Below, piece by piece: positions 1 to 64,000 of a stretch of 64,000 bases of DNA. The notes under the pieces were generated by a model. That model did no database searches. It was not told where the DNA came from and saw only the letters and a program-made list of their open reading frames with translations. Source of the stretch: Methylobacterium bullatum. GTDB lineage: Bacteria; Pseudomonadota; Alphaproteobacteria; Rhizobiales; Beijerinckiaceae. How positions within the stretch are numbered: the first letter of the stretch is position 1; the number at the start of each line of letters is the position of its first letter. The position numbers were made by a program, and so were the translations under genes. The stretch spans positions 1 through 64,000 of the forward strand of contig NZ_NKUG01000019.1 of NCBI RefSeq assembly GCF_014845095.1. Reading direction: 5' to 3'.

Positions 1-2
1 GC

Positions 3-323
3 GGGCTGGCGGCCGCCATCCTGCTTCCGCTCTACTACCTGGCCGATGCCACGCTGACGCTGCTGCGCCGTGCCACCAAGGGCGAGCCAGTCTGGCAGGC
101 GCATCGCAGCCATTTCTACCAGCGCGCCACCACGAACGGCTTCTCGGTGATGGAGGTCGTCACCCGGGTCTTCCTGCTCGACGTCGCCCTGGCGATCCTT
201 GCGGGGGCGACCTTGCTTTGGCCGTCCCCGCTCGTCACGCTCATTGCAATGAGCGCGGGCACGGCCCTCGTCGCCCTGGTGCTGCGGCAGTTCTCGACGA
301 TGCAAAGAGGAAAAGCCCCTTGA
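3..323 (+). CDS. Glycosyltransferase family 4 (WecA/WbpL-type), C-terminal part
   Basis: The gene is cut by the window edge and only its last 106 codons are visible, ending at TGA 321-323. The fragment has three hydrophobic segments and, between the first two, the motif QAHRSHFYQRA. That resembles the conserved cytoplasmic His/Tyr-Gln-Arg motif of MraY/WecA-type enzymes, which transfer a sugar-1-phosphate to undecaprenyl phosphate and start O-antigen or capsule units. The next gene starts inside its stop codon (TTGA overlap) and encodes a sugar epimerase, which fits a polysaccharide operon. The N-terminal half and the sugar specificity cannot be seen. Confidence 0.8.
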   Translation, partial: GLAAAILLPLYYLADATLTLLRRATKGEPVWQAHRSHFYQRATTNGFSVMEVVTRVFLLDVALAILAGATLLWPSPLVTLIAMSAGTALVALVLRQFSTMQRGKAP

Positions 324-1249
324 GCGGAAACGTCATCGCGCTCACCGGTGCCACCGGCTTCATCGGCCGCCACCTGCTGCGCTCCCTATCCGATCAGGGC
401 TACCGGGTCCGGGTGCTTCTGCGCCGCCCGGTCGAGCTGCCCCCCGGCGCCAGCGGGGCCGTGGTGGGCGATTTGAGCCGTCCCATGAACATGGCGGCGG
501 CGTTGTCCGGCGTCGACGCCATCGTTCATTCCGCTGGCCTCGCCCATGCCATGTCCGGCACGCCGGAGGACGATTATCGCTCTTCGAACATCGAGGCGAC
601 GCGACGTCTCGCCGAAGCCGCAGCCAAGGCGCGGGTCGGGCGCTTCGTGTTTCTCTCCTCGATCAGGGCACAGACGGGAATCAGCGCGGCGGGAGCCATC
701 ACTGAAAACGATCGGCCAAATCCCACGGATGCCTATGGCCGCTCGAAACTCGCCGCCGAGGCAGCCCTGGCCGAGATCGGGATCGACTGGGTCGCCCTGC
801 GTCCGGTCCTCGTCTACGGCGCGGGGGTGAAGGGCAACATGGCAGCACTCCTGCGGCTCGCACGCACGCCCTATCCCCTGCCGTTCGCGAGTCTGACGGG
901 GCGCCGGTCGCTGATCTCGGTGGAAAACCTGTCGGCCGCCATCGTCACGGTCTTGCGTCACCGAGGGCCGCTCGGCCGTTCCCTGGTGGCGGCCGAACCC
1001 GACGCGCTCAGATTGCCCGAGATGATCGCTGCGTTGAGGGCGGGCCTGGGCCGGCGCGCCGGTCTCGTTCCCTGTCCGCCGAGCCTGCTCGGCCTGGCCT
1101 GCCGGGTGACGGGTCGGGGAGAGGTCTTCGAGCGCCTGTCGGGGGATCTCGTAGCATGTTCCGACGGGCTGTCGGCGCTGGGGTGGACGCCCGCTCAGAC
1201 CTCCTCCGAAGGGCTCGCCGCCCTGTCCCGCGGCGATACGGCAGCTTAA
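320..1249 (+). CDS. NAD-dependent epimerase/dehydratase (WbpV/WcaG-like)
   Basis: Predicted extended SDR-family sugar-nucleotide epimerase or reductase of 309 aa. The N terminus has the NAD-binding GATGFIGRH glycine motif, and the catalytic YGRSK (Tyr-x3-Lys) lies in the middle of the chain. I chose the TTG at 320 because it overlaps the stop of the preceding transferase gene, has an AGAGGA ribosome site just upstream, and puts the Rossmann motif close to the N terminus; an upstream in-frame start would run through the neighbour. Its partners, an initiating transferase before it and a WbpM-like dehydratase facing it, resemble the wbpL/wbpV/wbpM set of O-antigen loci. Its exact substrate is not determinable. 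Confidence 0.85.
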   Translation: MSGNVIALTGATGFIGRHLLRSLSDQGYRVRVLLRRPVELPPGASGAVVGDLSRPMNMAAALSGVDAIVHSAGLAHAMSGTPEDDYRSSNIEATRRLAEAAAKARVGRFVFLSSIRAQTGISAAGAITENDRPNPTDAYGRSKLAAEAALAEIGIDWVALRPVLVYGAGVKGNMAALLRLARTPYPLPFASLTGRRSLISVENLSAAIVTVLRHRGPLGRSLVAAEPDALRLPEMIAALRAGLGRRAGLVPCPPSLLGLACRVTGRGEVFERLSGDLVACSDGLSALGWTPAQTSSEGLAALSRGDTAA

Positions 1250-3213
1250 GCCGGCACGGTCACCGGGGCCGGCTTCGGCTCGGGGACGCATTTCGGCCGG
1301 TTGCGATAATCCGGAATGGCGGTCTCGAACACCAGGTCGGCGGCGGCCCTGTCATGGGTCTCCACCGCCCGCTTCAACGCCGCGATCCAGCTTTCCAACA
1401 CGGACCTGTCGGCGAAGACGGGCTTGGCTGCCATGACGCCGTCGATCCCGTCGAGGGCGACACGCGGCTCCTCGCGGGCGAACAGGATCTCGTTCAGGCG
1501 CTCTCCCGGCCGCGATCCGGTGAAGACCACCTCGATATCCTCGCCGGGCTCGAATCCGGCGAGCCGGATCATGCGCTCGGCGAGATCGAGAATGCGCACG
1601 GGCTGGCCCATCTTCAGCACGTAGACCGCCGCACGCTGGTCGGATTCGGGGGTGGTCAGGGAGAAGCAGCGTCCCTCGCGGTCGCCGTGGGAGGCGGCGG
1701 TGAGAACGAGGTCGGCGGCCTCGCGCACGGTCATGAAATAGCGCACCATCTCCGCATCGGTGACGGTGACCGGGCCGCCCCGCGCGATCTGCGCCTTGAA
1801 CACCGGGACCACCGACCCAACGGAGCCCAGCACGTTGCCGAACCGCACCGCGATCAGCCGGGTCGGCTTTTCCTGCGGCGCGACAGCCTGCTCGGCATCG
1901 AGAGCCTGAGCCACCATCTCCGCCAGACGCTTGGTAACGCCGAGTTGGGAGACCGGCTCGATGGCCTTGTCGGTGGAGATCATCACCATGGCGCGGGCGC
2001 GGGCGGCGACCGTCGCATCCGCCACGTTGATGGAACCGAGGACGTTGGTCTTGATGCCCTCGGGCCAGTCCCGCTCCAGATACGGCACCTGCTTCAGGGC
2101 AGCGGCGTGGAACACGTAATCCGGCCGGAAGTCGGCGAAGACGCCGTGCAGACGCTCCCGGTCGCGGATGTCGCACAGAGCGCCGGTCACATCTGCCGCC
2201 GCGATGGCTGGCTGGCTCAGGATGCCGTGGAGGGCCGGCTCGGAATTTTCCACGACTAGGACCGAAGCCGCGCCGAAGGCGACGGCCCGGGCGACGATCT
2301 CCGAACCGATCGAGCCGCCACCGCCGGTGACGATGACGCGCGTTCCCTTGAGGAATCGCTCCAGGCGCGGCCGGTCGATGGAAACGGTGGGCCGAAGGAG
2401 CAGGTCCTCGATCTCCAGGGGCGCCAGTTCGGCATCGCGCATCCCCTCGCCGAGACTCGTGACCCGAGAGAGCGGGACGCCGAGGCGCCGGGCGCGGGCG
2501 ATCAGGTCGTCGGGGCCGGCCTCGGGCGTCAGGGCGTTGGGCACGGCGACGAGGCGGCGCACGGGAGATCCCTCGGCGGCGAGGTTCGCGACGACGCGTT
2601 CGAGGTCCGAAAATCCACCCAGCACGGGGATGCCGCGCATGATCTGTCCGGTCTCGTTGCTGCGCGGCGACAGGATGCCCTTGGGGGACAGGTGTCGCAC
2701 CGAGCCCGCTTCGATGGCCCGAAGGAGAAGCTCGATATCCCTGCCGCGTCCCAGCAGCAGCGTCGGGGTCGTGGCGCCGCGAGCCTGGCTCTGCCGCGAG
2801 CGGGAATATTTCAGGTAGCGGAAGGCGAGCCGGGTGCCGCCCAACAGGAAGATCTGCAGCACCCAATACAGGGCGATGGCGATCTTTCCGAAGAAGTAGA
2901 AACCGTACATGCTCGCGGAAACGAGCACGTAATCGACCACGAGAAGAGTCAGGGCAAGCACGCTCGCCGCACGTACGATCCCGGCAAGATCGGGGAGCGA
3001 GGCGAAGCGCCACTTGGTTCGGTAGAGCTTGAACCAGCTGTAGACCAGCGCGGCGAAGCCGACGAAAGGCGGCAGAAGAATCGGGAGCGCGTGCAAGCGT
3101 TCGGAGAGCAACTCACCGTTGAACCGAAAGACGAAGGTGAGGGTCACGGCCAGGACGGTCGCCACGCAATCGTGGACCACCATCACCGCCGACTTGTAGA
3201 TGCGCTGCTTCAT
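1246..3213 (-). CDS. Polysaccharide biosynthesis nucleotide-sugar 4,6-dehydratase (CapD/WbpM/FlaA1 family)
   Basis: A 655-aa membrane-anchored dehydratase-like protein. The N-terminal ~150 residues hold several hydrophobic segments, a CoA-binding-like Rossmann domain follows, and the C-terminal half is an SDR domain with TGGGGSIGSE. This is the layout of WbpM and PglF, which convert UDP-GlcNAc to its 4-keto-6-deoxy form at the inner membrane. The active-site region reads STDKA (413-417) followed by Leu424-x3-Lys428, whereas characterised large members carry Met-x3-Lys, so activity may differ. I start at the ATG at 3213, directly before the first membrane segment, because upstream in-frame sequence is low-complexity. 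The 3' end overlaps the convergent epimerase by 4 bp. Confidence 0.88.
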   Translation of the reverse strand: MKQRIYKSAVMVVHDCVATVLAVTLTFVFRFNGELLSERLHALPILLPPFVGFAALVYSWFKLYRTKWRFASLPDLAGIVRAASVLALTLLVVDYVLVSASMYGFYFFGKIAIALYWVLQIFLLGGTRLAFRYLKYSRSRQSQARGATTPTLLLGRGRDIELLLRAIEAGSVRHLSPKGILSPRSNETGQIMRGIPVLGGFSDLERVVANLAAEGSPVRRLVAVPNALTPEAGPDDLIARARRLGVPLSRVTSLGEGMRDAELAPLEIEDLLLRPTVSIDRPRLERFLKGTRVIVTGGGGSIGSEIVARAVAFGAASVLVVENSEPALHGILSQPAIAAADVTGALCDIRDRERLHGVFADFRPDYVFHAAALKQVPYLERDWPEGIKTNVLGSINVADATVAARARAMVMISTDKAIEPVSQLGVTKRLAEMVAQALDAEQAVAPQEKPTRLIAVRFGNVLGSVGSVVPVFKAQIARGGPVTVTDAEMVRYFMTVREAADLVLTAASHGDREGRCFSLTTPESDQRAAVYVLKMGQPVRILDLAERMIRLAGFEPGEDIEVVFTGSRPGERLNEILFAREEPRVALDGIDGVMAAKPVFADRSVLESWIAALKRAVETHDRAAADLVFETAIPDYRNRPKCVPEPKPAPVTVPA

Positions 3214-3618
3214 GGGCTCCGGGCCGGGCGCGGTATCGGCGACGGGATGCCTCTCTGTCAACGCATGGGATCGTCGAGGGTATGAGATGCACGGGCGTTC
3301 CGGCTCCGAACGGGTGGCGCCGGGTCCGCTGATGCGCTTCACCCGAAGCTGCGAACCCCGCATTAAAATGCGGCGTCTAAGGCGAACGCGCGTAAGATTA
3401 AGACAGCGGATCGGATTCGTTCGGGCACCTTTGTAAGAGCCGAAGAGTCCGCTCGTCGAAAGGATGCGCCAACGAATTCCCAGCGCCGTATGCGTGGAAA
3501 CAGTCGAATTTGGAGCTCCACCAGGGGTGGCCAGCGACAGTTTGGCCCTCCCCGAAAGTGCGTTCACATCGGACAGCCCGCCGACGTCATGGCTTGCACA
3601 GCGCTCCTCCCCGGCCGT
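3214..3618. other. Intergenic region between dehydratase and TonB receptor
   Basis: About 400 bases between the start of the WbpM-like gene and the end of the TonB receptor gene. Both neighbours are on the minus strand, so this should hold the promoter of the dehydratase gene. A less GC-rich patch near 3360-3420 could be part of it, but I cannot assign -35/-10 boxes with confidence. No credible gene or strong hairpin is visible. Confidence 0.5.
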
Positions 3619-5796
3619 TCAAAAATCCATCGACGCCGAGAGCAGGATGGTCCGCGGAGCACCCTGACTGAGGATGCCTCTGCCGGTCGATGCCCAGTAA
3701 TTCTTGCCTGTCGCGTTGACAACGTTCGCCCTGAATGTGAGCGGCCGGTCTTGGAACGAAGTGGCGTAGCGGAGCCCAAGGTCGAGAGTGGCCCAATCGG
3801 GTATCGTCTGGCTGTTGGCGAGGTCGTAGTACTGAGACGCGGTGTAGATCACGCGACCCGTCAGCGTCAGCCCCGGGACGAAGTTCGGCGGAAGGTCGTA
3901 CTCGCCGTAGAGGTTGAGCTGAACATCAGGCACGCCAACGGCTGTTCGGCCGACGTTGCTCGGGTCCAGCGCTCGTACCTGCTCGCCGTGGAGAAGGCTG
4001 ACGCCGCCGAGCAAGCGAACGCCTGGAACCGGCTCGCCAAACACGGTCAACTCGATACCGCTGTTCCGCTGGCGTCCATCGATCGAGAATACCTGTGTGC
4101 GCGGGTCGAGGAAGCCGAAGGGCTGCTCGATCTCGAAGGCGGCCAAGCCGAGGCCGACTGTGCCGAAATCGTACTTCGCCCCGACTTCCATCTGACGGGA
4201 GACGGCGGCCGGGAAGGCGTCCGTAGCGTTGACTGCGTTCAACGGCGGGGCCGGCGACGTCAGACCCTCGACGTAGTTGGCGTAAAGAGAGAGGCGTTCC
4301 CATGGCTTCATCACGATCCCGAAGCCCGGCGAGAAGGCACCGCTGTCGCTGACACCCGTGCGCAGGCCGGTGACGGAGCTGTAGGAGCCAACGTCGATAC
4401 TCTGCCAGCGGCCGCCGACCGTGAGGAGGAGGCGGTCGTCGAGAATCGATACGGTGTCGGCGATCGCGAAGCTGCGGTTGATGCGGGTCGAGGTGCGTGG
4501 TGTCAGGCGCGACTGTCCGAAGGCCGAACGCGGCGCGACGTAGACCGGATCGTATAGGTTCGAGACAATGGCCGGACCCACATTCACCGCCGGCTGCTGG
4601 GCATTCTCGTACCAGAATCCCACTGCGGCGAGGCCAAGATTATGCTTGAATGGACCCGTATCGAAGGTCGCGCGCAAGCCCGCCTCGCCGGTCTCTCCGA
4701 AGGTACGAGACGGGATGAATTGGATTGCGTCGCGGTAGTCACCCCGGGTATTGAAGATCGATAGCAGGCCGCCGAAATATTCCTGCCCGAATTTTGACCG
4801 GCCATAGGCGCCATACAAGGTCAGGTCCGGCGTCAGGTCGTACTCGACCCTGGTGGCGAGGTGTCGGCTGGAGCTGTCACGGTACTCCCAAGGCTGCTGT
4901 TGGTTGAGGGTCAGGTCTGGCGCGCGGGGTATGCGTACGCCCGCCGCGACGTTCCGGTTACGCAACGGTGCGTTAAAATCGAGCTCTTGGTAGCCGAGGT
5001 CGAAACTCGCCCGCAGTCGCTCGCCGCGATAATCAAGCGCGAGTGCGGCAGCGCCGAGATGGACGCTTTGATTGTCGATTGGCGTGTTACCGTTGTTGAA
5101 GACGCCGTTAAAGCGGATTCCCCATTCCTTGGCTTCACCGAAGCGTCGGCTGATATCGACCGACTTGTAGACCTGGGAATCGCTCCCGTAGCCGAGGGTG
5201 ACCCGGTTGAGCGGCTCGTCGAGCGCTCGTTTGGGGATCAGATTAATGATTCCGCCGATATTGCCGAAGGGAGGAATGCCGGAGAGCAGGGTCGAGGGTC
5301 CGCGCAGCACCTCGACGCGCTCGATCGGTTCGATGGCCGGATTGAACGCGTCGGCGACGCCGAACAGGCCGTTGAAGGCCATATCCTGGCCAAAAATTGG
5401 GAAGCCTCGGATGAAGAAGCCCTGAATACCAGAAAAGGCTGGCACGTTGGTGCGGATCGAGGGGTCGTTGTTGACGACGTCCTGCACGGTGCGGGATTGC
5501 TGGTCGCGGACCAGCTTCTCGGTATAGCTGGTCGAACTGAAGGGCTGATCGAAGACGTTTCGGTTGCCGAGCAGGCCGAGCCGAGAGCCCGAGCCAACGA
5601 CACCGCCTGGATAGGCCGGCGGCGGCGGTCCGACGATAGTCGCAGGGACGCTTGGAGCAGTCCGATTGCTGCTGCGCGCTTCCACGGATAGCTCATCGAG
5701 CCGAACTTCTTGCTGTGCGATAGCCTCCGACACCAGGCCGATGGTGGTCAGCAGGGCAAGGGAGACGCTACCATTGCGGATCGTGTGCTTCGGCAT
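3619..5796 (-). CDS. TonB-dependent siderophore receptor
   Basis: A 725-aa outer-membrane receptor. It begins with a signal peptide ending near AIAQ, followed by a TonB-box-like LDELSVEA. The plug domain comes next (VRDQQSRTVQDVV, FIRGFPI), then a long beta-barrel ending in a terminal Phe (SASMDF), as expected for BAM-dependent insertion. The family imports ferric siderophores using energy from TonB-ExbBD; the ligand cannot be named. There is no N-terminal signalling domain and no sigma/anti-sigma pair nearby, so control is probably by an iron repressor at the promoter. Upstream lies an exceptionally AT-rich block with a Fur-box-like sequence, and no transport partner genes are adjacent. Confidence 0.93.
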   Translation of the reverse strand: MPKHTIRNGSVSLALLTTIGLVSEAIAQQEVRLDELSVEARSSNRTAPSVPATIVGPPPPAYPGGVVGSGSRLGLLGNRNVFDQPFSSTSYTEKLVRDQQSRTVQDVVNNDPSIRTNVPAFSGIQGFFIRGFPIFGQDMAFNGLFGVADAFNPAIEPIERVEVLRGPSTLLSGIPPFGNIGGIINLIPKRALDEPLNRVTLGYGSDSQVYKSVDISRRFGEAKEWGIRFNGVFNNGNTPIDNQSVHLGAAALALDYRGERLRASFDLGYQELDFNAPLRNRNVAAGVRIPRAPDLTLNQQQPWEYRDSSSRHLATRVEYDLTPDLTLYGAYGRSKFGQEYFGGLLSIFNTRGDYRDAIQFIPSRTFGETGEAGLRATFDTGPFKHNLGLAAVGFWYENAQQPAVNVGPAIVSNLYDPVYVAPRSAFGQSRLTPRTSTRINRSFAIADTVSILDDRLLLTVGGRWQSIDVGSYSSVTGLRTGVSDSGAFSPGFGIVMKPWERLSLYANYVEGLTSPAPPLNAVNATDAFPAAVSRQMEVGAKYDFGTVGLGLAAFEIEQPFGFLDPRTQVFSIDGRQRNSGIELTVFGEPVPGVRLLGGVSLLHGEQVRALDPSNVGRTAVGVPDVQLNLYGEYDLPPNFVPGLTLTGRVIYTASQYYDLANSQTIPDWATLDLGLRYATSFQDRPLTFRANVVNATGKNYWASTGRGILSQGAPRTILLSASMDF

Positions 5797-6312
5797 CTTG
5801 AGCGCAACCTAAGACTTGGTGGCACCGCATATCCGTCGGCGCCCAATGCAATAGACAGGGCCTTCTACTCGACTGAAGCATACCAGTGACAACAGGATAT
5901 TTATCATTATCAGCTAATCTATCGACCATGTGACCTAAAGAACACTTTCTTAAATTATAATTATACAAATTTTCTAATATAATTTTCGTTTTGGCAAACA
6001 CAAAAATTCTTTTGCTGATATTATATCATGTAATATTTGTAAATTGAGGTTATATATATTAAATGTATAATTATTCGAATAGAAACACGCCAAACCAGTG
6101 GAAATATCTTTGATTGACCGAGATTTTAGTATTCTCATTCGAAGTGTGCCGAGACAGATACTTCGCCAGAATCACGGCTCTCCCCCGACGAATAGGTCGG
6201 GTGAGCAAGCTCGAGCCTTCCCTGAAGAGGCGAGCAGGGCGATATGTGGCGATCGGAGGGTGCAGTGTTGGACTGGGTGGGCCCTGCGGCGAAAAATCCG
6301 CTCCGCCGCGGC
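5797..6312. other. AT-rich intergenic block upstream of the TonB receptor
   Basis: About 515 bases with no credible gene. From about 5930 to 6110 the sequence is overwhelmingly A and T, with runs such as TTATATATATTAAATG, in sharp contrast to the GC-rich surroundings. The half next to the receptor must contain its promoter. The rest (6120-6312) returns to ordinary base composition downstream of the DUF1206 gene. I see no transposase or clear terminal repeat. The block may be a trace of lateral acquisition of the receptor locus. Confidence 0.7.
5899..5911 (-). promoter_or_regulatory. Candidate Fur-box-like operator of the siderophore receptor
   Basis: On the minus strand the bases read GATAATGATAAAT, about 100 bp before the receptor start. 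This matches two tandem GATAAT-type hexamers of the classical Fur consensus at 11 of 12 positions. Many Hyphomicrobiales use RirA or Irr instead of Fur for iron control, so the identity of the regulator is an inference. Confidence 0.35.
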
Positions 6313-7161
6313 CTACTGGAACGAGCGCGCCGCGCGTAGAACCGCATCGTCGGTTTCGTCGAGGTCGGGTGCGTCGATGTAGCGATACCAGGCTTGGATG
6401 AGCCCATACACGCCAAAGGCGAGGTGGCCGGCCGCAACGATGCCGAGAAGGACGGAACCGTAGGGTTGGGACCGCAGGGCCGAGAAGGCGCCGGCCAGAC
6501 CCTTTACCTCCGAGGAGGCCTGGTACCAGGCAGCGACGATGACGAAGCCGCCGATGATGAGGAACGCGATCCCGCGAGCGCCATAACCGAACTGGCCGAG
6601 CGGCTTGACCCATCGGCAATGGGCTTCGTCAAGGGCGAGTCGATCCGTGACATCGCCCTTCCAGGCCTTCACCAGAAAGGCGATCCCGCCGCCGATGATT
6701 CCGAGGCCGATCAGGCCGACGAGCCAGGGACCGAACGGCTTCGCCAAGAGCCAGGCGGTCCAGTCCTGCAAGCCGTCGCCGCCACCCGCGCTTCGGCCCA
6801 GGCCGAGGGCAAGGCTCGCCGCCGTGATGCCGAGGCCGGCCGCGACGATGCCACTGCCAAAATGGGCCAGACGAACCACGATCCCCTTCGCCGAAGTCCC
6901 ATGGCGGTCGGCGTCGGTAACGGATTCGACGAGGCGCCAGGTCGCGAAGCCGAACAGACCCAAAGCGATAAGGCCGACGAGGATCACCCCGAACGGGCCG
7001 AGGAAGACCCAGCGGATCGCACTCTCGCTGTCGCCCGCTCGACCGCCTTGGCCTAGTGCCGCGAGAAGCGCCAGGCCGCCGACGATGCAGTAGACGATGC
7101 CTCGCGCACCGAACCCCATGCGCGCCAGACGCTCGATGGTATTGCGGCCCAGTCGATTCAC
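6313..7161 (-). CDS. DUF1206 family membrane protein
   Basis: A 282-aa integral membrane protein with six likely transmembrane helices. They are arranged as three repeats of roughly 70 residues, seen in the recurring GARGI(V/A)-type motifs (GFGARGIVY, GYGARGIAF) and in AHFGSGIVAAG. This three-fold arrangement is characteristic of DUF1206, whose function is unknown. The start is the ATG at 7161, followed by NRLGRNTIERLARMGFGARG. It is separated from the TonB receptor by the AT-rich block and from the Smr-like gene by about 125 bp, so it is probably transcribed alone. Confidence 0.88.
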   Translation of the reverse strand: MNRLGRNTIERLARMGFGARGIVYCIVGGLALLAALGQGGRAGDSESAIRWVFLGPFGVILVGLIALGLFGFATWRLVESVTDADRHGTSAKGIVVRLAHFGSGIVAAGLGITAASLALGLGRSAGGGDGLQDWTAWLLAKPFGPWLVGLIGLGIIGGGIAFLVKAWKGDVTDRLALDEAHCRWVKPLGQFGYGARGIAFLIIGGFVIVAAWYQASSEVKGLAGAFSALRSQPYGSVLLGIVAAGHLAFGVYGLIQAWYRYIDAPDLDETDDAVLRAARSFQ

Positions 7162-7286
7162 GAGGTGACCTTCACGATGGCGTGCTTCGGAGACGGCTGG
7201 ATGTGCCGTACCATTCTCAACGCCGATCGGGCTCGGACCGCTCCGGCATGGCCCTCACTTCATTGCCGGCGCGAGACCCGCTCCTC

Positions 7287-7628
7287 CTACTCGTTCGAAC
7301 GCGTCGTCTTCCCGGCGAGGGCCACATAGAATCCGAGGCCGTCTCCGGCCGGAAGGGTCTGGAGCCTGTCGACGATCCCCTTGCGCTTCGCGTCGAGCAA
7401 CAGCCGCCCAACGGGCTGGAACAGGGTCTCTCCGCCTCCTTCCGGCGGGGGATCGAAGCGGATCGCCACGGTCTTGCCTTTGCCGAAGCGACTGCGCTCC
7501 AGCATGTCGTTCAAGGATGCTTCGGCCGTCGGACGATTCGTCCCGCGCAGGTCGAGAACGGATTCCGCATCGGTGACTCCCAGAGAGCCGCGCAGCTTGT
7601 CGGCGTAGAAATCTTCAAAGTGGGGCAA
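7287..7628 (-). CDS. Small Smr-like domain protein
   Basis: A protein of about 113 aa resembling a stand-alone Smr domain. An early LDLRG corresponds to the family LDLHG motif, an alternating helical stretch follows (RPTAEASLNDML), then GGGETLFQPV, and the chain ends with GLGFYVALAG, which resembles the usual GxGxTYVxL ending. The catalytic-looking HGKG of active Smr nucleases is replaced by RFDPPP, so this may be a non-catalytic relative. The TTG at 7628 gives 35 bp spacing from the Uma2 gene and has an AGG upstream; the start is uncertain because no ATG is available. The assignment rests on motif resemblance only. Confidence 0.55.
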   Translation of the reverse strand: MPHFEDFYADKLRGSLGVTDAESVLDLRGTNRPTAEASLNDMLERSRFGKGKTVAIRFDPPPEGGGETLFQPVGRLLLDAKRKGIVDRLQTLPAGDGLGFYVALAGKTTRSNE

Positions 7629-7663
7629 GGGCAGGACCTGACGCGGCGAGGGCGAGGAGAGGC

Positions 7664-8230
7664 TCAGAGGGGCAGTCCGGTATAGAGGGCGCCGACCGGC
7701 ACGGCGCCACCGAGTTCGGGAAGGACGAGACTGTCGTCGCGATACAGGGCCTCCACCGTCCAGCTCCCCGCCTCGGTCCGGCGCCAGGCCTCGCCTCTGA
7801 CCTCGTCCTGCGAAACGATGAGGAAGGTCCGCAGGCTCGGCACAGAGCGGTAGAAATCGGTCTTGCGGCCGCGATCGAGACTCGTCGTGCTGGGGGACAG
7901 GACCTCGGCCACGAGCAGGGGGTCGCTGGTATAGCCGTCCGGACCCAGCGGGCCGCAGGTCACCACGATGTCGGGAATCGGCGCGAAATCGTCCACCGCC
8001 GCGCTGAGGACGCCGAGGCCCGGAAGCGCGTTGCAGCCCCGCCGTTCGGCGAGTTCGTCCAGGCGCCTGATCAGGTTGGAAACGATGCGCTGGTGGCGTG
8101 CCGAGGGCGGCGACATCGGCAGGGCTATGCCGTCGATCAGTTCCCAGCGTTCCTCGTCGGGCCGGGGCTCGGCCCAGGGGCGGAACTCGGCGACGGTCAT
8201 GCGGGTATCGCGGCGCGCGGCGTCGGCCAT
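7664..8230 (-). CDS. Uma2 family (DUF820) putative endonuclease
   Basis: A 188-aa protein of the Uma2/DUF820 family, which has a PD-(D/E)XK nuclease-like fold. Visible motifs are MTVAEFRPW, ERWELIDG, HQRIVSNL, the catalytic-like PIPDIVV and LLVAEVLSPST, and later FLIVSQD. The ATG at 8230 gives a normal family length; a second ATG at 8201 is possible. Uma2 proteins are abundant in cyanobacteria and scattered in methylobacteria, and their natural substrate is unknown. It lies 35 bp upstream of the Smr-like gene, so the two may be cotranscribed. Confidence 0.85.
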   Translation of the reverse strand: MADAARRDTRMTVAEFRPWAEPRPDEERWELIDGIALPMSPPSARHQRIVSNLIRRLDELAERRGCNALPGLGVLSAAVDDFAPIPDIVVTCGPLGPDGYTSDPLLVAEVLSPSTTSLDRGRKTDFYRSVPSLRTFLIVSQDEVRGEAWRRTEAGSWTVEALYRDDSLVLPELGGAVPVGALYTGLPL

Positions 8231-8456
8231 GGCGGGGGCTCCCGATCGGATACGGGATGGTAGCATCCCGCCGGAACCCTGCAACATCCGTGCAGAGCAA
8301 GCCGCTATGCAGTCGTGCTCGGACGGTATCCCGAGGCTCCACAGCGCGGCCTGGGGAAAGACGTGGCGTTGGTCCTCGCCGACCATGGCCTGACCCTCGG
8401 CGCCAAGCAGAGGGCACGGAGCGCGGGGAGTACGATCCCGCGCCCCGTTCGTCCGT

Positions 8457-9902
8457 TCAGCTTTGAACGAGGACGTTCCGGAACTGCCAGGGGTCGGTCT
8501 CGTCGATGTTTTCGGGGAACAGGCCCGGACGGCCGGTGAGCGGCGTCCAGTCGGTGTACACGCCGACGACAGGGCCGAGATACGGCATCTGGACTTCGAG
8601 GCAGCGGCGGAAATCCATCTCGTCGGCCTCGACGATGCCGGCTTCCGGGTTCTCCAGAGCCCAGACCATGCCCGCGAGCACGGCCGAGGTCACCTGAAGG
8701 CCGGTGGCATTCTGGTAGGGCGCGATGCGGCGGGTCTCCTCGATGGAGAGCTGCGAGCCGAACCAATAGGCGTTCTTCTCGTGGCCGTAGAGGAGCACGC
8801 CGAGTTCGTCGATCCCATCGACGATCTCGTTCTCGTCGAGAATGTGGTGCTGCTCCTGCACCGCAGCCGCCTTGCCGAACATCTCGTGGAGCGAGAGCAC
8901 GGCGTCGTTGCAGGGGTGGTAGGCGTAGTGACAGGTCGGGCGGTAGGCGGCGCGCTCGCCCTCCAGAACCGTGTAGTAATCGGAGATCGACACGGCCTCG
9001 TTATGCGTCACGAGGAAGCCGAACTGGCTCTGGGCGGTCGGCGTCCACGAGCGAACGCGGGTGTCGGCGCCGGGCTGGAGTAGGTAGATCGCGCAGCGCG
9101 AGCCCTTCTCCTGGTCGCGGGCATTGTCCGGGCGCCAGGTCTCGTGGGTGCCCCAGCCGAGCTCGGCCGGCTGGTTGCCCTCGGAGACGAAGCCTTCCAC
9201 CGACCAGGTGTTGACGAACACGCCCATGGGCTTCGGGCCCTTGGCGCGCTGGGTGTCGCGCTCGGCGATATGGATGCCCTTGACGCCGACCTCGCGCATG
9301 AGCGCCGCCCACTCGTCCCGGGTCTTCGGCTCGGGCGTGGTCAGGCCGAGATCGGAGGCGACGTTGAGAAGCCCCTGCTTGACGAACCAGGAGACCATGC
9401 CGGGATTGGCGCCGCAGCACGAGACGGCGGTGGTGCCGCCGGGATTGGCGGCGCGCGCATCGAGGATATCCTGGCGCAGGGCGTAGTTGGTGCGGTCGCC
9501 CTGGCTCTTGGACTTGTCGAAGTAGAAACCCGGCCAGGGCTCGGCGACGGTGTCGATGTAGAAGGCGCCGAGCTCGCGGCATAATTCCATGATGGCGCGG
9601 GAATAGGTGTCCACGGACACGTTCACGCAGAAGCCCTGCCCGCCGCCCTCGGTGAGGAGGGGCGTGAGAACCTCGCGGTAATTGTCCTTGGTCAGCGCCA
9701 CCTGCTCGAAGCGCAGGCCATGCTGATCGGCCAGGGACTTGTGCGCATCCGAGGGCTCGACGACGGTGAAGCGCGCCTTGTCGTATTCGAAATGACGCTC
9801 GATGAGCGGAAGGGTCCCGCGACCGATCGAGCCGAAGCCGATCATCACGATGGGACCGCTGATGCGGCCGTGGACGGGCCAGGAGGTGGCGGCTTCGGTC
9901 AT
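8457..9902 (-). CDS. hss: Homospermidine synthase
   Basis: A 481-aa enzyme that makes sym-homospermidine from putrescine in an NAD-dependent aminobutyl transfer, the main route to this long polyamine in alphaproteobacteria. The Rossmann motif GFGSIGRG is near residue 25, followed by VVEPSD, the conserved YIDTVAEPWPG, and SCCGANPGM. The length is normal for the family. The start at 9902 gives MTEAATSW. Ornithine decarboxylase, which supplies putrescine, is encoded about 1.2 kb upstream on the same strand, so the two form a polyamine locus even though a small gene and an acetyltransferase gene lie between them. Confidence 0.95.
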   Translation of the reverse strand: MTEAATSWPVHGRISGPIVMIGFGSIGRGTLPLIERHFEYDKARFTVVEPSDAHKSLADQHGLRFEQVALTKDNYREVLTPLLTEGGGQGFCVNVSVDTYSRAIMELCRELGAFYIDTVAEPWPGFYFDKSKSQGDRTNYALRQDILDARAANPGGTTAVSCCGANPGMVSWFVKQGLLNVASDLGLTTPEPKTRDEWAALMREVGVKGIHIAERDTQRAKGPKPMGVFVNTWSVEGFVSEGNQPAELGWGTHETWRPDNARDQEKGSRCAIYLLQPGADTRVRSWTPTAQSQFGFLVTHNEAVSISDYYTVLEGERAAYRPTCHYAYHPCNDAVLSLHEMFGKAAAVQEQHHILDENEIVDGIDELGVLLYGHEKNAYWFGSQLSIEETRRIAPYQNATGLQVTSAVLAGMVWALENPEAGIVEADEMDFRRCLEVQMPYLGPVVGVYTDWTPLTGRPGLFPENIDETDPWQFRNVLVQS

Positions 9903-10231
9903 GCGGGCAATCCTTCTTCTCGGCCCCGCTCGAACTCACGAGCGAGGCACGTCCTTAGTCGGCGGAAATGACGGTCAGGCGACGGGCTAGTGGCCGGTCG
10001 AGGGCGTGCGGTCAACCACGTCGTCGCCTACCGCCTCGTGGACCACGAGAGGCCCAAGCGGGAAGATCATTAACATGACGTTACGTCGACACATGATTCA
10101 GACGCGGGTCGCCGTCCCGTTGGATGCCGTTGCGAACGGTCGGCGCCGCACCGATATTGCGATGCAACAAACACGGCATAGACACACCTGAAGGGACGGA
10201 AAACGCCAGAACGCCAAATGACGGAGTTCCG
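9903..10231. other. Intergenic region upstream of homospermidine synthase
   Basis: About 330 bases between the hss start (minus strand) and a possible small plus-strand gene. It should contain both promoters. It includes a moderately AT-rich stretch around 10065-10100 (ATCATTAACATGACGTTACG), but I cannot assign promoter boxes or a structured RNA with confidence. Confidence 0.45.
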
Positions 10232-10399
10232 ATGTTATCCTTGTTTATCGCTAACACCCCCGCGCCGGCCGAAGAGCCGATCGATCGCGATCCCGGCGTC
10301 ATCACCCTCGCTGCGGCCCTGATCCGCGCCGTGCGCCGCCAGCACGATGCAGCGTTCCGCCGCCGTTGCGACCAGGCGACGACCACCACCGCCATCTAG
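10232..10399 (+). CDS. Small hypothetical protein (55 aa)
   Basis: A short reading frame encoding 55 aa that begins MLSLFIANTP and ends TTTTAI, with an Arg-rich middle (ALIRAVRRQHDAAFRRR). A GGAG sits 6 bases before the ATG, and the frame ends 3 bp before the end of the convergent acetyltransferase gene, filling the gap neatly. I recognise no family. It could be a genuine methylobacterial small protein or a chance frame. Confidence 0.4.
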   Translation: MLSLFIANTPAPAEEPIDRDPGVITLAAALIRAVRRQHDAAFRRRCDQATTTTAI

Positions 10400-10402
10400 C
10401 GC

Positions 10403-10948
10403 TCACGCCGCCTGTCGTCGTGCATCCAATCCCTCCGGACAGGCAGCCTCTTCGAGGGTGCCTGAAGCGGAGAGAATGCCGCTCGCCCCGTCGAGTGCGC
10501 CCTTGCGGAGATTGAGACCGAGGAACCGTGCCCGTTCGAACGGGCCGGGCATGGACAGCCCGGTCATCAGATCACCGGAAAAACCAAAACGGGCGTAATA
10601 CGGCGCATCGCCCATGAGGACGATGGCGCTGTGACCGAGGGCGCACGCCCTGCCGATGGAGGCCCACATCAGGGTGCTGCCGAGGCCGTGGCCCCGAAGC
10701 GAGGGATCGACGGCGAGCGGCCCCAACAGCAGGGCAGGCCGCTTGAGCCCTGCCTCCACGTGCCACAAACGAACGGTGCCGACGACACGGCCGCTCAGTT
10801 CCGCGGTCAGTGCCAGACCGTTGGCAGGCATGCGTCCTTCGCGCAGACGCTCGGACGTCTTGAGGAATCGCGCCGGGCCGAAGCAGGTATCGAGCAGTTG
10901 CTCCCGTGCCGATAGATCGGTCGGCCGTTCGTCGCGAATTTCGATCAA
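10403..10948 (-). CDS. GNAT family N-acetyltransferase (YhbS-like)
   Basis: A predicted acetyl-CoA-dependent N-acetyltransferase of about 181 aa. The core motif A reads LGPLAVDPSLRGHGLGSTLM, and the later GDAPYYARFGF is characteristic of the YhbS subgroup. No ATG fits before the conserved IEIRDERPTD; TTG at 10948 with a purine-rich GGGAAAGGG upstream is the best start, so the N terminus is uncertain by a few residues. It lies between ornithine decarboxylase and homospermidine synthase on the same strand. A role in polyamine acetylation is conceivable but YhbS proteins have varied substrates. Confidence 0.8.
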   Translation of the reverse strand: MIEIRDERPTDLSAREQLLDTCFGPARFLKTSERLREGRMPANGLALTAELSGRVVGTVRLWHVEAGLKRPALLLGPLAVDPSLRGHGLGSTLMWASIGRACALGHSAIVLMGDAPYYARFGFSGDLMTGLSMPGPFERARFLGLNLRKGALDGASGILSASGTLEEAACPEGLDARRQAA

Positions 10949-11088
10949 GGCCGTGCCCTTTCCCAGGTCCTGCCGGGTAACCCAACTGACGTGACGGCGG
11001 GCGGTTCTGCGCCGGAGATGGGCGACGGAACCGTCCGCGTCCGCTACCGAACGACCATGGAGCCGTTCGGCCGACGATGATATCGCGG

Positions 11089-12255
11089 TCAGATGACGTA
11101 TTGCTGAAGGGGCGGGAACCCATTGAACGCCACCGCCGCATAGGTGGTGGTGTAGGCCCCGGCTCCTTCGATCAGCACCTTGTCGCCGATGGAAAGCGAG
11201 ACGGGGAGCGGGTAGGGCACCTTCTCGTAGAGCACATCCGCGGAATCGCAGGTCGGCCCGGCGAGCACGCAGGGAGACATGCGATCCTCGTCGTGCTCGG
11301 TGCGGATCGCGTAGCGGATCGACTCGTCCATGGTCTCGGCGAGCCCGCCGAACTTGCCGATGTCGAGATAGACCCAGCGGATCTCGTCCTCGGCATCGGA
11401 CTTCTTCGAGACCAGGATCACCTCGGCCTCGATCATGCCGGCATTGCCGACCATGCCGCGACCGGGCTCGATGATGGTTTCGGGCAGCTGGTTGCCGAAA
11501 TGCTTGGTGAGCGCGCGGAAGATCGCGTCTCCGTAGGATTCGACCCCCGGCACGGCCTTGAGATACTTGGTGGGAAAGCCGCCGCCGAGATTGACCATGG
11601 ACAAGGCGATGCCGCGATCGGCGCATTCGCGGAAGATCGTGGAGGCGGAGGCGAGCGCCCCGTCCCAGGCTTCGATGTTGCCCTGCTGCGAGCCCACATG
11701 GAACGACACGCCATAGGCGTGCAGTCCCTGGCGGCAGGCATGCTCGAGCACGTCGACGGCCATCTCCGGCACGCAGCCGAACTTACGCGACAGGGGCCAT
11801 TCGGCGCCTGCACCGTCGCAGAGGATGCGGCAGAACACCTGGACCTCGCCGGCTTCGATACCGGCCGCATCGGCGGCGCGGGAAATCTTCTCGACCTCGG
11901 CCTCGCAATCGACGGCGAACAGGCGCACGCCGAGTTTGAGCGCGCGACCGATGCAGCGCTCCTTCTTGATGGTGTTGCCGAAGGAAATCCGGTCGGCCGT
12001 GGCGCCGGAGGCAAGCGCCATCTCCACCTCGACCACGGAGGCCGTGTCGAAGCAGGAGCCCATCTCGGCGAGCAGACGCAGCACTTCCGGAGCCGGGTTC
12101 GCCTTCACCGCGTAGAAGACGCGGGTATCGGGCAGCGCGCGGGCGAAGGCCGTGAAGTTGTCGCGCACGACATCGAGGTCGAGCACCATCACCGGGCCTT
12201 CGTCCTGGCCCATGTCACGGCGAGCGCGCAGAAAATCGCGGATACGATCGGTCAT
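11089..12255 (-). CDS. Ornithine decarboxylase (PLP fold type III)
   Basis: A 388-aa decarboxylase of the eukaryotic-like ODC/DAP-decarboxylase fold, expected to convert ornithine to putrescine. The PLP lysine lies in FYAVKANP near residue 50. Further markers are SFHVGSQQG, the PLP-phosphate-binding NLGGGFPTKY, EPGRGMVGNAG, and the C-terminal substrate site with CDSADVL. The sequence matches the short alphaproteobacterial lysine/ornithine decarboxylases rather than LysA or SpeA, though some lysine decarboxylation is possible. It is preceded by a leader of about 480 nt with its own promoter, which suggests post-transcriptional control. Its product feeds the hss enzyme encoded further downstream. 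Confidence 0.92.
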   Translation of the reverse strand: MTDRIRDFLRARRDMGQDEGPVMVLDLDVVRDNFTAFARALPDTRVFYAVKANPAPEVLRLLAEMGSCFDTASVVEVEMALASGATADRISFGNTIKKERCIGRALKLGVRLFAVDCEAEVEKISRAADAAGIEAGEVQVFCRILCDGAGAEWPLSRKFGCVPEMAVDVLEHACRQGLHAYGVSFHVGSQQGNIEAWDGALASASTIFRECADRGIALSMVNLGGGFPTKYLKAVPGVESYGDAIFRALTKHFGNQLPETIIEPGRGMVGNAGMIEAEVILVSKKSDAEDEIRWVYLDIGKFGGLAETMDESIRYAIRTEHDEDRMSPCVLAGPTCDSADVLYEKVPYPLPVSLSIGDKVLIEGAGAYTTTYAAVAFNGFPPLQQYVI

Positions 12256-12735
12256 GGTCGTTCCAACCCACAGGTTCGCGAGCGCCCGTTCGTGGGGCGC
12301 GCTGTCGAAATCGGGACGGCAATCAGCCGTCCGGCGTCGGGGGGCGATGCAACGCGATGGGCGGCGTGCTTTGGAGACACGTCGTCGACCGCGGGCGCAT
12401 CAGCACCCGGAAGCTGCCGTGGATTGGAAGGGAGATCCCCACCGCACGCCGGGCAAAGAGAAACAAGCCTCTTCGGTGCCGGCCTTTGGAGGGCCGACGA
12501 GACCAAAAAAGCCCGTTCGTCGTTGCTTTAAGCTGCGTCCCCCGTGGAGAGCGGGGTTCGCCGGTTTCGCCTCCGGCTGCCGGTTGTTGTCGGGGTCCGG
12601 TGTTGCCACCTGGATGCCGGCCGGAGGGAATCCACCCTGTCGACCATCGATCCTTTAAGACCCCTGGCGGCTGTCCGGCAGTTGGCCGGATGCCCACCAA
12701 CCGACACGCGGCCACAGGCACGTGCGAAATTGGGC
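12256..12735 (-). ncRNA. Long structured 5' leader of ornithine decarboxylase, candidate speF-type RNA
   Basis: The decarboxylase start codon is about 480 nt from the best promoter (12742-12770), and no convincing gene lies between. Alphaproteobacterial ornithine decarboxylase genes are known to carry a conserved leader of several hundred nt, the speF motif (Rfam family). The stretch is rich in short complementary segments, such as CCGGCCAACTGCCGG on the minus strand, and has a CTTTTTTGG run near 12505. I identify it by genomic position, length and gene context; I have not matched a covariance model. Confidence 0.45.
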
Positions 12736-12741
12736 AAGGCG

Positions 12742-12770
12742 CATATACGTCTCATGCGACTCCGCAACAA
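12742..12770 (-). promoter_or_regulatory. Predicted sigma-70 promoter of ornithine decarboxylase
   Basis: On the minus strand, TTGTTG (12770-12765) and TATATG (12747-12742) are separated by exactly 17 bases. This is a good housekeeping-type promoter and places transcription start near 12735, leaving a leader of about 480 nt before the decarboxylase ATG. Confidence 0.5.
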
Positions 12771-12921
12771 GGAAAAACGGTCCCGAGCCCGCAAAAACAC
12801 CGCCGTTCCCCGGCATTGTGGCCGCGAAGGCTCACTCCATCGCGCGAGCTCTTTTCAAGGCGCCGCGAACGGGTCATTGAGCAAGCGGTTTTCATGCTGA
12901 TCGAACCATTCCAATCCACTT

Positions 12922-13035
12922 CCTCATCCTGAGGTCCCGGAGTGCTGCGGAGGCCTCGAAGGAGGGCTCCAGCACGCATGGCGGCCTCTGGAGGGTTCCT
13001 TCGAGGCCCGCCGAGGCGGGCACCTCAGGATGAGG
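12922..13035. repeat. Palindromic intergenic repeat (RIME-like)
   Basis: A large imperfect inverted repeat. The left arm begins CCTCATCCTGAGGTCCCGG and the right arm ends ACCTCAGGATGAGG, with inner arms GAGGCCTCGAAGGAGGGCTC and GGTTCCTTCGAGGCCCG. Elements of this design, with CTGAGG outer arms and CGAAGGA inner arms, are dispersed in many Hyphomicrobiales genomes. It lies just upstream of the glucan biosynthesis gene and might affect its mRNA. Confidence 0.75.
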
Positions 13036-13099
13036 CGGCTGGATGGGACCGTGCGGGGAAGCCCGATCGTCTCTCACCACCGACCAGAGCCGCAGGATC

Positions 13100-14668
13100 A
13101 TGACCGAGCCCACCCGCCGCGCGCTTCTCACCGGGATCGCCGCCCTGTCCGTCGCCGGCACCGCGTCGACGGCGCAGGAGGGACGCGCACCCAAACCCTT
13201 CGATTTCGAGGAGGTGGAACGGCGCGCCGAGGAACTCGCCAAGGTCGCCTACGATGCCCGCGTACCGCCCCTTCCGGCTCCCATCGCAAAGCTCGATTAC
13301 GACGCCTGGCGTGACATCCGTTTCAAGCCCGACAAGGCCTTTCTCGGGGGAGAGAACAGCCCATTCCGGCTGCAGCTTTTCCATGTCGGCTTTCTCTACA
13401 CGCGCCCCGTCACCGTGAACCTCGTGCGGCGTGGCATCGCGACTCCTATCGCCTATCAGTCGAGCCTGTTCGACATGGGTCGGACGAAGCTCGACAAGCC
13501 TCTGCCCGTCGATCTCGGCTTTGCCGGCCTCCGCTTCCACAGCTACCTCAACAAGCCGAACCTGCTCGACGAACTCATCGTGTTTCTCGGCGCCAGCTAT
13601 TACCGCTTCCTCGGGCGCGATCAGCTCTACGGCCTCTCGGCGCGGGGCCTCGCCCTCAATGTGGAGGGGGAGGGCGCCCCGGAGGAATTCCCGGTCTTCC
13701 GCGAATTCTGGGTGACGATGCCGGAGACCAACGCCGACGCCCTGCTGGTCCATGCCCTCCTCGATAGCCCCTCGGTGACCGGGGCCTTCGCCTTCACCGT
13801 CAAGCCCGGCGACGAGACCAGCGTCGCCGTTCGCTCGACGCTGATCCCAAGGGTTGCGCTCCCATCGGTGGGCGTCGCACCGCTCACCTCGATGTTCTTC
13901 ATCGGCGAGAACGACCGGCACCACTCCGACGATTACCGGCCCGAACTCCACGATTCCGATGGTCTTCAGATCGCGGCCGGATCGGGCGAATGGCTCTGGC
14001 GTCCCCTGGACAATCCGAAGGCGCGACGCATCTCGTCCTTCGTCGATCGCGATCCGAAGGGGTTCGGACTGATGCAGCGGGACCGCGCCTTCGAATCCTA
14101 CCAGGATCTCGAGGCTTCCTATGGACGGAGGCCGAGCTACTTCGTCGAACCCGAAGGCGGCTGGGGCGAGGGCGCCGTGACCCTGATGGAACTCCCGACC
14201 GACACCGAGGTGAACGATAACATCGTCGCCTATTGGCGTCCGAAGCAGCCTTATCCGGCTGGCGAACCGGTCCGCATGTCGTACCGCGTGCGCGCCAGGA
14301 GTTCGAACAGCAGGCTGCATACGGGCGGGTATGTGGCGAATACCTTTTTGGCCGCCACCAGCGCCAGCGGTGCTGCCAAGGGGGAGGAGGCGAAAGGGAC
14401 GCTGAGCCGCCGCTTCCTCATCGATTTCGCCGGAGGCGAACTGCCTTATTATCTCCCCGACCCAAGCAAGGTGGAGGTGGTGGCCAATGCCTCGCGGGGA
14501 CGGATCACCGCCACTTCGATCACCCCGAATCCTCATATTGGCGGGTTGCGGGCAGCGATCGACATCACCCTCGACGCGGCGGATCAGTCAACCGATCTCC
14601 GCGCCTTCCTGCGCGCCGGCGGTCGAGCGTTGTCGGAAACCTGGGTCTATCCCTGGACCGCAGCGTGA
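13100..14668 (+). CDS. Glucan biosynthesis protein (MdoG/OpgD family)
   Basis: A 522-aa periplasmic protein of the OpgG/OpgD family, involved in making osmoregulated periplasmic glucans (backbone branching or modification). The N terminus has a twin-arginine signal (RRALLTG, cleavage after ...ASTAQ), as in OpgD, which is exported by Tat. Family features include the opening FDFEEVERRAEELA, YDAWRDIRFKP, a central beta-sandwich domain with FFIGENDRHH, and the C-terminal immunoglobulin-like domain. The ATG at 13100 follows GCAGGA and begins MTEPTRRAL. The next gene, an acetyltransferase, overlaps its stop codon (GTGA), so they are translationally coupled. No glucosyltransferase gene (opgH) is adjacent. 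Confidence 0.9.
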   Translation: MTEPTRRALLTGIAALSVAGTASTAQEGRAPKPFDFEEVERRAEELAKVAYDARVPPLPAPIAKLDYDAWRDIRFKPDKAFLGGENSPFRLQLFHVGFLYTRPVTVNLVRRGIATPIAYQSSLFDMGRTKLDKPLPVDLGFAGLRFHSYLNKPNLLDELIVFLGASYYRFLGRDQLYGLSARGLALNVEGEGAPEEFPVFREFWVTMPETNADALLVHALLDSPSVTGAFAFTVKPGDETSVAVRSTLIPRVALPSVGVAPLTSMFFIGENDRHHSDDYRPELHDSDGLQIAAGSGEWLWRPLDNPKARRISSFVDRDPKGFGLMQRDRAFESYQDLEASYGRRPSYFVEPEGGWGEGAVTLMELPTDTEVNDNIVAYWRPKQPYPAGEPVRMSYRVRARSSNSRLHTGGYVANTFLAATSASGAAKGEEAKGTLSRRFLIDFAGGELPYYLPDPSKVEVVANASRGRITATSITPNPHIGGLRAAIDITLDAADQSTDLRAFLRAGGRALSETWVYPWTAA

Positions 14669-15153
14669 GCGTCCAAGCCCATAAACGGCAGACGGTCGCT
14701 CCGGTCACCATCCGCCCGGCGACGTTGGGCGATCTCGATGCCCTGGTCGCGCTGGAACACGCGGCGTTTTCCGGAGACCGGGCGGAACGGCGGGCGATCC
14801 GCCATGCCATCGGCTCTCCGTCGATGTCGTTGCTGGCGGCGCTTGACGCCGAAGACCGATCGATCTTGGTGGCGGCGGCCACGCTGGAGCGCCGCAAGGG
14901 AAGCCGCAGCTGCCGGCTCTCCTCCATCGCGGTGTCCCCCGGACGCGCCGGCCAGGGGCTCGGCGGCATCATGCTGGACGCAGCGGAGGCCGATGCAAAA
15001 GCGCATGGCTGCACGATGTTGCGGCTGGAGGTGAGGGCCGATAATGGCGCCGGTATTCGCCTCTATGAGCGCCATGGCTACGCCCGGTTCGCCATCCTCG
15101 AAGACTATTACGAGGACGGCATGGAAGCGTGGCGCTACGAGAAGGCCTTGTAG
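14665..15153 (+). CDS. GNAT family N-acetyltransferase (RimI-like)
   Basis: A 162-aa acetyltransferase starting at GTG 14665, which overlaps the stop of the OpgD-like gene by 4 bp. The acetyl-CoA-binding region reads LSSIAVSPGRAGQGLGGIML, followed by LRLEVRADNGAGIRLYERHGY, the usual motif A/B spacing of RimI-like enzymes acting on proteins or small amines. The end, YYEDGMEAWRYEK, is also typical of that group. The substrate is unknown. Coupling to a periplasmic glucan gene is conserved only as far as this sequence shows, so a functional link is speculative. Confidence 0.85.
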   Translation: MSVQAHKRQTVAPVTIRPATLGDLDALVALEHAAFSGDRAERRAIRHAIGSPSMSLLAALDAEDRSILVAAATLERRKGSRSCRLSSIAVSPGRAGQGLGGIMLDAAEADAKAHGCTMLRLEVRADNGAGIRLYERHGYARFAILEDYYEDGMEAWRYEKAL

Positions 15154-15190
15154 TTAGCCGTCGCGGGCATCGACCTCATGCCTCCCCATA

Positions 15191-15229
15191 CCGTCATCCC
15201 GGGCCGCATGGCAGGACCCGGAACGACGG
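15191..15229. repeat. Short palindromic intergenic repeat
   Basis: The left arm CCGTCATCCCGGG and right arm CCCGGAACGACGG pair at 11 of 13 positions around a 13-base loop. It lies between two convergent genes, where it may also help stop transcription. The CGTCATCCCGGG/ACCCGGAACGACG design recalls dispersed repeats of rhizobial genomes. Confidence 0.55.
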
Positions 15230-15276
15230 ACGGGGTTCGTTGTCCTATCCGGGACAGCGAACGGTTTCGTGGCGGC

Positions 15277-15516
15277 TCAGTCGCAGGATTCGCGGGTCAC
15301 CGTCTTGCGGTCACCCTCTTCGTTCTCGCGGGTCACCGATTTGACCCGACAGCCGTCTCGGGTCTCACGGGTCTCGACGGTGCGGGTCTCGGATTCCGGC
15401 CGCTCGACGATGACGCGCTCGGGCACCTCACGCTCGATGATGGTGGTCTGGGCCTGGACCGCGGAGGCGCCGAAGAGGGTCAGCAACGCGGCGGTAGTGA
15501 GGATCGATTGACGCAT
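15277..15516 (-). CDS. Small exported protein with C-terminal cysteine pair (79 aa)
   Basis: A 79-aa protein with a clear Sec signal peptide (MRQSILTTAALLTLFGASAVQA, cleavage after QA) followed by a charged, Glu/Arg/Thr-rich segment (REVPERVIVERPE, TRTVETRETR). The C-terminal module has two cysteines, GCRVKSVTREN...RESCD, likely disulfide-bonded. The start is the ATG at 15516, which follows AAGGAG with good spacing. A sigma-EcfG-like promoter sits 30 bp upstream. I do not recognise a named family. The expected location is periplasmic. Confidence 0.75.
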   Translation of the reverse strand: MRQSILTTAALLTLFGASAVQAQTTIIEREVPERVIVERPESETRTVETRETRDGCRVKSVTRENEEGDRKTVTRESCD

Positions 15517-15544
15517 GGACATCTCCTTCGAAACCATGCGCCCC

Positions 15545-15570
15545 AACGACGGGGCGAGCTAGACCGTTCC
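15545..15570 (-). promoter_or_regulatory. Candidate sigma-EcfG (general stress response) promoter
   Basis: On the minus strand, GGAAC (15570-15566) and CGTT (15548-15545) are separated by 17 bases. This matches the GGAAC-N16/17-CGTT consensus of the alphaproteobacterial general stress sigma factor EcfG. It is correctly placed about 30 bp before the small exported protein gene. Confidence 0.55.
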
Positions 15571-15620
15571 CGTCTTCGATCCTGAATTGCCGAATTCTCC
15601 CGCTTGCGTCTCGCGACGGG

Positions 15621-17798
15621 CTATCCCTCGATCTTCGAGAAATCGGCGACCTCGCGGGTGGCCGCCCGCAGGGCATTGAGCAGAGCGAGGCGGTTCTCGC
15701 GCAGGGCCGGATCGTCCGCGTTGACGATGACCTTCTCGAAGAAGGCATCCACCGGCGCGCGCAGGATCGAGAGCGCGCGCATGGCCCCCGAAAAATCCTC
15801 CGCCGCCACGGCCGCCGAGGCTGCGTCACGCGCGGCCACCAGCGCCTCGGACAGGGCCTGTTCCTCCGGCTCGCCGGAAGCCGCGATGGCGGCGCGGTCG
15901 GGCTCGGCCTCGTAGACGCGCCCGTCCTTCTTCTCCTCGATCCGGAGGATGTTGGCCGCGCGCTTGTAGCCGGCGAGTAGATTCTTGCCGTCGTCCGTCT
16001 CGAGGAACTGGCCAAGCGCCTCGACGCGGCGGACGACCATGAGGAGGTCGTCCTGTCCGGACAGGGCGAAGACGGCGTCGATCAGGTCGTGGCGGGCGCC
16101 CTGGTCGCGCAGGTAGACTTTGAGGCGGTCTGCGAAGAAAACGAGGAGATCGGCCGGAAGAGGATCTTCGAGGTTCCCGTGGGCGTCCAGCGCGGCCATA
16201 TCGCGGTCGTCATCCCCGGAGACGGATATGACGGCGACGTGGCGTTTCTTCTGAACATAGAAAGCGTCCTTCAGCACGTTCTCGCGGAGCTTCAGGCGCA
16301 GGCCATTCTCCAAAATGAGCCGGACCACGCCGAGGGCCGCCCGTCGAAGTGCATAGGGGTCTTTGCTCCCGGTGGGCTTCTCATCGATTGACCAGAAGCC
16401 GGCAAGAGTATCGAACTTATCGGCCAAAGCGACGGCGACGGAAACAGGATCGGTGGGCACGCGGTCCGACGGACCCACAGGTTTGTAGTGCTCTTCCAAC
16501 GCCGCACAGACACTGGGATGCTCGCCCTGCAACGTCGCATATTTGCGGCCTATGAGCCCCTGCAGTTCCGGGAACTCGCCGACCATCTCGCTAACGAGAT
16601 CGGCTTTCGCGAGCTGAGCGCCGCGACTGGCGAGTTGTACATCAGCGCCGATGATCGGTGCTATGCCGCGCGCAAGCGCCGCGATACGCGCCACCCGCTC
16701 GCCCTGGGTCCCGAGCTTCTCGTGGAAAACGATGCTGTCGAGTTTCGCCAGCCGGTCTTCGAGGCGGATCGCCTTGTCGGTCTCCCAGAAGAATTTCGCG
16801 TCCGAGAGGCGGGCGCGCACCACGCGCTCGTTGCCGCCCGTGATCGCGATGCCGCCGTCGCTGGCCACCAGGTTCGAGACCAGGATGAAAGCGGGGGCCA
16901 GGGTGTCGGAGCCGGACTCGCGGAGCACGAAGCATTTCTGGTTGGCCCGGATGGTGGCGCGGATCGCCTCGGCCGGGATGTCGAGGAAGCTCGGATCGAA
17001 GGTCCCGAGGAGCACCACCGGCCATTCGACGAGGCCGGCGACCTCGTCGAGCAGACCCTCGTCCTCTACGAGTTCGAGGCCGCGCGCGAAAGCGAGGTCG
17101 CGGGCATCGTGCAGGATGATGTCTTTGCGCCGCTCCGGGTCGAGCACGACCTTGGCGCGCTCGAGGGCCTGGATGTAATCGTCGAACCGCCGCACTTCGA
17201 TGGCGTCCGGGGCCAGGAAGCGGTGTCCGTAGGTGGTGGTACCGGCCGCGATCCCGTCCACGGTGAAAGGCACGATCTCGGGTGTCTCGGTCTCGGGGCC
17301 GAAGGTCGCCACGATGGATTGCAGCGGGCGCACCCAGCGTAAGGAGCCCGGCTGCGCCGAGGCCGCGCCCCAGCGCATGGATTTCGGCCAGGGGAAGCTC
17401 TTGATGATCGCCGGCAGGATCTCGGCCAGCACGTCGATCGTGTCCCGGCCGGGACGCTCGATCACGGCCACGTAGAACTCGCCCTTCTTGGGGTCGGTGA
17501 CGGTGGTCGCCTGATCGAGACTCGTCAGGCCCGCACTCTTCAAGAACCCCTGGATCGCCCCGTCCGGCGCGCCGACGCGAGGCCCCTTGCGCTCCTCGCG
17601 CACGTCCTTCCCGCGCGGCGGCAGGCCGGCCACGTGCAAGGCGAGGCGGCGCGGCGTGGAGAAGGCCTTGGCGCCCTCGTAGAGGAAGCCGCGCTCCACC
17701 AGCGCGTCGGTGACGAGCCTCCGCAGGTCCTCAGCGGCCCGCCGCTGCATGCGGGCGGGAATCTCTTCGGAGCGCAGTTCGAGGAGGAGATCAGGCAT
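15621..17798 (-). CDS. glyS: Glycyl-tRNA synthetase beta subunit
   Basis: A 725-aa beta chain of the heterotetrameric bacterial glycyl-tRNA synthetase, which charges tRNA-Gly in the cytoplasm together with GlyQ. It opens with [18 protein letters not shown], the family hallmark. Internal landmarks include [20 protein letters not shown], the HD-like region with [13 protein letters not shown], and [13 protein letters not shown]; the C-terminal anticodon-binding domain is complete. Its length is within the usual ~690-730 aa range. glyQ lies 136 bp upstream on the same strand, so the two probably form an operon. Confidence 0.97.
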
Positions 17799-17934
17799 GG
17801 GTTCAGGTCGCGTCCGAATTGATAGTCAGGATGTCGTTGGCGCGACTGTTGCGGCCATCGATCTGTCAGCTAGGGTATGGAAGTGATTGGGTATCTTTCA
17901 GAAAATGACCGATCACTATAAATTACCTATCCTT

Positions 17935-18882
17935 TCACGCCACGCCGCCACCCGCCGTCTTCAGCCACGCCGCGCCACAGGCCTTGGCCAGTTCCCGCAC
18001 CCGCAGGATGTAGCTTTGGCGCTCGGTCACCGAGATGACGCCGCGGGCGTCGAGCAAATTGAAGACGTGGCTCGCCTTGATGCACTGGTCGTAGGCCGGC
18101 TGCGCCATCCTGTGCCGCCCCGCGTCATCCTCCGGCGCGCCCGCATCCAGATAGGTGCGGCAGGCCTTCTCCGCGTCTGTGAACTGGCGGAACAGCATCG
18201 CGGTGTCCGCCGCCTCGAAATTGTGGCGCGAATATTCCTGCTCGGCCTGGAGGAAGACGTCGCCATAGGTGACCTTGTCGTCGCCCGTGCCGCCGTTGAA
18301 GTTCAGGTCGTAGACGTTCTCGACGCCCTGGACGTACATGGCGAGTCGCTCGAGACCGTAGGTGAGTTCGCCGGCGACCGGCGCGCACTCGATCCCGGCG
18401 ACCTGCTGGAAATAGGTGAACTGGCTCACCTCCATGCCGTCACACCAGCATTCCCAGCCGAGCCCCCAGGCCCCCAAGGTCGGGCTCTCCCAATCGTCCT
18501 CGACGAAGCGGATGTCGTGGAGCTTGAGGTCGACGCCGATGGCGTCGAGGGAAGCGAGGTAGAGTTCCTGCAGGTTCGGCGGGTTCGGCTTCAGGATCAC
18601 CTGGAACTGGTAATAGTGCTGCAGCCGATTGGGGTTCTCGCCGTAGCGGCCGTCCTTCGGGCGTCGCGAGGGCTGGACATAGGCCGCCTTCCAGGGCTTG
18701 GGGCCGAGCGCCCGCAGGGTGGTGGCGGGATGGAACGTGCCGGCCCCCACTTCCATGTCGTAGGGCTGGAGGATCACGCAGCCCTGCGCGGCCCAGAAAT
18801 TCTGCAGCGTCAGGATCAGACCCTGGAACGAGGTCCTGGGTGCGAGATCGACGGCGCTCGGCAGGGCTTGTGCGCTCGACAT
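17935..18882 (-). CDS. glyQ: Glycyl-tRNA synthetase alpha subunit
   Basis: A 315-aa alpha chain carrying the class II catalytic core. Visible motifs are [18 protein letters not shown] at the N terminus, [34 protein letters not shown], and [12 protein letters not shown] near the C terminus. The ATG at 18882 (MSSAQALPS) gives the normal family length; longer in-frame starts only add low-complexity sequence. It precedes glyS in the same orientation. The gap between them contains no recognised element apart from an AT-rich stretch at about 17890-17930. Confidence 0.97.
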
Positions 18883-19098
18883 GGGGAAGCTTCCGGTCAG
18901 CGGGAAAGGGCGGCAGCGTTTAAGAGGCGGGCTTGCGGAGTCAAGCCGAGCCGTTCCGCGAATGCGGGTGCGCAGCGGCACACATTTTCGCCACGATCGG
19001 GTTTATCGCCGGAACTGTCCCGCTTGTCGCTGGTTCTTAGCACAAATCAAGGGATCAGCCGGCTCGCAAAGAGCGGCGAGCATTGCGGAAGTCGGACC

Positions 19099-19353
19099 AT
19101 GCGCAAGTCGATCACTGTATTCGCCGCACTCTTCGCAGCATCTTTGGCCGCTACGCCCTTCGTCGTCGGAGCCTCGAACGCCCTGGCGACCACCGACAAG
19201 GCCGACATCGTCGCCATGCCGGCGCCCGTGACGGCGATCGAGGTATCCTCCGTGCCGGCCCCCGCTACGACCGAGACCTGCACCCGCAAGGTCCGGGTGG
19301 TCTATTCGGGCTACGGTGCACCGTCTTCGGCCTGCACGGTCGCGCTCCGCTGA
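19099..19353 (+). CDS. Small exported protein (84 aa)
   Basis: An 84-aa protein with an N-terminal signal peptide (MRKSITVFAALFAASLAATPF) and a mature part of about 60 residues. The C terminus carries two cysteines in CTRKVRVVYSGYG...SACTVAL. The start is ATG 19099. It is convergent with the S49 peptidase gene, whose stop lies only 4 bp away. A GGAAC at 19011-19015 is followed 16 bases later by GGTT, a weak match to a sigma-EcfG promoter that I did not annotate. The function is unknown; the cysteine-pair layout recalls two other small exported proteins in this window. Confidence 0.65.
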   Translation: MRKSITVFAALFAASLAATPFVVGASNALATTDKADIVAMPAPVTAIEVSSVPAPATTETCTRKVRVVYSGYGAPSSACTVALR

Positions 19354-19357
19354 ATTC

Positions 19358-20236
19358 TCACAGCCCGTAGCGTGCCCAGGCGGCGCGCTCCTCGATCACG
19401 GCAAGGGCGTCGGCGGCAAGACCCTTGCCGGTGAGTCCGGTGATGGTCGAGCCCGGCACGGCCCGGCGCAGCAGCCGGCCAATGAACGACCCCTGCTTCT
19501 CGGCGACCAGCTTCAGAATGACATCGTCTCCGAATCTGGCCCTGAGCGTGGTTCGCACGTCTCCCAACGAATCGATCAGCCCCAGGGGCAATGCCTGGCG
19601 CCCCGTCCAGACGGCACCGGTGAAAAGGTTCTCGCCACCTGCCCTCACGGCGGGCCTGCGCTCGCTGACGAGCGAGGTGAAGAGATCCTGCACGTCGGCC
19701 TGGATCGCCTTGAGGCGCACGATGTCCTCGGGATTCTCAGGGCGGAACGGATCGAGCATGGCTTTGGCCTCGCCCTGGGTATGGACGCGACGCTCGATGC
19801 CGATCCGTTCGATGAGCTTGTCGAAGCCGAAACCGGCCGAGACCACCCCGATCGATCCGATCAGCGACGTCGGATCGGCGATGATCTCATCCGCCGCGCA
19901 AGCGATCATGTACCCGCCGGAGGCGGCCACATCCTCGACGAAGGCATAGACGGGCAGCTTCTTCTCCACGGCGAGCGCGCGGATGCGCCGGTGGATGAGG
20001 TGGGATTGCGCCGGCGAGCCGCCGGGCGAGTTGATGACGAGGGCCACTGCGGACACGCCCGCCATTCCGAAGCCGCTTTCCAGGCTGGACGCCACCGTCG
20101 CCATGGAGAGGCCGGACCGCAGGGGTGACGCAGCGCCGATGACACCGCTGAGGCGGATGACCGCAACCATGGGCTTGCGGCCACGCCACGCCTTCGGGAC
20201 GAGCGGGTGAAGGAAGCGCGGTAGGGCCAGAGGCAT
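19358..20236 (-). CDS. S49 family serine peptidase (SppA/SohB-like)
   Basis: A 292-aa peptidase of the signal peptide peptidase A family. The core reads VALVINSPGGSPAQSHL, then YAFVEDVAASGGYMIACAADEIIA, in which the Ser of ASGGY is the expected nucleophile, followed by SLIGSIGVV and KAMLDPFRPEN. It is the short, single-domain form. The ATG at 20236 (MPLALPRFLHPLV) gives the usual length. The protein lacks an obvious long transmembrane anchor, so it may be cytoplasmic or peripherally membrane-bound. Its role is probably clearance of signal peptides or membrane protein quality control. Confidence 0.9.
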   Translation of the reverse strand: MPLALPRFLHPLVPKAWRGRKPMVAVIRLSGVIGAASPLRSGLSMATVASSLESGFGMAGVSAVALVINSPGGSPAQSHLIHRRIRALAVEKKLPVYAFVEDVAASGGYMIACAADEIIADPTSLIGSIGVVSAGFGFDKLIERIGIERRVHTQGEAKAMLDPFRPENPEDIVRLKAIQADVQDLFTSLVSERRPAVRAGGENLFTGAVWTGRQALPLGLIDSLGDVRTTLRARFGDDVILKLVAEKQGSFIGRLLRRAVPGSTITGLTGKGLAADALAVIEERAAWARYGL

Positions 20237-20442
20237 CGGTCTCGTCTCGGTTGAACGGGGAGGTCGTCGGCATGGAAGCGTGGGACGGCCCTCGCTTCCG
20301 GTCCAGACACCACGAAATGGAGACGATCGAACCATTTTACAGGCTTCGCTGTTTCACTCGTCCGGTATCGCAGCACTCGGCCGCAGGCCGACGGCCGACG
20401 GCCACCGAGATGCGGACCGCTGAAACAGGGAGACTGACCATC

Positions 20443-20802
20443 ATGCGTATCGTGACGTGGATGATCGTTCTGGTCGGGGTGCTGGGAGGGGCCTACGGGT
20501 CCCTGTCCCAGGCACGCGCGGCGCCGCTACCCATCGCTGCCGTCGCGGGAACCGCCGGAACGGAACTCGTGGAGAAGGCGCATTGGCGTCGGCACCGCCG
20601 GCATCACTGGCACCGGCGCCATTACTGGCACCGTCCGCATTACGGCTACCGCCGGCACTACTGGCGGCCGCGCTACTACCGCCCGATCTATGGCTACCAT
20701 CGTCCGGCCTATGGATGGCGCCGGCCTTATTGGCACCGGCGTCATCACTGGCATCGCCATCACTGGCACCGCCGCCATCATCACTGGCGCCGGTTCTACT
20801 GA
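20443..20802 (+). CDS. Exported His/Arg/Tyr/Trp-rich repeat protein (119 aa)
   Basis: A 119-aa protein with a signal peptide (MRIVTWMIVLVGVLGGAYG, cleavage near ARA). The mature part from about residue 46 to the end is built almost only of His, Arg, Tyr and Trp in short repeats such as HWHRRH, HYWR and YWHRRHH. The start is ATG 20443 behind an AGGGAGA. The composition suggests binding of metals or of negatively charged surface polymers, but no function is established. It somewhat resembles proteins annotated as sulfur-globule-like in methylobacteria. The extreme composition could also cause over-annotation, yet the signal peptide argues for a real gene. Confidence 0.75.
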   Translation: MRIVTWMIVLVGVLGGAYGSLSQARAAPLPIAAVAGTAGTELVEKAHWRRHRRHHWHRRHYWHRPHYGYRRHYWRPRYYRPIYGYHRPAYGWRRPYWHRRHHWHRHHWHRRHHHWRRFY

Positions 20803-20862
20803 GCAGCTGCTCTGAAACAAATCGGTTCGCGGTGAGGAGGCCCGTCCTCGCCGCGAAGATCA

Positions 20863-21642
20863 TCAGGGTGGCCAGGGCAGCCCGCGGTGAAGTGCATTCG
20901 CCTCCGGCGTCATCGCGCCATCGGCTTCCTGCAGGATGAGGGGAGGCGCCAGAGTGAACGGCGCACGGCTTCCCTTGATGCCCGTCACCAACACCCGGAT
21001 CGCGGGGCGCTCGATTCGAGCCTGGACCGGCCTCGCGACGATCCCTCCGAAGCGCCTCTGCAGGGCGGCGAGGCAATCCGGCAGGGCATCGGCGCGATGC
21101 ACGAGGCCGAGCGTCCCGCCCGGCTTGAGGAGGTCGAGACAGGCTTTGATCCAGGCTTCGAGATCACCGCCGGAAAACGTATGGGCCGAGGCCCTTCCCG
21201 GGATCGGCGATGGCCTGTGGCGCCGCGATTCGAAAAAGGGCGGGTTGGTCAGGACCAGATCCGCCACGTTCGACGATAAGCCGGCTGCCCTCCGGCTCTC
21301 GACCGAGAGAATGTCGGCGGCGGTCACCCCGACCCGGCCATCGAGGCCGTTCCCGTCGATGTTCCTCGCCGCGAGGGCGACGAGGTCCAGGTCACGCTCC
21401 ACCAGGATGACCTTCGCCGCCGCCTCGTAGGTGGCCACCGCCAGCCCCACCGCCCCGGTGGCCGCGCCGACATCGATGACGACCGCCCCCGGTGGCGGTC
21501 GCACGATTCGGCTCAGGAGCACGGCGTCGGTACCGGCGCGATGGTCCCCGCGCGGCGGCTGATACAGGCGAAGACGGCCGCCGAGCCACAGATCGGCGGT
21601 CACGGCCTCGGGGACCGCTTCCTCGATGCTCACATCACGCAT
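20863..21642 (-). CDS. Class I SAM methyltransferase, TrmN6-like
   Basis: A 259-aa N6-adenine methyltransferase-like protein. The SAM-binding motif reads VIDVGAATGAVGLAVA, followed by VERDLDLVALAARN, and the catalytic motif is TNPPFF, typical of N6-adenine methylation. Its overall plan matches TrmN6 (YfiC), which modifies A37 of tRNA1(Val), including the LWLGGRLRLYQP opening and the GTDAVLL segment. The ATG at 21642 (MRDVSIEEA) lies inside the upstream DUF2007 gene, giving an 8-bp overlap that implies translational coupling. Confidence 0.87.
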   Translation of the reverse strand: MRDVSIEEAVPEAVTADLWLGGRLRLYQPPRGDHRAGTDAVLLSRIVRPPPGAVVIDVGAATGAVGLAVATYEAAAKVILVERDLDLVALAARNIDGNGLDGRVGVTAADILSVESRRAAGLSSNVADLVLTNPPFFESRRHRPSPIPGRASAHTFSGGDLEAWIKACLDLLKPGGTLGLVHRADALPDCLAALQRRFGGIVARPVQARIERPAIRVLVTGIKGSRAPFTLAPPLILQEADGAMTPEANALHRGLPWPP

Positions 21643-21859
21643 CGCGCAGTTCGTGCGCCAGACCGGCGTCCTCCAGCAGACGTCGCGCTTCGGACGCATG
21701 ATCGTCGGGCACGAGCAGACGGCGGGCGAACGCGCCGATCGAGCCTTCGAGCAGGCTCATATGTGTGTCGGCGATCAGGACCGGGATATCCGCCCCCTGC
21801 AGCAGCGACTCGGCAAAGCCCATGAGGACGATGTCGTTGCTCCGGATCAGCTCTCTCAT
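21635..21859 (-). CDS. DUF2007 domain protein (putative signal transducing protein)
   Basis: A 74-aa protein made of a single DUF2007 domain, recognisable by MRELIRSNDIVLMGFAESLL, the DTHMSLLEGS segment and LLVPDDHASEARRLLEDAG. Such proteins are annotated as putative signal transducers but have no proven role. The ATG at 21859 gives the family length. Its end overlaps the start of the TrmN6-like gene by 8 bp, a pairing I recall from other alphaproteobacteria. The divergent polyprenyl synthase gene starts about 200 bp away. Confidence 0.85.
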   Translation of the reverse strand: MRELIRSNDIVLMGFAESLLQGADIPVLIADTHMSLLEGSIGAFARRLLVPDDHASEARRLLEDAGLAHELRDA

Positions 21860-22065
21860 GCGTCCACCCGCCTCATCGGCGGCTTCCCGCCGCCGCCCTT
21901 TGTATACAGGGAGAAACGCGGGATGTTGCAGCGCCTCGGCGCGCATGCGAAGGGGTGCCCGCGTGGATGTTGGTCACGGGAGATTGCCCGGTCGAGCGGA
22001 TCGGCCCGAGCGGCGGGTACGCCGCCGGAATCTGCCCGGTGTGAAAAGCTCGGGAGGCATCGCGT

Positions 22066-23088
22066 TTGGGTGTCGTCGTTTCCTTCGATGAGGGCCGCTC
22101 CGATCCGGAGTCGAGCCTGAACGATCTTGTGGCTCTGGTCGCCAAGGGCATGGAGCGCGTGAACGCGACCATCCTGTCGCGGACCGGGTCCGACGTCGCG
22201 ATGATTCCGGAGGTGGCCAATCACCTGATCGCCTCCGGGGGCAAGCGCCTGCGCCCCATCCTCACCCTCGCCACCGCAGATCTCTGCGGATACGGGGCCG
22301 GAGATGGCGCGGTGAAGCTCGCCGCCAGCGTCGAGTTCATGCACACGGCGACCCTTCTGCATGACGACGTGGTGGACGAGAGCGACATGCGGCGCGGCCG
22401 CGTCGCGGCGCGGATCAAGTGGGGCAACGAGGCGAGCGTGCTCGTCGGTGATTTCCTCCTCGGCCAGGCCTTCCGCATGATGGTGGAGGTCGGTTCGCTG
22501 CGCGCCCTCGACATCCTCTCGGCCGCCGCGACCGTCATCGCCGAGGGCGAGGTGATGCAGCTCACTGCCGCCAAGAACACCGAGACCTCCGAGGACGAGT
22601 ATCTCGCCGTGATCCGGGCCAAGACCGCGGAATTGTTCGCCGCCGCCTGCGAGGTCGGCCCGGTGATCGCCGACCGCCCGCGGGCGGAGCAGGCGGCGTG
22701 CCGCTCCTATGGCATGAATCTCGGGATCGCCTTCCAGTTGATCGACGACGTGCTCGATTACGGCGGCACCAGTGCCTCCATGGGCAAGAATGTTGGTGAC
22801 GATTTCCGCGAGGGGAAGATCACCCTGCCGATCGTCCTGGCCTTCCGGCGGGGCAGCGAGGAGGAGCGGACCTTCTGGCGTCGTACACTCCAGGACGGTC
22901 GGGTCGAAGAGTCCGATCTCGACACGGCCCTCGCCATCCTGCGGAAACACCGGGCCCTGGAGGACACGATCGACCGGGCGCGCCATTATGGCGCCATCGC
23001 CCGCGATGCCCTGGCGCTGTTCCCCAACGGGCCAATGAAGTCGGCCCTGCTGCAGGTCGTCGATTTCTGCATCGCCCGGGCTCACTGA
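22066..23088 (+). CDS. Polyprenyl (octa/decaprenyl) diphosphate synthase
   Basis: A 340-aa trans-prenyltransferase that extends isoprenoid diphosphates to the ubiquinone side chain. The two Asp-rich motifs are LLHDDVVDESDMRRG (first DDxxD) and QLIDDVLDYGG (second DDxxD), and GGKRLRPIL lies before them. The expected product in methylobacteria is decaprenyl (Q10), but chain length cannot be read safely. The start is TTG 22066, preceded by GGGAGG at normal spacing; no ATG is available upstream of the conserved region. The ispE gene, which provides isoprenoid precursors, lies next to it in convergent orientation. Confidence 0.93.
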   Translation: MGVVVSFDEGRSDPESSLNDLVALVAKGMERVNATILSRTGSDVAMIPEVANHLIASGGKRLRPILTLATADLCGYGAGDGAVKLAASVEFMHTATLLHDDVVDESDMRRGRVAARIKWGNEASVLVGDFLLGQAFRMMVEVGSLRALDILSAAATVIAEGEVMQLTAAKNTETSEDEYLAVIRAKTAELFAAACEVGPVIADRPRAEQAACRSYGMNLGIAFQLIDDVLDYGGTSASMGKNVGDDFREGKITLPIVLAFRRGSEEERTFWRRTLQDGRVEESDLDTALAILRKHRALEDTIDRARHYGAIARDALALFPNGPMKSALLQVVDFCIARAH

Positions 23089-23129
23089 TCCGATCCCGGC
23101 CCGTCACGCGAGCCGGGCAGGGAAGGCCG

Positions 23130-24005
23130 TCACCGTAGTAAGGCGGCTCGGACCCACCAGGATGGCTGCATCGCGCGGATGGCGGCAGCCGCCCAAACCG
23201 CATCGGATCGGGTGGCGAACAAGCCGAAAACCGTAGCACCGGAGCCGGACATGCGAGCGAGCCGGCATCCCGGCTGGTCGCGCAGGGCCGTGAGCGTATC
23301 GGCGATGACGGGGGCGACCGTGAGCGCCGGTGCTTCCAGATCGTTGCGAGCCGGCGTCACCGCCGCCAGGATCTCGCCGAAGCCGAGACATCGCGCGAGG
23401 AGCGGGTGGGCCTCGCCAGCGTGGCGCTGCCCAACCGTCAGACCCAGCGCCTTGAAGACCGGCGCGGTGGCGACCGGCACGCCGGGATTGATCAGCACGG
23501 CCGGCAAAGGCGCGAAACCCAGCGCCGGCCCGACATCCTCGCCGGCACCACGCATCATCCGGCCGCGCGGATCGAGGCAGACGGGAACGTCCGACCCGGT
23601 GGCGCGGGCGGCCTCGACGACAGCGGGGTGATCGAGGGAAAGGTCGTTGAGGCGCGCCAGCAGCCGCAGGGCTGCGGCCGCATCCGACGAGCCGCCGCCG
23701 ATCCCTGCCGCCACGGGCAGGCGCTTGATGAGGTGGAAGCCACCGATACGAAGGCCGGGGATCGCCTTGGTCAGCCTTTTGGCGGCACGGATCACGAGGT
23801 TGTCGTCGAGGGGACCGGCCGGTCCGGCGGTGGGTCCTGAAACGTCGAGGGTCAGCTCACCGCCGGGCATCAGGCTCAGCGTATCCCCCGAACCGGTGAA
23901 GGCCACGAGACTTTCGAGCTCGTGATAGCCATCCCCCTCACGACGGCCGAGGACGTGAAGGGTCAGATTGATCTTCGCCGGAGCGCGGGTGACGAGGCTG
24001 GGCAC
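23130..24005 (-). CDS. ispE: 4-diphosphocytidyl-2-C-methyl-D-erythritol kinase
   Basis: A 291-aa GHMP kinase of the MEP isoprenoid pathway that phosphorylates CDP-methylerythritol. It opens with [26 protein letters not shown] sequence, carries the ATP-binding [17 protein letters not shown] around residue 95, and ends with [13 protein letters not shown]. All three GHMP motifs are intact and the length is normal. The start is ATG 24005. It lies downstream of a TPR protein gene on the same strand and converges with the polyprenyl synthase gene, which uses the pathway's end products. Confidence 0.96.
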
Positions 24006-24094
24006 GGCTTGCTCTGTCGGAGAGGGGCGGGTCTGTCGACCGCGGGAATGCGCGGCCGGTCTGGCCCCGCGATCCCCCGCCCGTCAAGCCGGTG

Positions 24095-25951
24095 TCAGCC
24101 GCCGGTCTTCTTGTCGGCCGCGCCAGGGGGCTCGCTCGGAGCCGGAGCGCCCTTCGGCAGATCGGGATTCACCTTCTGCGCCTCGGGAGGATTCTCGGCG
24201 GTAGCGGCGGGCTTCTCGAGTTCCGGCAGGCCGTCCTTGAGCTTGGCGTTGATCTTGACGAGATCGTCCGGCTCCGGGTTCAGGTCCTTGGCGTGCTGCC
24301 ACTGGAACTTGCCTTCGAGCCGCCGTCCCGAACGCCAATAGGCATCGCCGAGATGGTCGTTGATAGTCGGGTCGCCGGGCTTGAGCTCGATGGCCTTCTC
24401 CAACTCGCGCACTGCGTCGTCGTAGCGACCGAGGCGGAAATAGGCCCAGCCGAGGCTGTCGATGATCATGCCGTCTCGCGGGCTCGCATCGACGGCCTGC
24501 TTCAGCATGGTGAAGGCCTCGTCGATATTCATGTTCTGGTCGACCCAGGAATAGGCGAGGTAGTTGAGCACCTGCGCCCGCGCCGCCGGCTGGTTCGGCG
24601 GGACCAGTTCCAGGGCCTTCTTGAGGTCAGCCTCGGCCTTCGGCCATTGCTTGGCCCGCTCGTAGGCGGTGCCGCGGAAGTAGAACGTCGTCCAGTAATT
24701 GGAGGCCGGCTGCTTGCCGATGAGTTCGATGGCCCGGCTGTAGGTGGCCGCCGCCTCCTCGTATTTCTTGCGCGAGCGCTGCACGTTGCCAAGGGCGGTC
24801 ACGACGTCGATGCTGTCGGGATGCTCCTTCATGGCGGCGTCGAGGAGCTGGGTCGCCTCCTCGCCTTTGCCGAGCTGCTCGAGATTGAGGCCGATCTGGA
24901 TGTCGGCGTTGAGCTTCAGCGGCGAGGTTGCCGGCATCTGCGCATAGGCGTCGTTGGCGCGCTCGGTCTGCTTCATCCGGTCGAGCGTATCGGCGAGGGT
25001 GAGGCGGGCGAGGGCGTGTTCGGGGGCGAGATAGAGGGCGAGGCGCAGATAGACCACGGCGGGCAACTCGTCGCCCTGGGTCGATCCGGCCGAGCCGAGC
25101 CCGTAGAGCACCTCGCCGGCGCCTTCCTGTGCCGTGTTGACCAGGCGGGTCAGGGGCTTGCCGGCCTTGAGCTTGTCGAGGGCGTCACGCACGATCGGGT
25201 GACGCGGCAGCAGTTGATCGAAGGTCGTGTAGGCCTGGATCGCCAGGTCCGTCCGACCGGCCTGCGCTTCGAACCGGGCATAGGCATCGACGATGCGCAG
25301 GGTGTTCGGGTCCGCGTCGTACGCAGCCTTGAGCCGGCGCTCCGCCTCCGCCTGATCGCCGACGAGGTTGGCGATCAACCCGGCATGGAAGTCGCGGAAA
25401 GTGTTGTAGGAGCGCTCGCCCTTCAGCTTGTTCACCACTTCGAGGGCGCGCTTGCCGTCATTGGCACCGGCATAGGCCCAGGCGGTCAGGAGGGTGCTGG
25501 TGAGATCGGCAGCAGCACCCCGTCCGCTGCGAGCGAAGTTCTGACGGGCCTGCGCGAACTGGCCGGCCTTGATCTGGCGTACGCCGAGGCTGAGTTGGGC
25601 GAGGCCGTTCGATCCGTCGCGGGCGGTGAGGCGCTCGGCCGCGCGGAAGGCGTCGGGCAGAGCGCCGTCCGCGAGCAGCGACACGAAGGCGCGCTCGAGC
25701 AATTCGGCATTGCGCGGGTCGGCCTTCACCGCCTCGCGGTAGAAGCTCGCCGCGGCGGAGGTGTCCTTGGAGGCGCCGGCGATATAAGCGGACAGGAAGT
25801 TGCCTTCCAGCGACTCGGCCGGCTCGTATTCCGTCACCGGGGCGGATTCCCGAGGCTGGGCGGCCAGGGCCGTGACCGACGTCGCCACTGAGGCGGCGAG
25901 GCACAGGGCGAGAGCCGAGAGGGTCCGGCGGGTCGCGGCGTTTCCGTTCAT
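24095..25951 (-). CDS. Tetratricopeptide repeat protein, exported
   Basis: A 618-aa protein with an N-terminal signal sequence (TLSALALCLAASVATSVTALAA) and many TPR-like helix pairs across the chain. Examples are ASFYREAVKADPRNAELLERAF, YLRLALYLAPEHALARL, and WAYFRLGRYDDAVRELEKAIELKPGD. The C-terminal tail is Pro/Glu/Lys-rich. TPR proteins act as scaffolds, here probably in the periplasm or attached to the membrane. The ATG at 25951 (MNGNAATRRTL) is preferred to a longer form. It sits between ispE and the ETF-ubiquinone oxidoreductase gene, an order I recall from other Hyphomicrobiales; the role is unknown. Confidence 0.88.
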   Translation of the reverse strand: MNGNAATRRTLSALALCLAASVATSVTALAAQPRESAPVTEYEPAESLEGNFLSAYIAGASKDTSAAASFYREAVKADPRNAELLERAFVSLLADGALPDAFRAAERLTARDGSNGLAQLSLGVRQIKAGQFAQARQNFARSGRGAAADLTSTLLTAWAYAGANDGKRALEVVNKLKGERSYNTFRDFHAGLIANLVGDQAEAERRLKAAYDADPNTLRIVDAYARFEAQAGRTDLAIQAYTTFDQLLPRHPIVRDALDKLKAGKPLTRLVNTAQEGAGEVLYGLGSAGSTQGDELPAVVYLRLALYLAPEHALARLTLADTLDRMKQTERANDAYAQMPATSPLKLNADIQIGLNLEQLGKGEEATQLLDAAMKEHPDSIDVVTALGNVQRSRKKYEEAAATYSRAIELIGKQPASNYWTTFYFRGTAYERAKQWPKAEADLKKALELVPPNQPAARAQVLNYLAYSWVDQNMNIDEAFTMLKQAVDASPRDGMIIDSLGWAYFRLGRYDDAVRELEKAIELKPGDPTINDHLGDAYWRSGRRLEGKFQWQHAKDLNPEPDDLVKINAKLKDGLPELEKPAATAENPPEAQKVNPDLPKGAPAPSEPPGAADKKTGG

Positions 25952-26077
25952 GGGCACCAGTCGCGTTTGTAGCGCATCGTCCGTCAGGGACCGATGCCGA
26001 TCGGGCGGGGACACTGAACTCTTCCCGCCATCCTCGCAAGGCGAAAGGATGGCGGGCACTTAGGGTCCGGTGCGTCC

Positions 26078-27730
26078 TCACATGTTGGGGTAGTTCGGCC
26101 CGCCCGGTCCCTCTGGCGTCACCCAGTTGATGTTCTGGTTGGGGTCCTTGATATCGCAGGTCTTGCAGTGGACGCAGTTCTGCGCGTTGATCTGGTAGCG
26201 GACGCCATTGCCCTCCTGCACCCATTCGTAGACGCCCGCCGGGCAGTACCGCGCCGAGGGGCCGCCGTAGACGTCGTGCTCCGAGGACTTCTGGAGCGCC
26301 GCGTCCTTGACGTTGAGATGCGGCGGCTGGTCCTCTTCGTGATTGGTGTTCGAGAGATAGACCGAGGAGAGCCGGTCGAAGGTCAATTTGCCGTCGGGCT
26401 TCGGATAGACGATCGGCGTCACCTCCGAGATTGGCTTCGTGGCGGCATGATCCGGCTTGCCATGTTTCAGCGTGCCGAAGGGTGAGGCGTCGAGGATCGT
26501 CTGCGACCACATGTCGAGGCCGCCCAGACCCACACCCACGAGCGTGCCGTATTTCGACCAGAGCGGCTTGACGTTGCGCACGCGCTTGAGATCGCGACCG
26601 ATGTCGCTGTCGCGCCAACCGGCCTCGTAATCGGTCAGCTCGTCGCCCTGTCGGCCGGCGGCGAGGGCGGCGGCGATGGCCTCGGCCGCCTGCATGCCGG
26701 AGAGAACGGCGTTGTGCGACCCCTTGATGCGCGGCACGTTGACGAAGCCGGCCGAGCAGCCGACGAGGCAGCCGCCGGGGAAGACGAGCTTCGGCACCGA
26801 TTGCCAGCCGCCCTCCATGATGGCGCGTGCGCCGTAGCCGATGCGCTTGGCGCCCTCGAACACGTCGCGGATCATCGGGTGGGTCTTGAAACGTTGGAAT
26901 TCCTCGAACGGCGACAGGGTCGGGTTCTCGTAGTTCAGGTGCGTGACGAAACCGACCGAGAGCAGGTGGTCGTCGAAATGATAGAGCCAGGAACCGCCGC
27001 CGGTCTTGTTGGAGAGCGGCCAGCCCATGGTATGGCGCACGAGACCGGGCTCGAACGTCTCGGGCTTCAGCTGCCAGAGCTCCTTGACGCCCAATCCGTA
27101 TTTCTGGTGGTCGCTGTCCCGGTTGAGCTGGAAGCGGTCGATCAGCGTCTTGGTGAGCGAGCCGCGCGCTCCCTCGCCGAAGATCGTGTACTTTCCGCGC
27201 AACTCCATGCCGCGGGTGTAATCGTCGCGCGGCTCACCAGATTTTCCGATGCCGAGATCGCCGGTGGCCACGCCGATGACCGTGCCGGCATCGTCGTAGA
27301 GCACTTCCGAGGCCGGAAAGCCGGGATAGATCTCGACGCCGAGCTCCTCGGCCTTGGCGCCGAGATACTTCGTCACGTTCGAGAGCGAGCCGACGAAATT
27401 GCCGTGGTTCGACATGAATTTCGGGAAGGCGAAGTTCGGCAGCGAGATGCCGCTGTTCTTAGTGAGGAACAGGAACTCGTCACGCTCGACCTCGGTCTTG
27501 AGCGGCCGGGCTTCGTCCTGGCGCCACTCGGGAAGCAGGCGGTCCAGCCCGAGCGGATCGATCACCGCGCCGGAGAGGATGTGCGCGCCGACTTCGGACC
27601 CCTTCTCGACCACCACGACGGCAAGATCGGCGGCGATCTGCTTGAGGCGGATCGCAGCGGCGAGGCCGGCGGGCCCCGCGCCGACGATCACCACGTCGAA
27701 ATCCATACCCTCGCGTTCCGGCAACGCCAT
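26078..27730 (-). CDS. Electron transfer flavoprotein-ubiquinone oxidoreductase
   Basis: A 550-aa flavoprotein that passes electrons from ETF to ubiquinone at the inner membrane, linking fatty acid and amine oxidation to respiration. The FAD-binding motif DVVIVGAGPAGLAAAIR is at residues 10-27, followed by ILSGAVIDP. The C-terminal 4Fe-4S site holds CVHCKTC at 519-525, with a further Cys in ARYCPAG. It ends NYPNM, typical of the family. The start ATG 27730 follows AGGAGG. The downstream TPR and ispE genes lie on the same strand. Confidence 0.96.
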   Translation of the reverse strand: MALPEREGMDFDVVIVGAGPAGLAAAIRLKQIAADLAVVVVEKGSEVGAHILSGAVIDPLGLDRLLPEWRQDEARPLKTEVERDEFLFLTKNSGISLPNFAFPKFMSNHGNFVGSLSNVTKYLGAKAEELGVEIYPGFPASEVLYDDAGTVIGVATGDLGIGKSGEPRDDYTRGMELRGKYTIFGEGARGSLTKTLIDRFQLNRDSDHQKYGLGVKELWQLKPETFEPGLVRHTMGWPLSNKTGGGSWLYHFDDHLLSVGFVTHLNYENPTLSPFEEFQRFKTHPMIRDVFEGAKRIGYGARAIMEGGWQSVPKLVFPGGCLVGCSAGFVNVPRIKGSHNAVLSGMQAAEAIAAALAAGRQGDELTDYEAGWRDSDIGRDLKRVRNVKPLWSKYGTLVGVGLGGLDMWSQTILDASPFGTLKHGKPDHAATKPISEVTPIVYPKPDGKLTFDRLSSVYLSNTNHEEDQPPHLNVKDAALQKSSEHDVYGGPSARYCPAGVYEWVQEGNGVRYQINAQNCVHCKTCDIKDPNQNINWVTPEGPGGPNYPNM

Positions 27731-27950
27731 CCTGTGAACTCCTCCTGCCGCCCCAGCCTGGACCGATCGAGACCGGTCAGCGCGTGCGCGATGTTATGAT
27801 TGCGAACACTCTCAACCGATTCCAAGCTGGGAACGCAAGCCTGCCAATGGTCTCAGCATGGTCTGAGCCGTCTCGCCGCCGTACCAATGGCCGCGTAACG
27901 TGTCCGGCGAAGTGTTGTCCACAGGCCCGTCAGGGTCCACATCGAGAACC

Positions 27951-28880
27951 ATGAGCCAAGGTCCCGACCATCAGCGCGACGTGATCGCCGAACTGGACTT
28001 CCACGTGGAAGCCGGTGTCGATCTCTGCCTCGACGAACGGCCGCACGACCGCTTCTCCGAAGTCGAGGAGACGTCACCCTGGCGCCCGGCACCGGCGCGG
28101 CACGGCTTGCCGACGCACGACCTGCCCCCCCTTGATCGTCCCTCACAAATCTCCGCTCCTCAGGAGCGGCCGCAGGCGGATCCCGTGCCCCCCCGTCGCG
28201 AATTGCCGCCACGCGGCGAGGCGCTCGCCACATCGCCGGCACGAACCTACGGGCAATCCGCAGCGTCCAAACCCGGCGAAGCCGCGGGCGATGCGAGGGC
28301 GAGGGCGAGGGATGTCGCCACCCTCAAAGAGCTGGAAGCGCTGCTCGCCGATTTCGACGGATGCCCTCTCAAGTTCACCGCCAAGAACCTCGTCTTCGCC
28401 GACGGCAACCCGGCGTCGAAACTGATGTTCATCGGCGAGGCCCCTGGCGCCGACGAGGACCGCGTCGGCAAGCCGTTCATGGGCCGCTCGGGCCAGCTTC
28501 TCGACCGGATGATGGCGGCGATCGGCCTCGACCGGACGAAAGCCTACGTGACCAACATCGTGCCGTGGCGGCCGCCGGGAAACCGCAATCCGACCCCGCA
28601 GGAGGTGTCGATCTGCAAGCCGTTCATCGAACGCCAGATCGAGCTCGCCGATCCGGATGTCATCGTCTGCCTCGGCAGCCCGGCGACGCAGGCGATCACC
28701 GGCACGAAGGACGGCATTCTGAAGGCGCGCGGACGGTTCTATCCCTATCGGGTGGGTGACCGGGAGGTGAAGGCGCTGGCCACCCTGCACCCGGCCTATC
28801 TCCTGCGTCAGCCCCTGCAGAAGCGCTTGGCCTGGCGCGATTTCCGCCTGTTGCGGGCGACACTGGACGGCAAGGCGTAG
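27951..28880 (+). CDS. Uracil-DNA glycosylase (family 4-like) with N-terminal extension
   Basis: A 309-aa DNA repair enzyme that removes uracil from DNA. The catalytic domain starts near residue 120 and contains the family motif GEAPGADEDRVGKPFMGRSGQLLDRM and the C-terminal LHPAYLLRQP. Residues 1-115 form a Pro/Arg/Glu-rich, probably disordered extension. Family 4 enzymes bind a 4Fe-4S cluster with four cysteines; here only Cys138, Cys222 and Cys240 are at the expected places, and the first ligand position (FDGC instead of CxxC) is not Cys. The start ATG 27951 is divergent from the ETF-QO gene. Confidence 0.88.
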   Translation: MSQGPDHQRDVIAELDFHVEAGVDLCLDERPHDRFSEVEETSPWRPAPARHGLPTHDLPPLDRPSQISAPQERPQADPVPPRRELPPRGEALATSPARTYGQSAASKPGEAAGDARARARDVATLKELEALLADFDGCPLKFTAKNLVFADGNPASKLMFIGEAPGADEDRVGKPFMGRSGQLLDRMMAAIGLDRTKAYVTNIVPWRPPGNRNPTPQEVSICKPFIERQIELADPDVIVCLGSPATQAITGTKDGILKARGRFYPYRVGDREVKALATLHPAYLLRQPLQKRLAWRDFRLLRATLDGKA

Positions 28881-29011
28881 GGCGAAAGGCGTGGGCCAAG
28901 CGGAACCGTATCTTTCACCGCCGTATTAGTTCGGGCACACGAGGCTCAAGACAGAGATGCGTTGGGCGGCCGGGTTCGGGTTGAGTCCACGCCACGAAGG
29001 GTGACGAGATC

Positions 29012-29920
29012 ATGCGCTGGGAAGATTTCCGCTCTTCGGACAATGTCGAGGACCGCCGGGGCGAGGGTGGCGGAGGCGGCGGCGGCTTTCCCGGCGGCGG
29101 TGCCGGTGGGCTCGGCATCGGCACGATCGTCATCCTCTGCATCATCGGCTGGGTCACCGGCATCAACCCCGCCATCCTGATCGGCGGCGCCGAGCAGATG
29201 AGCGGCGGCGGACAGCCGCGCCAGGAGCGGGTCGACCCGCAGACGCAGGCGCAACGCAACACCAAACCTACGGACGAAAGCGGACGCTTCGCGGCCGCGA
29301 TCCTCGGCAACACCGAGGATGTGTGGAAGGAGATTCTGCCCAACCAGACCGGCAAGCAGTACCGCCCCACCGGTATGGTTCTCTACAAGGGCGGTACGCG
29401 CAGCGGCTGCGGCTCGGCGCAGGCGGCCATGGGGCCGTTCTATTGCCCGCTCGACAAAAAGATTTACCTCGACACGTCGTTCTTCAAGGAGATGGAGCAG
29501 AAGTTCGGGGTGAAGGGCGATTTCGCCTATGCTTACGTCATCGCCCATGAGGTCGGCCACCACGTGCAGGACGAACTTGGCATCCTGGGCAAGGTTCAGG
29601 GTCGTCAACAGGCCGCATCCAGCAAGGTCGAGTCGAACCAGCTCTCCGTTCGCGTCGAGCTGATGGCCGATTGTCTCGCTGGTGTCTGGGCCAAGAACTC
29701 CAACGACAAGTACAACTCCCTGGAGCCGGGCGACATCGAGGAGGCCATGCAGGCGGCCAGCGCCATCGGCGACGACAAACTTCAGAAGCAGTCCCAGGGC
29801 TACGCCGTGCCGGATTCCTTCACGCACGGTTCGTCCGACCAGCGGATGCGGTGGTTCATGACAGGTTACAAGAGCGGCCAGACCAAGTCCTGCGACACTT
29901 TCAGGGCGGCCCGGAACTGA
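29012..29920 (+). CDS. Neutral zinc metallopeptidase (YpfJ family)
   Basis: A 302-aa membrane-anchored metallopeptidase. After a Gly-rich N-terminal segment (residues 15-35) comes one transmembrane helix (GIGTIVILCIIGWVTGI). The peptidase domain follows, with CGSAQAAMGPFYCP, IYLDTSFF, the zinc site HEVGHHVQ, and a downstream ELMADCLAG that supplies the third ligand. The length and plan match the YpfJ/KPN_02809 family. The start is ATG 29012 (MRWEDFRSSDNVEDRRG, the family opening). The substrate is unknown. It appears to be monocistronic. Confidence 0.93.
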   Translation: MRWEDFRSSDNVEDRRGEGGGGGGGFPGGGAGGLGIGTIVILCIIGWVTGINPAILIGGAEQMSGGGQPRQERVDPQTQAQRNTKPTDESGRFAAAILGNTEDVWKEILPNQTGKQYRPTGMVLYKGGTRSGCGSAQAAMGPFYCPLDKKIYLDTSFFKEMEQKFGVKGDFAYAYVIAHEVGHHVQDELGILGKVQGRQQAASSKVESNQLSVRVELMADCLAGVWAKNSNDKYNSLEPGDIEEAMQAASAIGDDKLQKQSQGYAVPDSFTHGSSDQRMRWFMTGYKSGQTKSCDTFRAARN

Positions 29921-30093
29921 CCCAGCGCCGGTGAAGCAACCAGACGCGGCATCGCGTCCCTCCCGACCGACTTCGGACGGAGGCCATCGCGCGTCAGCCG
30001 GAGCGGTGGAGCACCCCAGGGGTGGCGGGATCGACCTGCCGCCCCATTCGCGGCTAGAACCGGTCGGTACCGCCGAGCCGAGAGCCGTCAGCC

Positions 30094-30651
30094 ATGGTCG
30101 CCGCAGACAAGACCCGTAGCTTCATCCCGCTCTCCATCGCGGTGCTGACCGTCTCCGACACCCGTGTCGCCGAGGACGATCGTTCCGGCGACACGCTGTG
30201 CGAACGGCTCGTCGCGGCCGGGCATAGCCTCGCCGGCCGCGCCATCGTCCCCGACGAGGTCGTCGCGATCCGCGCACAGGTGGAATCCTGGACGCGGGAC
30301 CCGGCTGTCGACGTGGTGATCACCACGGGCGGCACGGGCTTCACCGGACGCGATGTGACACCCGAAGCGATCGAGCCGCTCTTCGAGAAGCGGATGGACG
30401 GATTCTCGGCGGTCTTCCACCGCATCTCCTACGACAAGATCGGGACGTCCACCCTGCAGTCACGAGCCACGGCGGGGCTCGCGAACGCCACCTTCGTGTT
30501 CGTCCTGCCCGGTTCACCGGGCGCGTGCCGCGATGCGTGGGACGGCATCCTCGCCGCGCAACTCGACTATCGACACCGGCCCTGCAACTTCGTCGAGATC
30601 ATGCCGCGCCTGGACGAACACCTGCGGCGCGGCGCCTCGATCCCGGTCTGA
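30094..30651 (+). CDS. moaB: Molybdenum cofactor biosynthesis protein B
   Basis: A 185-aa MoaB/Mog-type protein that adenylylates molybdopterin before molybdenum insertion. Diagnostic motifs are VLTVSDTR near residue 17, VVITTGGTGFTGRDVTPEA in the middle, and FVLPGSPGACRDAW towards the end. The length is typical of alphaproteobacterial MoaB. Methylotrophs use molybdoenzymes such as formate dehydrogenase, so the cofactor is relevant here. Its stop is directly adjacent to the stop of the convergent glycosyltransferase-like gene. Confidence 0.94.
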   Translation: MVAADKTRSFIPLSIAVLTVSDTRVAEDDRSGDTLCERLVAAGHSLAGRAIVPDEVVAIRAQVESWTRDPAVDVVITTGGTGFTGRDVTPEAIEPLFEKRMDGFSAVFHRISYDKIGTSTLQSRATAGLANATFVFVLPGSPGACRDAWDGILAAQLDYRHRPCNFVEIMPRLDEHLRRGASIPV

Positions 30652-31173
30652 TTACCCTCGGTTCAGCCGCACGTTCACCCGCCGGGGATGCAGGCGGGTC
30701 GAGAAGACGGCGCTCGCGATGAGGCGGTCCCGGCGTACGAGGTCTCCGGCGCGCGGTGTGCGCACGCCGATGACGGACTCGCCCTGTGCCGCAAGGCGCG
30801 ACGGCAATCCCGCATGGGGTCGGCGCAGGCGCCCGAGGACCATCTCCGGCCGGGCCGTCCCGATGAACCGATCGATGGTGCGGATCCAGCCCTCGGCCGG
30901 CACGTCACCGGCCTCGAGGCACAGGACCCATTCCCGCCGCGCGGCCCTCGCCCCCTCCGACCAGGGCGGCGTACCGCCCGAACGGACGACGAAGGTCGCG
31001 CCGGTGGCCTCGGCCACGGCATCGATCGCAGCATCATGGGCGGGGGCGATGATGACCGCGTCGCCGACGAGCCCGGCGGCGACGCCCTCGACGAGAGCCC
31101 CCAGAGTATCGGCGAGCTGGTCGACCGCATCGGGGCCGACCGGCATCGCTACATGGATCAGAGCCGAAATCAT
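30652..31173 (-). CDS. Glycosyltransferase-like protein (family 2-type fold)
   Basis: A 173-aa protein resembling a short GT-A type transferase. It has an N-terminal ALIHVAMPVG strand, an acceptor loop with EWVLCLEAGDVPAEGW (a DxD-like acidic site is replaced by EAGD), and a C-terminal Arg-rich tail. The ATG at 31173 gives this length. Similar small proteins next to moaB are annotated as cell wall or family 2 transferases in methylobacteria and rhizobia, as I recall. Catalytic activity is doubtful because the usual DXD and the C-terminal acceptor domain are not evident. Confidence 0.65.
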   Translation of the reverse strand: MISALIHVAMPVGPDAVDQLADTLGALVEGVAAGLVGDAVIIAPAHDAAIDAVAEATGATFVVRSGGTPPWSEGARAARREWVLCLEAGDVPAEGWIRTIDRFIGTARPEMVLGRLRRPHAGLPSRLAAQGESVIGVRTPRAGDLVRRDRLIASAVFSTRLHPRRVNVRLNRG

Positions 31174-31380
31174 GCGCGCGCATACCGTATTTTCGGCCCG
31201 GAGAAAGCCGGATGGCGCCGAAACAACGACGAGAACCCGCGCCTCGCAGGCATAACCCGTCGATTGCTCTAAAAAAGGGCAGGGATGCCGTTCGTGTTCC
31301 TGATATGTTCGCGGCCCGAACGGAGGGGCATCGCGCGACGCGCCAGGCGTCCCTTCGTCGAAACGAATGGGGAGCAAGGC

Positions 31381-31716
31381 ATGCGGCAGGATGGCAAGAT
31401 CGATTACCTCGAGTTGCCGGGCGGCGACATCGACCGGGTGAAAGCCTTCTACGGGAACGCTTTCGGCTGGAGCTTCGTCGATTACGGCCCGCGCTATGCC
31501 GCCTTCGATGAGGGTCTCGATGGCGGGTTCGATGCCGACGCGGCGAAGGCGGTGCCCTTGCCCGTACTCTATGCGCAAGATCTCGAAGCGATGCAGGCAC
31601 GGGTCGAGGCGGCGGGGGGCACGATCGTGGCGCCGATCTTCGCTTTTCCCGGCGGTCGCCGCTTCCATTTCAAGGACCCGGCGGGAACGGAACTGGCTGT
31701 GTGGTCCGAGCGGTGA
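31381..31716 (+). CDS. VOC family protein (glyoxalase-like)
   Basis: A 111-aa vicinal-oxygen-chelate fold protein. It opens with KIDYLELPGGDIDRVKAFYGNAFGW, the standard first betaalphabetabetabeta module, and ends with RRFHFKDPAGTELAVWSE, which supplies the metal-binding Glu. The length fits a single-domain member. The substrate is unknown; such proteins include lactoylglutathione lyases and antibiotic-resistance-like proteins. Its stop overlaps the GTG start of the PA0069-type radical SAM gene, so the two are coupled. Confidence 0.87.
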   Translation: MRQDGKIDYLELPGGDIDRVKAFYGNAFGWSFVDYGPRYAAFDEGLDGGFDADAAKAVPLPVLYAQDLEAMQARVEAAGGTIVAPIFAFPGGRRFHFKDPAGTELAVWSER

Positions 31717-32846
31717 AGGCCGCCGGGGACGAGGGTGACGAGGCGTTCGGCGCGCCCGACCGGCGGCTTGGGGGGAGCACCCTGTCGGCGGATGCGAGAA
31801 AGGGGCGTGGGGCCACGGCCAATCCCTGCGGTCGCTATGAACCGGCACGGCGGGAGGCCTTCGACGACGGTTGGGTTTCGGATGATGCCGCCCAGCGCCT
31901 GCGTACCGAAGACCGGCCCGAGCACGCACGCACCATCCTGACGCGGAATACGTCACCGGACCTGCCGTTCGATCGCTCGATCAATCCCTATCGCGGCTGC
32001 GAGCACGGATGCGTCTACTGTTTCGCCCGGCCCAACCACGCCTATGTCGGCTTGTCCCCCGGCCTCGATTTCGAGACGAAGCTGTTCCACAAGGCCCATG
32101 CGGCCGAGTTGCTGGAGCGTGAGCTTTCCGCGAAGGGCTACCTGCCGCAGACGATCGCCCTCGGGACGGCCACGGACCCGTATCAGCCGATCGAGCGAGA
32201 CCATGGTATCACCCGCGCCGTGCTCGGCGTCTTGGCGCGCTTCCGCCATCCCGTGGGGATCGTCACGAAATCGAACCTCGTCGCCCGGGACATCGACATC
32301 CTGGCGCCAATGGCGGAGCTAGGCCTCGTCAAGGTTGCGATGTCGGTGACGACCCTCGACCCTGTCCTGGCCCGCCGGATGGAGCCGCGCGCTCCCCATC
32401 CCGACCGGCGCCTCGAAGCGATCCGTCAGCTCAGCCGCGCGGGCATCCCGGTCATGGTGATGATGGCTCCGGTCATTCCATCGCTGAACGACCACGAGAT
32501 CGAAGCGGTACTGGAGCGGGCGCGGGAATGCGGTGCCGTCGAGGCGCGCCATGTCCTGCTGCGGCTGCCGCTCGAACTCGACGACCTCGTGAACGACTGG
32601 TTCGCCGAGCATTATCCGGGGCGCCGGCGGCACGTGATGTCGCTCGTGCGCGAGGCCCGTGGCGGCAAGGCCTACGATGCGACTTTCGGCCGGCGGATGA
32701 CCGGCAGCGGGGCCTATGCCGATCTCATCGGCCAACGCATGCGGCTGGCAAAGCAACGCTTCGGCTACGCCGATGCGCGCATCTCCCTGCGCACGGATCT
32801 CTTCGATCCTACAGCGGCGTCCGGGGCACAGCTGCGCCTGTTGTGA
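31713..32846 (+). CDS. PA0069 family radical SAM protein
   Basis: A 377-aa radical S-adenosylmethionine enzyme. The cluster motif reads CEHGCVYC (Cys-x3-Cys-x2-Cys), preceded by SINPYRGC; family markers LGTATDPYQPIE, GIVTKSNLVARDID and MMAPVIPSLND follow. It is also related to DNA photolyase-like SplB proteins, but PA0069 proteins have no proven reaction. The start is GTG 31713, which overlaps the previous stop (GTGA). An alternative GTG at 31701 adds four residues. The 3' end overlaps the convergent rnhB gene by 38 bp. Confidence 0.9.
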   Translation: MKAAGDEGDEAFGAPDRRLGGSTLSADARKGRGATANPCGRYEPARREAFDDGWVSDDAAQRLRTEDRPEHARTILTRNTSPDLPFDRSINPYRGCEHGCVYCFARPNHAYVGLSPGLDFETKLFHKAHAAELLERELSAKGYLPQTIALGTATDPYQPIERDHGITRAVLGVLARFRHPVGIVTKSNLVARDIDILAPMAELGLVKVAMSVTTLDPVLARRMEPRAPHPDRRLEAIRQLSRAGIPVMVMMAPVIPSLNDHEIEAVLERARECGAVEARHVLLRLPLELDDLVNDWFAEHYPGRRRHVMSLVREARGGKAYDATFGRRMTGSGAYADLIGQRMRLAKQRFGYADARISLRTDLFDPTAASGAQLRLL

Positions 32847-33459
32847 CAACAGAGGGCGAGGACGCGAAACGCTTGGTGAAGCTCACCCGGTGATGCGCGG
32901 AGCGACCGAGGCTCGCCAAACCGGCGAGATGAGCCGCGGTGCCATAGCCGACATTGCGATCCCAGGCATAGGCCGGATGACGGCCGGCCAGAACCCGCAT
33001 GAGATCGTCCCGCAAGGTCTTGGCGACGATGGAGGCCGCCGCGATCTGGGGCACCAGCCGATCGCCGCCGATCACCGCCCGGCACGGCAGGGACAGGCCG
33101 GGGATGGCATCGCGCCCATCCACGGCCACGGGCGCTTCGAGACCGAGCTTCTCCACCGCTCGCCGCATGGCGTCGAGGGTCGCCGCGCGGACGTTGATCC
33201 GGTCCACGAGCTGCCGTGACCCGGCCGCCACCGCCACCTCGGCATGTTCGCGAATGAGTGGCGTCAGGCGCTCGCGCGTCGCCCGGTCGAGCTTCTTGCT
33301 GTCGTCGAGGCAGGCCAGCACGGAGGCCGGGAACACGGCGGGATCGAACCAGACCGCCGCCACGACCACGGGGCCGCACAGCGCACCGCGCCCGACCTCG
33401 TCGCAGCCGATGAGAGCGGGGAGGGTGCTGGCGACGGGGTCGGCGAACGGTCTGGTCAT
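32809..33459 (-). CDS. rnhB: Ribonuclease HII
   Basis: A 216-aa RNase HII that removes ribonucleotides from RNA-DNA hybrids. The catalytic acidic residues are in GCDEVGRGALCGPVV (Asp-Glu) near residue 20 and in VDGRDAIPGL, with IAAASIVAKTLRD following. The C terminus (RSAHHRVSF and beyond) runs into the 3' end of the convergent radical SAM gene, so its last 12 codons are shared sequence. The start is ATG 33459. It is expressed alone. Confidence 0.93.
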   Translation of the reverse strand: MTRPFADPVASTLPALIGCDEVGRGALCGPVVVAAVWFDPAVFPASVLACLDDSKKLDRATRERLTPLIREHAEVAVAAGSRQLVDRINVRAATLDAMRRAVEKLGLEAPVAVDGRDAIPGLSLPCRAVIGGDRLVPQIAAASIVAKTLRDDLMRVLAGRHPAYAWDRNVGYGTAAHLAGLASLGRSAHHRVSFTKRFASSPSVVTTGAAVPRTPL

Positions 33460-33572
33460 CGGCCCGATGGATTACACTTCGGCCAAAGACGGGTCACCTT
33501 GCTTGGCGCCAGAAATGTGTGGGCGTGTGCCCCCAAGCGAAGAGGCCGGAAGGTCATCCCCACCGTCCCACG

Positions 33573-34643
33573 CTACACTGCCGGTGCCGTCCTGAACGCC
33601 CGGCGCTTCGGCGTGGGAAGGCCGGTGCCGTGAGCCAGCGAAATGTTGGTGAAGAACTGGCGCGCGCTCTCGCCCCAGGTGTAGCGCAAGGCCTCTGCGC
33701 GGCAGCGCTCGCGGGGGATCGACAGGGCGGCGAGCGCCGCCTCGCGCAGGTCGGGTCCGAGGATTCCGGCGCCGGTCCCGCCGATGACGTCGAGGGGGCC
33801 GGTGACCGGATAGGCCGCCACCGGAACGCCGCAGGCGAGGGCTTCGAGCAGGACGATGCCGAACGTGTCGGTAAGGCTGGGGAACACGAAGACGTCCGCC
33901 GCCGCGTAGATGCGGGCGAGCGCCGCGCCGGTCAGGGTGCCGAGGAAGCGGGCCTTCGGATACAGGCCGGCGAGGCGCGCCCGGTCGGGGCCGTCTCCGA
34001 CCACGATTTTGGTGCCCGGCAGGTCGAGATCGAGGAAGGCCGAGACGTTCTTCTCCACCGCCAGCCGGCCGACGAAGAGAAAGAACGGTCCGGACAATCC
34101 GACCAGGGCATCGGGCGGGACGTCATCCGGCCCGGCGGGGCGAAAGAGGTCCGTATCGACCCCCCGCGTCCAGCGCATCAGGTTGCCGAAGCCGCGAGAG
34201 GCGAGGTCACGCTCCAGGGAAGGGGTCGAGACCATCGTCCCGCTCGCGGCGCCATGGAAGCGCCGCAGCCAGGCGTAGCTCCAGCTTTCGGGGACGGGGG
34301 CGCGGGCGGCGAGGTACTCGGGAAAGCGCGTGTGATAGCTCGTGGTGAAAGGGCGGCCATGGGCGAGACAATAGCGCCGGGTCGCGTAGCCGACGGTCCC
34401 CTCGGTGGCCACATGGACATGGGTCGGGGCGAGATCCGACCATAGGCGCGCGACCTTGCCCTTGGTGGCATAGGACAGCCGAATCTCCGGGTATCCCGGA
34501 AGCGGCACCGAGGCGAAGTCCTGATGGGTCAGGAACACGGTCTCGAAGCCGAGCTCCTGGCCCGCCGCCGCCATGTTCTCGAGAGAGCGGACGACCCCGT
34601 TGACCTGCGGGTGCCACGCATCGGTGGCGATCAGCAGCCTCAC
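33573..34643 (-). CDS. Glycosyltransferase family 4 (GT-B, mannosyltransferase-like)
   Basis: A 356-aa GT-B transferase. The N-terminal half has VRLLIATDAWHPQVNGVVRSL and HVATEGTVGYATRRYC, and the C-terminal half has FLFVGRLAVEKNV and the nucleotide-binding VFPSLTDTFGIVLLEALACGVPVAA with the conserved E-x7-E. It resembles GDP-mannose-dependent alpha-mannosyltransferases such as MgtA, which glycosylate lipids. The GTG start at 34643 overlaps the stop of the LpxH-like gene (GTGA), so the two are translationally coupled. This suggests a shared role in membrane lipid or glycolipid synthesis; the acceptor is unknown. Confidence 0.9.
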   Translation of the reverse strand: MRLLIATDAWHPQVNGVVRSLENMAAAGQELGFETVFLTHQDFASVPLPGYPEIRLSYATKGKVARLWSDLAPTHVHVATEGTVGYATRRYCLAHGRPFTTSYHTRFPEYLAARAPVPESWSYAWLRRFHGAASGTMVSTPSLERDLASRGFGNLMRWTRGVDTDLFRPAGPDDVPPDALVGLSGPFFLFVGRLAVEKNVSAFLDLDLPGTKIVVGDGPDRARLAGLYPKARFLGTLTGAALARIYAAADVFVFPSLTDTFGIVLLEALACGVPVAAYPVTGPLDVIGGTGAGILGPDLREAALAALSIPRERCRAEALRYTWGESARQFFTNISLAHGTGLPTPKRRAFRTAPAV

Positions 34644-35467
34644 GCGACCGCCCGCGCCGGACCGACGGCGACCGCGCTGCGCTCCGCTTCTTCCGCGGCG
34701 GCCCGCGCCCGCAACACGCTCGGGTAATGCAGCACCTCCATGGTGCCGTCGTAATGCTCGACGATGGCGGTGCAGGATTCCACCCAATCCCCGGTGTTCA
34801 GATAGGTCAGCCCGGCGATCTGCCGGTGCGCGGCATGGTGGATGTGTCCGCAGATGACGCCGTCTGCGCCCACGCGCTTGGCCTCCGCGCTGAGCAGCTC
34901 CTCGAACTTTCCGATGAAGTTGACGGCGTTCTTCACCTTCAGCTTCGCCCAGGCCGAGAGCGACCAATAGGCGAGGCCGAGGCGACGCCGGATCGTGTTC
35001 AGATGCGTGTTGATGAAGAGCGCGAACGTGTAGGCCCCGTCGCCCAGGAAGGCGATCCATTTGGCATGCCGCACGACCATGTCGAACTGGTCGCCATGGA
35101 TGACGAGGTAGCGCTTGCCGTCCGCAGCGACGTGGATCCGGTCGTCCACCACCTCGATCCCGCCGAAGGTCATGCCGAGATAATCGCGCAGGAACTCGTC
35201 GTGGTTGCCGGGGATGTAGATCAGCGTCGAGCCCTTGCGCACTTTGCGCAGCAGTTTCTGCACCACGTCGTTGTGGCTCTGCGGCCAGAACCAGCCCGAT
35301 TTGAGCTGCCAGCCGTCCACGATGTCGCCGACGAGGTAGATCTCGTCGGCGTCGTAATCCCGCAGGAATTCCAGCAGCAATCCTGCCTGACAGCCCTTCG
35401 TGCCCAGATGCATATCGGACAGGAAGAGCGTCCTCACGCGGATCGTCTTCTCTGTATCTTCGCCCAC
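34640..35467 (-). CDS. LpxH-like metallophosphoesterase (UDP-2,3-diacylglucosamine diphosphatase family)
   Basis: A 275-aa calcineurin-like phosphoesterase. The metal ligands are visible in LFLSDMHLG, VGDIVDGW, PGNHDE, IHGDQFD and CGHIHHAA, in the standard order. The protein matches the UDP-2,3-diacylglucosamine hydrolase family, but the canonical LpxH of alphaproteobacteria can be replaced by LpxI, so a related lipid phosphatase role is also possible. The start is ATG 35467 (MGEDTEKTIRVRTLFLS). It is the first gene of a two-gene unit with the GT4 transferase. Its promoter lies in the region shared with sga. Confidence 0.87.
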   Translation of the reverse strand: MGEDTEKTIRVRTLFLSDMHLGTKGCQAGLLLEFLRDYDADEIYLVGDIVDGWQLKSGWFWPQSHNDVVQKLLRKVRKGSTLIYIPGNHDEFLRDYLGMTFGGIEVVDDRIHVAADGKRYLVIHGDQFDMVVRHAKWIAFLGDGAYTFALFINTHLNTIRRRLGLAYWSLSAWAKLKVKNAVNFIGKFEELLSAEAKRVGADGVICGHIHHAAHRQIAGLTYLNTGDWVESCTAIVEHYDGTMEVLHYPSVLRARAAAEEAERSAVAVGPARAVA

Positions 35468-36100
35468 GATCCACTCCGAACGGCTTCGGTGCGTTGAGCC
35501 AAACCGGATTCCCGTATCAGTTTGATGACGCGCGCCGTCTCGCCCCGTGGCTCGCCTCCCAACGCGACTACTTCAACCGCATCGCGCGGATGTTGCACTG
35601 CGCGACAAATTTTTTGAGTGGCCGGGAAGTTTTTTGCGTTTTCCTTCGGGGGCGAACCCCGGCATAGTCCCGATCAAGGTGACCCACCGGATCGCGCTGG
35701 AAAGCGCGTGTCCGGAGCCCATGCGAGGCGAAATCAAGGTTGCCGACGAGGTGAGAAACGACGTCCAAGGCCTTGGGAGTGTGCGGTATTCGCGCGCCCC
35801 GGCCAACGGAGAGAGGCTTGATCCAGTCGAAGGCAGTCACGTCGAGCGCTCCGGAACTCGCAGTCATCGGTGATGGCACGAGGCGGGCCTCGCGCCTTCC
35901 GTCGGCGATCGTGGACCCTGCCTACTCCTCCAGACGGACGCGCGGCAGCCGGGGCTCCTGGCAGCGCCGCCGTTTCTTTCCCAAAGCTTAGGAACCGTCC
36001 CGGCTGCCCATCAGGCCGGATCGCGACCTCGGACCACCGTATTCGATCCCAGCGTCGCACGATGCGTGCGCGCGAACCGAAGAAGAACCGGAGACACAAC
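35468..36100. other. Divergent promoter region of the serine-cycle operon
   Basis: About 630 bases between the LpxH-like gene (minus) and sga (plus). It must hold both promoters. A T-rich patch at 35605-35645 has two similar segments, AAATTTTTTGAGTG and GAAGTTTTTTGCGT. In M. extorquens the LysR-type regulator QscR activates this operon from sites in this position; I cannot pick one site with confidence. A plus-strand frame at 35547-35873 has no recognisable features, and I do not call it. Confidence 0.55.
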
Positions 36101-37309
36101 ATGGCGGCAACGAGACGGCCGGGTCGGAACCATCTGTTCGTTCCGGGCCCGACGAACATCCCCGACCGCGTCCAGCGGGCGATGATCGTTCCCTCCGAGG
36201 ATCATCGTTCGGTGGATTTCCCGACGCTGACCAAGCCCCTGTTCGAAGAGACCAAGGCCGTGTTCGGCTCGACCGAGGGCACGATCTTCCTGTTCCCGGC
36301 CTCGGGTACCGGTATCTGGGAATCGGCGCTGACCAACACCCTGCATCGCGGCGACACGGTGCTGACCTCGCGCTTCGGCCAGTTCAGCCACCTGTGGATC
36401 GACATGGCCCAGCGCCTCGGCCTGAACGTGATCGTTCAGGAAGAGGAGTGGGGCACGGGTGCGAACCCGCAGCGGATCGAGGAGGCGCTGCGCGCCGACA
36501 CGAACCACGAAATCAAGGCCGTCATGACGGTCCATAACGAGACCGCCACCGGCGTCACCAGCGACATCGGTGCCGTGCGCAAGGCGATCGACGCGGCCGG
36601 CCACCCGGCACTTCTCTTCGTCGATGGCGTGTCCTCGATCGGCTCGCTGCCGTTCTACGCCGACGAGTGGAAGGTCGATTGCGCCATCGCCGGCTCGCAG
36701 AAGGGCCTGATGCTCCCCGCCGGCCTCGGCGTGATCTGCGTCAGCCAGAAGGCGCTCAAGGCCGCCGAGTCCTCGTCGGGCCCGAACGACCGTCTCGCGC
36801 ATGTCTACTTCGACTGGGCCGACCATCAGAAGCAGAACGGCGCCGGCTACTTCCCCTACACCCCCGCCCTGCCGCTTCTCTACGGCCTGCGCGAGGCACT
36901 CGCCTGCCTGCGGGAAGAAGGTCTCGAGAACGTCTACCACCGCCATGCCGTACTCGCCGAGGCGACCCGCCAGGCCGTGGCGGCCTGGGGTCTCAAGACC
37001 TGCGCCAAGGAAGCCAAGTGGAACTCGGACACGGTGACGGCCATCCTCGTCCCCGAGGGCATCGACGCCGCCGCGATCATCAAGCACGCCTTCGTGCGCT
37101 ACAACCTCGCCCTCGGCGCGGGTTTGAGCCAGGTGGCCGGCAAGGTGTTCCGCATCGGCCACGTGGGTGACCTGAACGAGCTCTCGCTTCTCGGCGCCAT
37201 CGCCGGCGCGGAGATGGCCATGCTCGACAACGGCGTGAAGGTGCAGCCGGGCTCCGGCGTCGCCGCCGCCTCCAGCTACCTGCGTGAGAACCCCCTCGCC
37301 AAGTCCTGA
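36101..37309 (+). CDS. sga: Serine-glyoxylate aminotransferase
   Basis: A 402-aa PLP-dependent class V aminotransferase that transfers the amino group of serine to glyoxylate, giving hydroxypyruvate and glycine, the entry step of the serine cycle. PLP binding is through Lys201 in GSQKGLMLPAG, and the Asp of VDGVSSIGSLPF stacks with the cofactor. The N terminus NHLFVPGPTNIPD is typical. The ATG at 36101 follows GGAG at 9 bases and gives the same length I recall for the M. extorquens enzyme. It begins the operon sga-hprA-mtdA-fchA and is followed by a very stable hairpin before hprA. Confidence 0.97.
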   Translation: MAATRRPGRNHLFVPGPTNIPDRVQRAMIVPSEDHRSVDFPTLTKPLFEETKAVFGSTEGTIFLFPASGTGIWESALTNTLHRGDTVLTSRFGQFSHLWIDMAQRLGLNVIVQEEEWGTGANPQRIEEALRADTNHEIKAVMTVHNETATGVTSDIGAVRKAIDAAGHPALLFVDGVSSIGSLPFYADEWKVDCAIAGSQKGLMLPAGLGVICVSQKALKAAESSSGPNDRLAHVYFDWADHQKQNGAGYFPYTPALPLLYGLREALACLREEGLENVYHRHAVLAEATRQAVAAWGLKTCAKEAKWNSDTVTAILVPEGIDAAAIIKHAFVRYNLALGAGLSQVAGKVFRIGHVGDLNELSLLGAIAGAEMAMLDNGVKVQPGSGVAAASSYLRENPLAKS

Positions 37310-37321
37310 TCGAAGCTGTTT

Positions 37322-37350
37322 CCCGGGGCCGGCATCTCGCCGGCCCCGGG
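37322..37350 (+). terminator. GC-only hairpin between sga and hprA
   Basis: A perfect 12-bp stem, CCCGGGGCCGGC paired with GCCGGCCCCGGG, closed by a 5-base loop (ATCTC). No T-run follows, so it is not a classical intrinsic terminator. It more likely protects the 3' end of a processed sga message or partly reduces read-through into hprA. Confidence 0.6.
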
Positions 37351-37417
37351 GCATCGTCTATAGAAGCGTGTATCGCGTAACGTCGCGCTCGGCGCGGAAC
37401 GTCGCTTGAGGGTTCCA

Positions 37418-38356
37418 ATGGCGCACAAAATCGTCTTCCTCGATCGTGAATCCCTCGACGCCAAGGTGCGTGAGTTCAATTTCCCGCACGAATATACCGA
37501 GTACGACTCCACCTGGACGCCGGAGGAGATCGTCGAGCGCCTGAAGGGGGCCGAGATCGCGCTGATCAACAAGGTGCCCATGCGCGCCGAGACGTTGAAG
37601 CAGCTCCCCGACCTCAAGCTCATCGCCGTGGCCGCCACCGGCACCGATGTCGTCGACAAGGCCGTCGCTAAGGAACTCGGCATCACGGTCGTCAATATCC
37701 GCAACTACGCCTTCAACACCGTGCCCGAGCACGTGATCGGCCTGATGTTCGCCCTGCGGCGCGCCATCGTGCCCTACGCGAACTCCGTGCGCCGGGGCGA
37801 TTGGGCGAAGTCCACCCAGTTCTGCTATTTCGACTATCCGATCCACGACATCGCCGGCTCGACGCTGGGCATCGTCGGCTATGGCGCGCTCGGTAAGTCC
37901 ATCGCCAAGCGGGCGGAAGCGCTCGGCATGAAGGTCATCGCCTACGACGTGTTCCCGCAGGAAGGCCTCGTGGATTTCGAGACGATCCTGACCGAATCCG
38001 ACGTCATCACCCTGCATGCGCCGCTGACGCCGGAGACCCGGAACATGATCGGCGCCGAGCAGCTGGCCAAGATGAAGAAACACGCCATCCTGATCAACAC
38101 GGCGCGTGGCGGCCTCGTCGACGAGGAAGCCCTCGCCGAGGCCCTGAAGGCCGGCACGATCGGCGGCGCCGGATTCGACGTGGTGATGACCGAGCCGCCC
38201 AAGAACGGCAACATCCTGTGCGAGCTCGACCTGCCCAACCTCATCGTCACGCCGCACGTGGCCTGGGCGAGCAAGGAGGCCATGCAGATCCTGGCCGACC
38301 AGCTCGTGGACAACGTCGAGGCCTATGTTGCGGGCAAGCCGCAGAACGTGGTGTGA
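37418..38356 (+). CDS. hprA: Hydroxypyruvate reductase (NAD(P)H-dependent)
   Basis: A 312-aa D-isomer-specific 2-hydroxyacid dehydrogenase that reduces hydroxypyruvate to D-glycerate in the serine cycle. The nucleotide-binding motif GIVGYGALGKSIA is in the middle, followed by TARGGLVDEEAL, a conserved Glu in TEPPKNGN, and the catalytic His of VTPHVAWAS. The ATG at 37418 follows GAGGG and begins MAHKIVFLD. The gene is 108 bp downstream of sga and 230 bp upstream of mtdA, in the order of the known methylotrophy cluster. Confidence 0.97.
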   Translation: MAHKIVFLDRESLDAKVREFNFPHEYTEYDSTWTPEEIVERLKGAEIALINKVPMRAETLKQLPDLKLIAVAATGTDVVDKAVAKELGITVVNIRNYAFNTVPEHVIGLMFALRRAIVPYANSVRRGDWAKSTQFCYFDYPIHDIAGSTLGIVGYGALGKSIAKRAEALGMKVIAYDVFPQEGLVDFETILTESDVITLHAPLTPETRNMIGAEQLAKMKKHAILINTARGGLVDEEALAEALKAGTIGGAGFDVVMTEPPKNGNILCELDLPNLIVTPHVAWASKEAMQILADQLVDNVEAYVAGKPQNVV

Positions 38357-38586
38357 GGATCGGGCTCCATACGTGGAGACCCGGCTCGGAGACGCAGACG
38401 TCCCTCCGGGGCCGTGGAGCGGAGCCCGAAATCCAAATCGCCGGGCGCTGATCGAGGCTGTGCCGACGGGGTGTTCGGATGACGGGCCGCCGACACTGCG
38501 GAATGTTGGAGCACACCATCGCGCGGCTCATCGCAGTCTCGCCAATCATACGATAACCGCGCAGCGACGCGGGCAGAGGAAACGAC

Positions 38587-39450
38587 ATGACGAAGAAGCT
38601 GCTGTTCCAATTGGATACCGATACCGTTCCGAGCGTGTTCGATGTGGTCGTCGGTTACGACGGCGGGGCCGATCGCATCACCGGCTACGGCAACGTGACG
38701 CCCGACAATGTCGGCGCGCTGGTGGACGGCACGATTTACACCCGCGGCGGTTCCGAGAAGAAGTCCACGGCGATCTTCGTCGGCGGCGGCAGCATGGCGG
38801 CCGGCGAAGCGGTGTTCGAGGCCGTGAAGAAGCGTTTCTTCGGCCCCTTCCGCGTGTCGATCATGCTCGATTCGAACGGCTCGAACACCACCGCAGCCGC
38901 CGGCGTCGCGCTGGTTCAGAAGGCCGCCGGATCGCTTCAGGGCAAGAAGGCCGTCGTGCTCGCCGGCACCGGTCCGGTGGGCATGCGCTCGGCAGCGCTC
39001 CTTGCGCAGGAAGGCGCCACCGTCGTCCTCTGCGGTCGTTCGCTGGACAAGGCCCAGGCCGCCGCCGATTCCATCAACAAGCGCTTCAACGTTCAGATCA
39101 GCGCCGCCGCGACGCCGGACGCCGCCTCGCGCGCCGCCATCGTCAAGGGCCAGAACCTCGTTTTCTCGGCCGGCGCCATCGGCCTCGAGCTTCTTGCCGA
39201 AGCCGACTGGAAAGACGAGGCCAGCATCGAGTTCATCGCCGACTACAACGCCCAGCCGCCCCTCGGCTTCGGCGGCATCGACGCCATGGACAAGGGTAAG
39301 GAGCGGCACGGCAAGAAGGTGTTCGGGGCCCTCGGCATCGGCGGCCTGAAGCTGAAGCTGCACCGCGCCTGCGTCGGCCAGCTCTTCGACAGCGCCGAGA
39401 AGGTCTTCGACGCCGAGGAGATCTATGCCCTCGCCAAGACGATGGCCTGA
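38587..39450 (+). CDS. mtdA: NADP-dependent methylene-H4MPT/methylene-H4F dehydrogenase
   Basis: A 287-aa MtdA, which interconverts methylene and methenyl forms of tetrahydrofolate or tetrahydromethanopterin with NADP, linking formaldehyde oxidation to assimilation. The protein opens with KKLLFQLDTDTVPSVFDVVVGYDGG, has the NADP-binding VVLAGTGPVGMRSAAL in the middle, and ends with KVFDAEEIYALAKTMA. Length and sequence fit the methylobacterial enzyme. fchA starts 3 bp after its stop, so they are cotranscribed. The 230 bp before it contain no recognised element. Confidence 0.97.
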   Translation: MTKKLLFQLDTDTVPSVFDVVVGYDGGADRITGYGNVTPDNVGALVDGTIYTRGGSEKKSTAIFVGGGSMAAGEAVFEAVKKRFFGPFRVSIMLDSNGSNTTAAAGVALVQKAAGSLQGKKAVVLAGTGPVGMRSAALLAQEGATVVLCGRSLDKAQAAADSINKRFNVQISAAATPDAASRAAIVKGQNLVFSAGAIGLELLAEADWKDEASIEFIADYNAQPPLGFGGIDAMDKGKERHGKKVFGALGIGGLKLKLHRACVGQLFDSAEKVFDAEEIYALAKTMA

Positions 39451-39453
39451 CCC

Positions 39454-40095
39454 ATGAGCGAGAAGACGGCGCCCGCCAACGAAACCATCCAGAGCTTCCT
39501 CGACGGGCTCGCGAGCTCGGCCCCGACCCCCGGAGGCGGCGGAGCCGCCGCTATCTCCGGTGCCATGGGCGCCGCGCTCCTCAGCATGGTGTGCAACCTC
39601 ACCATCGGAAAGAAGAAGTACGTCGAGGTGGAGGGCGAGCTGAAGGAGATCCTCGGCAAGTCCGAAGCGCTCCGGGCCGAACTCACTGGAATGATCGCCG
39701 ACGATGTCGAGGCTTTCGACGCCGTGATGGGAGCCTACGGCCTGCCGAAGGGCACCGACGAGGAAAAGGCGGCTCGCGCCGCCAGAATCCAAGAGGCGCT
39801 CAAGGTCGCCACCGACGTGCCGCTCGCCTGTTGCCGCGCCTGCCGCGAGGTCATCGACCTCGCCGAGGCCGTGGCCGACAAGGGCAACCTCAACGTCATC
39901 TCCGATGCAGGGGTCGCGGTTCTCTCCGCTCATGCCGGACTGCGCAGCGCCGCGCTCAACGTCTATGTCAACGCCAAGGGCCTGGACGATCGGGGATTTG
40001 CCGATGAGCGACTGAAGCAACTCGAAGAGTTGCTTGGGCCAGCAGGACCATTGAACGAGAAGATCTACGAGGTCGTGAAGGCCAAGGTGAACTAA
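39454..40095 (+). CDS. fchA: Methenyl-tetrahydrofolate cyclohydrolase
   Basis: A 213-aa protein of the FTCD-C/cyclodeaminase family that hydrolyses methenyl-H4F to formyl-H4F in C1 metabolism of methylotrophs. The N-terminal LASSAPTPGGGGAAAISGAMGAAL is the family signature, and long helices with DDVEAFDAVMGAYGLPKGT follow. The start ATG 39454 lies 3 bp after mtdA. A clear intrinsic terminator follows 10 bp after the stop, so fchA ends the first serine-cycle transcription unit. An alternative name in the family is formiminotetrahydrofolate cyclodeaminase-like protein. Confidence 0.96.
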   Translation: MSEKTAPANETIQSFLDGLASSAPTPGGGGAAAISGAMGAALLSMVCNLTIGKKKYVEVEGELKEILGKSEALRAELTGMIADDVEAFDAVMGAYGLPKGTDEEKAARAARIQEALKVATDVPLACCRACREVIDLAEAVADKGNLNVISDAGVAVLSAHAGLRSAALNVYVNAKGLDDRGFADERLKQLEELLGPAGPLNEKIYEVVKAKVN

Positions 40096-40105
40096 GACCA
40101 ACGAC

Positions 40106-40141
40106 AGGCCGGCGAGAGCAAACTCAGCCGGCCTTTTCGTC
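40106..40141 (+). terminator. Intrinsic terminator after fchA
   Basis: The stem AGGCCGGC (40106-40113) pairs with GCCGGCCT (40127-40134) around a 13-base loop and is followed by TTTTCGTCT. It lies 10 bp after the fchA stop codon and should separate sga-hprA-mtdA-fchA from mtkA. Confidence 0.75.
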
Positions 40142-40275
40142 TAAAAAATACATTCCGTCCGCCGTTAAAGGCGGAGTGAAAGAGAATGTAAAAAAATATT
40201 ACAACAGAAGCTCTTTCCGTGAAGTGAAATTTACGAGAGTGTCTGTCCCAGGGAAAAACGCCGAGGAGAACGCAC
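40142..40275 (+). promoter_or_regulatory. AT-rich promoter region of mtkA with inverted repeats
   Basis: The 134 bases between the fchA terminator and mtkA are AT-rich and contain nested inverted repeats: ACATTC (40150-40155) with GAATGT (40184-40189), and TCCGCC (40158-40163) with GGCGGA (40170-40175). A TGA-N8-TTA at 40220-40233 fits the loose TNA-N7/8-TNA motif reported for CbbR/QscR-type LysR regulators. That motif is weak, so its role is only a suggestion. Confidence 0.5.
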
Positions 40276-41454
40276 ATGGACGTGCATGAGTATCAAGCCA
40301 AGGAGCTGCTCGCCGGATTCGGCGTCGCGGTTCCCAAAGGCGCGGTGGCCTTCAGCCCCGACCAGGCAGTCTACGCCGCCACCGAGCTCGGTGGCTCGTT
40401 CTGGGCGGTGAAGGCTCAGATCCATGCCGGTGCGCGCGGCAAGGCCGGCGGCATCAAGCTGTGCCGGACCTACAACGAGGTCCGCGATGCCGCCAAGGAC
40501 CTCCTCGGCAAGCGTCTCGTCACCCTTCAGACCGGCCCCGAGGGCAAGCCTGTCCAGCGCGTCTATATCGAGACCGCCGACCCGTTCGAGCGCGAACTCT
40601 ATCTCGGCTACGTCCTCGACCGTAAGGCCGAGCGCGTCCGCGTCATCGCCTCGCAACGCGGCGGCATGGACATCGAAGAGATCGCCGCCAACGAGCCCGA
40701 GGCCCTGATCCAGGTCGTGGTCGAGCCGGCCGTCGGCCTGCAGCAGTTCCAGGCCCGCGAGATCGCGTTCCAGCTCGGCCTGAACATCAAACAGGTCTCG
40801 GCGGCCGTGAAGACGATCATGAACGCCTACCGGGCGTTCCGCGATTGCGACGGCACCATGTTGGAGATCAACCCTCTCGTCGTCACCAAGGACGACCGCG
40901 TCCTGGCGCTCGACGCCAAGATGTCCTTCGACGACAACGCCATGTTCCGTCGGCGCAACATCGCCGACATGCACGATCCCTCGCAGGGCGACCCGCGCGA
41001 GGCCCAGGCTGCCGAGCACAATCTCAGCTATATCGGCCTCGACGGCGAGATCGGCTGCATCGTCAACGGCGCCGGCCTCGCCATGGCCACCATGGACATG
41101 ATCAAGCACGCGGGCGGCGAGCCGGCGAACTTCCTCGATGTCGGCGGCGGCGCCAGCCCCGACCGTGTGGCGACGGCCTTCCGGCTCGTCCTCTCGGACC
41201 GCAACGTCAAGGCGATCCTCGTCAACATCTTCGCCGGCATCAACCGCTGCGACTGGGTCGCCCAGGGCGTGATCCAGGCGGCGAAGGAAGTGAAGATCGA
41301 CGTGCCGCTCATCGTCCGGCTCGCCGGAACGAATGTCGAGGCGGGCAAGAAGATCCTGGCCGAGAGCGGCCTCGATCTCATCACCGCCGACAGCCTGTCG
41401 GATGCCGCCACCAAGGCCGTCGCCGCCTGCGACGCCGCCAAGCGCAACCACTGA
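40276..41454 (+). CDS. mtkA: Malate thiokinase (malate-CoA ligase) large/beta subunit
   Basis: A 392-aa ATP-grasp subunit. With MtkB it makes malyl-CoA from malate, CoA and ATP, the step that prepares malate for cleavage in the serine cycle. It resembles succinyl-CoA synthetase beta: [22 protein letters not shown] at the start, [17 protein letters not shown] for nucleotide binding, [20 protein letters not shown] for Mg binding, and [17 protein letters not shown] near the end. Gene context next to ppc and mclA identifies it as malate rather than succinate thiokinase. GAGGAG precedes the ATG, and mtkB starts 19 bp after it. Confidence 0.96.
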
Positions 41455-41473
41455 GACGAGGGGAGGATACGTC

Positions 41474-42367
41474 ATGAGCATTCTGATCGACGAGAAGACC
41501 CCGATCATCGTCCAGGGCATTACCGGCGATAAGGGTACGTTCCACGCCAAGGAGATGATCGAGTACGGCTCGAACATCGTCGGCGGCGTCACCCCGGGCA
41601 AGGGCGGCAAGACCCATCTCGGCGTCCCGGTGTTCAACACCGTCAAGGAGGCCGTCGAGGCCACCGGAGCCACCACCTCGATCACCTTCGTCGCCCCGCC
41701 CTTCGCGGCCGACGCGATCATGGAAGGGGCCGATGCCGGCCTCGCGCTGATCTGCTCGATCACCGACGGCATCCCGGCCCAGGACATGATGCGGGTGAAG
41801 CGGTATCTGCGCCGCTACCCCAAGGACAAGCGCACCATGGTGGTGGGCCCGAACTGCGCCGGCATCATCTCGCCCGGCAAGTCGATGCTCGGCATCATGC
41901 CCGGCCATATCTACCTGAAGGGCAATGTCGGCGTGATCTCGCGCTCGGGCACCCTCGGCTATGAGGCGGCGGCGCAGATGAAGGAGAGGGGCATCGGCAT
42001 CACCACGTCGGTGGGTATCGGCGGCGACCCGATCAACGGGTCGTCCTTCCTCGACCATCTCGCCTTGTTCGAGCAGGACCCCGACACCAAGGCCGTGCTG
42101 ATGATCGGCGAGATCGGTGGTCCGCAGGAGGCCGAGGCCTCGGCCTGGATCAAGGAGAACATGTCGAAGCCCGTCATCGGCTTCGTCGCCGGTCTCACCG
42201 CTCCGAAGGGCCGCCGCATGGGCCATGCCGGCGCCATCATCTCCGCCACCGGCGACAGTGCAGCCGAAAAGGCCGAGATCATGCGCTCCTATGGCCTGAC
42301 CGTGGCCCCCAGCCCCGGCGATTTCGGCTCGACGGTCGAGCAGGTGATGCGCAAACTCGCCGCCTGA
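41474..42367 (+). CDS. mtkB: Malate thiokinase (malate-CoA ligase) small/alpha subunit
   Basis: A 297-aa CoA-binding subunit of malate thiokinase. It begins SILIDEKTPIIVQGITGDKGTFH, the CoA-binding Rossmann motif, and carries the phosphohistidine site GHAGAI with His251, as in succinyl-CoA synthetase alpha. The ATG at 41474 has GGGAGGA 9 bases upstream and fits the family length. It works with MtkA, encoded just before it. A palindromic repeat lies after the stop, between this gene and ppc. Confidence 0.96.
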   Translation: MSILIDEKTPIIVQGITGDKGTFHAKEMIEYGSNIVGGVTPGKGGKTHLGVPVFNTVKEAVEATGATTSITFVAPPFAADAIMEGADAGLALICSITDGIPAQDMMRVKRYLRRYPKDKRTMVVGPNCAGIISPGKSMLGIMPGHIYLKGNVGVISRSGTLGYEAAAQMKERGIGITTSVGIGGDPINGSSFLDHLALFEQDPDTKAVLMIGEIGGPQEAEASAWIKENMSKPVIGFVAGLTAPKGRRMGHAGAIISATGDSAAEKAEIMRSYGLTVAPSPGDFGSTVEQVMRKLAA

Positions 42368-42376
42368 ACGCGCAAA

Positions 42377-42426
42377 CCCTCCTCCTCCTCAGCGGGGGAG
42401 GGTGGTCGCGGAGCGACCGGGAGAGG
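42377..42426. repeat. Palindromic intergenic repeat between mtkB and ppc
   Basis: Two stem-loops in tandem: CCCTCC (42377-42382) with GGAGGG (42397-42402), then GGTCGC (42404-42409) with GCGACC (42413-42418) around GGA. Such CTCC...GTCGCGGAGCGAC units are of a dispersed intergenic type. It may stabilise the mtkAB message upstream of ppc. Confidence 0.55.
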
Positions 42427-42580
42427 GGCAGCGCCGCCCGGCCGCCGACGGACCCAGCCACAGAAACCACCCCTTGATCGCCCCGACGCTGCGTTCCATG
42501 CTGCGGGGCGGCCGCTTCATCACCGTTGCCCGCGCGTCCCCGGCGGCCATCGGCTCAACTCTGTTCGAGGTGGCCATCCG

Positions 42581-45340
42581 ATGACCGATACCCTCCACGC
42601 CCCGGTTGGAACCCTCGACCATCCCTTCGCGCCGCCGGTCATCACCGGTACGTCGTCGAAGGAGGCGCTCGACATCCTGTTCCACGCCCTGCTCGAAGTC
42701 GCCCGCCGGCACGAGCCGGAACTGGAGGCCGTGCTCCTGGGCCAAGCCAACATCTCGGAGTTCTCGCCCGAGCTCCTCGCCCGCGCCCTTCAGGTGCAGG
42801 GCATCTGGTTCCAGTTGCTCTCCATCGCCGAGCAGAACGCCGCCATGCGACGGCGCCGGCACCTTGAGCGCACGAAGGGACGGGCGGAGCTCGGCGGCAG
42901 CTTCAGCGCGGTCCTGGCGGAAGCGGTGAAGAACGGCATCAAAGCGCCCGAGATCCACGCCCTGCTGAAGGATCTGCGCATCCGCCCGACGATCACGGCG
43001 CATCCCACCGAGGGCAAGCGCGTGACGGTGCTGGAGAAGTTCCGACGCATCTACCTCGTCCTGCGCGAGCTCGAGTTGCCGCGCTGGACCGAGCGCGAAC
43101 GCAACGGCCTGATGAACGAGCTGCGCGACCAGATCGAGCTCGTCTGGATGACCGGCGAACTCCATCTCGAGAAGGCCACCGTAGAGCGGGAGGTCGCCTG
43201 GGGCCTGCACTTCTTCGACGAGACCCTGTTCGAGATGCTCCCCGAGGTGCTCTACTCCCTTGAGGAGTCCCTCGCCGAATACTACCCGGACGAGAAGTTC
43301 GAGGTGCCGGCCTTCTTCCAGTTCGGCTCCTGGATCGGCGGGGACCGGGACGGCAATCCCTACGTCACCTCGTCGGTGACCCGTGCCACGCTCCAGCGCA
43401 ACGCGCTGGCCTCCCTGCGGCGCTACCGCGACGGGGTCACGGCGCTTGGCCGCACGCTCTCCCTCACCGAGCGCTCGCTGCCTGTGCCGGCGACGTTCAA
43501 GTCCGAACTCGCGCAGCTTCTCGCGGAGAGCGGCGACGGGCGCGCCATCGCCAGCCGCAATCCGGGCGAGGCCTATCGCCAATTCCTCACCTGCATCCTG
43601 CGCAAGCTCGAAGCCACTATCGCGCGTAACAAGGGGCAGCGCACCAGCGGCCCCGACTATCCGAGTGCCGACGGGCTCATCAACGATCTGCGCCACCTCG
43701 AAGCCGGCCTCACCGAGGCGAATTGCCCGTCGCTGGCCATCGACCTCGTCCGGCCGGTGCGCCGCATGGTCGAGATCTTCCGCTTCTCCACCGTGCGCCT
43801 CGACCTGCGCGAGAACACCACGCGCACCACGAAGACGCTCCACGCCCTGTGGCACCAGAGCCACGGCCAGAACAAGACGCCGCCCGCCCTCGAATCGCCC
43901 GAGTGGAAGAACTGGCTGCTGTCCGAACTGGCAAAGCCGATGCACGGGGAGCGCTCGTTCGAAAGCCTGCCCGACGATGCCCGCGAAACGCTCGAGACGT
44001 TCGCCCTCGTCGGTGAGATGCGCGAGCAGCTCGACCGCGAGGCTTTCGGCTCGTTCATCCTGTCGATGACCCGCTCGGTCCCCGACATCCTCGGCGCCTA
44101 TCTCCTCGCCAAGGAAGCCGGTAACTTCCTCGATGCCGCCGGCACCGAGATCTGCTGTCTGCCGATCGTGCCGCTGTTCGAGACCATCGACGACCTGCGC
44201 GCCGCGCCCGCCATCATGAAGGAGCTGTTCTCGATCCCCGTCGTGCGCCGCTCAACCCGCTGGCAAGGCGGGATGCAGGAGGTGATGATCGGCTACTCGG
44301 ATTCGAACAAGGATGGTGGCTTCGTCGCCTCGAACTGGGAGCTCTACAAGGCGCAGGACAAGCTGACCCAGCTCGGCAAGTCGTCGGGCGTGCCGATCGC
44401 CTTCTTCCACGGTCGCGGCGGTTCGGTGAGCCGTGGCGGGGCGCCCACCGCCCGGGCCATCGCCGCCCAGCCGCCGGGATCGATCAACGGCCGATTCCGC
44501 ACCACCGAACAGGGAGAAGTCGTCTCCTTCAAATACGCCAACCGCGGCACCGCTGCCTATCAGATGGAGCTCCTGGCCTCGTCGGTGTTCGACCACGCGT
44601 TGAAATCGGAGCGCGAGGCGATCAACATCCCGCGCAATGAGTTCGACGACACGCTGGAAGCGCTGTCGGGCGCCTCGCGCGCTGCCTACGTCAACCTGAT
44701 CCAGCACCCCGATCTCGTGACCTATTTCCAGGCCGCGAGCCCGCTCGACGAGATCGCGCTCCTCAACATCGGCTCCCGTCCGGCGCGGCGCTTCGGCGCC
44801 CGCTCGCTGGCGGATCTGCGCGCGATTCCCTGGGTCTTCGCCTGGTCGCAGAACCGCCACGTCATCACCGGCTGGTACGGCGTCGGCTCCGGCCTGAAGA
44901 GTTTCCTCGACGTGCGCGGAGCGCAGGGCGAAGCACAGCTGAAGCGGCTCTTTGCCGAATCGAAGCCGTTCCGCCTCATCCTCGACGAGGTCGAGAAGAC
45001 ACTTCTGATGGTCGACCTCGCTATTGCGAAAGATTACGCCGGTCTCGTGCCCGACGAGGCCGCCCGCAACAGCATCTTCCCGCTGATCGAGGCCGAGTAC
45101 GAGCTGACCCGCGAGATGGCCCTGCGTGTCAGCGGCGACCGCGAACTGGCCGAGCGCTACCCGCAGTTCCGGGACCGCCTCAATGGCCGGCTGCCGACGA
45201 TCAATCAGGTCAGCCGAGAACAGGTGGAGTTGCTTCGCCGTTTTCGGGGCGAGGAAGACGAGGACAAGCGCGAGGCGGTGAAATCCGCGTTGCTGCTGTC
45301 GATCAACTGCATCGCCGTCGGCTTCGGCGCGACGGGCTGA
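42581..45340 (+). CDS. ppc: Phosphoenolpyruvate carboxylase
   Basis: A 919-aa enzyme that fixes bicarbonate onto PEP to give oxaloacetate for the serine cycle. Catalytic motifs include TAHPTEGKRV with His141, the GSWIGGDRDGNP segment, MIGYSDSNKDGG and the flexible loop FFHGRGGSVSRGG. The C terminus ends with FGATG rather than the usual (Q/R)NTG, an unusual difference in a part important for activity in other PEP carboxylases. The start ATG 42581 has GAGG upstream and gives the length I recall for methylobacterial Ppc. It lies between mtkB and mclA in the known cluster order. Confidence 0.96.
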   Translation: MTDTLHAPVGTLDHPFAPPVITGTSSKEALDILFHALLEVARRHEPELEAVLLGQANISEFSPELLARALQVQGIWFQLLSIAEQNAAMRRRRHLERTKGRAELGGSFSAVLAEAVKNGIKAPEIHALLKDLRIRPTITAHPTEGKRVTVLEKFRRIYLVLRELELPRWTERERNGLMNELRDQIELVWMTGELHLEKATVEREVAWGLHFFDETLFEMLPEVLYSLEESLAEYYPDEKFEVPAFFQFGSWIGGDRDGNPYVTSSVTRATLQRNALASLRRYRDGVTALGRTLSLTERSLPVPATFKSELAQLLAESGDGRAIASRNPGEAYRQFLTCILRKLEATIARNKGQRTSGPDYPSADGLINDLRHLEAGLTEANCPSLAIDLVRPVRRMVEIFRFSTVRLDLRENTTRTTKTLHALWHQSHGQNKTPPALESPEWKNWLLSELAKPMHGERSFESLPDDARETLETFALVGEMREQLDREAFGSFILSMTRSVPDILGAYLLAKEAGNFLDAAGTEICCLPIVPLFETIDDLRAAPAIMKELFSIPVVRRSTRWQGGMQEVMIGYSDSNKDGGFVASNWELYKAQDKLTQLGKSSGVPIAFFHGRGGSVSRGGAPTARAIAAQPPGSINGRFRTTEQGEVVSFKYANRGTAAYQMELLASSVFDHALKSEREAINIPRNEFDDTLEALSGASRAAYVNLIQHPDLVTYFQAASPLDEIALLNIGSRPARRFGARSLADLRAIPWVFAWSQNRHVITGWYGVGSGLKSFLDVRGAQGEAQLKRLFAESKPFRLILDEVEKTLLMVDLAIAKDYAGLVPDEAARNSIFPLIEAEYELTREMALRVSGDRELAERYPQFRDRLNGRLPTINQVSREQVELLRRFRGEEDEDKREAVKSALLLSINCIAVGFGATG

Positions 45341-45471
45341 GGCATTTGTAAGGATACCGAGGGTCGGACACGGCCCTGGGGCTGGCGCGCGAGCGCCCCA
45401 CGACCGGTATGGTGGACCGCGTTTTGCGGCCTCACCACCCGCAACGAAACCAAACAAGGAAGGATTCCCCG

Positions 45472-46446
45472 ATGAGCTTTACCCTGATCCAGCAGGCGAC
45501 CCCGCGCCTCCATCGCTCGGAACTCGCCGTTCCCGGCTCCAACCCGACCTTCATGGAGAAGTCCGCCTCCTCGAAGGCCGACGTGATCTTCCTCGACCTC
45601 GAAGATGCGGTCGCCCCCGACGATAAGGAGCAGGCCCGCAAGAACATCATCCAGGCGCTCAACGACCTGGATTGGGGCACCAAGACCATGATGATCCGCA
45701 TCAACGGTCTCGACACCCACTACATGTACCGCGACGTGGTCGACATCGTCGAAGCCTGTCCGCGCCTCGACATGATCCTGATCCCCAAGGTCGGCGTGCC
45801 GGCCGACGTCTACGCCATCGACGTGCTGACCACCCAGATCGAGCAGGCCAAGAAGCGCGAGAAGAAGATCGGCTTCGAGGTGCTGATCGAGACCGCTCTG
45901 GGTATGGCCAACGTGGAGGCGATCGCCACCTCGTCGAAGCGCCTGGAAGCCATGTCCTTCGGTGTGGCCGACTACGCCGCCTCTACCCGCGCCCGTTCCA
46001 CCGTCATCGGCGGCGTGAACAAGGACTTCTCGGTGCTCACCGACAAGGACGAGGCCGGCAACCGCGAGACCCATTGGCAGGACCCGTGGCTGTTCGCCCA
46101 GAACCGCATGCTGATCGCGTGCCGCGCCTACGGCCTGCGTCCGATCGACGGCCCGTTCGGCGACTTCTCCGATCCGGACGGCTACACCTCCGCCGCCCGC
46201 CGCTGCGCCGCCCTCGGCTTCGAAGGAAAGTGGGCGATCCACCCCTCGCAGATCGACCTCGCCAACGAGGTGTTCACCCCGTCGGAAGCCGAAGTCACCA
46301 AGGCCCGCCGCATCCTCGAAGCCATGGAAGAGGCCGCCAAGGCCGGCAAGGGCGCCGTCTCGCTGGACGGCCGCCTCATCGACATCGCCTCGATCCGTAT
46401 GGCCGAGGCGCTGATCGAGAAGGCCAACGCGATGTCGGCCAGCTGA
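45472..46446 (+). CDS. mclA: L-malyl-CoA lyase
   Basis: A 324-aa CitE-like lyase that splits malyl-CoA into acetyl-CoA and glyoxylate, closing the serine cycle. It starts with MSFTLIQQATPRLHRSELAVPGSNP and has the conserved metal-binding DLEDAVAPDDK and ETALGMANVEAIA, then FGVADYAAST. WAIHPSQIDLAN at the C terminus is the CoA-binding signature of the family. The ATG at 45472 follows AAGGA. It is the last gene of the mtkA-mtkB-ppc-mclA unit and is followed by an intrinsic terminator-like hairpin. Confidence 0.97.
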   Translation: MSFTLIQQATPRLHRSELAVPGSNPTFMEKSASSKADVIFLDLEDAVAPDDKEQARKNIIQALNDLDWGTKTMMIRINGLDTHYMYRDVVDIVEACPRLDMILIPKVGVPADVYAIDVLTTQIEQAKKREKKIGFEVLIETALGMANVEAIATSSKRLEAMSFGVADYAASTRARSTVIGGVNKDFSVLTDKDEAGNRETHWQDPWLFAQNRMLIACRAYGLRPIDGPFGDFSDPDGYTSAARRCAALGFEGKWAIHPSQIDLANEVFTPSEAEVTKARRILEAMEEAAKAGKGAVSLDGRLIDIASIRMAEALIEKANAMSAS

Positions 46447-46475
46447 TCCGCTCGCTTCGTAGACATCGCTGAGCA

Positions 46476-46513
46476 GGACGGCCGCTTCCGAAAGGGGCGG
46501 CCGTCCTCGCTTT
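46476..46513 (+). terminator. Terminator after mclA
   Basis: A 10-bp stem, GGACGGCCGC (46476-46485) with GCGGCCGTCC (46497-46506), an 11-base loop, and a short T-rich tail (TCGCTTT). It lies 30 bp after the mclA stop and closes the second serine-cycle transcription unit. Confidence 0.7.
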
Positions 46514-46638
46514 AGGCCCGAAATGTCCTATCGTTCACGGTGTGTCGCCGTGAGAACAGGCGCCGGGGCCACTCGCTTCCGCTACGCGAAGACGGCCAAA
46601 CGGCTCCGATCTCGTCGACCGACAAGGGAGAAACCATC

Positions 46639-47073
46639 ATGCATGTGACCATCGAAGACGCCCACAAGGCCATCGAGGCCGCCCGCGCCAAGGCGGTGGA
46701 GCTCGACACCCAGATGTGTATCGCCGTCGTCGATTCCGGCGGTAACCTCAAAGCGTTCTACCGCATGGACGGGGCCTGGGTCGGTTCCATCGATATCGCC
46801 CAGAAGAAGGCCAAGACCTCCGTGTTCTTCGGCATGATGACGGGGCAGATCGGCCAGCTGTCGCAGCCGGGCGGCCCGCTCTTCGGCATCGAGCATTCCA
46901 ACGAGGGCCTGATCACCTTCCCCGGCGGCATCCCGATCGTCGACCAGGACGGCGAGATGTCCGGCGCCATCGGCGTCAGCGGCTCCAGCGTGGAGAACGA
47001 CCACGCCGTCGCTCTCGCCGGTGCCAGCACGGTCGGCGCCACCGAGCTGCCCGCGCATCCCTGGCGGACGTAA
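46639..47073 (+). CDS. GlcG/HbpS family protein
   Basis: A 144-aa protein of the GlcG/HbpS (DUF336) family, related to heme-binding HbpS and to glycolate-locus GlcG. Family features are [19 protein letters not shown] at the start, [21 protein letters not shown], and the C-terminal [19 protein letters not shown]. The exact role is unknown; in other bacteria the family is found near glycolate and glyoxylate genes. Here it follows mclA, whose product releases glyoxylate, which may be meaningful. The ATG at 46639 has AAGGGAG upstream. It is separated from mclA by a terminator and has its own hairpin downstream. Confidence 0.88.
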
Positions 47074-47088
47074 GACCGCATGACGGGC

Positions 47089-47125
47089 ACGGTTCATTGG
47101 GTGCGCCGCACCCGATGAACACCGT
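47089..47125 (+). terminator. Hairpin after the GlcG/HbpS gene
   Basis: The stem TTCATTGGGTGC (47093-47104) pairs with GCACCCGATGAA (47108-47119) around 3 bases, and ACGG/CCGT extend it across a 2-base bulge. It is not followed by a T-run. A stable transcript end just downstream of the gene is likely. Confidence 0.55.
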
Positions 47126-47184
47126 CGGTTAAGCATGCGGGCCCTATCACGGTCCCATCACCCCGAGCCGTGACAGGAGCGCCG

Positions 47185-47364
47185 ATGACCCGGGACCAAC
47201 TCGCCGCCGAACTGAAGCGCATGGCCACAGCGCAGGTCGCCGACATCGAGCGTGCGGTCAAGGACGGCCACCGGACCATCGCCCTCAACGAACTGGCGGA
47301 TCTGAACCGCCAGCTGAAGGCGCTGGCCGCAGCCGTGAAGGCCCGGCCCGTCGTACGGGCCTGA
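47185..47364 (+). CDS. Small hypothetical protein (59 aa)
   Basis: A 59-aa helical protein beginning MTRDQLAAELKRMATAQ and ending KARPVVRA, rich in Ala, Leu and charged residues, with likely amphipathic helices (LNELADLNRQLKALAAAVKA). An AGGAG sits 7 bases before the ATG at 47185, a strong argument for translation. I do not recognise the family. It lies between the GlcG/HbpS gene and a convergent exported protein gene. Confidence 0.6.
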   Translation: MTRDQLAAELKRMATAQVADIERAVKDGHRTIALNELADLNRQLKALAAAVKARPVVRA

Positions 47365-47389
47365 TACCTCAAAGCCCGACGCGACCGCC

Positions 47390-47911
47390 TCAGTAGCGCG
47401 GGCCGCGTCCGCGCTCTTCCAACGGCGGCTCGTCGGACAGGCGCTCGTCGCCGGCGAGCCCGTCCGCCGGGCGCTCCTCCAGGCGATCTTCCCCGTGATC
47501 GGCTCCCCGCCCGGGGCGAGTTTCATCCACGAATGGAATGTCGCCGGGCGGCAGCGGGGGTCGGAGCAAGGGCCTCGCCTCGCCGTATCCGCGATCCGGC
47601 TCGGGCCGGAAGCGGTCCGAACGCTCCTCACAGATCGTCACCCGCTTCACGATCTCTTCCCCATCGGGCGTGATCCGACGCCGGACCACGACCCGGCACG
47701 GCTCGATGAGCCGGGCCGCCCCGCGCTCGGGGCCGAAATCCTCCACAGGAGGCGGGAGCCGCCGCTCGGCGGGGAAATCACGGGGCGGTCCATAAGGATC
47801 GGGGAAATCGGCGGCGACAGCGGGTAGGCTGCAGAGGCCGACGACCACGAATCCGCACAGGACCGGCGTCATACGAAGCCTAGCGAGGAATGATAGCGGT
47901 TTCACGGGCAC
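47390..47911 (-). CDS. Exported hypothetical protein (173 aa)
   Basis: A 173-aa protein with a signal peptide (TPVLCGFVVVGLCSLPAVAA) and a mature part rich in Pro, Arg, Glu and Asp. The conserved-looking core is CRVVVRRRITPDGEEIVKRVTICEE, with two cysteines flanking a basic beta segment, a pattern I recall from small exported proteins of rhizobia and methylobacteria. The C-terminal third is low complexity. The start is the ATG at 47911; a later one is at MTPVLC. The function is unknown; it is probably periplasmic. Confidence 0.7.
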   Translation of the reverse strand: MPVKPLSFLARLRMTPVLCGFVVVGLCSLPAVAADFPDPYGPPRDFPAERRLPPPVEDFGPERGAARLIEPCRVVVRRRITPDGEEIVKRVTICEERSDRFRPEPDRGYGEARPLLRPPLPPGDIPFVDETRPGRGADHGEDRLEERPADGLAGDERLSDEPPLEERGRGPRY

Positions 47912-48066
47912 GGAACGTCTCCGGAGAGAGGACCGCTCCCGCCATGGGGTTGCGGCACGGGATCATCCTGCCATCGAGCCGCTGAACCGGAGCGTGCGCG
48001 ACCGCTCGGGCATTATTCATCTCCGTGCGCGCGGTCTCGCTGCCGGTGGTCCCGACCTCGATACGG

Positions 48067-48825
48067 TCATGCCTTGCCGTCGGCGGCCTTCAATTGCGCC
48101 ACGAGGTCGGCGATCTCGACCCGGGCTCGGGCCACCGCATCCGAATCCTTGCCGCGCACCACGATCCGATTGGCGAAACCCTGTTGCGTCATCGAAGGAT
48201 AGGACCCGATGGAGACGCCGGGGTGCGCCTTCGCGATCTCACCGAGGCCCGATGCATAGTTGCCTTCAGGCAGGTTTCCGGCCTCGATCGTCTCCGACAG
48301 GACGCGCGCTCCCGTCGCGAGGGTGGGGCCGATCTCATCCAGCATGGCCTGCATGATCGCCGGCACACCGGCCATGACGAAGACGTTGCCGATGCGAAAG
48401 CCAGGCGCCTTCGAAATCGGGTTGGCGATGAGATCGGCACCGGCCGGAATACGCGCCATGCGGAGCCGGGCCTCGTTGAGGTCTTCCGGCTTGTGCCGCT
48501 CGAGCAGCATGGCCTTGGCTCGTGGATCGACATCGATGGTCACGCCGAAGGCGGCCGCCACGCAATCGGCAGTGATGTCGTCATGGGTGGGACCGATGCC
48601 CCCGGTGGTGAAGAGATAGGTGTAGCGGGTCCGCAATGCGTTCACCGCATCGACGATCTCCGAGGCCTCGTCGGGGACGATGCGGACTTGGCGCAGGTCG
48701 ATGCCGATGGCCGTGCAGTAATCGGCGATGGTGCCGATATTCTTGTCCTTGGTCCGCCCGGACAGAATCTCGTCGCCGATGACGAGGATCGCGGCGGTGA
48801 TGGGGGAAGGAGCGGGGTCTGTCAT
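48067..48825 (-). CDS. Molybdopterin-binding domain protein (CinA N-terminal-like)
   Basis: A 252-aa protein with the MoaB/CinA-type molybdopterin-binding fold. It starts with TAAILVIGDEILSGRTKDKN and has FTTGGIGPTHDDITADCVA, the family's GG-x-GPT-x-DD signature, then MAGVPAIMQAM. It lacks the C-terminal nicotinamide-nucleotide amidase domain of full CinA, so it may be a nucleotide hydrolase or a molybdopterin-related protein. The ATG at 48825 gives the family start; further upstream codons are not conserved-looking. It is divergent from sfsA. Confidence 0.88.
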   Translation of the reverse strand: MTDPAPSPITAAILVIGDEILSGRTKDKNIGTIADYCTAIGIDLRQVRIVPDEASEIVDAVNALRTRYTYLFTTGGIGPTHDDITADCVAAAFGVTIDVDPRAKAMLLERHKPEDLNEARLRMARIPAGADLIANPISKAPGFRIGNVFVMAGVPAIMQAMLDEIGPTLATGARVLSETIEAGNLPEGNYASGLGEIAKAHPGVSIGSYPSMTQQGFANRIVVRGKDSDAVARARVEIADLVAQLKAADGKA

Positions 48826-48960
48826 CGGAATCCGTGGCGGTCGCGTGGCGATGACGACGACGTAGCGCGACGATGCCCACCTGACCATGGCGGCTCCCTG
48901 GTCCGGCCGGCAGGCTGCTGATAGGGGCGGGGCACCCGCTCGGATGTGGAGTTCCACCAA

Positions 48961-49689
48961 ATGAAGTTCGCAGCACCGCTGATCGAGGGCCGGCTCGTCC
49001 GGCGCTACAAGCGGTTCCTCGCCGATATCGAACTGGCGGATGGCAGCCTCGTCACCGCGCATTGCGCCAATCCGGGCGCCATGCTCGGCCTCGTCGTGCC
49101 CGGATCGCGCGTCCTGCTCTCCGCCTCCACCAACCCTGCGCGCAAGCTCGGCTTTTCATGGGAACTGGTGGAGGCGGACCTCCCCGGCGGTCCGCAATGG
49201 GTGGGCATCAACACCATGCGGCCCAATGCCCTCGTCGCCGAGGCCTTCGCCGAAGGTCGTCTCCCGCCGTTGGCGGGATACGGTTCGCTACGTCCGGAGG
49301 TGCGCTACGGTCGTGCCAGCCGAGTCGATTTCCTGGCCACGGGCGAGGGGCTGCCGCCCTGCCACGTGGAGGTGAAGAATTGTCACCTCCTGCGCGAGCC
49401 GGGCCTCGCCGAGTTTCCCGATTGCGTCGCCGCCCGCAGCGCGCGGCACATGGACGAGCTGACGGAGGTCGTCGCTCAGGGCGGCCGGGCGATGCTGATC
49501 ATCGTGGTGCAGATGCAGGCCGAGCGGTTCGACGTGGCGCGGGACCTCGACCCGGCCTTCGACCGGGCCTTCGCCAGGGCGGCTGCGGGCGGGGTCGAGA
49601 TCCATGCCCATCGCTGCCGCATCGATCCGACCGGGATCTCCATCGCCGACGCGATCCCGGTAATGCCACCCGGTCGCGGGGGTCTGTGA
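48961..49689 (+). CDS. sfsA: SfsA family DNA/RNA nuclease-like protein
   Basis: A 242-aa SfsA protein, first described as a sugar fermentation stimulator and now considered a nuclease or DNA-binding protein. It has LIEGRLVRRYKRFLADI at the start, HCANPGAMLGL, NTMRPNALVAEAF, and the C-terminal PCHVEVKNCHL and FPDCVAARSARHMDEL. The ATG at 48961 has GGAG about 8 bases upstream; a GTG at 48946 would add five residues. The gene is divergent from the CinA-like gene. Nothing in the neighbourhood suggests its target. Confidence 0.93.
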   Translation: MKFAAPLIEGRLVRRYKRFLADIELADGSLVTAHCANPGAMLGLVVPGSRVLLSASTNPARKLGFSWELVEADLPGGPQWVGINTMRPNALVAEAFAEGRLPPLAGYGSLRPEVRYGRASRVDFLATGEGLPPCHVEVKNCHLLREPGLAEFPDCVAARSARHMDELTEVVAQGGRAMLIIVVQMQAERFDVARDLDPAFDRAFARAAAGGVEIHAHRCRIDPTGISIADAIPVMPPGRGGL

Positions 49690-49776
49690 GCCGCCATCAA
49701 TGCCGATGCGCGATTTCATGTCGCCTGCCGCCGAATCCGTGGCATGCTCGTGTTCCGACGATCCAAGGAGACGATC

Positions 49777-49896
49777 ATGGCGAGTGAGAAACCACGCGGT
49801 GGCCGCGAAGCGAAGAAGCCGAAGAAGCCGGTCGTGAAGACGATCGCCGCGGCCCCCTCGACCAAGGGCACCGTGAGCATCGGCGCGAAGAAGTAG
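49777..49896 (+). CDS. Small Lys-rich basic protein (39 aa)
   Basis: A 39-aa protein beginning MASEKPRGGREAKKPKKP and ending TVSIGAKK, very basic. The ATG at 49777 has a strong AAGGAG 7 bases upstream. Small proteins with a NREAKKPKK-like start and an IAAAPS segment occur across Hyphomicrobiales as I recall, which supports a real gene. It ends 7 bp before the end of the convergent metallophosphoesterase gene. Function is unknown; nucleic-acid binding is possible. Confidence 0.7.
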   Translation: MASEKPRGGREAKKPKKPVVKTIAAAPSTKGTVSIGAKK

Positions 49897-49903
49897 CGCT
49901 CCG

Positions 49904-50842
49904 TCAGGCGGGCGGCGCTGCCTCGACCGACGTCGGCGGCGCCACGCTCCCAAGTTCGAGAAGGACGATTTCCGGCGGCACCCCGATCCGGATCGGGACA
50001 CGGCTGACGCCGAAGCCGCCGGAGACGATCATATGCCGTCCGCCGTGGACGACATGGCCGTAGGTCAGATCTTTGCCGCGCGCGAATGGGCTCAGCGGCG
50101 ACAGGCCGAAGATCCGAACCTGGCCACCATGCGTATGCCCGGACAGGGTCAGCGAGACACGCCCCGGAACGGTAGGAAAGATGTAGGGCTCGTGCGCCAT
50201 AAGGAGGATCGGAGCCTCGTCGGTCACCTGCGCCAGGGTGCCGGGCAGATCGTCGCGGCCGCGCCGATCGCCCCGCGGCAGGAACGGTTCCTGATCTCCG
50301 AGCCCGGCAATCCAAAACGGGCGACCGTCCTTCTCCAGCCTGATAACCGTATTCTCCATCACTGGAATGCCGCGTGCCTCCAGCGCGCGTTGCGACTCCA
50401 CAGGCCCGCGCCGTCTCGCCTGCGCGACCTCGTCATCCCACCAATCATGGTTGCCGAGGACGGCATGGACACCGAGCGGGGCTCGCAGCCCCCCGATCAC
50501 CCGTGCAAACTCGACGAGCGGCACCTTGCGCGTGGTCACGCTGGGGCCGGACGGATAGTCTCCCAGAAGCAGGATGAGATCGGGTTCGAGCCGGTTCGTC
50601 GCATCGACGATCTCGGCGATCCGGTCGAGCGGCATGGTCGGTTCGCCCACGTGGAAATCCGCGAGGACGGCGACTCGTAGCGTCAGTCCCTCTGTCCAGC
50701 CGGGGAGGGAGGGAGCGTAGCGCGTCACCACGAGCCGATGGCGCGGCTCGATCACGAAGCCATAAGCGCCCGTGGCGGCCACGAGGCTCGTACTCGCACC
50801 GATCCCGGTCAGGAACTGCCGTCTCGTCGGCAGGATCAGCAT
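49904..50842 (-). CDS. Metallophosphoesterase, Tat-exported (YkuE/YaeI-like)
   Basis: A 312-aa calcineurin-like phosphoesterase with a twin-arginine signal (RRQFLTGIGAST) at the N terminus. Metal ligands appear in VLADFHVGEP, LLLGDYPSG, VLGNHDWW, and SGHTHGGQVRIFG, in the YkuE/YaeI order; those proteins act on lipid-linked substrates outside the cytoplasm. The GDYPSG variation (usually GDxV/I) is normal enough. The start is ATG 50842. It is likely periplasmic or membrane-attached and probably monocistronic. Confidence 0.9.
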   Translation of the reverse strand: MLILPTRRQFLTGIGASTSLVAATGAYGFVIEPRHRLVVTRYAPSLPGWTEGLTLRVAVLADFHVGEPTMPLDRIAEIVDATNRLEPDLILLLGDYPSGPSVTTRKVPLVEFARVIGGLRAPLGVHAVLGNHDWWDDEVAQARRRGPVESQRALEARGIPVMENTVIRLEKDGRPFWIAGLGDQEPFLPRGDRRGRDDLPGTLAQVTDEAPILLMAHEPYIFPTVPGRVSLTLSGHTHGGQVRIFGLSPLSPFARGKDLTYGHVVHGGRHMIVSGGFGVSRVPIRIGVPPEIVLLELGSVAPPTSVEAAPPA

Positions 50843-51013
50843 GTCATCGTCCTCGATCGCAGAGCCGATGCCGCTTCATCGCCCTGGGGTCACGAATCCG
50901 GCGCAGCCAAGTTCCGGTGATCGAGCTTCCGATGATCGAACCTGATTGATCAAGCCCGTGAAGGCTTGGTCGCACGATTTGGCCATGAGGCGTTCGGTCG
51001 GGAGGAAAAAGCC

Positions 51014-51229
51014 TCAGACGAGGGGCGCATCCTCGTGCTGGAAGCGGGAGAGCTGCCGGCGGGCGGCAATCTTCCGGGCCGCCTCTTTCGCAGCGGACGC
51101 CGAGACGTGAACCGCTGCGGCAAGGGCGGGCAGTGCCACGGGGCGGAAACCTTCGCGATCGGTTACCAGACCGGACGCACGGGGCGTTGACGACATGGCT
51201 GCGCGCTGGTTCTGTTCGGGGCGGGACAT
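51014..51229 (-). CDS. Small hypothetical protein (71 aa)
   Basis: A 71-aa frame beginning MSRPEQNQRAAMSST and ending FQHEDAPLV. It is Ala/Arg-rich, with one likely helix (ALPALAAAVHVSASAAKEAARKIAARR). The ATG at 51229 has AGGA 9 bases upstream; a shorter ATG form begins at 51196. I do not recognise it, and the composition is close to that of chance frames in GC-rich DNA, so the call is tentative. Confidence 0.35.
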   Translation of the reverse strand: MSRPEQNQRAAMSSTPRASGLVTDREGFRPVALPALAAAVHVSASAAKEAARKIAARRQLSRFQHEDAPLV

Positions 51230-51552
51230 GGGAACGGGTCCTGTTTCACGGTGTCGGAACGCCACCAGATCCTCGTTTGTCTGGTTGACGATCACGCCAG
51301 TCTCTCGGGCACCCGCAAGAGGTTCGACCCGGACCGGCGCTGTGCGGCACGAGATCCATATGCGGCGAAGGATCATGAACGGGAGCTTAAGGATAGGCGA
51401 GACTTTACCAGGGTAGAGTTTCATCTCGCCGCGCTGCGTGTCTTGTGACACACACAAGCAATATTGGAAAAATAAAAAATACCATTCCGCAACGCAATCT
51501 GACCTTCCTTGCGGCGCGAAAGATCTGGACTTTTCTGTGGCAGCGCCGCTCT
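51230..51552. other. Intergenic region with AT-rich patch
   Basis: About 320 bases with no credible gene. A patch at 51445-51500 is AT-rich (CAATATTGGAAAAATAAAAAATACC) and could be the promoter of the small minus-strand gene at 51014-51229. The next ~80 bases form the inverted repeat that abuts the aminotransferase gene. Confidence 0.45.
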
Positions 51553-51633
51553 GAGTGTCTCTCACAAAACTCCCGCTGCGCTGTCGTGCGTGGAGCGAGA
51601 ACCGATCGTGATCGGGAGTTTTGTGAGGCACTC
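51553..51633. repeat. Long inverted repeat next to the aminotransferase stop
   Basis: The left arm (51553-51575) and right arm (51613-51633) share a perfect 15-bp stem, CTCACAAAACTCCCG with CGGGAGTTTTGTGAG, extended by GAGTG/CACTC after a short mismatch. The loop is about 37 bases. The right arm touches the aminotransferase stop codon. It may end transcription of that gene or be the remains of a small mobile element. Confidence 0.65.
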
Positions 51634-53018
51634 TAAAGCGCTGCGTTGAGACCTTCCGACGCGATCCAAGCCTCGGTCCGGTCGAGAGCACGACCGAGGC
51701 GGTCGAACAGCGTGTCGATCTCGTCGTGCGAGATGACCAGGGGAGGGCAGACCGCGACCCGGTCACCGGCGAGGAACCGGACGATCAGACCCTCGGCCTG
51801 CGCGAAGGCGACGCAGCGGGCCGCGACGCCGGCTTTCGGCTCGTACTGACGCTTGGATGACTTGTCGGCGACGATCTCCAGGCCGCCGATGAGACCGAGT
51901 CCGCGCGCCTCCCCGACGATGGGGTGGTCGGCCAGAGCCGAGAGCCTTGCCTGGAAATAAGGAGCCTTCTCGGCGACGCCTTCGACGATGCGGTCGCGCT
52001 TGTAGATCTCGATGGTCTTCAGCGCGACGGCGCAGGCGACGGGGTGACCGGAATAGGTTGTGCCGTGGCCGAACGTGCCGAGCTTGGCGCTCTGCGTCAC
52101 CAGAGCCTTGTAGAGCGGCTCGTCGATGCTGATGCCGCCCAGCGGCATGTAGCCCGATGTCACGGCCTTGGCGAAGGACAGGCTGTCGGGTCGCATTCCA
52201 AGTGCCTCGGAGCCGAACCAGGTGCCGAGGCGCCCGAAGCCGCAGATCACTTCGTCGGCGATGAAGCGCACGTCGTAGCGGTCGAGCACGGCCTGGATCT
52301 TGGCGAAGTAGCCGGCCGGCGGGGCGATGGCTCCGCCCGCACCCATCACCGGTTCCGCCACGAAGGCGGCGACGGTATCCGGCCCCTCGCGGAGAATCAG
52401 GGCCTCGAGTTCGTCGGCGAGGCGCTGCGAGAAGGCCTCCTCCGTCTCGCCGGCCTCGGCGAAGCGGTAATGATGCGGGCAGCCCACATGCAGGAAGCCC
52501 GGCAGCGGCAGGTCCCAATCCGCATGGTTGGCCGTGAGGCCGGTCATCGAGGCCGTGGCGACCGTGACGCCGTGATAACCTTTGATCCGCGAGATGATCT
52601 TCTTCTTGGCGGGGCGGCCCAACGCGTTGTTGAGATACCAAGTCAGCTTCACCTGGGTGTCGTTGGCCTCGGAGCCCGACGAGGTGAAGAAGATCTTCGA
52701 TGTCGGGATCGGCATCAGCTCCTTCAGGGTCTCGGCGAGCTCGATCGCCGGATCGTGGCTGCGGCCCGAGAATAGGTGAGTGAAGGGCAGGCGCGACATC
52801 TGCTCGCTCGCCGCCTCCACCAGTTCCTCGTTGGAATAGCCCAGCGCCGTGCACCACAGGCCGGCCATGCCTTCGAGATAGGGCCGGCCGTCGCTGTCAT
52901 AGACCCAGACTCCGTGGCCGCGCTCCAGCACAAGGGGGCCGGTCTCGCGGAAGGTGGAGAGGTTGGTGTAGGGATGGATCAGCGTTTCGACGTCGCGGGT
53001 CGCGAGGTTCGAGAGCAT
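51633..53018 (-). CDS. Class III (omega) aminotransferase
   Basis: A 461-aa PLP-dependent aminotransferase of the omega-amino acid:pyruvate type. It has GVWVYDSDGRPYLEGMAGLWC at the start, FFTSSGSEANDTQVKL for cofactor phosphate binding, KGYHGVTVATASM, IADEVICGFGRLG with the PLP-stacking Asp, and the Lys of LSFAKAVTSGY as PLP base. The length and motifs match beta-alanine or putrescine:pyruvate transaminases. The ATG at 53018 (MLSNLATRD) has GGCAGG upstream. The actual amine substrate is unknown; polyamine breakdown is possible in view of the window's polyamine locus. Confidence 0.92.
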   Translation of the reverse strand: MLSNLATRDVETLIHPYTNLSTFRETGPLVLERGHGVWVYDSDGRPYLEGMAGLWCTALGYSNEELVEAASEQMSRLPFTHLFSGRSHDPAIELAETLKELMPIPTSKIFFTSSGSEANDTQVKLTWYLNNALGRPAKKKIISRIKGYHGVTVATASMTGLTANHADWDLPLPGFLHVGCPHHYRFAEAGETEEAFSQRLADELEALILREGPDTVAAFVAEPVMGAGGAIAPPAGYFAKIQAVLDRYDVRFIADEVICGFGRLGTWFGSEALGMRPDSLSFAKAVTSGYMPLGGISIDEPLYKALVTQSAKLGTFGHGTTYSGHPVACAVALKTIEIYKRDRIVEGVAEKAPYFQARLSALADHPIVGEARGLGLIGGLEIVADKSSKRQYEPKAGVAARCVAFAQAEGLIVRFLAGDRVAVCPPLVISHDEIDTLFDRLGRALDRTEAWIASEGLNAAL

Positions 53019-53144
53019 GGGCCTGCCGTTACCTGTGGAAGCGGGCCGGTTCGGCCCCGTGTTCATGCGATGCCACATTAGCGACCCGGCGCGCCTTCAC
53101 AAACCCATCCCGTCACCGCAGCGCCCGCACGGAACGTCAGGACC

Positions 53145-53672
53145 ATGCTCGATCCCGCAACCTTCGTGGCCCATCCGGCGCCCGGCCGCTCCTGCGGAAC
53201 CTGCACCCTGTGCTGCAAGGTCTACGACGTCCCGGCGGTGGAGAGCGTCGCCGGTCAATGGTGCCGCCACACCAGGCAGGGCAAGGGCTGCGCCATCCAT
53301 CCGACACGGCCGGACCATTGCCGCGCCTTCCACTGCCTCTGGATGACGGAAGCCTGGCTCGGCGCCGAGTGGAAGCCGGAGAAAGCCAAGATGGTGCTCG
53401 CCCTCGACCCGGTGACGAAGAACATGAACGTCCAGGTCGACCCCGGCCAGCCTAACGCCTGGCGGCGCGAGCCGTATTACGGACAGTTGCGGCGCTGGGC
53501 CACCGCATCGCTGGCGCAGGACAGGCTCGTCCTCGTCCATCTCAACACATCCACCACCGTCATCCTGCCGGACCGTGACGTGGCCTTGGGCGTGTTCGAG
53601 CCCGGCGACAGGATCGTGCGGCGAGATCGCGCCGGCGTCTTCGATGTCGAGAAGGTGAGGGCCGGCGCTTGA
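53145..53672 (+). CDS. YkgJ-family cysteine-rich metal-binding protein
   Basis: A 175-aa protein with a Zn/Fe-chelating cysteine cluster: SCGTCTLCCKVYDV, WCRHTRQGKGCAIHPTRPDHCRAFHC, in the order C-x2-C-x2-CC...C...C...C...C of the YkgJ/CxxCxxCC family. The C-terminal part is a small beta domain. Family members are thought to bind iron-sulfur clusters or zinc, with unknown function. The ATG at 53145 gives MLDPATFVAHPAPG. The stop overlaps the TTG start of the HAD-like gene (TTGA), so the two are translationally coupled. Confidence 0.85.
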   Translation: MLDPATFVAHPAPGRSCGTCTLCCKVYDVPAVESVAGQWCRHTRQGKGCAIHPTRPDHCRAFHCLWMTEAWLGAEWKPEKAKMVLALDPVTKNMNVQVDPGQPNAWRREPYYGQLRRWATASLAQDRLVLVHLNTSTTVILPDRDVALGVFEPGDRIVRRDRAGVFDVEKVRAGA

Positions 53673-54403
53673 CCGTGACGACGCCACGCCGTCTCGCCGG
53701 CATCCTGTTCGACAAAGACGGCACCCTCATCGATTTCGACCGGACCTGGGGTCCGGCAGCGTATGCGGTCATGGATGACCTTGCCGGGGGCGACCGCGTC
53801 CGACTGGAAGACTTGATGGCGGTAAGCCATTACGTCGAAGAGGAGCGCCGCTTCCTGCCGACGTCCCCCCTCATCGCGGGCTCTTCGGCCGCTTATGGCC
53901 CGATCTGGGCAAAGGTGCTCGGCCGCCCGGCGGGACCGGACCTCTACGGGGAGATGGACCGGCTGTTCCGCCGCGAAGGGCTGGCGCATCTGTGTCCCAT
54001 CGGCGATCCGGCGGCGACCGCGCAGCGTCTCGCCGATGCGGGTTACGCCCTCGGAATCGCCACCAACGACGCCGAAGCCTCGGCCCGGGCGCAGGCCGAT
54101 ATTCTCGGCCTGACACCGCATCTAACCTACGTCGCTGGTTACGATTCCGGCCACGGATCGAAGCCGGAACCCGGCATGGTCAGCGCCTTCGCGACGCATC
54201 TTAACGTCGCGCCGGGGCGGATCGCGATGGTGGGCGATTCCCCCTATGACCTCGTCGCCGGCCGCTCGGCCGGGGCCGTCACCATCGCGGTCCTGAGCGG
54301 CCCCCTGGGGGAGGGAGCACGCGAGATCATGGCACCGCTGGCAGACCATGTGATCGCATCGATCGGCGATCTCGCCGCCCTGCTCGACCGGATCGTCGAT
54401 TAG
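53669..54403 (+). CDS. HAD superfamily hydrolase (Gph/PGP-like)
   Basis: A 244-aa phosphatase of the haloacid dehalogenase superfamily. Motif I is LFDKDGTLIDF with the nucleophilic Asp (the first D of DKD), motif II is IATND, and motif III/IV is KPEPGM...MVGDSPYDLVAGRSAG. The cap between motifs I and II is helical (type C1), as in phosphoglycolate phosphatases, so a small phosphate ester is the likely substrate. The start is TTG 53669, overlapping the previous stop. Confidence 0.9.
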   Translation: MTVTTPRRLAGILFDKDGTLIDFDRTWGPAAYAVMDDLAGGDRVRLEDLMAVSHYVEEERRFLPTSPLIAGSSAAYGPIWAKVLGRPAGPDLYGEMDRLFRREGLAHLCPIGDPAATAQRLADAGYALGIATNDAEASARAQADILGLTPHLTYVAGYDSGHGSKPEPGMVSAFATHLNVAPGRIAMVGDSPYDLVAGRSAGAVTIAVLSGPLGEGAREIMAPLADHVIASIGDLAALLDRIVD

Positions 54404-54410
54404 GAAGCGC

Positions 54411-54430
54411 CCTCGGGGGGCGTCCCGAGG
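54411..54430 (+). terminator. Hairpin after the HAD-like gene
   Basis: The perfect stem CCTCGGG (54411-54417) with CCCGAGG (54424-54430) encloses a 6-base loop, 8 bp after the stop. A TTTTT run occurs only 11 bases later, so it is a weak candidate terminator. Confidence 0.4.
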
Positions 54431-54613
54431 CGGATGGAAGGGGAATTTTTACCGGTACACGGCCACATTCCCGACCGCCATCGAGAGGCCCTTGGTTGCG
54501 CCATGCGCCGTCCCTAAGGGCCGCGCGATGGCGCGACAACAATGGGGCGATGGCGCATCGAAGATGCCTCGCCATTGCGCCACCTTCCCTGCTTTTCCGG
54601 TGAGTACCCGACG

Positions 54614-56122
54614 ATGATCCGTGACGACCGCGCCGGTTTCGAAGCCGGCGGCCCTCTGGCTCCGACGAAGCGCGACATTCTCCGTGGCGTCGCCGGCACG
54701 GCCTTCACAGCGGCGCTGCCCTTCGTCGCCTCACCCGCCCTCGGGCAGACCGGCAAGGCCCAAAAACACGTGCTCGTCCTCGGTGCCGGCATGTCCGGGC
54801 TGACGGCGGCGCTGGCACTCCTGCGCCGTGGACACCGCGTCACGGTCATCGAGTATCAGGACCGCATCGGCGGCAGGCTCCTCTCCCTTCCGCTCAAGAA
54901 CGGACAGTTCACGGAGGCCGGCGGCGGGCATTTCCGATCCAACATGCCCTATGTGCTGAGCTACGTCCGGCGCTTCAACCTGCCGCTCCTCAGCCTCAAC
55001 GACGGTCTTCCCCGCTACATGGTCGGCGGGCAGACCGGCACGGGCGCCGACCTCGCCAACTGGCCCTGGGCCGTTTCACGGGAGGAGCGTAACGTCAGCG
55101 TCGCGACGAGCCTCAACCGCTATCTCTACAGGGCGGGGCTCGACACCGATTCTGTGCTCGATTCCCGCTGGCCCGACCCGGATTCCCTGGCCCGCTACGA
55201 CAACGTGACGGTGGGCGACCTCGTGAAGGGCGTCGGTGCATCGGATGCCTTCTGCCAGCTCCTCGATGCCCATGGCGGCACCTTCACCAGCCGCTCGCAG
55301 GCCCTGGGTGCCATTCCCGACCTCGCCTATCATTTCGGCGACCAGAACGTGTTTCGCATCGAAGGCGGCAACAACCGCCTGCCCATGGCCCTGGCGGGGG
55401 CCATCGGCCCCGCGAACATCGTCCTGAAGGCGGAGGTGGTCAGCATCGAGCAGACCAGCGGCGGTGTCCGCGTCGGCACCCGCGACGGCCGCGACTTCTC
55501 CGGCGACGCCATCGTGTCCACGATCCCCTTCAGCGTCCTCGGCGGCATCGACGTGAAACCCGGCTGGTCGGAGGCCAAGCGGCGCATGTTCGCCGAGATG
55601 GAATGGGACAAGACCGTGAAGGTCATCGTCCAGACCAAGACACCCTCGTGGCTCTCGAAGAACGTCCATGGCTGGCCGATGGCCGGCGGTGACCGCCCCT
55701 GGGAGCGGGTCATCGACATCACCGGCAACGAGACCGGGTCGCATGGAAACGTCTTCTTTTACCTGAACGGCGCCAATGCGGAGGCCATCCTGGCCCGCCC
55801 CCGCGAGACGCGGGCTCAGGTGACCGTCGATCAGTTCCGCGCCGACATGCCCGACCTGTTCGACGAGGTGATCACGGTGAAGGACTTCGCCTGGACCGAG
55901 CAGCCCTGGATCAGGGGCTCCTTCGGCTCGCCCCCCCTGGGGGGTGGCTGGATGATCCGCGAATGGACGATGCCGGAGGACCGCATCCATTTCGCCGGCG
56001 ACTTCACCAGCCTGAAGACCGGCTGGGTCGAAGGCGCGATCGAGGCGGGCCTGCGGGCCGCCCGCCAGATCGACCCGCAGGTCGAGGCCGAAGGACGCCC
56101 GGTGATCCGTCAATCACTCTGA
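54614..56122 (+). CDS. Flavin monoamine oxidase family protein, exported
   Basis: A 502-aa FAD-dependent amine oxidase. After an N-terminal region that resembles a Tat signal (KRDILRGVAGTAFTAALPF, with Lys-Arg instead of Arg-Arg), the FAD motif VLVLGAGMSGLTAALALLRRGH is near residue 55, followed by YQDRIGGRLLS. Near the C terminus RIHFAGDFTS completes the FAD site and GWVEGAIEAGLRAA follows. The substrate is likely a primary amine or a polyamine, unknown. The ATG at 54614 has GTGAGTACCCGACG before it, a poor ribosome site, but starts downstream would lose the signal. The MarR gene downstream is convergent. Confidence 0.9.
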   Translation: MIRDDRAGFEAGGPLAPTKRDILRGVAGTAFTAALPFVASPALGQTGKAQKHVLVLGAGMSGLTAALALLRRGHRVTVIEYQDRIGGRLLSLPLKNGQFTEAGGGHFRSNMPYVLSYVRRFNLPLLSLNDGLPRYMVGGQTGTGADLANWPWAVSREERNVSVATSLNRYLYRAGLDTDSVLDSRWPDPDSLARYDNVTVGDLVKGVGASDAFCQLLDAHGGTFTSRSQALGAIPDLAYHFGDQNVFRIEGGNNRLPMALAGAIGPANIVLKAEVVSIEQTSGGVRVGTRDGRDFSGDAIVSTIPFSVLGGIDVKPGWSEAKRRMFAEMEWDKTVKVIVQTKTPSWLSKNVHGWPMAGGDRPWERVIDITGNETGSHGNVFFYLNGANAEAILARPRETRAQVTVDQFRADMPDLFDEVITVKDFAWTEQPWIRGSFGSPPLGGGWMIREWTMPEDRIHFAGDFTSLKTGWVEGAIEAGLRAARQIDPQVEAEGRPVIRQSL

Positions 56123-56203
56123 CCACCCGGGGATTTGGCGCGTGCGGCGAATCTCCGCCATCCTGCGGCCCGACGAGGAGAGGGCGCCTCACACCATCCG
56201 GGA

Positions 56204-56683
56204 TCAGGTCTCAGAATCGGCGCGGGCCACGTCGCGCCACTTCAGAACGAGATGCTCGAAGGCCGCGATGTCGTCCTGTGGCAGGGTGCCGAGGGTGCGG
56301 GCCACATAGGCCTTCTGCGCGGCGATGCCGCGAGCCGCAATCTCGGTCCCGGCCGGAGTGAGGCGGAGGGCGTGCGAGCGCCGGTCGCCGGGGATGGCGT
56401 GGCGCTCGACGAAACCGGCCTGCACGAGGCGGTCGATCAGCCCCGAAACGTTGCCCTTGGTGACGTAGAGGCGCGCGGCGAGATCCTGCTGCGTCAGGCC
56501 CTCGCGTTCGGTGAGCGTCGAGAGCACGTCGAATTGCGGAATGGACAGGCCGAGGCCGCGCAACTCGGCCGCCATCGCGGCGGTCACCCTCCGGTTGAGG
56601 CGGATAAAGCGGAACCAGACCCTCAACGGGTCTTCCGATCCTCCATCGGGCACGGGGGTGCGGGGCGCTGCGGTGAGACTCAT
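56204..56683 (-). CDS. MarR family transcriptional regulator
   Basis: A 159-aa winged-helix repressor-like protein. The DNA-binding region reads SIPQFDVLSTLTEREGLTQQDLAARLYVTKGNVSGLIDRLVQAGFVER, followed by the wing DRRSHALRLTPAGTE. Length and plan are those of MarR. The start is ATG 56683. It is divergent from the DUF1499 gene and convergent with the amine oxidase gene, and may control either gene or its own; a ligand cannot be inferred. Confidence 0.92.
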   Translation of the reverse strand: MSLTAAPRTPVPDGGSEDPLRVWFRFIRLNRRVTAAMAAELRGLGLSIPQFDVLSTLTEREGLTQQDLAARLYVTKGNVSGLIDRLVQAGFVERHAIPGDRRSHALRLTPAGTEIAARGIAAQKAYVARTLGTLPQDDIAAFEHLVLKWRDVARADSET

Positions 56684-56839
56684 GTGGAGGCCGCTATAGC
56701 AGAAGCGGGCGGCATCGAAAGCGCGGCCATCTCGCGGGTGGCGTCGGAAAGCGAGGCCCGGTAAAGCTTTGGGCTCAGGCGCGCGGGCACCATCTCCCGA
56801 TGGCGCGGCGATCTCCCGGACAGCGATTTCACCCGTATC

Positions 56840-57619
56840 ATGCGTCGTTCGCTTATCGAGGAGCCCATCACCCGCGCCGGTCCGCTCTCGCGCGGGACCG
56901 CGATCCTGTCGGTCCTCGTCACCCTGTTCGCCCTCGTTCTGGTGCGCGATCCGAGGGCGGAGGAGGGGCCCGCGCTGGTGACACTGGCATCCGGCCTCGT
57001 CCTGGCGGTGATCGCGATCGGCTTTGCGGTCTTCGCTTTCGTCCGGGTCTGGCGCGAGGGAGCGCGCGGTGTGGCAAGCGCTCTCGCCGGCCTGTTCCTC
57101 GCCGCGATCACCCTCGGTTATCCGGTCTTCGTCGGGCTGCGCGGCCTGCGGCTTCCCGCCATCACCGACGTGACCACCGATACCGACAACCCGCCCGCCT
57201 TCTCACGCTCGCATGCGGCCTTCGCGGCGCGCGAAGGACATTATCCCCCCGATCCCGGCCCCGAGGCACGGATCGCGCAGCGCGCCTCCTATCTGCAGAT
57301 CGCCCCGCTCACCCTCGACCTCGACGCCAACGCCGCGTTCGAACTCGCCAGGAAGGCCGCGGTGAACCGCAAATGGCAGATCGTGGAGGCGATCCGCCCC
57401 GGAGGTCGCGTCGGCAACGGTCGGATCGAGGCGGTGACGCGCGGACTCATCCTGAACCTCGCCAGCGACATCACGGTCCGTGTCCGACCGAGGGCGGACG
57501 GAGCCCGGATCGACGTGCGCTCCGCCTCCCGGATCGGCGACCGCGATTTCGGCGCCAATGCCGACACCATCCGGGGCTATCTCGACGAGGTCGCCAACCT
57601 CGCCATCGCCGTCAAGTGA
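56840..57619 (+). CDS. DUF1499 domain membrane protein
   Basis: A 259-aa protein with three hydrophobic segments near the N terminus (AILSVLVTLFALVLV, LVTLASGLVLAVIAIGFAVFAFV, SALAGLFLAAITLGYPVFVGL) and a C-terminal DUF1499 domain. The domain shows LPAITDVTTDTDNPPAF at its start and RSASRIGDRDFGANADTIRGYL, the family signature, at the end. The function is unknown. The ATG at 56840 is chosen because it starts a plausible N-terminal region with RRSLIEEP. A palindromic repeat lies downstream. Confidence 0.87.
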   Translation: MRRSLIEEPITRAGPLSRGTAILSVLVTLFALVLVRDPRAEEGPALVTLASGLVLAVIAIGFAVFAFVRVWREGARGVASALAGLFLAAITLGYPVFVGLRGLRLPAITDVTTDTDNPPAFSRSHAAFAAREGHYPPDPGPEARIAQRASYLQIAPLTLDLDANAAFELARKAAVNRKWQIVEAIRPGGRVGNGRIEAVTRGLILNLASDITVRVRPRADGARIDVRSASRIGDRDFGANADTIRGYLDEVANLAIAVK

Positions 57620-57730
57620 GCGGTCGGGCCGACTCTGTCGGTTCGGTCAGGTTCGACTGCAGGGGAAGCGCGCACTTCCACTTCCAGAAGGCTGCAACAT
57701 TCACCCCCGCTCTTTCCGGCAGAGCGCGTC

Positions 57731-57842
57731 CCTCTCCCCCTTGTGGGGAGAGGTCAGGAGTGGGGGTGGCTCCGCTTGCCTCCGCAACCTGAGGGTCGCC
57801 CAACCACCCCCACCTCCAACTCCTCCCCACAAGGGGGAGGAG
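57731..57842. repeat. Palindromic intergenic repeat (CTCCCC/GGGGAG type)
   Basis: A large imperfect inverted repeat. CCTCTCCCCCTTGTGGGGAG and GGAGTGGGGGTGG on the left pair with CCACCCCCACCTCC and CCCCACAAGGGGGAGGAG on the right. The CCCTTGTGGGGAGAGG motif is a well-known dispersed intergenic repeat in many alphaproteobacteria. It lies between convergent genes and may serve as a bidirectional transcript end. Confidence 0.75.
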
Positions 57843-57937
57843 AGCCGCGCCTCCTGCGAAACGGATAGATCCAATAGCCGGAAGGCGAGGGGGCCTGAGG
57901 CGACAGCTCGATCCGCGGCCGTCATACGATGCCGGTG

Positions 57938-58873
57938 TCAGGCCGGCCTGTAGACGCTGTCGAGGCGCGGCGGGCCGTCGGTGACGACGAGCCCGCGCTC
58001 CACGAGATCCTCCAGATGGGCGAAGACCGAGAGCGCCGCCGCACCCTGAAGGGGGGCGCTCAGGCCCTGATAGATCACCCCGACGATGGAGCGGATATCG
58101 CGGTCCCCGGCCTCGATCCGGGTGCGGATCGCGCTCTCGCGCTGGCGCCGGTGGGCGGCGAGGCCACGGACGAAGCGGCGCGGATCGCGCACGGGTCCGC
58201 CATGGCCCGGCCAGTAGATCGTCTCGTCGCGCCCGCGCAACGCGTCGAGCGACGCCATGTAGGCGCGCATCGAACCGTCGGGCGGCGCCACGATGGTCGT
58301 GGACCACGCCATCACGTGGTCGCCCGAGAACAGGGCCGTTTCCTCCGGCAGGGCGAAGGCGAGGTGGTTCATGGTGTGACCCGGCGTTTCCACTGCCCGC
58401 AGGGTCCAGCCCGGCCCCTCCAGCGTGTCGCCCTCGTTCATCTGGCGGTCGGGCCGGTGGTCCCGGTCGGAGCTGGCGTCGAGATGCGGGAATTCGCCCT
58501 CCGCCAGGTTTCTGGCGGCGCGATGCGGGCCGCAGCCGACGATGGGCGCGCCCGTCTCCGCCTGCAGCAGCCGGGCGCCCGGCGAGTGGTCGCGGTGGGT
58601 GTGGGTGACGACGATGGCGGTGAGCCGCTCGCCGGCAATGGCCGCGACCAGCGCCGCCACGTGAGCGGCATCGGCGGGACCGGGATCGATGATCGCGACC
58701 TCGCCCTGGCCGACGATGTAGCTGCAGGTGCCGCTCGAGGTGAACGGACTGGCGTTGGAACAGATCCGCCGGCGCACCAGCGGCGACAGGCTCACCGTCT
58801 CGCCGTTGGCCGGCGCCGCCCCGTCGAAGTTCGGATCCACCGCGATGTCGCCGTCGTCGCTGGTCTTGGTCAT
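57938..58873 (-). CDS. MBL-fold metallo-hydrolase
   Basis: A 311-aa metallo-beta-lactamase superfamily hydrolase. The metal site is THTHRDHSPG (HxHxDH), further ligands are in TPGHTMNHL and FSGDHVMAW, and GHGGPVRDP is near the C terminus. The C-terminal part has a winged-helix-like segment (VIYQGLSAPLQGAAALSVFAHLEDLVERGLV), as in the human LACTB2-like group, whose members cleave RNA or esters. The ATG at 58873 gives MTKTSDDGDI. The true substrate is unknown. Confidence 0.88.
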   Translation of the reverse strand: MTKTSDDGDIAVDPNFDGAAPANGETVSLSPLVRRRICSNASPFTSSGTCSYIVGQGEVAIIDPGPADAAHVAALVAAIAGERLTAIVVTHTHRDHSPGARLLQAETGAPIVGCGPHRAARNLAEGEFPHLDASSDRDHRPDRQMNEGDTLEGPGWTLRAVETPGHTMNHLAFALPEETALFSGDHVMAWSTTIVAPPDGSMRAYMASLDALRGRDETIYWPGHGGPVRDPRRFVRGLAAHRRQRESAIRTRIEAGDRDIRSIVGVIYQGLSAPLQGAAALSVFAHLEDLVERGLVVTDGPPRLDSVYRPA

Positions 58874-58970
58874 GCGGTACCTGGAACGATCACACTCGTG
58901 TCCGCCCCTAAGCCATCGCGGGGCGAGCCACAACGGAAGCCCCGGTCGGCAGTGATGGCGGCGGGCGACG

Positions 58971-59996
58971 TCAGCGGGTGAAGGGCGAGGACACCACGAC
59001 ACGGACGATGGCGAAACCCGCATCTGCGTTCTGCCGGCGCCGGACGGTGCCGAAGCCTCCGGTGCCATCGCCGGAGCCCATCTGCGCCACACGGATGCGG
59101 GGGGCACGGTCGACCGTTCGGCCGGCCTGACGAACATCCTGCTCGGCGGCGCGGGCATCGGCCTCGCGCCGGACGACGTCGATCTTGCGGTCGATGCTGC
59201 GGCGCTCGCGCGGTGAGAGGAGACCGGCCTCGCGGAAATCCACCACCGTGAAACCGCCGGACCGGGTGGAGACCACCACACGGGCGCTCGATGGGGTGGC
59301 GACCACGTCGCCCACCCGTGCGGTCGGGTCGCGCTCGATCGGGAGTGGCGCCGCCGCCACGCCTTCGGACTGACAGGAGCACTGCTCGACACGCTTGGTG
59401 CGGTACAGGTTCGCGACGAGGAGGGCGCGGTAGGGACGCCCGTCGAGACCGACGGCCCGGTCGAGATCGTTCTGCCTCGCACCCAGCATGTAGAGGCTGG
59501 TGGCGGCGTTGGGACAAGCCGCGGCACAGGCCGCCTCGTGCAGGGGAATGTCGGAGCGGGACGCCAGGCGCCCGAGGGGGAACAGGTAGCCGTCGCAGGC
59601 CCGGACGCAGACCGTGCGGGCGCCCAGCGCCGAGGCGGTCAGCGCAGCGGATGCGGCGCGGCTCGCTCGGGCGGGGGAGGGGCGCGTGAGACGCGCGAGG
59701 CGTGGCGTCTGGCGCGGCGCCTGGACCGCCGTGATACGGCTCGTCGTGGGAAGGGAGGCGTAGCGGGGCCGGGAAGGGCGCGGCATCGAGACTGGCGCGG
59801 GCTGCGGCTTCACCGCCGGACCGCGAAACATCTCTTCGAAGAAACTGAAGATGCCTCCCTGCTCGGAGGCCTGAACCAGGCTCGATCCGGCAACGACACC
59901 GCCGAGTCCGAGGACCAGCCCGGCTATGACCGGGGCGACGACGCGCGTCTGCGTCGCGAAACTCGTCCGTCTCCTGCCGGGGTTCGTCGACCGCAT
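58971..59996 (-). CDS. DUF2865 domain exported protein
   Basis: A 341-aa protein with an N-terminal membrane-spanning signal (VVAPVIAGLVLGLGGVVAGSSLV) and a central DUF2865 domain with a conserved cysteine pattern: CVRACDGYLFPLG...CAAACPNA...QCSCQ. The region before the domain is Pro/Arg-rich and the end is Arg-rich. The family is limited mainly to Hyphomicrobiales and has no known function. The ATG at 59996 gives MRSTNPGRRRTSF, a basic N terminus before the hydrophobic segment. It is divergent from mntH and does not share the manganese-type operator position closely. Confidence 0.85.
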   Translation of the reverse strand: MRSTNPGRRRTSFATQTRVVAPVIAGLVLGLGGVVAGSSLVQASEQGGIFSFFEEMFRGPAVKPQPAPVSMPRPSRPRYASLPTTSRITAVQAPRQTPRLARLTRPSPARASRAASAALTASALGARTVCVRACDGYLFPLGRLASRSDIPLHEAACAAACPNAATSLYMLGARQNDLDRAVGLDGRPYRALLVANLYRTKRVEQCSCQSEGVAAAPLPIERDPTARVGDVVATPSSARVVVSTRSGGFTVVDFREAGLLSPRERRSIDRKIDVVRREADARAAEQDVRQAGRTVDRAPRIRVAQMGSGDGTGGFGTVRRRQNADAGFAIVRVVVSSPFTR

Positions 59997-60244
59997 CGTT
60001 TTCTCAACCCTTCGGCAACCATCCGCTAGGACGCCCGTCCTGCCTAAGGCCGAGGCGAGCGCCTTCGCAACGGGGGTAGACCACCGAGTTTCGCCCATCG
60101 GCGAAGGGCCGATTCCTCCCCGTGCATCCCGCCGGAGGCCCGACAGGGGAACAGGAGAGCGCACCCGCCCCCCACTCGGCAGCGGGCGTCTCGTGCCCCC
60201 TTACGCCACGCACAGGACGGAGGCGCAGGTCCCTATCTTAGCCT
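59997..60244. other. Divergent region between DUF2865 and mntH genes
   Basis: About 250 bases with no gene, GC-rich, with several short complementary segments such as ATCGGC/GCCGAT around 60094-60115 (TCGGCGAAGGGCCGA). It should hold the DUF2865 promoter. I considered a structured RNA here but could not match one. Confidence 0.4.
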
Positions 60245-60273
60245 TTGTTTTTCATTATAGCCGATGCTATATG
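60245..60273 (+). promoter_or_regulatory. Promoter of mntH
   Basis: TTGTTT (60245-60250) and TATATG (60268-60273) are exactly 17 bases apart, and the MntR-type operator lies in the spacer and covers part of the -10 box. Binding there would block RNA polymerase. The mntH ATG is about 50 bp downstream. Confidence 0.65.
60256..60271. promoter_or_regulatory. MntR-type operator upstream of mntH
   Basis: TATAGC-CGAT-GCTATA, perfect 6-bp inverted arms around 4 bases. The arms ATAGC-N4-GCTAT match the core of the MntR sites known from E. coli. A near-identical copy stands before the porin gene at 61777. Confidence 0.7.
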
Positions 60274-60325
60274 CCGTTCCGGGTGCAGTGCGGTACCCAC
60301 GATTCAGCTCGACGGAAGACGCGGC

Positions 60326-61672
60326 ATGGACAGGCTCGACGAAGACCGGGGGTGGCGCTTCAGCCGCGAGACGAACGAACAGCCGAGCCTCGGGCGCATG
60401 AATGCCAGCATTCCCGTGCTGTCCCACGGCTCCTGGCTGCGGCGGCTGCTGGCCTTCATCGGGCCGGGCTACATGATCTCCGTCGGCTACATGGACCCGG
60501 GCAACTGGGCCACCGACATCGCGGGCGGATCGCAATTCGGCTACACGCTGCTGGCCGTCATCCTGCTCTCGAACCTCATGGCGATCGTGCTGCAGGCCCT
60601 CTCGGCCCGGCTCGGCATCGCCACCGGCCGCGACCTCGCCCAGGCCTGCCGCGATCATTATCCCCGGCCCGTCAGCTTCGTGCTGTGGATCGCCTGCGAG
60701 GCGGCGATCATCGCCTGCGACCTCGCCGAGGTCATCGGCACCGCCATCGCCCTCAAGCTGCTCTTCGGCATTCCCCTCGTCATCGGGGCGATCATCACCG
60801 CCCTCGACGTGTTCCTGATCCTGCTGCTGATGCGGCGCGGCTTCCGGGCGCTCGAAGCCTTCGTGATCGCGCTGCTGCTGGTGATCTTCGTGTGCTTCGG
60901 CATCCAGATCGCGCTCGCCGCGCCTCCGATCCAGGCGGTGCTCGCGGGTTTCATCCCCTCGTCGCAGATCGTCACCAACCCGGCCGCCCTCTACATCGCC
61001 ATCGGCATCATCGGCGCCACCGTCATGCCGCATAACCTCTACCTGCACTCCTCCATCGTGCAAACGCGAGCCTATCCCCGCACCGAGGAAGGACGCCGGG
61101 GCGCCCTGCGCTTCGCGGTGACGGATTCGACCATCGCCCTGATGCTGGCGCTCTTCGTCAATGCCGCGATCCTCATCATGGCCGCATCGGTGTTCCATTC
61201 CACCGGGCGCACCGACGTGCAGGAGATCGAGCAGGCCTACGAATTGCTCTCGCCGCTGCTCGGGGCCGGCATCGCCTCCACCCTGTTCGCCGTGGCGCTC
61301 CTGGCCTCGGGGCTCAACTCCACCGTCACCGCGACGCTGGCCGGCCAGATCATCATGGAAGGCTTCCTTCGCCTGCGCATTCCCGACTGGGCGCGGCGCC
61401 TGATCACGCGCGGCATCGCCATCGTCCCCGTCGTCGTCGTGACGGGGCTCTACGGGGAAGAGGGCACGGCGCGCCTCCTGGTGCTCAGCCAGGTCGTCCT
61501 GTCCATGCAACTGCCCTTCGCCGTGATCCCGCTCGTGCGCTTCGTGTCGGACAAGCAGAAGATGGGCGCCCTGGTGATTCCGGCCTGGCTGAAGCTCCTC
61601 GCCTGGGTGATCGCCGCCATCATCGTCGTCCTAAACGTCAAGCTCCTGGTGGACACCGTCACGGGCGCCTGA
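60326..61672 (+). CDS. mntH: Nramp family Mn2+ transporter
   Basis: A 448-aa proton-coupled divalent metal importer of the inner membrane, expected to take up Mn2+. The metal-binding DPGN is at 57-60 in [14 protein letters not shown], and MPHN is at 234-237 in [15 protein letters not shown], the two signatures of Nramp/MntH; about 11 hydrophobic segments are visible. The ATG at 60326 begins MDRLDEDRG and leaves a normal cytoplasmic N terminus; an earlier frame start would overlap the operator. A promoter with an MntR-type operator lies 55 bp upstream, so it is probably repressed when Mn is abundant. Confidence 0.95.
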
Positions 61673-61765
61673 CGCATAGGGTCCGACGCCCGCTTCCCTG
61701 ACGGGCGGCGGGCGCACACCACACAGCCCCCACCGGGCCGCGCCGCGGCACCGGGAGGTGAAGCT

Positions 61766-61794
61766 TTGCCCAATCATATAGCATAGGCTATACT
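61766..61794 (+). promoter_or_regulatory. Promoter of the OprB-like porin gene
   Basis: TTGCCC (61766-61771) and TATACT (61789-61794) are exactly 17 bases apart. As before mntH, the operator spans the spacer and the start of the -10 box. The ATG lies 18 bp downstream, implying a very short leader. Confidence 0.65.
61777..61792. promoter_or_regulatory. MntR-type operator upstream of the porin gene
   Basis: TATAGC-ATAG-GCTATA. It has the same arms as the mntH operator, and read on the opposite strand the two 16-mers differ at one position (TATAGCATCGGCTATA versus TATAGCATAGGCTATA). Confidence 0.7.
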
Positions 61795-61811
61795 ATCGAG
61801 AAGAGGCGTCG

Positions 61812-63236
61812 ATGATCAGCATGAGGATGATCGCACGACGACAGAGGGCGCCGACACGGATGGTCGCCGCCGTTTTCGCATTCCTGTCGGTCGATCCCGC
61901 ATGGTCGGACCCCGGTGAGACGGGGGCGGTGGACGATCGTCCGGCGCAATCGGCTCCGCTGGAGCCCGACCGTCCCCCCTCCATCCAGACGTCGCTCGGC
62001 GCATTCGGGGATCCGAGTGGCTTCCGCAGCCTGTTGGCGGCGCGCGGCATCGACTACAACCTGCTCTATACGAACGAGGTCCTCGGCAATCTGTCCGGCG
62101 GGGTGAGGCAGGGCGCGATCCATGCCGGCAAGTTCGAGACCGCCGTCAGGGTCGATTTCGACCGTCTCGCCGGCTGGACCGGATGGAGCGGCTTCGCCAA
62201 CGTTTTCCAGATCCACGATACCGGCGGCCTGCGCGACCGGAGCTTCCAGCGGCTCATCACGGTCAGCAACATCGAAGCCTATCCCTCGACGCGGCTCTCG
62301 GAACTCTGGTTGGAGCGGGCCTCCGGCGACCGAACGCTGAGCCTGCGCTTCGGGCAACTGGTGGCGGATGGAGAGTTCTTCTCGTCCGAGACCGGCAAGA
62401 TCTTCCTCAGCAACGACTGGCCGACCATCACCGGGGCCAATCTCCCGAGCGGCGGCCCCGCCTATCCGATCTCGACCCCCGGCATGAGGCTGCGCTGGAC
62501 GCCCGATGCTTCGGTGAGCGGGCTCGTTGCCATCTTCAACGGCGATCCCGGCGATCAGGCGAGCGTCAACCGGACAGGTTTGAATTTTCGACTAAACGAC
62601 GCCCCCCTGGTGATGGGCGAGGTCCAGTTTCGCGCGGTGCCCGGCGCCGACGGGCTCGGTCGAAGTGTGAAGCTCGGCGCGTACCGGCATTTCGGACGTT
62701 TCGACGATGACCGCTACGACCGGACGGGACTTTCCCTGGCAAACCCACGCAGCGGCGGCTCGGCCCGCCGCCACGCCGGCACCAGCGGTGCCTATGCGGT
62801 CGTCGATGCGCAGCTGTATCGGCCCATGGGCGGCAACGAGACTGATGGAATCGCCGCCTATGCCCGCCTTTCGACGAGCCCTTCGGACCGGAACCTCATC
62901 GATCTCTGGGCTGATGGGGGCATCGTGGTCACGGGCATGACACCCGGTCGTCCGAAGGACGCCTTCGGTCTGAGCTTCATCTACGCGCGGATCGGCGAGA
63001 ACGCCCGGCGCTACGACCTGGACCGGCTCTCATTCGGCACCGAGTTCCACGTTCCCCGCAGCTACGAAGCCACGATCGAAGCGACCTATCTTTTCGCGGT
63101 CACGTCCGGTTGGACGATCCAACCGGACATCCAATACGTCTTCAACCCCGGAGGCGGTGCCGCCGATCCGAACCGCCCGGGCCAGCGCATGAAGGGCGGC
63201 GCCGTGTTCGGCCTCCGCTCGACCCTCACCTACTGA
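61812..63236 (+). CDS. OprB-family porin, candidate manganese outer-membrane channel
   Basis: A 474-aa outer-membrane porin of the carbohydrate-selective OprB family. It has a signal peptide (MVAAVFAFLSVDPAWS region) followed by an OprB domain with GIDYNLLYTNEVLGNLSGG, LYELWLER-like SELWLERASGDRTLSLRFGQL, FFSSETGKIFLSNDWP and a terminal beta strand ending STLTY. Its MntR-type operator is shared with mntH, which suggests Mn2+ passage across the outer membrane, as shown for MnoP of Bradyrhizobium; OprB membership alone would suggest sugar. The start ATG 61812 has AAGAGG upstream; ATG 61821 is an alternative. Confidence 0.85.
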   Translation: MISMRMIARRQRAPTRMVAAVFAFLSVDPAWSDPGETGAVDDRPAQSAPLEPDRPPSIQTSLGAFGDPSGFRSLLAARGIDYNLLYTNEVLGNLSGGVRQGAIHAGKFETAVRVDFDRLAGWTGWSGFANVFQIHDTGGLRDRSFQRLITVSNIEAYPSTRLSELWLERASGDRTLSLRFGQLVADGEFFSSETGKIFLSNDWPTITGANLPSGGPAYPISTPGMRLRWTPDASVSGLVAIFNGDPGDQASVNRTGLNFRLNDAPLVMGEVQFRAVPGADGLGRSVKLGAYRHFGRFDDDRYDRTGLSLANPRSGGSARRHAGTSGAYAVVDAQLYRPMGGNETDGIAAYARLSTSPSDRNLIDLWADGGIVVTGMTPGRPKDAFGLSFIYARIGENARRYDLDRLSFGTEFHVPRSYEATIEATYLFAVTSGWTIQPDIQYVFNPGGGAADPNRPGQRMKGGAVFGLRSTLTY

Positions 63237-63239
63237 TCA

Positions 63240-63660
63240 GCGCCGACGTGCGCCCCGCACCCGAACCGGCACAAGCTGGGGAGTGGGGGACGTGCCCTCG
63301 ACGACCTGTACGAATCCGCGAGCGGCAGCGGCGACCGCATCGAAGAAGCGTCGTGCGATTGATGCGGCCAGCGACTCTCTCATCAGATTGCATCCGTGTT
63401 CGGGAACAGGTGACGAACGCCACATGGGACACTGGGTTCCACTCTGACGTCAACAGCTATGTGGGTCTGTCCTCAGGGCGCCGACAAGAGACCCGTCGAT
63501 ATGACGCATGTCTGCGATGCGCGCGCGGCCGGACGGACATCACATCCACCTCAGACAGACGCAGGAAGGGCGTGAGTCCAAATGGGAGAACCCGGAGTCC
63601 CGCAAGCCGCGACCACGACGAGCGACGGCCGAAAATCAATCGTGACCGCTTTGTGTCAAA
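63240..63660. other. Intergenic region downstream of the porin gene
   Basis: About 420 bases without a convincing gene. Short frames in it have arbitrary composition and no ribosome sites or conserved motifs that I recognise. The end of the region leads into the stress-type promoter of the DUF1328 gene. Confidence 0.5.
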
Positions 63661-63664
63661 GTCA

Positions 63665-63689
63665 GGAACCGGCCGGAGAACTTGGCGTT
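63665..63689 (+). promoter_or_regulatory. Candidate sigma-EcfG promoter of the DUF1328 gene
   Basis: GGAAC (63665-63669) and CGTT (63686-63689) with a 16-base spacer match the general stress consensus GGAAC-N16/17-CGTT. The gene start is 56 bp downstream of the -10 element. Confidence 0.6.
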
Positions 63690-63744
63690 ATTGTTGTCAT
63701 GAGGTCGCGGCACAGGTCGCGCCAGCTTCAAAAGGATCCGGACC

Positions 63745-63921
63745 ATGCTTGGTTGGGCTGTAACATTCCTCGTCGTCGCTCTCGTGGCCGCTCTGCTTGG
63801 CTTTGGTGGTATTGCCGGCACCGCCATGGAAGCCGCAAAGCTCGTCTTCTTCGTCGCCATCGTCCTGTTCGCCATCTCGGCCGTGATCGGCTTGATGCGC
63901 GGTCGCTCGCCGACCCTCTAA
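63745..63921 (+). CDS. DUF1328 family small membrane protein (58 aa)
   Basis: A 58-aa protein with two hydrophobic segments ([21 protein letters not shown] and [19 protein letters not shown]) and a short basic end, the layout of DUF1328/YtjA proteins. The start [16 protein letters not shown] is typical. Members are small inner-membrane proteins, often induced by stress; no molecular role is established. The ATG at 63745 has AAAGGA upstream. A sigma-EcfG-type promoter precedes it and an intrinsic terminator follows within 50 bp, so it is a single-gene unit. Confidence 0.85.
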
Positions 63922-63969
63922 CGGGCGGACGTCTCGGCGCAACGGCGTCGAATAGGCACGGAAACGAGA

Positions 63970-64000
63970 AAGCCGCCGGATGATCCGGCGGCTTTTCTTC
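63970..64000 (+). terminator. Intrinsic terminator after the DUF1328 gene
   Basis: The perfect 10-bp stem AGCCGCCGGA (63971-63980) with TCCGGCGGCT (63984-63993), a 3-base loop TGA, is followed by TTTCTTC. This is a textbook intrinsic terminator at the very end of the window. Confidence 0.85.

Follow-up and report, generated by a model that had tools for sequence, protein, structure and literature searches.

Twin predicted MntR operators at mntH and an OprB-family porin gene in Methylobacterium: a proposed two-membrane manganese uptake unit

How Mn2+ gets through the outer membrane has been worked out in few bacteria, and the porins of the OprB family are best known for sugars. In the window, i.e., the whole 64,000-nucleotide stretch of Methylobacterium bullatum DNA analysed here, an OprB-family porin gene follows mntH after a gap of 139 bp, which raises the question of whether such a porin may provide the outer-membrane step of manganese uptake, and under which regulator. 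In Bradyrhizobium, mntH and mnoP are controlled by Mur, according to the available text of PMC9653421 and to papers citing Hohle et al. 2011 for the MnoP-MntH system, and MnoP is reported to raise the apparent affinity for Mn2+. For the window we propose, with a probability of about three in four, a two-membrane uptake unit in which Mn-loaded MntR represses both mntH and the porin gene, and in which the porin has replaced an MnoP-type protein at the outer-membrane step.

Table 1. Features of the mntH/porin locus, in window coordinates
Feature	Coordinates	Strand	Basis
mntH promoter: TTGTTT, 17-bp spacer, TATATG	60245..60273	+	sequence; upstream block conserved in near relatives
Predicted MntR-type operator 1, covers spacer and -10 of mntH promoter	60256..60271	.	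motif scans
mntH, NRAMP proton-coupled Mn2+ importer, inner membrane, 448 aa	60326..61672	+	PF01566 E 7e-137; NF001923 668 bits, cut-off 430
Porin promoter: TTGCCC, 17-bp spacer, TATACT	61766..61794	+	sequence; sigma-70-like scan
Predicted MntR-type operator 2, covers spacer and -10 of porin promoter	61777..61792	.	motif scans
OprB-family outer-membrane porin, 474 aa, proposed Mn2+ channel	61812..63236	+	PF04966 over whole model; P. putida OprB 4gf4 E 3.8e-21

Both gene products are readily placed in their families (Table 1). The DPGN and MPH motifs are visible in the mntH translation; the frame is open back to 60245, with the ATG at 60326 as the likely start. Membership of the porin in the OprB family is borne out by the full PF04966 model together with a predicted beta-barrel fold, whose best PDB match is the P. 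putida OprB structure 4gey (TM 0.70/0.78) in a structure model with a mean pLDDT of only 66, built from an alignment of 12 sequences. Four relatives of the porin, 75-88% identical to it, all come from named Methylobacterium records.

The two promoters are indeed of the same design, as the first-pass annotation had it: both have 17-bp spacers and an operator lying over spacer and -10 box. The operators, placed by that annotation at 60256-60271 and 61777-61792, are read directly in the sequence as near-identical copies of a 16-bp palindrome of the form TATAGCN4GCTATA (operator 1, TATAGCCGATGCTATA, or TATAGCATCGGCTATA on the opposite strand; operator 2, TATAGCATAGGCTATA), and a search of the 64-kb window with up to three mismatches returned four strand-matches, which are these two sites only (0.13 expected from shuffles). 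Genome-wide, the exact core ATAGCN4GCTAT occurs at 2 places in the 4.86-Mb draft (329 contigs), both of them the operators described here, and its reversed control at 7. With up to two mismatches allowed, the 16-mer is found 25 times, namely as 2 exact sites, 3 that differ at one position and 20 that differ at two (287 for the reversed control), and no metal-uptake gene was recognised in a reading of the ORFs listed near the three sites with a single mismatch. Since about one exact core per genome is expected from base composition by our own estimate, two cores are unremarkable as a number; it is their position on neighbouring promoters that is remarkable. The genome-wide scan proposed in the first-pass annotation thus shows, with both exact sites at this locus, that unrelated genes do not commonly carry the motif.

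The arms ATAGC/GCTAT with a 4-bp spacer had been likened to those of E. coli, and the comparison bears this out: ATAGCAAAGGCTAT lies 16 bp before the annotated start of E. coli K-12 mntH, and its core equals that of operators 1 and 2. We take this site to be the E. coli MntR box. Within the genus the association with mntH is stable. The gene was found in 111 of 111 genomes, at no less than 80% identity in 76 and with a best match of 45-48% in 35, and an exact core is present within 200 bp upstream in 31 of 31 loci examined, all of the first mntH type (the best 30 of the 111 genomes plus G108). The second mntH type carries the exact 16-mer in 4 of 4 cases in the 25-genome listed set (G154, G158, G162 and G169); G170-G173, which combine the same mntH type with an exact 16-mer, were picked by the motif itself and constitute no test. 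Outside the genus, an exact core is seen in 2 of 23 mntH loci (L167-L189) and a core with a single mismatch in one; other genera, e.g. group g43, show the operator in loci that had been selected by the motif.

The survey of targets comprised 72 exact cores in 25 of the 111 genus genomes, among the matches listed and with G170 left out; a target was assigned when a relative of one of six references (mntH, mntR, the porin of the window, and three outer-membrane proteins that had come to light at sites of this kind) started within -60 to +400 bp of the site. Among the matches listed, these 72 sites lie at mntH in 25 cases (12 with a divergent mntR), at a two-domain barrel in 16, at a DUF6662-like barrel in 12, at a TonB receptor in 3 and at a window-type porin in 2, and 14 have no assigned target. 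In the same listed matches, exact 16-mers account for 55 of the 72 sites, and every one of these 55 lies ahead of an outer-membrane protein or of mntH, whether or not mntR diverges from it; none of the 14 sites without assigned target is an exact 16-mer. At least one outer-membrane protein with an exact core was present, among the matches listed, in 23 of the 25 genomes, the other two having 16-mers with a single mismatch, ahead of the two-domain gene in G164 and ahead of the porin in G165. The outer-membrane targets are of four kinds, namely a two-domain barrel of MnoP architecture, a DUF6662-like barrel of ~300 aa, a ZnuD-like TonB receptor and the window-type OprB porin, and the one DNA site marks candidate outer-membrane Mn transporters of several families in Methylobacterium, a genus with a place in laboratory work.

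The two-domain barrel deserves particular attention. The label "MnoP-type" rests on the published architecture of MnoP and not on a comparison with its sequence: two members scanned, with translations incomplete at the locus ends, have PF13505 (Omp_b-brl) at the N-terminus and a partial PF04966 (OprB) at the C-terminus, and MnoP is described in the available text of PMC4827864 as a protein of 675 aa in which an Omp_b-brl and an OprB domain are fused, found in alphaproteobacteria only. Searching at E up to 1e-60 recovers an MnoP-type gene from 98 of the 111 genus genomes; none was found in the genome of the window at this threshold, which a diverged copy could escape. Among the best 30 loci, the 16-mer within 300 bp upstream of the MnoP-type gene is exact in 22, has one mismatch in 6 and two in 1, and is absent in 1; 20 further upstream regions, chosen mostly because their genome had one site or none at the MnoP-type gene, yielded 9 sites with one mismatch, 1 with two and 10 without any. 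The MnoP-type gene is under the predicted operator often, not always.

The window-type porin, by comparison, is rare: at 60% identity or more (next best 47%) it occurs in 13 of 111 genus genomes and adjoins mntH in 12 of them. The MnoP-type gene is missing in 9 of these 13 vs 4 of the 98 genomes without the porin (Fisher p 9e-8, a statistic that ignores shared descent). It should be noted that, in an mntH tree of 30 genomes, the nine genomes with the porin and without the MnoP-type gene form two separate clades, so that the contrast amounts to about two independent events. Such a distribution suggests a natural exchange of the MnoP-type protein for a plain OprB porin. The first-pass likening of the locus to the MnoP-mntH pairing accordingly stands as far as mntH and a pore under a common operator type are concerned, and fails for the protein itself: the porin has the PF04966 domain only and is not MnoP by architecture, the trait it would share with MnoP being co-regulation with mntH through one operator type. 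An origin as a truncated MnoP was also considered and is not supported, the porin matching the whole OprB model and grouping with single-domain OprB porins in a tree without MnoP-type rows; used as a query at 60 bits or more, it gave no match to MnoP-type genes in the site loci. One of the four genomes with neither gene, G220, is only 70% complete.

Could the porin be regulated as proposed and nevertheless be a sugar or general porin kept for another purpose, such as a carbon source or a Mn complex like Mn-citrate, without setting the Mn2+ supply? Its family membership and its fold match to P. putida OprB would suit this explanation, as would its charge: acidic minus basic residues average 0.1 (n=14), vs 3.4 (n=20) for generic OprB paralogs, aligned parts only, and because there is no acidic bias over the paralogs, the porin sequence carries no metal-selectivity signal. 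The explanation nonetheless appears unlikely in view of the target survey, where four kinds of outer-membrane protein share the operator, one of them with the published MnoP architecture, where exact 16-mers in the 25 genomes (among the matches listed) reveal no target class besides these and mntH/mntR, and in view of the tendency of genomes with the porin to be without the MnoP type. Furthermore, whereas the carbohydrate porins such as 4gey share fold and sequence family (PF04966) with the window porin, the latter has a genomic and regulatory link to manganese that its paralogs do not show. All 17 genus OprB paralog loci inspected (L200-L216) are without a core at up to one mismatch, their best 16-mer within 400 bp upstream having 3-4 mismatches, and no 16-mer at up to two mismatches lies on contig C42, which carries the genome's own OprB paralog; the paralogs were rejected as further operator targets. 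The nearest porins outside the clade, from Devosia and Bradyrhizobiaceae, had neither mntH nor the core in the DNA around them.

Operator 2 might alternatively be a relic or only partly used, with transcription of the porin gene coming largely from mntH read-through or being constitutive. Compatible with this, no terminator-like site was found in 60150-63400, and four orthologs that still adjoin mntH have 1-4 mismatches in the operator. This seems very improbable, however, as both arms are kept in most of the window's clade, as one ortholog (G214) retains an exact core with different spacer letters, and as operator 2 overlaps the only good promoter match: in a sigma-70-like scan of 60150-63400 the porin promoter is the sole match (shuffle mean 0.3), while the mntH promoter falls below the threshold, its -35 box matching TTGACA at 3/6. 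An RNA element was considered too and rejected, as no Rfam match at gathering score was obtained in 58900-64000. Across the 13 porin orthologs the upstream core is exact in 7 and imperfect in 6, the 16-mer of the latter having one mismatch in 2, two in 1 and three or four in 3. Four genomes that keep both genes (G083, G165, G196 and G223) have 1-4 mismatches in the porin operator and no site with fewer than four mismatches at the MnoP-type gene.

Which regulator would recognise these sites? Control by an MntR-like protein in place of Mur, as first suggested from the letters of the operator, is strengthened by the genome. The search for an MntR-family regulator yielded one DtxR-family gene (a single PF02742 match), an MntR equivalog that is partial at a contig end (NF008273, 193.8 bits, cut-off 153); the N-terminal part with the first two ligand positions is missing, and all 108 remaining residues are identical to MntR of the relative G008. 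Compared with E. coli MntR (2h09), the full-length G008 protein gives E 1.8e-56; D, E, H, E, E and H align in it to the ligand positions of B. subtilis MntR, six positions that we take to be the Mn2+ ligands. Two Fur-family proteins were found, one being Irr (NF045677, 212 bits, cut-off 170) and the other closest to Zur (98 bits, below the cut-off of 167); no Mur-type protein was found in the draft genome, and control by Mur was rejected. In this clade mntR is not adjacent to the mntH/porin unit, with its own promoter beyond the contig end, and the mntR locus of G008 has no core at up to one mismatch. The link between regulator and palindrome is closer in other relatives: mntR and mntH diverge around the operator in 12 of the 25 genus genomes, among the matches listed, and two relatives within the family show the regulator gene next to this palindrome, which in G077 separates divergent mntR and mntH and in G041 separates mntR from a 61% ortholog of the porin. 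A different regulator, e.g. the Fur-family Mur or Fur, would find its model in Bradyrhizobium, where Mur controls mntH and mnoP (available text of PMC9653421), and is highly improbable here, only Irr and a Zur-like protein having been found and the palindrome both equalling the site at E. coli mntH and adjoining mntR in relatives.

Shared regulation of mntH and the porin by MntR is well supported as a prediction from the DNA, and further steps of the proposed unit we infer. When Mn2+ is sufficient, Mn-loaded MntR would occupy both palindromes and, covering the -10 boxes, block RNA polymerase; when Mn2+ falls, MntR would leave and transcription of mntH would resume together with that of the porin, which would use a promoter of its own. 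The OprB porin would then raise the flow of Mn2+ over the outer membrane and MntH would pump it over the inner one, a single-domain porin standing in for the two-domain MnoP-type protein of the genus. In M. extorquens, an insertion sequence between mntH and mntR caused roughly four-fold changes, mntH up and mntR down (accessible text of PMC5023240), which is consistent with this mechanism.

Elements of the proposed unit are already known from the available text of their sources: Mn-responsive mntH with an outer-membrane pore in Bradyrhizobium, MntR acting on an outer-membrane protein in Stenotrophomonas, and, as a prediction, an OprB-family protein paired with an iron importer in Acidithiobacillus. 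In Bradyrhizobium, too, a single Mn-responsive regulator, in the window a predicted one, governs mntH together with an outer-membrane pore that has an OprB-type domain, but MnoP has two domains and answers to Mur, whereas the window porin has a single OprB domain and MntR is its proposed regulator. With the E. coli regulon the window shares the core ATAGC-N4-GCTAT just upstream of mntH and an MntR matching 2h09; the enterobacterial MntR targets named in the available text of PMC3852070 are mntH, sitABCD and mntP, with no outer-membrane protein, whereas the predicted targets here include a porin. In Stenotrophomonas (PMC13217887, as far as its text is available), an MntR module includes a TonB-dependent receptor and a periplasmic thioredoxin-fold protein, with MntR boxes at mntH and at an outer-membrane protein, and is likewise patchy across species; that system belongs to a different bacterial class, uses a TonB receptor instead of a porin, and is backed by transcript data. 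Finally, FeoP of Acidithiobacillus, a porin-like OprB-family protein, accompanies feoABC under a predicted Fur box (available text of PMC2631029). A metal role for OprB therefore has a precedent, with an OprB-family protein and an inner-membrane metal importer under a metal-regulator operator in both cases, although the pairing concerns iron, Feo and Fur there vs manganese, MntH and MntR here, and is a prediction in both. Neither the pairing of mntH with a single-domain OprB porin at MntR sites nor an exchange of outer-membrane partners under one operator was found described in the open-licence literature. A study from 2006 that compared metal regulons across alphaproteobacterial genomes reportedly described an MntR-box, and MntR sites at alphaproteobacterial mntH have likely been predicted earlier. 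What the window contributes is mntH paired with an outer-membrane pore where the likely control site is one for MntR and not for Mur, making the outer-membrane step directly testable.

The occurrence of the site on different outer-membrane proteins among related species points to exchangeable outer doors for manganese. We lean towards a broader reading, in which the MntR operator is a fixed socket for varying transporters, both for mntH, whose two diverged forms, about 47% identical, are each seen with the same operator, and for at least four kinds of outer-membrane protein; if this holds, the operator names Mn outer-membrane transporters hitherto unrecognised as such. The single-domain OprB porins themselves speak for repeated capture. 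In another genus of the family, two genomes (G104 and G145) have OprB porins with exact cores upstream, and these are not members of the window clade, which includes G041 (100/100), but join generic paralogs (92/92), so that single-domain OprB was apparently recruited to the predicted operator twice.

The predicted MntR operator precedes a gene for a predicted outer-membrane protein of about 300 aa in 12/25 of the Methylobacterium genomes in which every exact core was listed. Copies of this gene occur at L056 (see table) and at further loci, namely L053, L060, L062, L067, L075, L218, L227, L237, L239, L242, L252 and L253; L075 comes from a genome outside the 25-genome set (G174) and was excluded from the count. 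PF20367 (DUF6662) is matched partially by the L056 copy and not matched by the L067 copy. The protein is a candidate new Mn transporter. In three of the 25 genomes (loci L049, L240, L256) the operator lies at a TonB-dependent receptor gene, whose nearest match in a scan of L049, where the gene is cut by the locus end, is ZnuD, over part of the protein and below the cut-off.

Two mntH forms, approximately 47% identical, occur across the genus (76/111 and 35/111 genomes), and the operator was seen upstream of both. At locus L091 (genome G102), two exact cores 21 bp apart (1325-1359) lie between mntH and mntR. At L029 (genome G041), a genome with no mntH match at E 1e-40, porin and mntR diverge from the operator. 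An ORF similar to the window DUF2865 gene adjoins mntH in locus L037.

The sole mntR found in the window genome (G000:C299:3-326) is truncated where its contig begins, which leaves the gene's own promoter unreadable. A published mutation list for evolved M. extorquens lines includes an mntR point mutation (PMC8153426).

The match to the MnoP-type gene (a two-domain barrel) at G153:C1:3372886-3374636 is split between two reading frames, one covering query residues 1-433 and the other 431-585, possibly reflecting a frameshift or an assembly error. An ORF at locus L071 resembles the PF10634 gene of L052, the copy on which the family scan was run.

Coordinates of genes in the window and in loci from related genomes
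Feature	Position	Strand	Context
DUF2865 protein gene	window 58971-60164	(-)	divergent from mntH
PF10634 Fe2+ transport protein gene	L052:621-1193		divergent from MnoP-type gene in G154
~300-aa predicted outer-membrane protein	L056:1532-2437		under MntR operator
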